33,115 nt of DNA from Terriglobia bacterium (GTDB taxonomy: Bacteria > Acidobacteriota > UBA6911), in contig JAIQGI010000060.1 in NCBI GenBank assembly GCA_020072565.1, positions 1 through 33,115 of the forward strand. Direction: 5' to 3'. The notes beneath the pieces are model-generated. The model was not told where the DNA came from, ran no database searches, and saw only the letters and a list, made by a program, of their open reading frames with translations. Both the position numbers and the translations under genes were made by a program. Of this stretch, positions 1 through 33,115 are shown one piece after another. Numbering within the stretch: position 1 is the stretch's first letter; every line of letters begins with the position of its first letter.

Positions 1-123
1 GCAGAGGCGGCGGAAGTTCAAAAAGGCGAGACAATGGAATGGCTGGTGGAGGATCGAAACACTTTCATCCTCAAGCGCGTCCGCTCCCGAAACTCATTTC
101 TCAAAAAGCGACACGCTCCTTGA
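1..123 (+). CDS. C-terminal end of an unidentified protein, cut by the window edge
   Basis: An open frame enters from the left edge and stops at TGA 121-123, giving 40 residues rich in Lys and Arg, ending KKRHAP. A second copy lies at the right end on the minus strand. The only difference in the shared 130 bases turns the stop TGA into TAA, so the frame and its stop are kept, which suggests real coding sequence. Presence in two copies at both contig ends suggests a mobile-element gene, probably a transposase, but no catalytic motif is visible and the family is not recognised. Confidence 0.45.
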   Translation, partial: AEAAEVQKGETMEWLVEDRNTFILKRVRSRNSFLKKRHAP

Positions 124-139
124 CTTGACGCGCATGCCT
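10..139. repeat. Left copy of a 130-bp inverted terminal sequence
   Basis: Bases 10-139 are the reverse complement of 32986-33115 with one mismatch. Identity stops abruptly after GCATGCCT at 132-139, beyond which the two flanks differ. This is consistent with two copies of an insertion sequence at which the assembly broke, or with inverted copies bounding a composite element. Confidence 0.9.
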
Positions 140-196
140 TACAGGGCTCATCCATCATTTGCGTCTTATCCCAGGGCTTGCGCCCATAAGCGCTAA
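139..196. repeat. 58-bp dispersed repeat, inverted partner at 3588-3645
   Basis: This stretch contains the motif CCCAGGGCTTGCGCCC and is a perfect reverse complement of 3588-3645 on the far side of the ADOP permease gene. It belongs to the class of short GC-rich palindromic intergenic repeats. No coding potential is seen in it. Confidence 0.85.
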
Positions 197-215
197 CTTA
201 ACCCACTTTCCCGAC

Positions 216-367
216 CTGGACTTGGACTTGGACGTGGACCTTGACGCTCTGCTGCGCCGCAAGCGATAAGAAGCGACCCGTAGCCTGAAAAAGGCTGGGC
301 GTGCAAGAGTTTGTCTCCGCTCAAAAGGTCCACGTCTACGTCCAGGTTTAGGTCCAAGTCCACGTTT
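216..367. repeat. GGACTT/GGACGT hexamer repeat in inverted arms
   Basis: The left arm (216-245) repeats units such as GGACTTGGACTTGGACGT. The right arm (328-367) carries the same units in reverse complement (GTCCACGTC, GTCCAAGTCC). About 80 bases with a small hairpin (AGCCTGAAAAAGGCT) lie between. Read as protein, the arms give meaningless Asp-Val-Asp-Leu runs, so this is a structured repeat, not a gene. Confidence 0.7.
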
Positions 368-368
368 A

Positions 369-398
369 TTGGCAAAATCATTCCTATCTTAGCGCTTA
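369..398. repeat. 30-bp direct repeat, second copy at 3568-3597
   Basis: The sequence starting TTGGCAAAATCATTCC and ending AGCGCTTA recurs identically at 3568-3597. A degenerate third piece (CACAAAATCATTTCTA) is at 589-604. Together with the 58-bp inverted pair it shows that both sides of the permease gene at 656-3085 carry the same repeat family. Confidence 0.85.
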
Positions 399-557
399 AG
401 GGCTTGCGCCCTGGGCTGAAAACTACGGCCGCCCTTTCAGGGCTTGCGGACGCCAACGGCTGCAGCCGCCAAGGGCTTCGGAGCTTGTAGCAACCGATGG
501 CTCGCCGGAATGGCTGAGCCCGCCAGGGTCGCACCCTGTTTCCTTAACTAAACGCCA

Positions 558-648
558 TTCGGGACAGGCGCCATAACCTCGAAATTCCACAAAATCATTT
601 CTACCAGTCAAGGAATAATTTGTAGGTTACGGCGCCTGTCCCCGAAAT
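558..648. repeat. Long imperfect hairpin with GGCGCCTGTCCCCG motif
   Basis: The arm CGGGACAGGCGCCATAACCT (558-577) pairs with the region 625-645, which contains GGTTACGGCGCCTGTCCCCG. The motif GCGCCTGTCCCCGAAAT (632-648) recurs at 3842-3858. It ends right at the stop of the minus-strand permease gene, so it could also act as a terminator, though no U-tract follows. Confidence 0.6.
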
Positions 649-655
649 CGCTTGC

Positions 656-3085
656 TTATGCCCCGGTCCGCAGAGCGGACAAAGGATCCAGGCGGCTGGC
701 TCGGCAGGCCGGAATCATGCAGGCGATCAGCGTGATCAGGATTACGGCCAGACTCCCCGTCAAGTTCGCAACCGGGTCGGTTGCGCTCGTTTCCACCAGC
801 AGGTTTTCCAAAAGGCGACCGAGCGCCACCGCACCGACCAGGCCCAAAGCCAGGCCGGCCAGCAGATGCCTGAGGCCCTGTCTCAGCACCAGCCATCGTA
901 CACTCTTTCCGTCGGCTCCCAGGGCCATTCGTAAACCGATTTCCCGCCTCCGCTGGTTGACCGAAAAGGAGGTCACTCCATAGATCCCGATCGCCGAGAG
1001 CACGAGGGATATAACGGCGAAAGCGCCAAACAAGGCGCCAAATACCCGGTAGGGCCACAATTTCAGCGAGAGATGCTTTCCCATGGTCCTGATCCGGTAA
1101 AGAGGCAAGTCGGGATCCTCCAATTCAACCTGGCGCCTCACGGTTTGGACAAGCGATGCGGGGGGGACGCGGGTGCGCATCGCAATGCTGACGAACCTTG
1201 CCGCCGACTGGCGGAAAGGGACATAGACGATGCTTTCGAAGTCCGCGTCCTTTTCAATCTGCTGGTTCAGTTGTGGAACTACGCCGACCACGCGCAGCCA
1301 GGGGGTATTGGACTCGGGATTCAAACGGATCCGTTTCCCCAAAGGATCCTGGGAGGGCCAGTGCTCGGCCACGAATCTCTCATTGACGATTACGGCCTCT
1401 GATCCCGGCGCGCCATCCTGCGCGTCAAAGGCGCGGCCGCGCGTGAGATTGATGCCCAGCGTGTTGAAGTAATCCGGGCTGATGGCGATGGCGGGGATCC
1501 TGGGCAATTTCTCGATGTCGTCCACGGCCTGCCCTTCCATCTGCAGCGTCCCGGAAGTGGATCCATCAAGGGGAAGATGGGATGTGATGGCGACGGCGGC
1601 TATTCCCGGCGTGGCCTGCAGCCGTTGAAACAATTTCTCGTGGAAGGCGATGCGGTCGTCGGGCGTGGTGTATTTCAGCTCGGGCAATCCCAGGCGCACG
1701 GTCAGGACACTGTCGGGGTCAGTTCCCATATAGGTGTCTTGGGATCTGAGGAAGTCCTGGATCATCATGCCTGCCGACGACAGCAGGATCAGAGTCAATG
1801 TCAGTTGGGCTACCACGAGAGAAGAGGTCCACCGTCTCGATCCGGTCCCCGCGTCGCCGCCATGACCGCCTTCCTTCAACGCTTCAACGAGATTCACTTT
1901 CGTCGCCTTCAAGGCAGGGGCCAACCCGAAGATTATGCTGGTTAGAAAACATACGGCGCACAGATAGCTGAAGACCTTCCAGTCCATCGAAAAATCGAGC
2001 CAATAGGGGATCCCTTCGATATTGGCCAGCGACAAGGACACATCGAACCATTGCACGCCGGCGATCGCCAGGAGCAGGCCCAGGGCGCCGCCCAGGAACG
2101 CGAGCAGGATGCTCTCAATCAGCAATTGCCGGATGATGCGCCAACGGCCGGCTCCCAGCGCCACGCGGATGGAAATCTCGCGGGACCGGTAAACGGCGCG
2201 CGACAGCAGGAGATTAGCGACATTCACACAGGCGATCATCAGCACAAATCCGACGGCGCCCATCATGATCCAAAGCACCATTGCCATGCGCCCGGCGTTG
2301 TAGCGCTCATTGAAAGACATTACCTGCGCGCCGGCACCGGCGTTGGTTTTGGGATATGCCTGCGCCAGCTGGCCGGCAATGCCATTCAGCTCAATTTGCG
2401 CCTGCTGCGCCGATATGCCCTTGCCCAACCGGGCGAAAACCGCAAGATCGCGGAAGTCTCTGGCCTCGCGATCCCTGGTCTGGAGCAACGGCATCCACAG
2501 CTCCGCGTCGAAGGGGAACTTCATACCCTGCGGCATCACGCCGATCACCACGGCCGGCACGGAGTTGATGCGGATCGCTTTCCCCAGAATTTCCCGGTTT
2601 CCTCCATAGCGGCTTTGCCATATGCCATAACCCAGAATCACGACCGGCTGGGCCCCGCGCTGGTCTTCTCCGGACATGAAATCGCGTCCCAGGACCGGAC
2701 TCAACCCGATGGTGCGGAAGGCATTGGTCGTGAGCCAGGCTCCACTCAGGCGTTCCGGGACGCCGCCCGAGTCGCTTACATTCATGGTTCCGGTCGTGAA
2801 AGCCGCCACATCCTGGAAGCTCCTCGTTTGACTGCGCCAGTCTCTGTAATCGGGATAGGATACGGACGTGGTTTTTGATCTCCCGGTGAGGTTTATGGAC
2901 CCAAGATGGACAATCTCGTGGCCATCCCTAGAGGGCAGGCTCTTCAGAAGAATAGTATTGACGATGGTAAACACCGTGGTGTTGGCGCCAATCCCCAAGG
3001 CCAAGGCAAGAACAGCCACCGCGGCAAATCCGGGATTCTTCCGCATCATGCGCATCGCAAAACGCACGTCCTGAAGCAGACTCAT
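656..3085 (-). CDS. ADOP-type ABC transporter permease (FtsX/MacB_PCD)
   Basis: The product is an 809-aa inner-membrane permease without an ATPase domain. The start chosen is ATG 3085 (MSLLQDVRF), 8 bases after AAAGG, because this is where the family homology begins; the longer frame to 3217 adds an implausible leader. The layout is duplicated: TM1 at about residues 20-45 followed by an extracytoplasmic MacB_PCD domain, an FtsX block with three helices (motif ACVNVANLLL), a further helix, a second MacB_PCD domain, and a C-terminal FtsX block with three helices, ending in the RRREIGLRMALGA and RASRLDPLSALR signatures. This is the duplicated orphan permease architecture abundant in Acidobacteria. 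Unlike the copy at 10453 it has no PadR gene or N-terminal prefix domain, and no ATPase gene is next to it. The substrate is unknown; macrolide or lipoprotein efflux-like roles are inferred only from MacB. Confidence 0.9.
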   Translation of the reverse strand: MSLLQDVRFAMRMMRKNPGFAAVAVLALALGIGANTTVFTIVNTILLKSLPSRDGHEIVHLGSINLTGRSKTTSVSYPDYRDWRSQTRSFQDVAAFTTGTMNVSDSGGVPERLSGAWLTTNAFRTIGLSPVLGRDFMSGEDQRGAQPVVILGYGIWQSRYGGNREILGKAIRINSVPAVVIGVMPQGMKFPFDAELWMPLLQTRDREARDFRDLAVFARLGKGISAQQAQIELNGIAGQLAQAYPKTNAGAGAQVMSFNERYNAGRMAMVLWIMMGAVGFVLMIACVNVANLLLSRAVYRSREISIRVALGAGRWRIIRQLLIESILLAFLGGALGLLLAIAGVQWFDVSLSLANIEGIPYWLDFSMDWKVFSYLCAVCFLTSIIFGLAPALKATKVNLVEALKEGGHGGDAGTGSRRWTSSLVVAQLTLTLILLSSAGMMIQDFLRSQDTYMGTDPDSVLTVRLGLPELKYTTPDDRIAFHEKLFQRLQATPGIAAVAITSHLPLDGSTSGTLQMEGQAVDDIEKLPRIPAIAISPDYFNTLGINLTRGRAFDAQDGAPGSEAVIVNERFVAEHWPSQDPLGKRIRLNPESNTPWLRVVGVVPQLNQQIEKDADFESIVYVPFRQSAARFVSIAMRTRVPPASLVQTVRRQVELEDPDLPLYRIRTMGKHLSLKLWPYRVFGALFGAFAVISLVLSAIGIYGVTSFSVNQRRREIGLRMALGADGKSVRWLVLRQGLRHLLAGLALGLVGAVALGRLLENLLVETSATDPVANLTGSLAVILITLIACMIPACRASRLDPLSALRTGA

Positions 3086-3860
3086 TGCCGTTGCCTTTCG
3101 GCGGTAATTCCGCTTTGCATCCATTGTTCGGGAGGACGCCGGCCCCGTCACTGTGAAAAACGAGAATCCGACCCCTCCAGTTCGCACTTTTTTTGGAGTG
3201 GGGTCGGCCGATAACAACTCTATTCACCCGAAAATCCAATGCGAAAGTAGGTCTCCCAAAGGCCCTCAGGATCCGCGTCGGCAGTGTTTTTTGCGTGTAA
3301 GGCGTTCAGTGAATGGCCTGAGTTTTTTGCAGACAGTGGTGAGTTCGACCAGGTGGATTCCACGGTATCGTGACAGGCAACTGGCTGGCGAAGCATCCGC
3401 GTTACAGCCAATCGTACAAGCCCAAAGCAAAAAATATGGGCAAAAATCGAATTTGAGCGCGATTTCAGGGCTGGTGTTTTGCATATTTGTTCTGAAGACT
3501 TGATTTACTTCGATTCGACCCCGTTGCACGGTTTTGACGCACCCATAACAGCTGAAGTGTAGCCGGCTTGGCAAAATCATTCCTATCTTAGCGCTTATGG
3601 GCGCAAGCCCTGGGATAAGACGCAAATGATGGATGAGCCCTGTAAGGGCGATGCAGGAACGCCTGCAATGCCCCGATTACAAGGACCTTGCATCGCCCTT
3701 ACAGGGCTCTCTTTGTTAACGGCTCCCCATTCCCAGGGCTCACGCCCCGGGCTGCGGACTGTGGACGCCCCTTTCGGGGCTTAAGCCCTTGCGTCTAGCA
3801 CGCTCAAGACGATTCCAATCACCCTTATTTAAGCGCCATTCGCGCCTGTCCCCGAAATAG
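3086..3860. repeat. Gene-free intergenic stretch packed with repeats
   Basis: No convincing gene is seen between the permease start and the protease promoter. 3568-3597 is a direct repeat of 369-398. 3588-3645 is the inverse of 139-196. 3636-3655 (AGCCCTGTAAGGGCGATGCA) and 3689-3708 form a perfect 20-bp inverted repeat with a 33-base loop. Further palindromes such as GCCCCTTTCGGGGC lie near 3767-3782. GCGCCTGTCCCCGAAAT at 3842-3858 repeats 632-648. A 63-codon minus frame at 3220-3411 was examined and not assigned. Confidence 0.75.
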
Positions 3861-3881
3861 CAGGATTTTGCGGAATCAGTG

Positions 3882-3887
3882 TATAAT
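3882..3887 (+). promoter_or_regulatory. Consensus -10 box upstream of the S1C protease
   Basis: A perfect TATAAT lies 80 bases before the ATG at 3968. No good -35 is seen at 16-18 bases upstream (AGCAGG). It follows directly after the repeat at 3842-3858. Confidence 0.45.
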
Positions 3888-3967
3888 CCGAATCATCAAA
3901 GACTCCCGGCAGTGTTCTGCCGCATTGCCAATTTTCATTATCAGTTTTGGGATCGGGGAGGAGACTT

Positions 3968-5500
3968 ATGCGACGTGTGAAAGCGATTGCAGTCGTAGGC
4001 GTGGTGGTTTTTTCCGCTTGCTGCCTCATGGCGCAGGGTGGCACCCAAATTGCACCCCCCGGCAACCAGATCATCGAGCGCATTTCTCCTTCGGCTGTGC
4101 TGATTCTGGCAGGGAACGGTGACGGACAAGTGGCGGGACTCGGTTCGGGGGTCATCCTCCGGCCCGATGGAGTCATTCTCACGGCCAACCATGTTATCAA
4201 AGGCATGCGCGAGTTGCAGATCCGTCTGAAGAACGGGGAGGTTTATGACCAGGTGGAATTGATCGCAGCGGACGAACGTCGCGACGTTGCCGCACTGCGG
4301 ATTCCCGCCATGGGGCTGCCGGTATTGCCCATGGGAAATTCCTCCAGCATACCGGTAGGCGCGCCGGTTTTCGCGATGTCGAACGGCGCCGGATTGCCCT
4401 GGACCGCTTCTTCCGGAATTCTGAGTGCGACACGAATGGCTGACGAAGTGCCGGGTGCGGGGAACGGATACAGACTCCTGCAGTTCACGGCGCCCATGTC
4501 GCCCGGTTCCAGCGGAGGCGTGTTGGTGGATGCGGAGGCCAGGATCCTGGGAATCATCATCGGATCATTCAGTATCGGCCAGAACGTCAACTTCGCCGTG
4601 CCGGTGGAGAACGTCGCGGGCCTGGGCAACGGATCCGGCGGAACGAAATTCGAATCAGGAGCGCGGCTGCAACTTCCTGGCGCGCCGGCAGCCTTTGCAG
4701 CGCCCTCTCCTTCCAATCCGCCGAAGATGGCGGCTGCCCCGAAGGACTTGACCCTGCCTCCACCGGAACAGCGCAAAATCCGCACGATATCCGTGCTCTC
4801 AAAAACCATCTACCTGCGCCGGGAACGCCTGCAGGATGACATGACGAAGACGCCACTGTTCCAGCAACTGGGTTTGCGCTTCGCCGACTATGGCCAGGTG
4901 GCCGATGTGGCGATAACCGTGGACAGGCCCGTCATGACGTACGACTGGACGTTTTCGTTGGTCTATCAACCACGGGATCTGACGTTGACCTCGGGAATGA
5001 TCGAAGCCGTGGACGAATACGATGCCGGACCCAAGCTGGCCTCGGTGATTGCCGAACAGCTTGCCGCTGCGCTCATGATTCCGGCAGAGGCCCTGGATGC
5101 GGCCAAGCCCCCGGCGGGCGGAACCAGCTTCACTTCGCGTCAGACAGCGGTAACACCCGCGGACATATTGCGGACCGCGAGCACGATATTCGTGGAATCT
5201 CACACCATCTGGATGAAGGGGAACCTGCTGCAGGACGCACTCTATGTGCGTCCTGAAATTCGTACCTGGGGCATGAGGATCGTGGATGACCGCAACGGAG
5301 CCGACATCTATATCGATATCACCAGACCATTTCTGACTTATGACTGGGACTACAAGATGATCCACCTCAAGACGGGGACGGTGCTCGGGACAGGGAAAGT
5401 GCTCGCCATCGACGGCCCTGCCGCCGCCCAAAGGCTGGCAATTGAGATTGTGAATCGCATTCGCACCGTTCGCCCACCCGCACCGCAAAAGGCGCCATAG
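3968..5500 (+). CDS. Secreted trypsin-like S1C serine protease with duplicated C-terminal domain
   Basis: The protein has 510 aa. ATG 3968 follows a strong GGAGGAG site. An N-terminal export signal (residues 1-22, cleavage probably after LMA) precedes an HtrA-like protease domain. The catalytic triad is visible: His75 in LTANHVIKG, Asp106 in ERRDVAAL, and Ser182 in SPGSSGG. There is no PDZ domain. Instead, a Pro/Ala-rich linker (about 230-265) leads to two related domains of about 100 residues, each with the core TYDW motif (VDRPVMTYDWTFSL and ITRPFLTYDWDYKM) and a matching Ala-rich C-terminal helix. The duplicated domain is not one I can name. The role is probably periplasmic protein quality control or processing; the substrate-binding role of the duplicated domain is an inference. 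The gene appears monocistronic. Confidence 0.88.
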   Translation: MRRVKAIAVVGVVVFSACCLMAQGGTQIAPPGNQIIERISPSAVLILAGNGDGQVAGLGSGVILRPDGVILTANHVIKGMRELQIRLKNGEVYDQVELIAADERRDVAALRIPAMGLPVLPMGNSSSIPVGAPVFAMSNGAGLPWTASSGILSATRMADEVPGAGNGYRLLQFTAPMSPGSSGGVLVDAEARILGIIIGSFSIGQNVNFAVPVENVAGLGNGSGGTKFESGARLQLPGAPAAFAAPSPSNPPKMAAAPKDLTLPPPEQRKIRTISVLSKTIYLRRERLQDDMTKTPLFQQLGLRFADYGQVADVAITVDRPVMTYDWTFSLVYQPRDLTLTSGMIEAVDEYDAGPKLASVIAEQLAAALMIPAEALDAAKPPAGGTSFTSRQTAVTPADILRTASTIFVESHTIWMKGNLLQDALYVRPEIRTWGMRIVDDRNGADIYIDITRPFLTYDWDYKMIHLKTGTVLGTGKVLAIDGPAAAQRLAIEIVNRIRTVRPPAPQKAP

Positions 5501-5503
5501 CGT

Positions 5504-5528
5504 GGGCGCCGCCGGCGCGACGGCGCCC
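5504..5528 (+). terminator. Hairpin after the S1C protease gene
   Basis: GGGCGCCG (5504-5511) pairs perfectly with CGGCGCCC (5521-5528) around a 9-base loop, starting 4 bases after the stop codon. No U-tract follows, so it is a possible weak intrinsic terminator or mRNA 3'-end stabiliser. Confidence 0.45.
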
Positions 5529-5709
5529 CAGCCCGGACAACGCGCCCTCCCGCAACACACAAAGGAATGGTCCAGAAGCGCATCGATCGACTCGCAAATA
5601 CGAGAGCATCAATCCAACAGACGCAGGTTTGCCGATGGATGTTTGTTGTCCTGAAGCCGGACGCACGAAAAATCCCCTGGGCCGCTGATCAGCCGCAGGA
5701 TCGCGCTGT

Positions 5710-6955
5710 TTATTTGACTTGCAGTTTGGTCGCCTTGGTCACGCTGCCGTCGATGAGTTCCAGCGCAACCGTATAGCACCCTTTCCCCGCCGGCGCGCTC
5801 GACGAAGTGTCCCAGTTGAAGATGAACTGGTTGCTGCCGAACCGGAACGTGCTGTTGCCGGCCGCTCCGCCGGTTGGAGACCAGAGCTGGACAAATGAGG
5901 CGCTCAACCCTCCCGTGCATAGGCTGCCGGCACCGTTGAAATAGGCCCTGATCGACTTGACGGTGCCCAGGTCGCCCAGGAACTGTCCCTGGGCGTTCGT
6001 CAGCTGCCACTTGAACGGAATCACTTTGCCGAGATTGAACGAACCGGAATCGCTAGGCGCGGTGATCGTCCCGGTGGCGCTGAGGGGGGAGAGGAATCCC
6101 GAAAACACGAAATTCACGAAGTAGACGTTGGTAACCTGGGCCGTATTGCCGGCCCGATCGGCGGCACGGACCGTGAACGAGTTTGCCCCCGGCGTCGCCG
6201 TGTTGAAATTTGCACCGCTGGCAACCGTGCCAACGTAGGAGACGGCACCCGAAAGCGGGTCCGAGCAGGTGTAGCTCGAAGCCGCCACAGCCCCGAGGAT
6301 GTACACGCCATTGGCAGCGGGGGAAGAAATCACGATTGCCGGCGGCGTCCTGTCGATTCTCACCGTTACTGAGGTCGGGATGCTCGTGTTGCCCGCGGCA
6401 TCCGTACAGGTGCCGTTGACAACGGTTCCGGCTGTTTCGCTCGTGAAACCGGCCGGTGGAGTGCAGCTCAGAACGCCGCTCTGGACTTGACCGCCGGCGC
6501 CGGCGCTCGAAAAAGTTGCGGTCACAGGAATCGTATTGTTCCAGCCGGCGGCATTCGGAGGCGGGTTGACACTGAACGCCGGAGGGTTGGGCGGCGTCTT
6601 ATCCAGCCTGACGGTTACCGAGGCAGAGGCCGAAAGCCCGGCATTGTTGGCGGCAGTGCAGGAAAAGACCGTGCCCGCAGTCTCGGTCGTCAGCACTGTC
6701 GGACTGCAACCGACAGATGAACCAATCCCCGAGCCCGTATCCACTACCGTCCAGGAGATGGTAACGTCCGAGTTGTTCCAACCGGCAGCGTTTGGCGAAG
6801 GAGTCACAACAGGCGAAATAAGGGGCGGAGACTTGTCGATCCGCACCGTGACCGATGCGGAGCTCGTGAGACCGGCGCCATTTGTGGCATTACAGGTGAA
6901 AGTCGTTCCTGCCGTATCGTCCGTAAGGCCGGGATTCAAGCAGAATGAAGAATAG
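5710..6955 (-). pseudogene. 3' remnant of a large Ig-like/HYR-type repeat surface protein
   Basis: The frame encodes about 415 residues made of repeated Ig-like modules with the recurring signatures ETAGTVFSC, SASVTVRLDKTPP and NAAGWNN, spaced roughly 85 residues apart. It ends in a domain with the motif PFKWQLTNAQG. Such arrays occur in secreted or surface proteins. The frame formally runs up to 7185, but homology to the repeats stops inside a module at about 6955; upstream residues are unrelated and no export signal or ribosome site is seen. The gene has therefore lost its 5' part. The remaining frame has no stop, so the loss may be recent, or the fragment may be read from a remote start. 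Confidence 0.7.
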
Positions 6956-7129
6956 AGCGCCGAAGGTGCGACACACCAACTGCCTGAACTGCAAAGTTGG
7001 TGACATCCCCAATTTCGACGAATCTCAGCTTCGCGGGCCATCCGGGATCGAACTCTGGAAAGCAGCGGTGATGGCAACGAAAAGAGCACGGTAATCATGG
7101 GCTGAGAAGCCGCCAAACAGGGCCCGCAA

Positions 7130-7321
7130 GTGCGCATTCTGGGAAGAGAGGAAGGTCGCCACGATGATGGGGCATCCCTGGACATTCGTCTGCTGAACCG
7201 GCGCGTGGGGACTGTTACGACTGCCCAGAAGGGAGCGATCCGGAACCTGAGCCTGAGGAAGATCCGAGCCCTCGTCGACTCTCTCCTCGACTTTCAATCC
7301 CGCGCCGACCCTGCCCGTTGG
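7130..7321 (+). pseudogene. DUF4351 C-terminal relic of an Rpn/PD-(D/E)XK-type gene
   Basis: About 64 residues match my recollection of the DUF4351 tail: an acidic-basic GREEGR lead-in, LLNRRVG, then ALVDSLLDFQSRADPARW. DUF4351 normally sits at the C-terminus of recombination-promoting nuclease (Rpn)-like proteins. The nuclease part is missing upstream, and the normal stop after the conserved Trp has been lost. It abuts the broken end of the Ig-repeat gene, so 6955-7330 looks like a junction of two decayed genes. Confidence 0.5.
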
Positions 7322-7482
7322 CGGGAGCGGCACGCATCCTGGACCCCCGGTTCTGATTTATCCGCAACACGCCGACAGAGCATTACCCGTAAGCAGGATC
7401 CTGCTGGGCAGGGAAAAGAATTGCAGCTCGTTTTTCCTATCCACAAGTGCTATCCTGCGCGGACGCAAGGAGGTCCATTCCG

Positions 7483-8466
7483 ATGTTACACGCGCTGCCG
7501 TTTATTCTGGCATTGACTGTCCAGGCAGCGGGCCAGCAAACGCCGCCGCCCCCACCGGCTCGGGTAGTTCCCGCTCCGGTGGTCCAGCGGCCCGCTCCAC
7601 GCCCGCTCTACGACGAGAAAGCCGACGCGAAAGCCGCCATCGAAGCCGCTGTTCATGCGGCGGCGACAGACGATATTCGCGTGCTCATCACCTGGGGAGC
7701 CAACGACGATGCGGGCTCGATGAAGTTCGCGGATGCAAGGAAGGCGCCCGAGATTGCTGAATCAACGCCGTCGTTCTTTTCGGACGAATACAGGGTCGTC
7801 AACGTCGACGTCGGGCATCTCGATAAGAACCTGGATCTGGCGAAGACCTATGGCGTGAAGCTCTCGGCCGACGGCCTGCCGGCGCTGACCGTACTCGACG
7901 TGACAGGCAAGGTCGTCGCGAATACGACGGCGGCGGCACTCCGGCCGGACGGCGATATCGCGGGCATCGATGCGCCCAAAGTCGCCGCCTTTTTGAAACA
8001 GCATCAGGCGCCGGCGCCCGATGCCGTCGCGCCATTCGAGGCTGCCCTGAAGCAGGCAGGGAAAGACGGGAAGACCGTCTTCGTCTGGTTTTCGGCACCC
8101 TGGTGAGGGTGGTGCCATAGGCTGGGCGCCTGGATGGCGACCGAAGACGTTGCATTATTGATGGCGAAAGAGTTCGTAACCGTGAAGCTTGACTACGATC
8201 GGGGGATTGGCGCGAAAGACATCGAGAAGCGTTACATCGACAAGGGACAGGGACTGCCGTGGTTCGCGTTCGCCGCGCCGGACGGCACGGCGATCGTGCA
8301 CAGCACCCGTCCCAAGCTCGGCAACATCGGGCATCCGAATTCGCCGGACGAAGTCGAGTACTTCAAGACAATGCTGCAGAAAGCCCAGAAGCATCTGACC
8401 GATGCCGACATCGATGCTCTGATCACGTCGCTCGTGGCGTTCAACAAGGCCGCGAATAAAAAGTAG
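7483..8466 (+). CDS. Candidate selenocysteine-containing secreted double-thioredoxin protein (UGWC motif)
   Basis: ATG 7483 follows a perfect AAGGAGGT site (7467-7474). Read through one in-frame TGA at 8104-8106, the gene encodes 327 aa. A Sec signal (residues 1-18) and a Pro-rich linker precede two thioredoxin-like domains. The first (about 45-190) keeps the cis-Pro loop GLPALTVLD but has no cysteine pair. The second (about 190-327) reads VFVWFSAPW-TGA-GWCHRLGAWM and has cis-Pro in GLPWFAF. TGA occupies residue 208, exactly where the first redox Cys of a CGWC motif is expected; Cys211 is the resolving residue. The frame stays open for 120 codons beyond it, with domain homology and codon use intact. 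A hairpin fitting bacterial SECIS rules starts 4 bases later. The likely role is a thiol/selenol oxidoreductase in the envelope. The alternative is a Cys-to-stop mutation or sequencing error. No sel genes lie in the window. Confidence 0.72.
8107..8142 (+). promoter_or_regulatory. Candidate bacterial SECIS hairpin
   Basis: Twelve base pairs can form. GGTGCCATAGGC (8111-8122) pairs with GCCT (8128-8131), ATGGCG (8134-8139) and CC (8141-8142), leaving a GG bulge at 8132-8133 and an A bulge at 8140, with one G-U pair. The apical loop is TGGGC (8123-8127), with G at its second position. Sixteen bases separate the TGA from the loop. Published bacterial SECIS rules ask for about 16-37 bases and a G among the first two loop positions, so it just qualifies. 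A competing 6-bp hairpin, GGTGCC/GGCGCC with an 8-base loop, is also possible. Confidence 0.55.
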
Positions 8467-8477
8467 ACTTCAGACCA

Positions 8478-8543
8478 GAACCACGAAGACCGCAAAGACC
8501 TCAAAGAGTAGTTTCTTTGTGGTCTTCGAGTTCTCCGTGGTTC
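8478..8543. repeat. GAACCACGAAGACC-type inverted repeat
   Basis: GAACCACGAAGACC (8478-8491) and its approximate reverse complement ending CTCCGTGGTTC at 8543 form a long imperfect hairpin about 66 bases long. Related sequence occurs at 28065-28095. It sits at the point where the following metallophosphoesterase gene has lost its 5' end, and could act as a terminator for the upstream thioredoxin gene. Confidence 0.6.
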
Positions 8544-8571
8544 ACTTTTTCTCTGCCCGCGACATAACCGC

Positions 8572-9054
8572 TCGGCTGAGAGCTGGATCGTCTTTATCCG
8601 GCATATCCTGACGCATCCGGAATGCGATGCGGATCTGGTCGTCCTTGCAGGCGACCTGCTGATCGGCGGGTGGGAGGAAGAGCAGGCCGCGCAGGCTCGC
8701 ACGGTCGTCATCCCCCTGCTACAGACGATTCCTGTGCCCGTGTGTTACATCATGGGCAATGACGATAGCGCAGACCTCGGCCATGAGGATGGAAGGATCA
8801 GGCCCATTCACGGCCGGCGCCTGGATTTTGATGCCTGCAACGTCGCCGGGTACCAGTACAGCACGCCATTCGTCGGCGGGTGTTACGAGAAGCCCGAGGA
8901 CGAGATCGCTGCCGACCTTCGCCGGATTGAACCCATCCTCGATGAAACCACCATATTGGTCACGCACTCGCCGGCCTTCGGATATGCCGACCGCATTTAT
9001 TCGGGCGCCAATGTGGGATCCCGCGCGCTTGCCGAGTTGCTGGCCCGGACATAG
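8572..9054 (+). pseudogene. Metallophosphoesterase, 5'-truncated
   Basis: About 160 residues of a calcineurin-like phosphoesterase remain. Visible metal-site motifs are VVLAGDLL, the GNH-like IMGNDD, and THSP near the C-terminus. The N-terminal D-x-H motif that opens this fold is absent. The frame is open back to TAG 8509, but the intervening bases are the dispersed GAACCACGAAGACC repeat and contain no plausible start; the first ATG is 8734, inside the domain. Homology begins abruptly at about 8572. The gene was probably cut by repeat insertion or deletion and should be inactive. Confidence 0.7.
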
Positions 9055-9138
9055 GAAGATTGTTCGGAATCTTTTTTGCCTGGATCTTCGTCTTTATAAA
9101 TGTCGTCATGTCGAATCCCAGGAATCAGGAGGTGAAAA

Positions 9139-9855
9139 ATGAAGAGGAACGCCGTATTCCCGCTGGCAGTCATCCTGCTGACTATCGCATTGCCGGTCCG
9201 GAGTCAAGCGCCGGATGAAAAAGCCGCGATCCGGCAGGCCGCGCTGGACTATATCGAGGGCTGGTACGAGGCTGACGGAGCGCGCATGGACCGCGCGCTG
9301 CACAAGGAGCTGGCAAAACGCATCATCCACGCCGTCGGGGGAACCGAGCAGTTCACCAGTCTCACCAAGGCACAGATGGTGGAGGCGACACAAAGAGGCG
9401 GCGGGAAAAAGAGGCCCGCCGATACGCGCAATATCAAGGTGGATATTCTCGACGTTTACCGCGATATTGCGAGCGTCCGCACGGAATGTGCGGATTTTAT
9501 TGATTACCTCCAGCTCGCCAAATCGGAAGGACAGTGGAAAATCGTCAACGTTCTCTGGCAGTACAACGTCAAAGAACGCAAGGCAGTGGCCTTGGAACCA
9601 AAAACTCTAGCCGCCTATGCAGGAGAGTATGAGCTGAAGCCGGACTTCATCATTACCGTGACCGTCGAGAAAGATCAGCTTTTCCTCCAGGCGACGGGGC
9701 AGCCCAGGATCCAGGCCTTTCCGTCTTCCGAAACGGAATTCTTCCTGAAAGACGTGGAGGCGCAGATCAGCTTCGTCAAGAATGATGAGGGGAGGATCAC
9801 TCAACTGATACTTCACCAGGGCGGCAACGATGCGCCCGCCAGAAAGATCAAATAG
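9139..9855 (+). CDS. Secreted NTF2-like (lumazine-binding type) protein with DUF3471-like tail
   Basis: The protein has 238 aa, with ATG 9139 after a good AGGAGGTG site. A Sec signal (residues 1-23, ending VRSQA) is followed by a cone-shaped SnoaL/NTF2-like domain (about 28-145; AALDYIEGWYEADGARM, then SEGQWKIVNVLWQYN) of the Lumazine_bd_2 type. A C-terminal beta-rich module (about 150-238; LAAYAGEYELKPDFIITVTVEKDQL) resembles DUF3471. The family includes ligand-binding and non-enzymatic proteins, so no reaction is assigned. The stop codon is directly followed by a long REP-like hairpin. Confidence 0.75.
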   Translation: MKRNAVFPLAVILLTIALPVRSQAPDEKAAIRQAALDYIEGWYEADGARMDRALHKELAKRIIHAVGGTEQFTSLTKAQMVEATQRGGGKKRPADTRNIKVDILDVYRDIASVRTECADFIDYLQLAKSEGQWKIVNVLWQYNVKERKAVALEPKTLAAYAGEYELKPDFIITVTVEKDQLFLQATGQPRIQAFPSSETEFFLKDVEAQISFVKNDEGRITQLILHQGGNDAPARKIK

Positions 9856-9943
9856 GAAAACCGGGGACGCTCACCTATTTTGCGACCTGAGCAACCCTGC
9901 AATCTATCACTAAAGGCAAAATAGGTGAGCGTCCCCGGTTTTC
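9856..9943. repeat. Perfect 28-bp inverted repeat (REP-like), also a likely terminator
   Basis: 9856-9883 (GAAAACCGGGGACGCTCACC and 8 more bases) is the exact reverse complement of 9916-9943, with a 32-base loop. It starts on the base after the stop of the preceding gene. Related GTCCCC/GGTGAC motifs occur near 15955, 16930, 19913, 23130 and 24005, so it belongs to a dispersed family, possibly mobilised by a RAYT enzyme. Confidence 0.85.
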
Positions 9944-10049
9944 TGACGGTCGCGGCTCTGACCAGGGTCATCTTTGTCCCGGCCTTCCACTCGGGCCTGT
10001 TTACTGCCGGTCGCGGCCGGACTGAAGCGCTCCCGGGCCTGCGCTCTTT

Positions 10050-10105
10050 TCCTATTGACATTCTATACGTCCCCTGGTATTCTTCCTATTGATATTCTAT
10101 AGGAG
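10050..10105 (+). promoter_or_regulatory. PadR operon promoter with direct-repeat operator
   Basis: TTGACA (10055-10060) and TATTCT (10078-10083) are spaced by 17 bases, a good housekeeping promoter. The 18-base element CCTATTGACATTCTATA occurs at 10051 and, with one change (GATATT), at 10085, 34 bases apart. The first copy covers the -35 box and the second the start point and the AGGAG ribosome site (10101-10105). Autorepression by the PadR protein encoded next is the natural reading. Confidence 0.7.
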
Positions 10106-10110
10106 CACTC

Positions 10111-10443
10111 ATGCCTGAGGACAAAAGCGATCTGCTGCAGGGCACGCTCGACCTGCTCATCCTGACCACGCTGGCGCTCGAGCCGATGCACGGACTGGGC
10201 GTCGCGCGGCGCATCGGGCAAGTCACGCGCGGCGCTTTCGAAGTGAAGCCGGGATCTCTGTTCCCGGCATTGCACCGGCTGGAAGAGAAGGGATGGCTGC
10301 GCTCCAAGTGGGGCGAATCGGAAAACCGGCGCAAGGCGAAGTACTATACGCTGACCAGGGCCGGGCGGCGGCGTCTCCATGTGGAGACCGATGAGTGGCG
10401 CCGGGTTTGCAGGGCGATCTCCCGGGCCATCGAAGCAACATAG
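10111..10443 (+). CDS. PadR family transcriptional regulator
   Basis: This 110-aa winged-helix repressor carries the family signature from the start (DLLQGTLDLLILTTLALEPMHGLGVARRI), the recognition and wing region PGSLFPALHRLEEKGWL, and the C-terminal KYYTLTRAGRRRL helix used for dimerisation. This is the short acidobacterial form that is regularly paired with an ADOP permease. The permease gene starts 9 bases downstream, so the two are co-transcribed. The inducing ligand is unknown; PadR proteins often respond to phenolic or drug-like compounds that the downstream transporter handles. Confidence 0.93.
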   Translation: MPEDKSDLLQGTLDLLILTTLALEPMHGLGVARRIGQVTRGAFEVKPGSLFPALHRLEEKGWLRSKWGESENRRKAKYYTLTRAGRRRLHVETDEWRRVCRAISRAIEAT

Positions 10444-10452
10444 AGGTGAGGT

Positions 10453-13131
10453 ATGGGATTCGCGGCGCGCACCGCCAGCCTGTTTCGCAACCTTTTCCGC
10501 AGGTCCCGCGTCGAGCGCGAGCTTGACGACGAGTTGAGCGCCTACGTCGACCTGCTCGAGAAGGAAAAGCTGGCGGCGGGCTTGCCGCCGGCGGAGGCGC
10601 TCCGGGCCGCGCGTATGGAGGCCGGCGCGGAGCAGGTGAAGGAACGGGTGCGCGACGTGCGCACGGGGGCGCTGGTGGAGCAGTTCGCCGCCGACGTGCG
10701 GTATGGCACGCGCGTGCTGCGCCGGAACCCCGTCTTCGCCGCCGTCGCCGTGCTCACGCTGGCGCTCGGCATTGGCGCAACCACGGCGATTTTCAGCGTC
10801 GTCTATGGCGTGCTGCTGCGCCCGTTGCCTTTCCACGAGCCGGACCGGATTGTCGAACTCCGCGAGGTGAGCGCGGAGGGCAACCGCATGAATTTCGCCG
10901 ATCCCAATTTCGAGGACCTGCGCACGCAAGTCCGCTCGCTGAAGGGCGTGGCCGAGTACGCCTCGGGGTTGGTCTCGATTCCCGGCAGGGCCGAGCCCAC
11001 GCGCACGGTGGCGGCGTACGTCTCGCAGGATTTTTCCCTCATCATGCGGGTTCAACCGGTGCTGGGCCGCGGCTTTGTCGAGGGGGATCAGCGGTACGGC
11101 GCCCCTCCCGTCGTGCTGGTAAGCTATGGCTATTGGAAACAGTACCTGGACGGGGCGAACAACCTCTCGGCCGTCAAGCTGACCATCGAGAATCAGGCCG
11201 CTTCGGTGATTGGCGTCCTGCCGCCCGGTTTCCATTTTCCGGCGGACACAGGAATCTGGATTCCGCGTGAACTCCTACCGCGGCTGCCGAGCCGCACCGC
11301 TCACAACTGGCACGCCCTCGGGCGACTCGGCGACGGAGTTCCGCTCGCGCAGGCCCGCGCGGAACTTTCGGCAATCGCCGCCCGTCTGAACCGGCAGTAC
11401 GGCAAAGAAACCATGATGGCGGATGTCGCCGCCGTCCCGCTGCAGGAAAACCTGACGAGTCGCGCGCGCCCGGCCCTGCTGATCCTGCTGGGCTCGGTCG
11501 GGTTCCTGCTGCTTATCGCCTGCGCAAATGTGATGAACCTGCTGCTCGCCCAGGCCGCCGCGCGCACCCGCGAACTGGCGATTCGCACTGCGCTGGGGGC
11601 CGGCCGTCGCCGGCTGTTGCGGCAGTTTCTTACGGAAGCCCTGCTGCTGGCGTTCGGCGGCGGTGTGCTCGGCGTGGTGGCGGCGATGTTGGGCGTGCGC
11701 GCGCTGATAGCCATCGCACCGCACGATCTGCCGCGTCTGGAAGAGGTGTCCGTCAACTTGCCGGTTCTGCTCTTCGCGCTGGGGGTGTCGATTCTGGTGG
11801 CGGGAGGACTGGGCGTCTTCACCGCCCTGCGGGTCACTTCAGGAGATCTGCATCACCCCCTGGCTGAAGGGAGCCGCGGAGAGGCAGTCGCGGCAGGCGC
11901 GCACCGTGCGGGCCGCGCGATCATCGCTGCCCAGCTTGCCGTTACCTTGGTGCTTTTGGTAGGCGCCGGCCTGCTCGGGCGCAGCCTGCTGCGCGTGCTT
12001 TCGGTTGATCCCGGCTTTCGCACCGGGCATGTGCTGACGATAGATCTGGCGCTGCCGCCTGCCGAAGAGCCCGCCGACGCCGTTCGCCGCGTGCAATTCC
12101 TGAATGAACTGTCCGTGCGCTTGCGCCTGCTTCCGGGCGTGCGGGAAGTGGGCGGCACCAATGCCTTGCCGCTGGCAGACGGCGGCATGGACGACGGAAC
12201 CTACATCCTGATGAACCCTCAGGACGCCGTGCCGCGCGATTTTCAGGAATTCGAACGCCTGGCTCGCGAACCCGGGCGCACCGGCGACGCCGACTATTGC
12301 GCCGCTGACGAGGGTTACTTCCGCGCTCTCGGCATTCCTCTGCTGCGCGGACGGCTGTTCGACGATCGCGATACCATGGACGCATCGCACGCGGCGCTGA
12401 TCAGCGAATCGCTGGCACGCCAGAAATTCCCCAGCCGGGATCCGCTCGGCCGCCTCATCGAATTCGGGAATATGGACGGCGACCTGCGCCTGCTGACCAT
12501 CGTGGGCGTCGTAGGCGATGTGCGCGGCAGCCGGCTGGAAGCAGCGCCGCGTCCGATAATCTATGTCAACTATCGCCAGCGACCGCGAGCGGCAACCCGG
12601 TTCACGGTGGTGATCCAAGCGGACGCCGCACCTGCCGCCGTTCTGCCTGCTGCCCGCGAAATCGTGCGCACGCTCGATCCGAAGGTGCCGCCGGGCTTCA
12701 GCACGTTTTCGCAGATCTTTTCGGCTTCGCTGGACGCGCGCCGCTTCAACCTGACGCTGATCGCGATTTTCGCCGGCACCGCGCTGCTGCTTTCCCTGGC
12801 CGGGATCTACGGCGTCACGGCGTATACGGTGGCGCGACGCACGCGCGAGATCGGCGTCCGCATGGCGCTGGGCGCCCGTCCCGGCGATGTGTTGCGACTG
12901 GTGCTCGGGCAGGGAATGCTGGCCGCCGCGGTGGGCGTGGCGATCGGCGTTGCGGGCTCGCTCGCCCTGACACGCACACTGCAATCGCTGCTGTTCGGGG
13001 TGAGCGCCACCGACCCGGTGACCTTCGCCGCGGTGGCGCTGCTGCTGGTGCTGGTGGCGTTCCTGACGTCCTGCATTCCGGCGCGCCGCGCCACGCGCGT
13101 GGACCCGATGGTTGCGCTTCGGTACGAATGA
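10453..13131 (+). CDS. ADOP-type ABC transporter permease, PadR-linked
   Basis: The protein has 892 aa; ATG 10453 follows GAGGTGAGGT. An N-terminal cytoplasmic prefix domain (about 1-80; RRSRVERELDDELSAYVDLL, EALRAARMEAG) is typical of ADOP proteins that sit behind PadR. Then come TM1 (about 95-120), a MacB_PCD periplasmic domain, a three-helix FtsX block (ACANVMNLLLAQAAARTREL), a further helix, a second MacB_PCD domain, and the C-terminal FtsX block (RRTREIGVRMALGARPGDVL, ending RATRVDPMVALRYE). There is no ATPase domain and no ATPase gene nearby. Efflux or a mechanotransmission function is inferred from MacB homology only. GC content is higher than that of the accessory genes downstream, as expected for a core gene. 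Confidence 0.93.
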   Translation: MGFAARTASLFRNLFRRSRVERELDDELSAYVDLLEKEKLAAGLPPAEALRAARMEAGAEQVKERVRDVRTGALVEQFAADVRYGTRVLRRNPVFAAVAVLTLALGIGATTAIFSVVYGVLLRPLPFHEPDRIVELREVSAEGNRMNFADPNFEDLRTQVRSLKGVAEYASGLVSIPGRAEPTRTVAAYVSQDFSLIMRVQPVLGRGFVEGDQRYGAPPVVLVSYGYWKQYLDGANNLSAVKLTIENQAASVIGVLPPGFHFPADTGIWIPRELLPRLPSRTAHNWHALGRLGDGVPLAQARAELSAIAARLNRQYGKETMMADVAAVPLQENLTSRARPALLILLGSVGFLLLIACANVMNLLLAQAAARTRELAIRTALGAGRRRLLRQFLTEALLLAFGGGVLGVVAAMLGVRALIAIAPHDLPRLEEVSVNLPVLLFALGVSILVAGGLGVFTALRVTSGDLHHPLAEGSRGEAVAAGAHRAGRAIIAAQLAVTLVLLVGAGLLGRSLLRVLSVDPGFRTGHVLTIDLALPPAEEPADAVRRVQFLNELSVRLRLLPGVREVGGTNALPLADGGMDDGTYILMNPQDAVPRDFQEFERLAREPGRTGDADYCAADEGYFRALGIPLLRGRLFDDRDTMDASHAALISESLARQKFPSRDPLGRLIEFGNMDGDLRLLTIVGVVGDVRGSRLEAAPRPIIYVNYRQRPRAATRFTVVIQADAAPAAVLPAAREIVRTLDPKVPPGFSTFSQIFSASLDARRFNLTLIAIFAGTALLLSLAGIYGVTAYTVARRTREIGVRMALGARPGDVLRLVLGQGMLAAAVGVAIGVAGSLALTRTLQSLLFGVSATDPVTFAAVALLLVLVAFLTSCIPARRATRVDPMVALRYE

Positions 13132-13377
13132 CTGAGTGGCTCCCTTCTTTGCGCTGTCCCATTCGATCGAGCAAAGGCTCTGCCGTCGGCGTCCAAGAGC
13201 TTTTCAACAGCCCTCAAAATCGTGCAGGACCCCGGAGAGCGTGCCGACAAAGCGGATATTTGTTGAAAACAGAGAATTATCAGGAGTAGCTTAATCCGGT
13301 CCCTCAGTTCATCCCCCGACTAGAAGGACAGTCCTTGGTTTAGGTGCGTATACTCTTGCGCTTGATGGAAAATCCTC

Positions 13378-13989
13378 ATGGCCCGCGCGATCGAGAAGCA
13401 CCGCATGGTGGAGATGCGTTACTACACCGCTTATCGCGACAAAACCACGCGCCGCAAGGTCGACCCGTACCGCGTCTGGTACGCCGCCGGCGCCTTGTAC
13501 CTGATCGGCTACTGCCACATGCGCCAGGACATCCGCATGTTCGCCGTGGACCGCATCCAGTCGCTGACGGTCACCGCCCTCCCGTGCCAGATGCCCCTCG
13601 GCTTCAACGTGGAGGAATACGTCAAAAACGCCCTGACCGTGATGGTCGGCGGCCCGCAGATTGAGGTGGAACTCCGCTTCGACAAGAAAACCACCGCCTG
13701 GGCCAAAAATCGCATCTGGCACCCCAGCCAGAAAGCGACGATAACCAAGGACGGCTGCCTGACCCTGACGCTCCAGGTAGCCGAGACCCCCGAGCTAATC
13801 GGCTGGATCCTGAGCTTCGGGTCCGGCGTCCGGGTGATGCAGCCCGATTCACTTCGCCAAGAAGTTGTGGCCACCGCCGCGAAAATCGCGAACCAGAGTG
13901 ACCCCCGATGTCACGTTTCTGCGCGAAAAAGATCGGCAGGGAGCGGATCAGGATCTAGCGGCGAATGCCGCTTGGATGCCAGCGAATAG
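13378..13989 (+). pseudogene. WYL-domain regulator, missing its DNA-binding N-terminus
   Basis: The frame holds the WYL module (AIEKHRMVEMRYYTAYRDKTTRRKVDPY, YLIGYCHMRQDIRMFAVDRI) and the WCX extension (IEVELRFDKKTTAWAK, LTLTLQVAETPELIGWILSFG), about 170 residues in all. The N-terminal HTH that full-length WYL regulators carry is absent; a TGA lies five codons upstream, and the region before it (13132-13377) shows no HTH coding or other gene. After the WCX domain the frame runs into low-complexity residues. It looks like a 5'-deleted relic, although a ligand-sensing fragment could still be translated from the ATG. Confidence 0.65.
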
Positions 13990-14006
13990 AGGAAATAGGC
14001 GGCTGT

Positions 14007-14126
14007 ATGGGAAAACATGATTCCTCAAAAACTCGTGTCGTCCCCGTCTTCAATGCCCTCATGGATCGAGATGCGACGGGAAACTCGTGGCTGCCTCATC
14101 TATGTCAACTCGGTTCGCGGGCAGTG
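14007..14126 (+). pseudogene. Possible N-terminal fragment of an unrecognised protein
   Basis: ATG 14007 opens a frame whose first 40 residues (MGKHDSSKTRVVPVFNALMD, then RDATGNSWLPHL) look protein-like, but the remainder to 14324 does not and overlaps the next gene. I do not recognise the family. It may be the head of a deleted gene between the WYL relic and the PEGA gene. Confidence 0.2.
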
Positions 14127-14244
14127 GAGTGTATAGGATCTATCGTTGTCGGCACGCTACCACACGGTCATCCTCGATGGTGGGGCAAGAACGAGCGGCG
14201 TTTAGATCCTCACAGGCGTAGTTCTTTCAGCTCGGAGGCATCTA

Positions 14245-15024
14245 GTGAAGATAATCAAGCAGTTTATTGTCTGTTTTCTGGCGTATACCCTTGTCGCACA
14301 AGGACAGGGAAATGTTTTCAATAAGATCCGATATAACGGCGGATCGGTGGACTCAAAGGTGGACCCAAAAGATTGGAACAACCGCCTTACAGTCACTCCC
14401 GACACGATAACGCTAGCCCTGAAGGATGGCAAGAAAGTTGACATTCCTGCTAGATCGGTCACGTCTCTGAGCTACGGACAAGAGGCTCATCGTCGAGTGG
14501 GAACGATGATCGCCTTATCTATACTGGTCGCTCCGGTCGCATTGTTTGGACTTTTTCACAAAACGCGACTTCACTACATCGGCATCCAGTACGCAGTTCC
14601 CGATAACAAGACCGCCGGCATATTGCTGCAGGGTGACAAAGACAATTATCGAGCCGTTTTGGTTGCCTTACAGGGCGTGACCGGGGTACCGGTATCAGTG
14701 GGCGAAAAGGACCGCGAATTTGTACCGGTCGGAGTCAAGACTGATGTCACAAAAGGCCAGACTGACGAAAACGCTCCCGGTAAGAATCAGACTGTGACAT
14801 CCGAAGCCGCAAAGGGGACCGTAAACGTTGCTTCGGTACCTCCCGGAGCAGATTTGTTGGTGGATGGAGAGTTCATCGGCAATTGTCCGGCCGTGCTTAA
14901 GCTTGCGCCCGGAAAGCACACTATAACTGCAAAGCTGTCCGGTTATAAAGATTGGACTCGTCAGATCACAGTACAGACCGGATCGGAAGTCCAGTTGACA
15001 GCGAACCTCGAAAAACAAAACTAA
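14245..15024 (+). CDS. Exported PEGA-domain protein
   Basis: The protein has 259 aa. The start is GTG 14245, supported by GGAGG at 14234-14238. The N-terminus is a short export signal (residues 1-21, VAQGQG). A middle region contains one hydrophobic segment (about 91-110; MIALSILVAPVALFGLF), suggesting membrane anchoring. The C-terminal PEGA module (about 190-255) reads VNVASVPPGADLLVDGEFIGN, then APGKHTITAKLSGYKDW. PEGA domains are thought to bind surface-layer or cell-wall components. Lower GC than the neighbours suggests a recent arrival. No operon partner is seen. Confidence 0.75.
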   Translation: MKIIKQFIVCFLAYTLVAQGQGNVFNKIRYNGGSVDSKVDPKDWNNRLTVTPDTITLALKDGKKVDIPARSVTSLSYGQEAHRRVGTMIALSILVAPVALFGLFHKTRLHYIGIQYAVPDNKTAGILLQGDKDNYRAVLVALQGVTGVPVSVGEKDREFVPVGVKTDVTKGQTDENAPGKNQTVTSEAAKGTVNVASVPPGADLLVDGEFIGNCPAVLKLAPGKHTITAKLSGYKDWTRQITVQTGSEVQLTANLEKQN

Positions 15025-15139
15025 TCAATCCAGCGTGAGACCGGGTTCTTGCGGATAACCTGGGACTTGCTTCGGTGCCGGAAGCCTTCCTGAGACCGCG
15101 CGCGTCCTCGCGCGCAAAACCATTGGGGGAGCCTCGGGC

Positions 15140-15174
15140 TTGACAAATGAGTTGAATGTAATTACAGTAATTAC
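15140..15174 (+). promoter_or_regulatory. Promoter of the fused antitoxin-toxin gene, with twin palindromic operator
   Basis: TTGACA (15140-15145) and TACAGT (15163-15168) are 17 bases apart. The octamer palindrome GTAATTAC occurs twice, at 15158-15165 and 15167-15174, separated by one base and ending directly at the ATG (15175). The start codon would lie about 7 bases after the -10 box, and no ribosome site is present, which suggests a leaderless transcript. The two palindromes overlap the -10 box, ideal for repression by the AbrB-like domain encoded downstream. Confidence 0.6.
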
Positions 15175-15822
15175 ATGAAACCGACCGAACTCAAAATCGC
15201 GCGCATCGGCAACTCGAAGGGAGTCCGTGTACCCGCCGTTACATTGCGTCGATACGGTATCGGCGCATCTGTCCTCATGGAAGAGCGGATTGATGGAATC
15301 ATGCTGCGCCCTGCGGGCCCCAGGGTAGAGAAACTCTCCTGGGAGGACACGGCCCGGGAAATTGCGCTCTCGGCAGAGGACTGGAGCGAGTGGGACCGTG
15401 TGACTTCCGATGGCCTGGAAATCCACCCCTGGGATAGCACAGTTCCCTCGAAAGTAGTCGAACGAAATGCGAGGTACAAAGCAGGGCGGCGGCCGAAAAT
15501 CGTGAAGCGCTATGAAATCCGCTGGGCAGATCTTGAACCCGCCCAAGGGGCAGAGATGGCAAAGAGGAGGCCGGTCGTCGTCGTGAGCCTCGACGTTTTG
15601 AACCGGCAGCTTCAAACCGTGACGGTGTGCCCCTTGACGACCAGCATTCATCCCGCCTGGCGCTCACGGCTCCAAGTCCGGATCGGCCGACGCGATGCAG
15701 AGATCGCGGTCGATCAGATTCGGACCATCAGCAAGCGCCGGCTGGGATCAAGAATTGCCGTTCTCTCCGAAGGGCAAGCCGCGCTCCTGAGGCGGATCAT
15801 CACCGAGATGTATGGCGAATGA
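15175..15822 (+). CDS. Fusion of MazE/AbrB-like antitoxin and MazF/PemK toxin
   Basis: One uninterrupted 215-aa frame joins two proteins that are normally separate. Residues 1-90 form a SpoVT/AbrB-type MazE domain (KIARIGNSKGVRVPAVTLRRYG) with an acidic, Trp-rich toxin-binding tail (EDWSEWDRVTSDGLEIHPWD). A basic linker (about 91-109) leads to a MazF-like ribonuclease domain (RYEIRWADLEPAQGAEMAKR, RPVVVVSLD, CPLTTS, AVDQIRTISKRRL). No stop lies between them. An in-frame GTG at 15502 could start a separate toxin of 106 aa, but it has only a poor ribosome site. The likely role is a self-inhibited mRNA interferase that represses its own promoter. Loss of a stop codon between two ancestral genes is the simplest origin. 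Whether the toxin is active is unknown. Confidence 0.85.
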   Translation: MKPTELKIARIGNSKGVRVPAVTLRRYGIGASVLMEERIDGIMLRPAGPRVEKLSWEDTAREIALSAEDWSEWDRVTSDGLEIHPWDSTVPSKVVERNARYKAGRRPKIVKRYEIRWADLEPAQGAEMAKRRPVVVVSLDVLNRQLQTVTVCPLTTSIHPAWRSRLQVRIGRRDAEIAVDQIRTISKRRLGSRIAVLSEGQAALLRRIITEMYGE

Positions 15823-15954
15823 CGCTTGGTACCAGGAGCAGCCGCACTGGCTGCAAAATGGGCGCCGGCTGCCAGACGGCGCTCCATCAACGAAATTCTC
15901 GAGCAAGTGTCCCAGCAGGATCCGGTCCCTTCCCGGTAGTTCCGGACCGGCGCC

Positions 15955-16032
15955 AGAAAATCGGTGTCTGGCACTGATTTCCTCCCAAGCGCCGCAGGCG
16001 CCTTGGAGTGCGGCGGCATGCCGCCGCTTTTT
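15955..16032. repeat. REP-like elements in a gene-free interval
   Basis: The interval 15823-16154 holds no gene. It carries a near-palindrome, AAATCGGTG-TCTGG-CACTGATTT (15958-15980), and at 15987-16032 a copy of the REP that flanks the RAYT gene (CCTTGGAGTGCGGCGGCATG then CCGCCGC). A further degraded piece (CGGTCCCTGTCACCGATTTC) lies at about 16052-16071. Confidence 0.7.
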
Positions 16033-16154
16033 CACTTGCGAATCAGGCATTTCGGTCCCTGTCACCGATTTCTTCTCGAACGCCACGGCCTCGCTCGACC
16101 GCGCAAAGTTTCGACATCCTTAGATTTTCCAAGTTTGCCTGATTCGGCTTGCGT

Positions 16155-16175
16155 CAATAGTAACACTATTGTTAC
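16155..16175 (+). promoter_or_regulatory. Overlapping palindromes upstream of the RelE/HigA operon
   Basis: CAATAGT-AAC-ACTATTG (16155-16171) and GTAACA-CTAT-TGTTAC (16160-16175) are two perfect inverted repeats sharing bases, 8 bases before the toxin ATG. This is the expected position for the operator bound by the antitoxin or the toxin-antitoxin complex. Confidence 0.6.
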
Positions 16176-16183
16176 CATTCGTC

Positions 16184-16513
16184 ATGCTCACGATCAGGGA
16201 GTACCTTGATGCTAAGGGTGGCAGCCCTTTTGCGAAGTGGTTCAGCGGACTCAATGCACCGGCAGCGGCCAAGCTTACCACCTCTCTGGTTCGGATCGAG
16301 CACGGGAATTTTTCGAGCACGAAGGGAGTCGGAGCCGGCGTCATTGAATGCCGAATTGATTTCGGGCCCGGTTATCGAATCTATTTCGGGAAAGATGGCC
16401 ATGCGCTCGTTATCCTGGTTGGGGGCGGAACCAAAAAACACCAGGACACAGATATCAGGATCGCCCATGAGCGTTGGGAAGACTATAAGGAGCGCAAAAC
16501 CAGGGAGAAATAG
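16184..16513 (+). CDS. RelE/HigB-type addiction module toxin
   Basis: The product has 109 aa, starting at ATG 16184 (MLTIREYLDAKGGSPF). It fits the small 'addiction module killer' branch of the RelE/ParE fold, with the typical AKWFSGL, GNFSSTKGVGAGVIECRIDF, GYRIYFGKDG and LVGGGTKKHQDTDI blocks. Members are ribosome-dependent or free mRNA endonucleases; the conserved basic residues lie in the KGVGAGVIECRIDFGPGYRIY core. The toxin precedes its antitoxin, the HigBA gene order, and is only 2 bases from it. No truncation is seen, so the pair is probably functional. Confidence 0.87.
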   Translation: MLTIREYLDAKGGSPFAKWFSGLNAPAAAKLTTSLVRIEHGNFSSTKGVGAGVIECRIDFGPGYRIYFGKDGHALVILVGGGTKKHQDTDIRIAHERWEDYKERKTREK

Positions 16514-16515
16514 CT

Positions 16516-16836
16516 ATGCCTCTGACGCGCGATTTTAAGGAAACCATTCAAGCCCGCATCGAAAGCGATCCGGCTTTTCGGGACGAGCTTTTGCGCGAGG
16601 GCGTCGAATGCCTGCTCGCCGGCGAACTGGAGACCGGCAAGGCCATTTTGCGCGATTACATCAACGCCACGATTGGCTTCGCAAAGCTGAGCGGCCTCAC
16701 CCACAAGTCGGCAAAGAGCCTCATGCGCATGCTTGGTCCGAAGGGAAATCCGCAGGCCCGCAACCTCCTGGAGTTAATCGCACACCTGCAGAAAACCAGC
16801 CGCGTCCGTATGGAGCTCTCCCTGAAACACGTCTGA
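16516..16836 (+). CDS. HigA-like HTH antitoxin
   Basis: This 106-aa partner of the preceding toxin starts at ATG 16516 after GGGAG. The family blocks are FKETIQARIESDPAFRDELL, then ETGKAILRDYINATIGF, a helix-turn-helix region (about 55-80; LSGLTHKSAKSLMRMLGPKGNP), and a C-terminal helix. The HTH neutralises the toxin and represses the shared operator just upstream of the operon. The overall length is normal for the family. Convergent transcription meets the mazF gene from the other strand at 16981. Confidence 0.87.
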   Translation: MPLTRDFKETIQARIESDPAFRDELLREGVECLLAGELETGKAILRDYINATIGFAKLSGLTHKSAKSLMRMLGPKGNPQARNLLELIAHLQKTSRVRMELSLKHV

Positions 16837-16980
16837 TCCTCACTTCTTGAGCCCCACAAAGAACGTGTTGGATCCGCTGGAAATCCGGTGACAGCCTACG
16901 CAATTCCCGAAATCGGCTCCAGGAACTTGTGAGTGTCCCCGGTTTTGAAATGATCAGAACAGTGCGCGGACGTGGCCGTG

Positions 16981-17325
16981 TCAACGGAATCCAAGGCTGA
17001 TCAAAGTTGCCTGTTCGATTTGGGGTAAATATTTTTCTTCGATCCGGCCCAATCGCGCGACGAGGCGGTGCTGACTGACCGTGCGCAGGTGGCTGAGATT
17101 GATGGCACAGGGGCGGCGTAAGCCGTTTTCTTCGCTTGGTTCGACATTCACCAGAGTCGGGAGTTCCTTTACGCGGCCGGTGACGGCAGCAACGATCGTG
17201 GTGCCGGCATATCGGTTGCCGAGGTCGTTTTGCAGCACGAGCGCCGGGCGCTTTTTCCCGATTTCGGAACCTTCTATCGGATCGAAGCGCACCTGCCAGA
17301 TTTCACCGCGACGGATTGTCTTCAT
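16981..17325 (-). CDS. mazF: MazF/PemK-type mRNA interferase
   Basis: The product has 114 aa, starting at ATG 17325 (MKTIRRGEIWQVRFDPIEGS). It shows the MazF fold signatures: GEIWQVRFDPIEGSEIGKKRP with the catalytic Arg in KKRPALVLQ, the conserved Thr/Ser region TTIVAAVTG, and the C-terminal INLSHLRTVSQHRLVARLGR. MazF enzymes cut single-stranded RNA at short motifs. Its start overlaps the end of the antitoxin gene by 23 bases, indicating translational coupling. This MazF is not closely similar to the fused MazF domain at 15502-15822, so the two arose separately. Confidence 0.92.
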   Translation of the reverse strand: MKTIRRGEIWQVRFDPIEGSEIGKKRPALVLQNDLGNRYAGTTIVAAVTGRVKELPTLVNVEPSEENGLRRPCAINLSHLRTVSQHRLVARLGRIEEKYLPQIEQATLISLGFR

Positions 17326-17557
17326 CGTCGAGCCCATCCAGAAGGGTGGTGTCCCAGAGAGCGAGATCTTCGGCAGATTGCGGCTGTGAAGCCATGGCCT
17401 TGTAGCCTTCGATCATTCTCTTGTGAACTTGCCGGCGGCGATAGTCGCGGAGCGCCTCATTGATGAATGCGCTGGCATTGCTTTCGGCTTGGCTTTCGAT
17501 GTATTCCCAGATATCAGCCTGGAGCGATATGGTTTTTTTAACCGCGGTCTTCCTCAT
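17303..17557 (-). CDS. Ribbon-helix-helix MazE-type antitoxin
   Basis: The product has 84 aa from ATG 17557, preceded by TAGGGGGCG. An N-terminal RHH DNA-binding segment (MRKTAVKKTISLQADIWEYI, then SNASAFINEALRDYRRR) is followed by an acidic C-terminal tail (SAEDLALWDTTLLDGLDDED) of the kind that wraps around MazF. The longer frame to 17725 adds unrelated residues and was rejected. It overlaps the toxin gene and is probably autoregulatory through the palindromes at 17570-17595. Confidence 0.87.
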   Translation of the reverse strand: MRKTAVKKTISLQADIWEYIESQAESNASAFINEALRDYRRRQVHKRMIEGYKAMASQPQSAEDLALWDTTLLDGLDDEDNPSR

Positions 17558-17569
17558 CGCGCCCCCTAA

Positions 17570-17595
17570 ATGGTAATACCGTTTCATCATACCAT
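17570..17595 (-). promoter_or_regulatory. Operator-like palindromes before the MazEF pair
   Basis: ATGGTA (17570-17575) and TACCAT (17590-17595) form an inverted repeat with 14 bases between. The first arm is also part of GGTA-A-TACC (17572-17580), itself palindromic. It lies 13 bases before the antitoxin start. The rest of the interval up to 17849 shows no gene. Confidence 0.5.
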
Positions 17596-17849
17596 ATCGC
17601 AACCTCAATAAGCGCAGCGACAAAAGGAAGTGCCAAATCATTAAGTGCAAAAAGCGCCCCGCTTTTTTGGCTCTAAGCCTGCGATTGAGGTCCTCAAATG
17701 GCGCTTTCTCAAGCTCATCCAGCAATTGCCGTCGTCAGGCCCCGATTCCTCAATCCTACACGCCTTCAACCGTTATCCATCAGCACCGTGCCGATCGTGC
17801 AGAACTGATAGCGTAACGTCCTTCGGCTGCCAAATCGTCCTCATGAGGT

Positions 17850-19832
17850 TCACGGTATTTCAGGGATTCCCAAATCTCTCAGGTAATTGAACGTGGAATC
17901 ATAGAAAGCGGGCGAACGAGTCGGATCATACGTGCTGCCTGTTGGAACAAATACGACCATGCCTTGACGTGCGCGTGTGAGGAGGACTCGGTAGGCGTTG
18001 CGAAGGTAGACTCGGTTGTCGGCGCTCGCGATGTTCAGCCAGCGATCGCCGCGGAAGTCGTGGTAATTCCAACCCGACCCGTTAAACCGAAAGTCAGCAT
18101 CCCAGGTTACACATACCCAATCGAGTTCGAGCCCTTGTACCTGAAATTCCGTGGCTGCATCTTCAAGATAATAGCTGGATCGCGTGTCGGTCGGCTCGTT
18201 CAGAAAATAATGAATAGGATCCACTGACACTCGAATATCGATCGCATGGGGCTTGAGCCGCATGGCCTTTGAAGAGGCAACCAACCCGAACCGCTCCGTT
18301 CCCCTCGCGTGCAAGCGAATCCACTGCTTGGCGGAATCCAGGTTGCGTGTGATCGCTATTGGGTACCGATCAGATATCTGGCTGAAGACCTGACGAGCCT
18401 GGTTCCTTTCGCAGTCGAGCAGCGCCTTTACGAATGCCGATACGTTCTCCGCGCGAAACGATCTCATTGAGACGGCCAGGTGCAGACACTCATCAAAATG
18501 AGTTCCCGTACGCTTGCTCACCATTCGTAAGGCATTGCCGGCAGCGTATTCACTGTCCGTGAGCCTGGACGAAATATGCATTTGCCATTCCGGGAAACCT
18601 TTGTTGACGGCCGCTAGCCATGCCTCGATGCCAGCCTCGCCTATATTGATCTCCTGCCCTCCGCCGACAAGACAGACAATCACCGCCCAATCCTTGTGCC
18701 GGTCCATGTAAGAGATGAGAAACTCTGGTTCGGACTGGGAAAAACCAGAGCGTCTCTTCCTGCGCAGCATGAAATTGGCAGTTTGTCTTAGATTCCATGC
18801 TCTTTGTGCTTCGTCGAAGATCACAACATGTTCGATCGGCGGGTTGGAATCGATTAAGCCGTCATCGCGGAAGTGGTGCACATTCTGAATGAAGGCCTTG
18901 ACGCTTTCCCCAATCTTGCTCTTCCGCACTTTTTCGCCCAGAGTTTTCCGTCGCGTGAACTCGTCTCGCGTCAGCGCCTCGCGCAGCACAGCGATCAGTG
19001 GCGCGTTGCCGGAAAGGAATACGGCATGAGTGGTTTGATCGATGTCGCGTTTCTGCGTTGCGAGGTTAAGCCCCACCAGAGTCTTTCCCGCTCCCGGCAC
19101 ACCGGTCACAAAGCAGATCAATTTCTGCTTCTCGGATTGAGCCTCCTTGACTAACTCCTCAATTCGGCCCGAAGTGGTGTGCAAGTTCTCGGCGCCCGCG
19201 TCGAAACGAGCAATCGCTTCCACGGAGTGTTGGGCGTACAGAGCGCGTGCCGCTTCCACTATGGTGGGTGTTGGATGATAGGGAGCGCGAGCCCATATTT
19301 GAGCGTCGACATCAGAACCAGCAACCTTGCGTAGAGCCGAGTCGAGAACGCTCCGCAATCCTGAGGCCACGACAAGGACTGGACGGTAGACATTGTCTGG
19401 GTCTGCATGGAATATGACTTTGGGAGACTCTTTGGCCTCAGTGAATAGGAGAATAGGGACAATCGAAGTGCTGTGACTGGCCTCATGAAAGTTTTTGAGG
19501 TCGAGCGCATAATCCCAGACCTGGTCAATGGTGGCACGGTCGAAAGCCTTCTCTCCGACCTTAAACTCAACAGGGAACACGACCGGTCCGATGATCAAGA
19601 TCGCGTCAACGCGCCGTCCCATTCGTGGAATGTTGAATTCAAGAAATACTGAGCCACTAATCCCATCTATTTGGCAACGGAGTATTTCGATCTCTGCGAG
19701 CCAAGCGTCACGTTGGCTTGGAATCATTGCGAAGTCGCAGTTTGCCGCAAGCTGACCTAATACGTCATTGGCACTTGACTTCATGAACTCGCTGATAGGA
19801 GCGCCATACCACGATCGTAAGGGCGAGGTCAT
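17850..19832 (-). CDS. PD-(D/E)XK nuclease-like / DUF2075 SF1 helicase fusion, candidate defence protein
   Basis: The protein has 660 aa. ATG 19832 (MTSPLRSWYGAP) is preferred over an upstream GTG. Residues about 60-115 hold a PD-(D/E)XK-like pattern: VDAILI supplies the Asp and VFPVEFKVG the E-x-K. A DUF2075 (Schlafen group 3-like) P-loop helicase follows: Walker A in GVPGAGKTLVGLN (about 243-255), Walker B in VVIFDEAQRAW, and a C-terminal RNAYRVLLTRARQGMVVFVP motif VI. Nuclease-helicase fusions with DUF2075 have been linked to phage immunity, so a role in nucleic-acid defence is plausible here, given the surrounding toxin-antitoxin and restriction relics, but this is inference. The gene is intact. 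It has lower GC and a codon choice unlike the ADOP genes, suggesting transfer. Confidence 0.82.
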   Translation of the reverse strand: MTSPLRSWYGAPISEFMKSSANDVLGQLAANCDFAMIPSQRDAWLAEIEILRCQIDGISGSVFLEFNIPRMGRRVDAILIIGPVVFPVEFKVGEKAFDRATIDQVWDYALDLKNFHEASHSTSIVPILLFTEAKESPKVIFHADPDNVYRPVLVVASGLRSVLDSALRKVAGSDVDAQIWARAPYHPTPTIVEAARALYAQHSVEAIARFDAGAENLHTTSGRIEELVKEAQSEKQKLICFVTGVPGAGKTLVGLNLATQKRDIDQTTHAVFLSGNAPLIAVLREALTRDEFTRRKTLGEKVRKSKIGESVKAFIQNVHHFRDDGLIDSNPPIEHVVIFDEAQRAWNLRQTANFMLRRKRRSGFSQSEPEFLISYMDRHKDWAVIVCLVGGGQEINIGEAGIEAWLAAVNKGFPEWQMHISSRLTDSEYAAGNALRMVSKRTGTHFDECLHLAVSMRSFRAENVSAFVKALLDCERNQARQVFSQISDRYPIAITRNLDSAKQWIRLHARGTERFGLVASSKAMRLKPHAIDIRVSVDPIHYFLNEPTDTRSSYYLEDAATEFQVQGLELDWVCVTWDADFRFNGSGWNYHDFRGDRWLNIASADNRVYLRNAYRVLLTRARQGMVVFVPTGSTYDPTRSPAFYDSTFNYLRDLGIPEIP

Positions 19833-19912
19833 GTCATCTCTATTGCAGGGAGGTTCCACGGGCCTAGTATGGCGAATCGAATCGCGAAAGGAAAGTAATA
19901 GAACGTCGGTAT

Positions 19913-19942
19913 AGGAAACTGGGAACGGTGACTGGATTTGTG
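19913..19942. repeat. REP-like element, direct partner at 23130-23159
   Basis: The 30-base segment containing AACTGGGAACGGTGACTGG and ending TTTGTGC matches 23130-23159 (AACCTGGGGACGGTGACGGG and so on) in the same orientation at about 25 of 30 positions. It lies exactly where homology of the broken HNH-gene head fragment ends. Confidence 0.65.
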
Positions 19943-20229
19943 CAGGGCCCGGAACACGCCAGCTTGTAAGTAGCGACCTTGCGGTCCCGGTTCAGCACTC
20001 CCTCGATCTGGTCGATGGGGCGGAGCTGCTGATCCGAGCGCAAATCAAAGAGCAGGGTCGTCCAGCTGTATCCCGGGCGTCTGTCCGGGATTTCCCACTT
20101 GCCGATACGCTGGAAGCCGAGGCGCTCGAAGAGCAGTTCGAGCGCTTCCGGAACAAGCGGGGTAAACAGGCGACCGCGATCGTCGCGGCCTGAGGAACCA
20201 TGTGAGTTTACCCATTCCGTTATTTGCAA
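19943..20229 (-). pseudogene. N-terminal-side fragment of an HNH endonuclease-type gene
   Basis: About 85 residues (DDRGRLFTPLVPEALELLFE, then PGYSWTTLLFDLRSDQQLRP and IDQIEGVLNRDRKVATYKLA) match, from memory, the N-terminal part of large HNH endonuclease proteins in which YKLA continues as LFRAL. Here one base is missing after the YKLA codons, so LFRAL is out of frame, and then a REP-like element begins. Only a TTG start is available. The tail of the same type of gene is at 23264-23987, on the same strand but on the wrong side, so the two parts are rearranged. Confidence 0.6.
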
Positions 20230-20251
20230 TTATGCATTTGTAGTGCATAAT
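20229..20251 (+). promoter_or_regulatory. Perfect 8-bp inverted repeat before the AAA_14 ATPase
   Basis: ATTATGCA (20229-20236) and TGCATAAT (20244-20251) flank a 7-base spacer and end 7 bases before the ATG at 20259. No ribosome site is visible, so translation could start on a near-leaderless message. The position suggests an operator. Confidence 0.5.
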
Positions 20252-20258
20252 ATCAATT

Positions 20259-21500
20259 ATGCCTCGGACCCTGGCGGGTGACCGGTATATTCCACGCGCA
20301 TTGGAGCCTGCGCTCAAGCGGGGAGTGCGGGAGTTCCCGGCTGTGGTGCTTACCGGGCCGCGGCAATCGGGGAAGACTACGCTGCTCAAGCATCTCTTTT
20401 CCCGAACCCATAATTATGTGTCTCTGGAGGCGCCGGATGTGCGCACGTCCGCCGGCGCCGATCCGCGCGGTTTCCTTCGAGCCTTTCCGCCGCCGGCAAT
20501 TTACGATGAGATCCAGTATGCGCCCGATCTCCTTTCTTACATCAAGGAGGAGATCGACGCAACGCGGGCAGCAAAAGGACGCTTCATCCTTGCCGGCTCG
20601 CAGAACCTGCTGATGATGGAGAAAGTGACCGAATCGCTGGCGGGCCGCGCGGCCATCCTGCGCCTCTACCCTTTCACGAGGCGGGAGCTTGCGGGCGTTG
20701 CGGATAAGCCTCTGCCATGGGAGCAGGCCGGACGCGGAGCGAAAGCATCGCCGCTCGAGAGCGGAACGCATCTGTGGCAGGGAATCAGGCGCGGGTGGTA
20801 TCCCGAGCCGGCCTCGGATCCCGGCCGGGACGTGCGGATGTGGCAAACGTCGTATCTTCAGACTTATCTGGAAAGGGATGTGCGAGGCTTGCGCTTCGTG
20901 GGAGATCTCGGCGTTTTTCAGGCGTTTCTGCGGACGTTGGCGCTGCGCAGCGGGCAGTTGCTGAACCTCACCGACGTGGCACGGGACATCGGGGTTGCCG
21001 TCAACACCGCCAAGAACTGGCTTTCCGTGCTGGAAGCGACCTTTCAGATCATCATCGTGCGGCCATGGCATGCCAATGCAGGGAAACGCCTGGTAAAGAC
21101 GCCCAAAGTCTATCTGACGGATACAGGTCTGCTCTGCCGCCTGGCCGGGATCCGCGATTCGGACGAGCCGGCCGCCGGCCCGTTGGCCGGCACGCTGTTC
21201 GAGACCGCGGTGCTGGCCGACACCGTCAAGACTCTGGTAAACCGCGGGGAAGAGCCGCATGTCTGGTTCTGGCGAACCTCTGCAGGCAGGGAAGTAGATA
21301 TGGTTCTCGAGACGGACAAAGGTCTGATCCCGGTTGAAATCAAACTCTCGGCAACGCCCAGACCGGAGATGGCCGCGGGAATTTTGTCTTTCCGATCCGA
21401 TTATGGCAAGCGGGTCGGGCCCGGATTTGTAGTGCACATGGGGGAGATGCTGATTCGTGTGGCGCCGGAGGTAACCGCGATCCCCTTCGCGGCCTGGTAA
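20259..21500 (+). CDS. AAA_14 / DUF4143 ATPase
   Basis: The product has 413 aa. The N-terminal P-loop domain shows Walker A TGPRQSGKTTLL (about 32-43), Walker B AIYDEIQ, and a sensor-like RFILAGSQN. The winged-helix-like middle (LTDVARDIGVAVNTAKNWLSVLE) leads to the DUF4143 domain (about 200-400) with a PD-(D/E)XK-like core: AGREVDMVLETDKGLIPVEIKLS. The family is very widespread, strongly horizontally transferred and often multi-copy; its function is not established, with toxin-antitoxin or defence roles proposed. The gene is intact and stands between two fragments of a broken HNH gene. Confidence 0.9.
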   Translation: MPRTLAGDRYIPRALEPALKRGVREFPAVVLTGPRQSGKTTLLKHLFSRTHNYVSLEAPDVRTSAGADPRGFLRAFPPPAIYDEIQYAPDLLSYIKEEIDATRAAKGRFILAGSQNLLMMEKVTESLAGRAAILRLYPFTRRELAGVADKPLPWEQAGRGAKASPLESGTHLWQGIRRGWYPEPASDPGRDVRMWQTSYLQTYLERDVRGLRFVGDLGVFQAFLRTLALRSGQLLNLTDVARDIGVAVNTAKNWLSVLEATFQIIIVRPWHANAGKRLVKTPKVYLTDTGLLCRLAGIRDSDEPAAGPLAGTLFETAVLADTVKTLVNRGEEPHVWFWRTSAGREVDMVLETDKGLIPVEIKLSATPRPEMAAGILSFRSDYGKRVGPGFVVHMGEMLIRVAPEVTAIPFAAW

Positions 21501-21539
21501 TATGTCCGCACCCGATAATAGAGCCCAACCGCCAGGGCA

Positions 21540-21683
21540 TTGACCGACATCGATAGTGAAGAGCGGCTGATCCGGAAGACGTTCGCAGACCACTTGCGTG
21601 ATCGGCTCGGCTGGGAACGCGCCTACGCGCGCAACACGGAGACTTTGGGGCCGCACGGCATGCTGGATAGTGCCTCAGAGCGG
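21540..21683 (+). pseudogene. N-terminal relic of a type I restriction HsdR gene
   Basis: The first 48 residues from TTG 21540 (TDIDSEERLIRKTFADHLRD, RLGWERAYARNTETLGPHG) resemble the N-terminus of HsdR subunits. Homology then ends, and no nuclease or helicase part of HsdR follows; the remaining frame to 21746 is unrelated. It is a stub left after deletion. No hsdM or hsdS is present in the window. Confidence 0.5.
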
Positions 21684-21849
21684 ATCCGGTGTCAGGCCCG
21701 GAGAATTCAGCTGTTCGGAGATGGAGAAACTGAAACCTGCGACTAGACGTTTGGTCGTGCGCCGGAGTTCCAGCCAAAGGTGGATTTCCGAAAGAGGCGT
21801 CTACTGCGACCATGACAAGCAATTCTACAGGTAACAACCTCTTTGCCTA

Positions 21850-21903
21850 AAGCGGCCGGCGCCTCGCCGGCCGCCTTGGAGTGCGGCGGCATGACGCCGC
21901 TTT
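21850..21903. repeat. REP element, left flank of the RAYT gene
   Basis: GC-rich palindromes GCGGCCGGCGCC and GGCGGCATGACGCCGC surround the core CCGCCTTGGAGTG. The same core is present in inverse orientation at 22590-22631 on the other side of the transposase, and again at 15987-16032. Confidence 0.85.
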
Positions 21904-21926
21904 GCACGCGCCCTCGCCCCTCAACC

Positions 21927-22511
21927 TCAGAAATCATCCTCCACCTTGATCCGCTCAGTCCTGAACCTGTACACCGATTTGACGAACGCCGGCCGAGCGC
22001 TACGCTCGAACCATGCCGCCGAGCACCAACGATACTCTGAAGCCTTGCGCACAATCCGGTGATGGACGGGATTCTGATGTACATAGTTCAGCCGCGCCAG
22101 GTATGACCGCTGGAATGTGATGTGTGTATCCCAATACTGGTAAAACACTTTTCTTTCGGGGGTTCCATCTAGGGCATTCAACTCGCGCGCTATGGCTCCG
22201 TGAAGCTTGCCCAGCATGAACTGGAGATTTTGCGGATCGTCCGGCGAGAGTGCCACAAAGTGGTAATGGTTGATCATCACGGCCCACGCCTGCAGTTGCC
22301 AGACGAACTCCAGTGGGCAATTGAATAGCAGATTGAGGATCAAATCGAGCTGGGCAGCGGAGTTCGAGAAAGGGTATTTATTGTAGGTGCCGGCGGTGAC
22401 CATGTAGGCGCCCTTTTCCCCGAGGCGATGGGCCGGGGCGTGCGGCCAATCGGAGGAGGAAGGAGTTCCATCATTGCCGGCGTCGGGCTGTGACTTGACA
22501 TAGGTGGTCAT
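21927..22511 (-). CDS. REP-associated tyrosine transposase (RAYT, Y1_Tnp)
   Basis: The product has 194 aa from ATG 22511 (MTTYVKSQPD); a GTG four codons upstream is an alternative. The HUH metal motif is NHYHFVAL (His82 and His84), and the catalytic Tyr is most likely Tyr143 in LNYVHQNPV, both typical of IS200/IS605-related single-strand transposases. RAYTs do not move themselves as insertion sequences but are tied to REP palindromes, here seen on both sides in inverted orientation. Catalytic residues and length are intact, so it is probably active and may explain the repeats scattered through the window. The N-terminal 25 residues are extra and unconserved. Confidence 0.9.
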   Translation of the reverse strand: MTTYVKSQPDAGNDGTPSSSDWPHAPAHRLGEKGAYMVTAGTYNKYPFSNSAAQLDLILNLLFNCPLEFVWQLQAWAVMINHYHFVALSPDDPQNLQFMLGKLHGAIARELNALDGTPERKVFYQYWDTHITFQRSYLARLNYVHQNPVHHRIVRKASEYRWCSAAWFERSARPAFVKSVYRFRTERIKVEDDF

Positions 22512-22589
22512 AGAAGGCCTCACAGTAGTGATTTCCTGGGAGGCGCTTTTATTTCAAGAAATGTGAGGCAGGTCTCGTATTGATCGGGG

Positions 22590-22631
22590 AAAGCGGCGTC
22601 ATGCCGCCGCACTCCAAGGCGCCTCCGGCGC
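22590..22631. repeat. REP element, right flank of the RAYT gene
   Basis: AAAGCGGCGTCATGCCGCCG followed by CACTCCAAGGCGCC is the inverse of the copies at 21850-21903 and 15987-16032. Together with the left copy it brackets the transposase gene as an inverted REP pair. Confidence 0.85.
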
Positions 22632-22683
22632 ATGAAAATCTCAGACTCAGGAGCCTCAGGTTTCTTTTCCGGGTCCAGGAAAA

Positions 22684-23043
22684 ATGTCGCTCAATTTGGG
22701 CAGCTCCCAGGAATGCGAAGACTTGAAATCACAATTTGTGATTTCAAGTTGGGGCGGCCTGCGTCGAGCGGCACCCTACGCTTTTACGGAACAAGGGGTG
22801 GCGATGCTCTCCAGCGTATTGCGGAGCAATCGCGCGATTCAAGTCAACATCGAAATCATGCGCACCTTCGTGCGGCTGCGTCAGATGATTGGCACCTATT
22901 CGGAACTTGCAGACAAGCTTGAGGCGCTCGAACAAAAGTACGACGAACAGTTCAAAGTCGTTTTCGACGCGATTCGCGAACTGATGGCGCCTCCCGAACC
23001 GGAGAGGCACTCCATTGGATTTGCACCGAATGCGAACAAATGA
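22684..23043 (+). pseudogene. ORF6N/KilA-N-like DNA-binding protein, 5'-truncated
   Basis: The frame gives 119 aa. Family blocks are [54 protein letters not shown], and a C-terminal coiled coil [26 protein letters not shown]. Full ORF6N proteins carry another 60-80 residues (including RFPEDF-type motifs) before this point; the sequence before 22684 does not encode them, although an ATG is present. The break lies about 50 bases after the right REP of the RAYT gene. Such regulators are common in prophages and mobile islands. Confidence 0.65.
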
Positions 23044-23071
23044 CTGAGAATATTGGTTTGGAAATTCTCAG
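23044..23071 (+). terminator. Hairpin after the ORF6N relic
   Basis: CTGAGAAT (23044-23051) pairs with ATTCTCAG (23064-23071) around a 12-base loop, one base after the stop codon. No U-tract follows. Confidence 0.4.
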
Positions 23072-23129
23072 ATTCGTCGGCCTTCAGGCCTGGCCGGCGA
23101 TGCAATTGTCCATGTGAGGGATTGCGGAA

Positions 23130-23159
23130 GGAACCTGGGGACGGTGACGGGTTTTGTGC
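23130..23159. repeat. REP-like element, direct partner of 19913-19942
   Basis: It contains AACCTGGGGACGGTGACGGG and ends TTTGTGC, in the same orientation as the copy at 19913-19942. Both lie close to ends of the two HNH gene fragments, so the 3.2-kb block between them is bounded by direct REP copies. Bases 23160-23263 show nothing else. Confidence 0.65.
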
Positions 23160-23263
23160 TGCGCGGAGATCGCACTCAGGAGGATCGTAATCAGAATTGG
23201 ACACCAACCCCAGTTTTTGACCACCGATAGATCATCGTATCTCTTGCGCGCAACCGGTGGCGG

Positions 23264-23987
23264 TCATGGTTCCCAACGGAGGCAGCCGCGTTGGAGGGCG
23301 GTTACTTCCACTGATTCCAGCATGACATGGAACGTCTTCGCGAGGTCCAGCCGCTTCGTGCCGGCAAAGCGGCCGGCTTCGTTTTGGAAGCGGACGGTGT
23401 TGGCCTGGTGCATCGCATCCCAGTAACTCACGATAGTATCCTTACGGCGCTTGAGCAGGTTACTGGTGGGGAGCCGGTCGGATTTTTCCCGATTGACCCG
23501 CGGTGCGGCGGGCAGGAGGTTCCATAGATCGTTGTTCCGCCACAACGAGAACGGCAGCACATGGTCCACATCGAAGGTCAGACCGAGCGCGCCGCCGGTC
23601 CATACACACTCCCTGGAAGGCAGCGCCGCATGGACCCGCCGGGCATCTTCGACATTCCGCTGCCAAACCGGGACGCGCAGGAGCCGGCCGATCACTTCGC
23701 TCGGGCTCATGGCCTGGCGAGAAATCTCCGACGTCAGCTCTCCCCAACGCAGGATGAGGGCATCCTGGATCCAGTGGCCCGAGAGGCACAGTTCGCGCCA
23801 GATCTCGCCGCTCACGATCATACGGCGGCTGCGCCCGTCATAAGAGAAGAGCGGCCCAGTCCCGAGTTAGCCCCCGGAATAAGTGACCGGCCCCGAGACA
23901 ATCACCGTAACCAGCTTACGCAAAGCGTCCCTTAAGATCTCGCGCTGACCCTTGTGGAGCGAGTCATTCCTGAATGCGACGGCGGGG
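23264..23987 (-). pseudogene. C-terminal part of an HNH endonuclease, with an in-frame stop
   Basis: The open frame 23821-23264 holds the HNH site: FDVDHVLPFSLWRNNDLWNL LPAAPRVNREK, ending in VTALQRGCLRWEP. Reading further upstream in the same frame gives family-like residues (HKGQREILRDALRKLVTVIV, then SGPVTYSGG), then TAA at 23867-23869, then LGTGPLFSYDGRSRR joining the open part. So the gene is both nonsense-mutated and truncated; homology ends near 23987, next to another REP-like motif (GGTCGCTCACCAG at about 24005-24017). HNH proteins of this kind are often restriction-type nucleases. The head fragment is at 19943-20229. Confidence 0.72.
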
Positions 23988-24096
23988 TAAACAGGGGAAA
24001 TGGGTCGCTCACCAGTTTTTTGGAAGATTGCTGGGGCCCCATCCGGCGGCCGGGGCCTACTTGGAGCGCCTGAGGAATCCGCGGCTGCTCCGGCTT

Positions 24097-27000
24097 TTAG
24101 AACTTCACAACCCCCTTGCTGCTCCCGACCGCAAGCGGTGCGCCATCGTCGCCATAAAAGGTGAGATCGACACTGGCAGGCGCACCCGCGGCGAGCAGGA
24201 CGAAACGCGTCAGGTATCCGCCTCCGTCCGCGATCTGCGGGAATACAAGGGGCGCCGGGGCTGACAGGGTCGCATCCGCGATTGGAAAAGTCGTCAGCAG
24301 GAAATCGCCTCTGGTGTTGGTCAGGGACTGCATCGTCAGAGCGGCGAAAGGTGATGGAGAAGTAATATCCAGAACTCCGGAGAATTCCGCCGGCAATCCC
24401 GAAATCATCTGGGATACAAATTGTGCGGCGTGCCCGTTCTTTTGCAGAATCAGCGGATCTCCGGCGTCGCCCGCAGGAGTGCTCCCGTCCTTTTCGTATG
24501 CCTTATACATCACGGTGATATCGGAAGCGGCGGGGTTCGCGACTGCCAGGCCCGTGCCACGATTCCCGGTGTGATCTATGTAGATCCGCGCATGGGTCGT
24601 TAATTCCGCCGCGGGGATTCCCGATTCTGTTACCAGAATCCCCTGTTTCGAGAAGCTGAAGATGCCTGCGCCCGCCGGGCTCAGCGTACCTGCATCCGGA
24701 GTCACCCGGACCCAACCGACGGCCAAGTTTTCAGCGGAGCCGGCGGTTTGAAACAGGAAGGTCCCGCCGGGCCGAATGGAGTAGCCGAGCGTCGAACCTG
24801 ATGTTCCGTCAGCGCGTTTGACAACCAGGGGCATCCCGTTGTCACCATAGAGAGCCAGGTTCCCGGTTTCGACGGCGGCCGACGTATTGAGCAGGATCAG
24901 GGTCGTCAGATAGCCGCCCCCATCGGCAAATTGCGGAAAGTAAAGCGGCAGGCTGTCCGATGTCCGGGTCAGATCGACAACCGGCGTGCTCGTCAGAAGT
25001 GTCTCCTGGCGCTGGTTCAGGGTAATTCTCAGCGCCAGCATGGAAAGAGGCTGATCGCTCGCAACGTCCAGCGAGCCGAACTGGATGTCGGTCGGGAAAT
25101 TGTCGGGGAGTTTGAAGTCGGGCGCGAGATCGTTCAGCTGGCTGATGAGCTTGGCAAAATGAGCCGCTCCGGCTATCGTCCCGTTGCCGGCGGCCAGGAT
25201 TGCTCCGGCTTTATCCCGTAAGGTGTAAGACACGTTCGCAACGACGGAACCGTAGTTCACAAGCGTGATCCCGGTATCGATGTTCACGGGAGTGGCGCCT
25301 CCGTTGCCGGACATTGAGACACCCGAACGGTAATCGACGAAAATTCGGGCGGCGGCGGTGGGAGGAGAAACCGGCACAGCGGCCTCGCTCACGATGGCGC
25401 CGTTGCTGTTTTTAAAGCTGTAGACGGCAACTCCATAGGGAGCGCTGCCCGATGTGACTCCGGCTACGGCATAGCCGGCCTGAACAGGGGTGCCGGCGCC
25501 GATCGTCGAAGCGGCAGCGGCGCCGCCGTCCGGAAGTTGGACGCTCAACACAGGTGTCGGCGAGACTATTTGGAGTGCGCGTTGGAGCAACTCATCGACG
25601 CCGGACGCTGCCCCCGCCCGCGTCCGCGCGGCCGGAACCGTCGGCAGGATTCCGATGCCATGATGCTGCGAGCCGTCATGCTTGAGCACTTTCATACCGG
25701 TCCAATAGATCTGGTAGCCACCCGGAACCGTGAACGGATTGACGTTCCCGTTGGTTCCGGCCGTCGGACCTCCGACGATCTCGGCCAGCCTGTAATACTC
25801 GACAATGCCCATGCAGGATTCGGCGTAACTGATGGCCCGGCCATCGGTGATGAACGCTTTCTTCCCTTTCAGAAATGGATCCTGAGGGGGCATGAAGTTC
25901 CACCGGCTCGTCTGGAATTGCACTTCCTTTTGGTCAGGGAACATGACGATGGGAACGTTCCACCACGCGCTCGTCACCGGCTGTTCGGAAATGTGAGAGA
26001 AGAGTGTGGCCGGATTAGTTATTTTGCCCGGATACCCACGCATGTCGAAGACGATGCCCTGCGCCTGTGCGAGCTGGGGTACAGCGGAGAGAATATCTCC
26101 ATCCGAAACCGCGTTGAGATCCACGTAGAAGATGCCCGGTTCCAGTTCTGAGATCTTCGAGGGGCGGGGTTCCTGGATACTCGAAATCGGCGTGTCGCGC
26201 GTCACTGTAACCTGGATCTGTTTTCCCGGGGTGGCCCAGGGTTCGATCTCCAGCGTCATGGTTTCCCCTTGGTTCCCCAGGTAGAGATCCTGAATTCCCC
26301 GGTAGAGAATCCATTGCGGAGTTGCTCCCGAAATCAGGCTTTCGACCTCGGCCAGGGCTGTCGCGGCAGGCTTGCCGTTGATCGACAGCACCACATCACC
26401 GGGATTAAGACCCTTCTCCTCAAATATCCGGGTGATGACAAGATGCCCTTCAATCCAATCCCAGGCGAACGGCGGTCCATATGTGTGGCTCGGGATGCCG
26501 GAGTTGTAGACTCTGCCATGGCCATCGTGGAGCGCGGCCACAAGGCGGCGCAAGGTGTCGAGGAAACGAGTCTCGTCTGTGTCGGTTGCGGCTGAGCTCA
26601 AGGCCGCAGTCAGAGCCGCGGGCCAGTCGGTATCGACGACATCAAAGTAGGGGTAGAAATGCTGGAATACATTCCAGGCGAGCGCCACCGCAGCGAGCCG
26701 GGTCGCACGATCCTGCGCTGTATATCTGTACATCGTGGGACCGGGCATGGCGCCCCGCGGCCAGGTACCGGTCGAGTCGGCGAAGAGCGCAAGGGGGAAG
26801 GAACAGGAGACCCCGCCACCCAGTTCGGCTTGGTACGGCTCTTGATAAGCAGCCAGATCGTCCGGGACCTTCCCAGCGGGTGCATTCGTGTATTTTCGCA
26901 CGCTTTGATAGATGCTCTGGGAACTCCCTGTGCCGAAGCCCAGGTTGTTCCACATTACAACTTGAACGGTGTTCGAGGGACTCGGCGGTGGCGTGGGTCG

Positions 27001-27846
27001 GACAATAGGTGGATTGTCCCCCGTCGGGAAAACCGTCAAGGTTGGTGCGATTGGGTGGAACAACGTCTCGAGCGTGTTGGCGAGTTCCGTTGCATTACCG
27101 GCATTCTCCACCGCGCGCATTCCTTCGATGGCGAATCGATCCCATTCGGTTGCCGCGGCTTCATCGCTTGGATGGAAGTGACGGATATAACCAAGCAGGC
27201 GGGTAAAAGCAACTACACTCTCCAACCCGCGGGGAGTCATGGGTCGGGCGGGTTCAGTGATCGGATCGGGCAGGGCGATCATTTGGAAGGAGCAGTCGTC
27301 GATCCAGGCGGTGCCGCTCCCATGGAGGATCAGCCCCAGGTAAATTTGAGTCGCGTCCATGGCCACAACACCGGTGATCTCGTAGTAGCTCCACTGTGGA
27401 GTGGTGATCGGGCGATTCCCCATGTTGTCAAAGAATCCCGTTTGCCCGTTTGGTCGGACGACCTGCAACCAGAGCTGTGCCTGATTGTTATAACCCGAGA
27501 CCGTTGCCCGCACGGCAGCCCGAAAGCTCACTTGTCTGCCACGGAAAGGGGCAGCATCGAATGCCTGAGACAGATGACCGAAATCGTTCTGCGCCGCTGC
27601 ACCCGCGCGCGCGATAACCGCGCACATCGCGCCGCTGATCGGATTCATATTGGTCAGGCTGGCGGCATATCCCTGGGCCGATTCACCGAAGTACCATCCT
27701 GTCGGCAATTGGCCCGCTACTCCCTGTTCGAAATTCAGGTTGACTGGCCCGGTCTGGGCGAACAGGAGCGGGGAAATTGGGAGCAACGGATAAGCAAAAA
27801 GTAGCAATAAGCCGGCTATGATCGTTTTTGTGAATATGGCCTTCAT
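24097..27846 (-). CDS. Large secreted S41-family peptidase with C-terminal repeat modules
   Basis: The protein has 1249 aa. ATG 27846 follows GGAG at a normal distance; the 39 extra codons upstream were rejected. A Sec signal (1-31, ending LLFAQ) precedes a carbohydrate-binding-like jelly-roll (about 35-195). The S41 peptidase core (about 390-780) includes a PDZ-like segment (LVITRIFEEKGLNPGDVVLSI), the Ser nucleophile region TDGRAISYAESCMGIVEYY, and GGPTAGTNGNVN, VLKHDGSQHHGIGILP. The C-terminal 450 residues are about three related modules with the signatures ARIFVDYRSG/ARIYIDHTGN and YFPQFADGGGYLTTLILLN. Such modules occur in acidobacterial exoproteins and may serve for adhesion or surface display. 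No broken frames are seen. The role is extracellular protein degradation or processing; the substrate is unknown. Confidence 0.87.
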   Translation of the reverse strand: MKAIFTKTIIAGLLLLFAYPLLPISPLLFAQTGPVNLNFEQGVAGQLPTGWYFGESAQGYAASLTNMNPISGAMCAVIARAGAAAQNDFGHLSQAFDAAPFRGRQVSFRAAVRATVSGYNNQAQLWLQVVRPNGQTGFFDNMGNRPITTPQWSYYEITGVVAMDATQIYLGLILHGSGTAWIDDCSFQMIALPDPITEPARPMTPRGLESVVAFTRLLGYIRHFHPSDEAAATEWDRFAIEGMRAVENAGNATELANTLETLFHPIAPTLTVFPTGDNPPIVRPTPPPSPSNTVQVVMWNNLGFGTGSSQSIYQSVRKYTNAPAGKVPDDLAAYQEPYQAELGGGVSCSFPLALFADSTGTWPRGAMPGPTMYRYTAQDRATRLAAVALAWNVFQHFYPYFDVVDTDWPAALTAALSSAATDTDETRFLDTLRRLVAALHDGHGRVYNSGIPSHTYGPPFAWDWIEGHLVITRIFEEKGLNPGDVVLSINGKPAATALAEVESLISGATPQWILYRGIQDLYLGNQGETMTLEIEPWATPGKQIQVTVTRDTPISSIQEPRPSKISELEPGIFYVDLNAVSDGDILSAVPQLAQAQGIVFDMRGYPGKITNPATLFSHISEQPVTSAWWNVPIVMFPDQKEVQFQTSRWNFMPPQDPFLKGKKAFITDGRAISYAESCMGIVEYYRLAEIVGGPTAGTNGNVNPFTVPGGYQIYWTGMKVLKHDGSQHHGIGILPTVPAARTRAGAASGVDELLQRALQIVSPTPVLSVQLPDGGAAAASTIGAGTPVQAGYAVAGVTSGSAPYGVAVYSFKNSNGAIVSEAAVPVSPPTAAARIFVDYRSGVSMSGNGGATPVNIDTGITLVNYGSVVANVSYTLRDKAGAILAAGNGTIAGAAHFAKLISQLNDLAPDFKLPDNFPTDIQFGSLDVASDQPLSMLALRITLNQRQETLLTSTPVVDLTRTSDSLPLYFPQFADGGGYLTTLILLNTSAAVETGNLALYGDNGMPLVVKRADGTSGSTLGYSIRPGGTFLFQTAGSAENLAVGWVRVTPDAGTLSPAGAGIFSFSKQGILVTESGIPAAELTTHARIYIDHTGNRGTGLAVANPAASDITVMYKAYEKDGSTPAGDAGDPLILQKNGHAAQFVSQMISGLPAEFSGVLDITSPSPFAALTMQSLTNTRGDFLLTTFPIADATLSAPAPLVFPQIADGGGYLTRFVLLAAGAPASVDLTFYGDDGAPLAVGSSKGVVKF

Positions 27847-28064
27847 GTGCGATTCTCCGGCGCCGGCGCCTTGAAGCCCGGGCAAGACGGTTCGTGCTTT
27901 TTCGGACATGCAGCCTCGTACGGCTGAGACACTGATCACGAAAACTTTGGCTGGAAGAATCAAAGAAACTCACTGAATCAGATGACGGAATTCAGGGATA
28001 GGTTCACCAGAAATGCCGGGCATACCACCCGGTGGAGGTTGCCGGGAATGCCGAATTGAATATT

Positions 28065-28095
28065 GAACCGCGAAGACCTCAAAGATCGCAAAGAG
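28065..28095. repeat. Dispersed GAACCGCGAAGACCTC repeat
   Basis: This resembles 8478-8507 (GAACCACGAAGACC, CTCAAAGA). The gene-free interval 27847-28244 otherwise shows no coding sequence and must hold the promoter of the S41 peptidase gene, which I could not pinpoint. Confidence 0.55.
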
Positions 28096-28244
28096 ACTTG
28101 GGACCAGCGGGACTGATGACGCCAACTGGTTGATCGAGGGAAAAATCCAGAGTTCTCGAGCTCCACATGACCGTTAAGGCCCCATCGCGAAGCCCAGGAT
28201 GATGCTTACAGACGTTCTTGGGAGGCTGGCGTCGTCAAAACGCT

Positions 28245-29365
28245 TTACCTCTTTACCTCTTCGATCCGGAACCAGTCAATGTCCACGTGGCCCGTCTCCG
28301 CGGCGCCGGCAGGGGCGAGCGCGAATACCCCGATCCGGGCTCCGACCCAGGCGCCTTTTCGCGCCTGAAAGGGGCTGCCGATTTCCTTGAAGGTCTTGCC
28401 GTCGGTGCTGGCGCTGAAGCGGCACAAAGCGCCTTCGCTTACCTCCACACGCAGGTCGACCGGCCCGATAGAGTTCACAAGAGCAGTAGCCTCGTCCAGT
28501 GCGCGGCCACCCCTGTCCGCATCGATGCATGTGGTTCGGACCAGGTGGGGGCGGCCGTCGCCGCTGTCCAGCTGGATTGCGAGGTAGCTGTAATTCAGGC
28601 CAAAGACGACGATACCTGCGCGTATGCCGAGGTTTGGATTGAGGTCGAGACGAGTCGTCGCGCGGAAGGACGGCGCGGGGAATTTCTGCAGCAGCAGGTT
28701 GGGCTTGTCCCACAGCGTGTAATCCGCCGCCGGCACGGCACGCAGCCGTAACCAGCCTGGGCGTGCACCCAAATCCCACCAATGGCGCTGGTGGTTCGCC
28801 GCCCATTGCCACTGAAGCCCGAGAGCCGGCGCATTGAATTCGTCTCCGGTCTGGGGTGCCTCGATGGCGCCCGGCTTGCCGGCATCCGGTTTCTTTCCGC
28901 CGGGTACCGGCTCCCCGATGCCGTCACCATCCGGGTCATTCCCGATCACCGGCCAGTCGTCATGCCATGTCATAGGCTGCAGGTGGACGATGCGTCCATA
29001 CGCATCCGCATCCTGGAAGTGAACAAACCATGACAGGCCGCGGGCCGTTTCGACCCAGGCGCCCTGGTGTGGGCCATTGACTGCGGTCTTGCCCTGGTGC
29101 ATGACGATGCGATCCTGGTAGGGTCCGAACACACTCCTCGCGCGCAGCGCTACCTGCCAACCGGTCGCGACGCCGCCGGCCGGCGCGAAGATGTAGTAGT
29201 AGCCATTCCGCTTGTAAAACTTGGGCCCCTCGATGGTGGGATGCCTGTCCCCGCCCTCGAATACGGGCCGGCCCTCGTCCAGGATGCGCCTCCCGTCAGG
29301 ACTCATGCGGCACACTGTCAGCACCCCGTTGAATCCGGCGCGGCTCTTTGCCCATGCATGCACTA
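28245..29365 (-). pseudogene. GH43 glycosidase, 3' part after MITE insertion
   Basis: This frame is the continuation of the gene starting at 29967. It carries the rest of the five-bladed propeller, including the general-acid motif TIEGPKFYKRNGYYYIFAP and NGPHQGAWVET, and from about residue 160 a beta-sandwich domain (GDEFNAPALGLQWQWAANHQ to IDWFRIEE) of the GH43 C2 concanavalin-like type. It has no signal, start or ribosome site of its own. Removing the inserted 104 bases plus one TA restores GQAYLV-HAWAKSRAGFNG without a gap, so everything except the insertion is intact. The intact enzyme would be a secreted arabinofuranosidase or xylosidase. Confidence 0.85.
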
Positions 29366-29469
29366 GTGTAGTGAGTCAGAAGTCCGTTGACATATGATTT
29401 GCAGGAAAGACAAGGGTTTCTGTCGAATTCATGGCTGTCATAAGTAAAGATCTGTTTGACGCACTACAC
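29366..29469. mobile_element. 104-bp MITE with TA target-site duplication (IS630/Tc1-mariner type)
   Basis: The element begins GTGTAGTGAGTCA (29366-29378), and its other end is the inverse, TGACGCACTACAC (29457-29469): 13-bp terminal inverted repeats with one mismatch. TA dinucleotides flank it at 29364-29365 and 29470-29471, and deleting the element plus one TA rejoins the GH43 reading frame exactly. There is no coding capacity, so it is non-autonomous. TA duplication is the hallmark of IS630/Tc1-mariner transposases; no such transposase gene is in the window. Confidence 0.9.
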
Positions 29470-29967
29470 TAGGTATGCCTGGCCGTCATCATCCCAAAGC
29501 GGGCATGGATCGATCCAACCCTTCGCATCGCGCACGAGAAACAGCGGATCCCAGGGCCCTTCCGGATTTGCCGACGACGACATGAAAATTCCCAGATCAG
29601 GGTCGCCATAATAAACGTAGAACCGGCCGGCATGCTCGCGGAGGCTCGGCGCCCAGACACCCTTGCCGTGCTGCGGCGCATCGAACACGGGCGCCGGAAG
29701 GTTTTCGCTCACGTGCCCGACAATGCGCCAGTTCACGAGGTCGGGAGACCGGAGAACAGGCAGGGCGGGCGTTGAGACAAAACTGGACGACACCATATAG
29801 AAATACCGGCCTGCGCGCACGACGTCAGGGTCGGAGTAGTCGGCATAGATGACCGGATTATGATAGGTCCCATCGCCATTGTCCGGAACCCAGGGAGCCA
29901 CACGTGAACCGGATACCTGCTGGATGACCACGAAGGCTAATAACGACGCTATCAGAGTTCGCATCAT
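29470..29967 (-). pseudogene. GH43 glycosidase, 5' part (signal peptide and first blades)
   Basis: The gene starts at ATG 29967 or the adjacent ATG 29964, after GGAAGGGG; the longer frame to 30120 is not supported. A Sec signal (MRTLIASLLAFVVIQQVSGS) precedes the GH43 catalytic opening DGTYHNPVIYADYSDPDVVR, whose Asp is the general base. The pKa-tuning Asp lies in GWIDPCPLWDDDG. The frame stops inside the MITE just after GQAYLV. The fold and conserved DGTYxNPV start suggest GH43 subfamilies acting on arabinoxylan. Since all known catalytic residues are preserved across the two parts, the insertion must be recent. Confidence 0.85.
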
Positions 29968-30197
29968 TCCCCTTCCGGCAGGCCAGCTGCGACCAGTCCG
30001 GACGCGGCCGGCAGACAATGATAGCAGCCGCCTCCCATGGTGGACATCCATTCTACGCGAATTCAATACCAGGTCGGCAAAAGTTCGCGCCGGCGAAAAT
30101 CCGCGTCCGCAAACAATCACGGTTAGCGAAGCCGTGCCCTCCGGCTGGTTTCAAGCTGGAAACCGCGTGATGCTGCATCTCAAATGCCTTCACACGC

Positions 30198-30245
30198 TTG
30201 ATTGCTGCGGAAAATCCGTTATACTGATCTGCGGATTTGCGGATT
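30198..30245 (+). promoter_or_regulatory. Promoter and operator of the AbrB/PIN pair
   Basis: TTGATT (30198-30203) and TATACT (30220-30225) are spaced by 16 bases. CGGATT occurs twice (30232-30237 and 30240-30245), and its inverse AATCCG once (30213-30218), bracketing the -10 box. This fits autorepression by the AbrB-like antitoxin. The rest of 29968-30197 shows no gene. Confidence 0.55.
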
Positions 30246-30257
30246 ATGGAGAAGAAC

Positions 30258-30527
30258 ATGAACAATATTTATCATGTGCAGGTGGTGCGCCGGGGCGTCA
30301 TCACCCTTCCCAAAGATTTGCGTGAGCAAAGCCACATCGCCGAGGGAGACACGCTGACTCTGATTGATTTGGGTGATGGCGTGGTGGTCATGAGTCCGCG
30401 CCGCTCACGGGTTGATGAGATTGCCGATAAGCTCGCCAAAGCATGGCAAGACTCCGGTGAAACCCTTGAATCGATGTTGGCCACCCTGCGGGAAGTGCGC
30501 GCCGAATATGACGCCAAAAAGCCTTAA
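30258..30527 (+). CDS. AbrB/SpoVT-type antitoxin of a PIN module
   Basis: The protein has 89 aa. ATG 30258 (MNNIYHVQVVRRGVITLPKD) is preferred because GGAG sits 6 bases ahead; ATG 30246 is an alternative. The swapped-hairpin AbrB domain (about 1-48; RRGVITLPKDLREQSHIAEG, then DTLTLIDLGDGVVVMSP) binds DNA, and a helical C-terminus (VDEIADKLAKAWQDSGETLE) should bind the toxin. It overlaps the PIN gene by 20 bases, so translation is coupled. Confidence 0.9.
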   Translation: MNNIYHVQVVRRGVITLPKDLREQSHIAEGDTLTLIDLGDGVVVMSPRRSRVDEIADKLAKAWQDSGETLESMLATLREVRAEYDAKKP

Positions 30528-30960
30528 AGCCTTTCTGGATACGAGCGTACCCTTTGCCGCCGTGTTCTCCCCAACCGGGGGGGCGCGCAAACTCTTTTGC
30601 CTGGCGGAAGCGGGTGTGTTGCGCCTTATGGTCGGGCCAACCGTCTTGCGTGAAGCCGATGAGGTTGTGCGCCGCAAAGCGATGGCCTCGCGGCCGGTCC
30701 TGGCACAGCTTCTCGACGCCGGGCGGGTGGAAACATCTCCAGCGCCCACAGAAATCCAGGTTGAGGGCGCCCGGCAGCATGTTCAATACGCGCCGGACGC
30801 ACGGGTACTGGCGGAGGCCATCCGCGCCGAACCGGATTGGTTTGTCACCCATGACAAGGAGCATTTTCTGAACGGGAAACAGGCGCTAAAACTCCCTTTT
30901 GCAATCGGCACGCCGGGAGACTTAATCCAAAGCATCCAAGACGGTTTCTATCCGCCTTGA
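30508..30960 (+). CDS. PIN-domain ribonuclease toxin (VapC-like)
   Basis: The protein has 150 aa from ATG 30508 (MTPKSLKAFLDTSVPFAAVF), inside the end of the antitoxin gene; the upstream frame residues are antitoxin shadow. Acidic metal-site residues are visible: Asp in KAFLDTS, an acidic position in LREADEVVRR, Asp in YAPDARVLAEAI, and Asp in WFVTHDKEHFL. PIN toxins cut specific tRNA or rRNA sites. The length is normal, the motifs are complete, and there are no disruptions. A further gene downstream in the operon is not seen. Confidence 0.9.
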   Translation: MTPKSLKAFLDTSVPFAAVFSPTGGARKLFCLAEAGVLRLMVGPTVLREADEVVRRKAMASRPVLAQLLDAGRVETSPAPTEIQVEGARQHVQYAPDARVLAEAIRAEPDWFVTHDKEHFLNGKQALKLPFAIGTPGDLIQSIQDGFYPP

Positions 30961-31074
30961 AGGTTGGAGAATCACCTGGAGCATGATCGTGGCTGATAAT
31001 CAGCCATCAAATGGAGGCCGTAAAAGCCAGCCACGAATGGCACGGCGCGGAATATCTGCAACCTAAAGCCTCGA

Positions 31075-31139
31075 CGCAGAGGTCGCGGAGCCCGCAGAGG
31101 ATTTTCGCTTCTGCATGACTTTTCTCCGCGACCTCTGCG
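31075..31139. repeat. Perfect 16-bp inverted repeat, CGCAGAGGTCGCGGAG family
   Basis: CGCAGAGGTCGCGGAG (31075-31090) pairs exactly with CTCCGCGACCTCTGCG (31124-31139) around a 33-base loop. A related degenerate copy is at about 32855-32924. The gene-free stretch 30961-31385 contains this hairpin and the presumed promoter of the peptidase gene, nothing else recognised. Confidence 0.75.
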
Positions 31140-31385
31140 ACCTGTGCGCAGAGCTTTTGCTTTTCTTGCCTAAATGGCGGGGATCTGTGGGCAAGTAGTG
31201 CGAAATTCACGAATGTGCCATTCGTGGCCGCTTTCCGTCTTTGGGGACTGTCTTCGGAACCTGCGCGCGGTCAGACGCGGGCTGGGTTCGCAAACGCATT
31301 CTGACCCGACGATCTGCTGAACGGCGGGGTGGTTGGTGTATCCTGTTGGCTCGAGGTTCGACTCGTCTACTCGTGGAGGTGATTG

Positions 31386-32813
31386 ATGTCCCGGAAATGT
31401 AGCTATGGCATAACCGTTGTTCTCGCCGCTTGCCTGCTGGCCGGCGCCGGCGCGTCCCGGCAGGCAGCCCGGGGCGGGCAGGCGGAGCAGGGCCTCACGG
31501 CCGAGCGGGCGCTGGCCGCCACCATCTCCGAAACGCGCATGGTGGAGACCGTGCGCCGGCTGGTCGGCTTCGGCACGCGCGCGTACGGGTCGCCTTCGAA
31601 CCATGAGGCGGCCTCCTGGCTTGCCGCGTCCTTCCGCGAGGCGGGGTTGGAGGTGACCGTGCGGCAGGACGCGCCCCGCGACTGGTACCAGCCGGTGTCC
31701 TGCGAGATCCGCGCGTTCGCTGAAGCGGCGGGAAGCGGCGGTTCGGTGCTCAAGACGAGCTGGCCGTTCACGGGCTCGCCATCCGGGAAGGGCGAAGGTC
31801 CGCTGGCGCTGCAGGCAGCGCCGGGAGCCGTCTGCCTGATCTCCACCAACCCGACGCCGGATGCGACGGCCGGGTGCGCGGCGGTGCTGTTCGACGGCAG
31901 GTCGTCCGCATCGGGGTGGCCGAGTGTCGGCCGCGCGCGCGGGACGTGGGCGATCCCGTTAATTGCCGTCTCACCGAAGGAGGCGAACCCGCTGCGTGAG
32001 CGGCTGGCAGCCGGCGAAAAGGTGCGCGTCTCGTTCGCGGTCGAAGGGAAGTCCGGCAACGGTCCGGCCGAGACGGTCGTGGCGACGCTGCCGGGCAAGG
32101 ACCGCTCGAAATACGTGCTCTTCTGCGCCCACGGCGACTCCGACTCGGGCGGGCCGGGCGCCAACGACAACGCCTCCGGCGTGGCCATTGTGCTCGAAAT
32201 CGCGCGCGCCGCGGCGGCAGCCGTGAAGTCGGGCGCGATGCCGCAGCCGGCCTGGGATCTCCGCTTCGCCTCCTGGGGCGGCGAGATGTCCTCGACGCGC
32301 GAATACGTGGCGGCGATGGACAAGGATCCCTGCCGCCTGCAAGCGGTGTTCAACTACGACCAGTCCGGCTTCGGGGCGTCGAAGGACGCGCTCTACGTCG
32401 AGCCCGACGATGTCGCGGTGAACAAGGAACTCATCACCCTGGTGCGCGCGGTCATGAAGGACCATCTCGGCACCCGCGGCTTCCCCGAGCACGCCGCCAG
32501 CGTCAAGACCCAGGGGGGAACCGACTCCTACGTATTCCAGAATGCCAGGACTCCAGGCGCGACCCTGTACCCGGCGGTGACGCTCTACACCTCCGCCTGG
32601 GACCGGGAGCGCACCCAGCCGGTGACCGAGGGCTTCCCGCCCCTTAACTGGTATGCGGGAGAGAAGCCCGGGATGGTGACCGTGGACGGCGACCCCTTCT
32701 ATCACTCGGTCGGCGACACGCCGGCCAACACCACAGACACTGAACCGTTCAACATGGGCTGGTGCGCGCGCGTCGGGCTGTTGAGCTGCCTGCGCCTCCT
32801 GGGCGGAAAGTAG
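31386..32813 (+). CDS. Secreted M28-family zinc metallopeptidase
   Basis: The protein has 475 aa. ATG 31386 lies after GGAGGTGA; the TTG at 31383 is less likely. A Sec signal (about 1-25; ITVVLAACLLAGAGAS) could include a lipobox. A PA-like insert occupies about 95-215. The M28 zinc-binding residues are visible: His in LFCAHGDSDSG, the bridging Asp in GPGANDNASG, the catalytic Glu pair region in SWGGEMSSTREYV, Asp in FNYDQSGFG, and the last His in PFYHSVGDTPANT. This is the aminopeptidase/carboxypeptidase co-catalytic two-zinc arrangement, acting on peptides outside the cytoplasm. The gene stands alone; its very high GC contrasts with the accessory island. Confidence 0.9.
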   Translation: MSRKCSYGITVVLAACLLAGAGASRQAARGGQAEQGLTAERALAATISETRMVETVRRLVGFGTRAYGSPSNHEAASWLAASFREAGLEVTVRQDAPRDWYQPVSCEIRAFAEAAGSGGSVLKTSWPFTGSPSGKGEGPLALQAAPGAVCLISTNPTPDATAGCAAVLFDGRSSASGWPSVGRARGTWAIPLIAVSPKEANPLRERLAAGEKVRVSFAVEGKSGNGPAETVVATLPGKDRSKYVLFCAHGDSDSGGPGANDNASGVAIVLEIARAAAAAVKSGAMPQPAWDLRFASWGGEMSSTREYVAAMDKDPCRLQAVFNYDQSGFGASKDALYVEPDDVAVNKELITLVRAVMKDHLGTRGFPEHAASVKTQGGTDSYVFQNARTPGATLYPAVTLYTSAWDRERTQPVTEGFPPLNWYAGEKPGMVTVDGDPFYHSVGDTPANTTDTEPFNMGWCARVGLLSCLRLLGGK

Positions 32814-32854
32814 GTCCCGGCGAATAACAAAGGATTAACGTAAAGGCCCACAGG

Positions 32855-32924
32855 GAGGCGGAGAGGTATGAATCCGCGCTCTCTGTTTTCCTCCGCGGCC
32901 TCTGCGTTGAGCTGCGTTGAGCTT
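32855..32924. repeat. Dispersed CTCCGCGGCCTCTGCG-type repeat
   Basis: Degenerate inverted arms GAGGCGGAGAGG (32855-32866) and CCTCCGCGGCCTCTGCG (32890-32906) resemble the hairpin at 31075-31139. GTTGAGCTGC-GTTGAGCTTT follows as a short tandem. It may serve as a terminator for the peptidase gene. Confidence 0.5.
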
Positions 32925-32985
32925 TTACTATTGAGCGTCAGATATTCTGGTGACGTTATTTCAAATATATATGTGCCGCCCCTTC

Positions 32986-33115
32986 AGGCATGCGCGTCAA
33001 GTTAAGGAGCGTGTCGCTTTTTGAGAAATGAGTTTCGGGAGCGGACGCGCTTGAGGATGAAAGTGTTTCGATCCTCCACCAGCCATTCCATTGTCTCGCC
33101 TTTTTGAACTTCCGC
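32986..33115. repeat. Right copy of the 130-bp inverted terminal sequence
   Basis: This is the reverse complement of 10-139, with one difference, the stop codon of the enclosed frame. It runs to the very end of the window. Confidence 0.9.
33002..33115 (-). CDS. C-terminal end of an unidentified protein, second copy
   Basis: This holds 37 residues identical to the left-end fragment, with stop TAA at 33004-33002 instead of TGA. The rest lies outside the window. It is probably the same mobile-element gene; no family motif is visible. Confidence 0.45.
   Translation of the reverse strand, partial: AEVQKGETMEWLVEDRNTFILKRVRSRNSFLKKRHAP

Follow-up and report, generated by a model that had tools for sequence, protein, structure and literature searches.

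Thioredoxin-like selenoproteins with a UxxC motif are a common and well-known kind. The 119 prokaryotic selenoprotein families inventoried in 2026 include UxxC thioredoxins, PF13098 thiol:disulfide interchange proteins, and Trx7/PDZ proteins with a CxxU motif (PMC13188914); as of 2006, only 3 selenoprotein families had been attributed to Acidobacteriota (PMC1794560). Here we describe an acidobacterial gene, located in a 33,115-nucleotide stretch of DNA that was analysed as a whole (hereafter, the window), whose product is a real, uncatalogued member of the UxxC kind. Judging from sequence, its in-frame UGA is almost certainly read as selenocysteine (Sec) at the reactive position of a thioredoxin-like protein; the basis for this predicted decoding is a TGA at the redox-Cys column, RNA-level constraint after the TGA, and the presence of Sec machinery. 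That relatives in other bacteria keep both the UGA and a hairpin argues that the selenoprotein is real. Overall, we consider it very likely that the gene encodes a tandem thioredoxin-like protein, probably exported, whose UGA would be translated as Sec via SelB and a bSECIS element to form a U-G-W-C redox centre.

Several described systems resemble this protein in part. The tandem Thioredoxin_7 proteins of Planctomycetota (L011-L088) share its two-domain architecture, its cis-Pro loop, about 33-46% identity, and Sec or Cys in one column; all except L037 carry Cys at that column and nearly all have WCxWC in both domains, whereas the acidobacterial Sec clade combines U in domain 2 with the absence of CxxC from domain 1. 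The thiol:disulfide interchange selenoprotein PF13098 (PMC13188914 Table 1; ‘Trx-like 2’ in PMC2398784) has the same thioredoxin-like fold and UxxC motif, but the window protein has two domains, scores 21.9 against that model (below the cut-off of 27), and fits Thioredoxin_7 far better. The Trx7/PDZ selenoprotein NF041199 is likewise a Thioredoxin_7 selenoprotein, but one with Sec in second position (CxxU) and a PDZ domain, and the window protein reaches only 14.6 against its cut-off of 300. DsbH/Thioredox_DsbH (NF043050, PF03190; PDB 7tkv, 3ira) and the DsbD C-terminal domain (6dnu) resemble the second domain in fold and likely in redox chemistry, but both are Cys enzymes without the tandem architecture, and the score for the DsbH equivalog NF043050 was 25.9 bits against a cut-off of 190. 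The best Foldseek match, the Xylella ‘disulphide isomerase’ 3fk8 (TM 0.82 over the target), is single-domain. None of the NCBIfam selenoprotein families exceeded its curated cut-off (best, seleno_TsoB, 20.7 vs 805). A tandem Thioredoxin_7 UxxC family was also not recognised among the 119 inventory families (PMC13188914), though it could sit there under another name, because the comparison stopped short of every representative sequence; as far as recognised, the family adds an architecture absent from that inventory.

Reading frame and domain architecture

The gene (7483-8466; this and all features below are on the forward strand) runs from an ATG at 7483 to a TAG at 8464-8466, encoding 327 codons, and is recognised from its reading frame, homologues, and predicted structure. 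As the initial annotation had claimed, a single in-frame stop interrupts it, the TGA at 8104-8106 (codon 208, the predicted Sec208), which frame reading and the homologue column identify as the Sec codon. It lies in the context FVWFSAPW-U-GWCHRLGAW and is followed by 119 codons, among them the TGC of the resolving Cys211 of the UxxC motif (8113-8115, from the frame) and the codon of cis-Pro259 (8257-8259, from frame and alignment), opposite the redox motif in the loop GLPWFAF. Standard annotation would take the UGA as the end of the protein, and the second half would appear as a fragment. The ribosome site proposed earlier is present as a Shine-Dalgarno-like AGGAGG (7471-7476, within AAGGAGGT) a few bases 5′ of the ATG. 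The export signal proposed with it fared less evenly: the N-terminal stretch (7483-7539), which reads MLHALPFILALTVQAAGQQ and has low pLDDT at residues 1-20, is hydrophobic in translation and plausible as a signal peptide, but a positively charged n-region is missing, and export, while probable, is our guess.

A Pfam Thioredoxin_7 (PF13899) match runs directly across the TGA (residues 183-266, E 7.5e-17; score 61.7 vs a gathering score of 27), and the same model matches all 31 members of family set A2. An AlphaFold2 model built from the family alignment (mean pLDDT 91.7) predicts two thioredoxin-like domains, the first at 7624-8007, delimited also by the homologue alignment, and the second, containing U-G-W-C and supported by Pfam, at 8026-8397. 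In the second of these folds, the TGA stands where the first redox Cys would be; in the model, residue 208 lies directly before helix 209-218, where an attacking residue is normally found.

The first domain of the window protein is indeed free of cysteine, as had been claimed, with GANDDAGS where homologues have GANWCGWC, and loss of CxxC is common to the acidobacterial Sec clade (GANDDENC in L009, similar in L010, L162, and L163). Nearly all Cys homologues carry WCxWC in both domains, the exceptions being the related L083 and L084, which have no WCxWC in domain 1, and L085, with a variant motif. The planctomycete L037 combines U in domain 2 with an intact WCSWC in domain 1, so replacement by Sec accompanies loss of the first centre only in Acidobacteriota. 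The first domain retains its fold and probably has a binding or structural role. We lean, by a narrow margin, toward an uncatalogued Acidobacteriota family in which gain of Sec in domain 2 went with loss of CxxC in domain 1, turning a two-centre enzyme into a one-centre selenoenzyme, with a separate Sec gain in a planctomycete that keeps both centres.

Homologues and the codon at the redox column

Scanning 84,980 species genomes yielded 80 loci with relatives, to which three orthologues were added by a phylum search. Across 84 tandem proteins, the codon at the redox column is TGC or TGT in 78 and TGA in six, and another residue or stop in none. Cys therefore aligns with the TGA in the rest of the family, and the claim that the TGA falls at the attacking-Cys position beyond chance is borne out. 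The six TGA carriers are the window gene, four further acidobacterial genes—L009 (Acidobacteria fen_186, 53% identity to the window protein), L010 (Vicinamibacterales Prado007, 50%), and L162 and L163 from two other acidobacterial genomes (57% and 55%)—and L037 from Planctomycetota (39%). Independent assemblies of the nearest orthologues thus have TGA at the matching codon. A single query pattern with Cys, APWCGWCH, biases the matches toward Cys, so that the share of Sec is, if anything, underestimated.

A one-domain relative from the same genus (L100:1411-1965) also has TGA at the corresponding place; this thioredoxin-like sequence, which has SW-U-GWC and a highly stable hairpin 3′ of the UGA, is likely a second selenoprotein of the superfamily. 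In phylogenetic trees, the acidobacterial Sec proteins group together as a single, fully supported clade; L037 is placed apart from them with weak support, compatible with either one or two Sec origins. Around L009 and L010, the listed ORFs, many of them shadows, revealed no obvious common partner gene, and no relative was found in viral contigs. Two Cys-bearing loci deserve mention in their own right: L013, labelled as Vicinamibacteraceae isolate PLA1, groups with planctomycete PLA isolates and may be mislabelled, and L015:5001-5996 has one in-frame stop (not TGA) elsewhere, possibly reflecting decay or a sequencing error.

Constraint after the TGA and a proposed bSECIS hairpin

Decay downstream of the stop, which the initial annotation had named as grounds for rejecting the Sec reading, was not observed: a comparison of the window gene with L009 gives a dN/dS of 0.41/1.18 (0.35) before the TGA and 0.39/0.97 (0.40) after it, and this near equality on both sides indicates that selection still acts on the second half as protein. 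Synonymous sites directly after the TGA are constrained far more strongly. In the three pairs formed by the window gene, L009, and L010, synonymous differences over the first 12 codons are 0.13, 0.13, and 0.00, as opposed to 0.40-0.60 elsewhere in the same pairs. Across the five acidobacterial Sec genes, 70/74 (95%) of synonymous codons are identical over codons +1..+11, compared with 649/1130 (0.57) upstream and 375/590 (0.64) downstream, and codon windows over this block rank highest of 271 for synonymous conservation. Arg213 is AGG in all five Sec genes and in 1/48 Arg codons of Cys genes (Fisher P 2e-6, with phylogeny ignored), a value that overstates the significance because the five genes are related.

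The initial annotation had proposed a bSECIS element here, and folding and conservation point to a candidate hairpin at 8111-8142, with an outer stem (8111-8117/8135-8142), an inner stem (8118-8122/8128-8132), and an apical loop UGGGC (8123-8127) 16 nt from the UGA. A published bSECIS model asks for a loop of 3-9 nt, a stem of 4-16 bp, a spacing of 16-37 nt, an MFE <= -7.5, and G in the first two loop positions (PMC13188914). The window gene agrees with it (5-bp inner stem, loop UGGGC, spacing 16, -15.8 kcal/mol). We rejected this fit as proof: the model is permissive in GC-rich DNA, passing 282/800 TGA triplets of the window and 1393/2000 (70%) synonymous recodings of the gene, of which 164/2000 (8%) were as stable or better. 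The weight is therefore carried by conservation at synonymous sites, which, together with the paired changes, supports the proposal. All five inner pairs form in each of the five acidobacterial Sec genes and in the paralogue L100, where the loop position is kept (UGGAA) with different stem letters, and in 0/78 Cys homologues. Counting from the T of TGA, pairs 15-29 (U-G, C-G, or A-U) and 16-28 (A-U or C-G) vary on both sides with pairing kept. The planctomycete L037 does not form the inner pairs in that register; a separate hairpin there passes the model.

These observations bear directly on whether the TGA might be a nonsense mutation or a miscalled TGC or TGT in an ordinary Cys protein. TGA is one base away from both Cys codons, and the source genome does hold a decayed paralogue fragment (G000:C53:13752-13931, L157 about 2753; HQGAWMALNTVAPVLAKGFVTLKIDEDR...), flanked by stops and lacking a redox motif. 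Yet a matching TGA occurs in five acidobacterial assemblies as well as in L037 and L100, and constraint continues past it, reaching its extreme at the synonymous sites directly after; given this conservation of the TGA, we regard a pseudogene or error as refuted in practice, its probability being close to nil.

Alternatively, termination at the TGA could be normal, giving a one-domain protein, with the second domain made separately from an ATG at 8134. An ORF with that start (8134-8466) does exist, and some termination is expected at Sec UGA codons. However, this ATG is positioned where the first helix of domain 2 ends, past the redox motif and without a ribosome site, so that a separate product would have neither the first strand nor the active site; the homologues, moreover, are single chains, and we judge this arrangement very improbable. 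Equally hard to credit is insertion of Cys, Trp, or Arg at the UGA, whether through a near-cognate tRNA or an altered code, even though any residue at this codon would leave the frame open. TGA ends 2/9 long ORFs checked in the window and thus works as a stop here, the genome holds a dedicated tRNA-Sec and SelB, every family member without the TGA has Cys in this column, and RNA-level constraint acts on the codons that follow the UGA.

Selenocysteine machinery and proposed chemistry

Under the preferred Sec reading, and by analogy with established selenoprotein biology, SelB carrying Sec-tRNA(Sec) would decode the UGA at 8104-8106, directed by the intragenic hairpin at 8111-8142. Sec208, at the helix start of the second domain, would be the attacking residue of U-G-W-C and act on a disulfide; Cys211, as in thioredoxin chemistry, would then resolve the selenenylsulfide. 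Again by analogy, here with DsbH and the DsbD C-terminal domain, the protein would likely serve in thiol-disulfide reduction or exchange. The family offers a natural comparison set: members with Cys, members with predicted Sec that either keep or have lost the first redox centre, and a paralogue with Sec predicted at the same column. This set bears on the benefit of selenium and on whether selenium can stand in for a second dithiol centre.

The source genome (7.46 Mb, 98% complete) encodes one detected tRNA-Sec with anticodon TCA and two copies each of selA, selB, and selD above curated cut-offs; the machinery whose absence would have counted against Sec is thus in place. Among the seven genomes with a TGA gene, selA is present in 7/7 and tRNA-Sec in 5/7, with no tRNA-Sec found in G121 (L010) or G001 (L100), both selA-positive, fragmented assemblies. 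We did not accept this co-occurrence as proof: 33/46 Cys-bearing genomes also have a selA match, as does the Cys-bearing acidobacterium G219, in which the top-scoring sequence for the tRNA-Sec model is a tRNA-Ser. Because the machinery is common in Cys-bearing genomes, its presence is weak evidence, a necessary condition and no proof.

The duplicate machinery loci lie at G000:C19:227772-232814 (L151), C3:24786-26669 (L089), C23:82892-84256 (L129), and C13:114307-115233 (L131), with one set clustered as selB-selD-selA on C19. Identity between copies is 42% for selA, 42% for selB, and 49% for selD; two sets alongside one detected tRNA-Sec could reflect one organism or a mixed assembly (contamination 3.83%). 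On C13, the match to selD (L131) falls within an 806-residue open frame, and this SelD may be fused to another domain.
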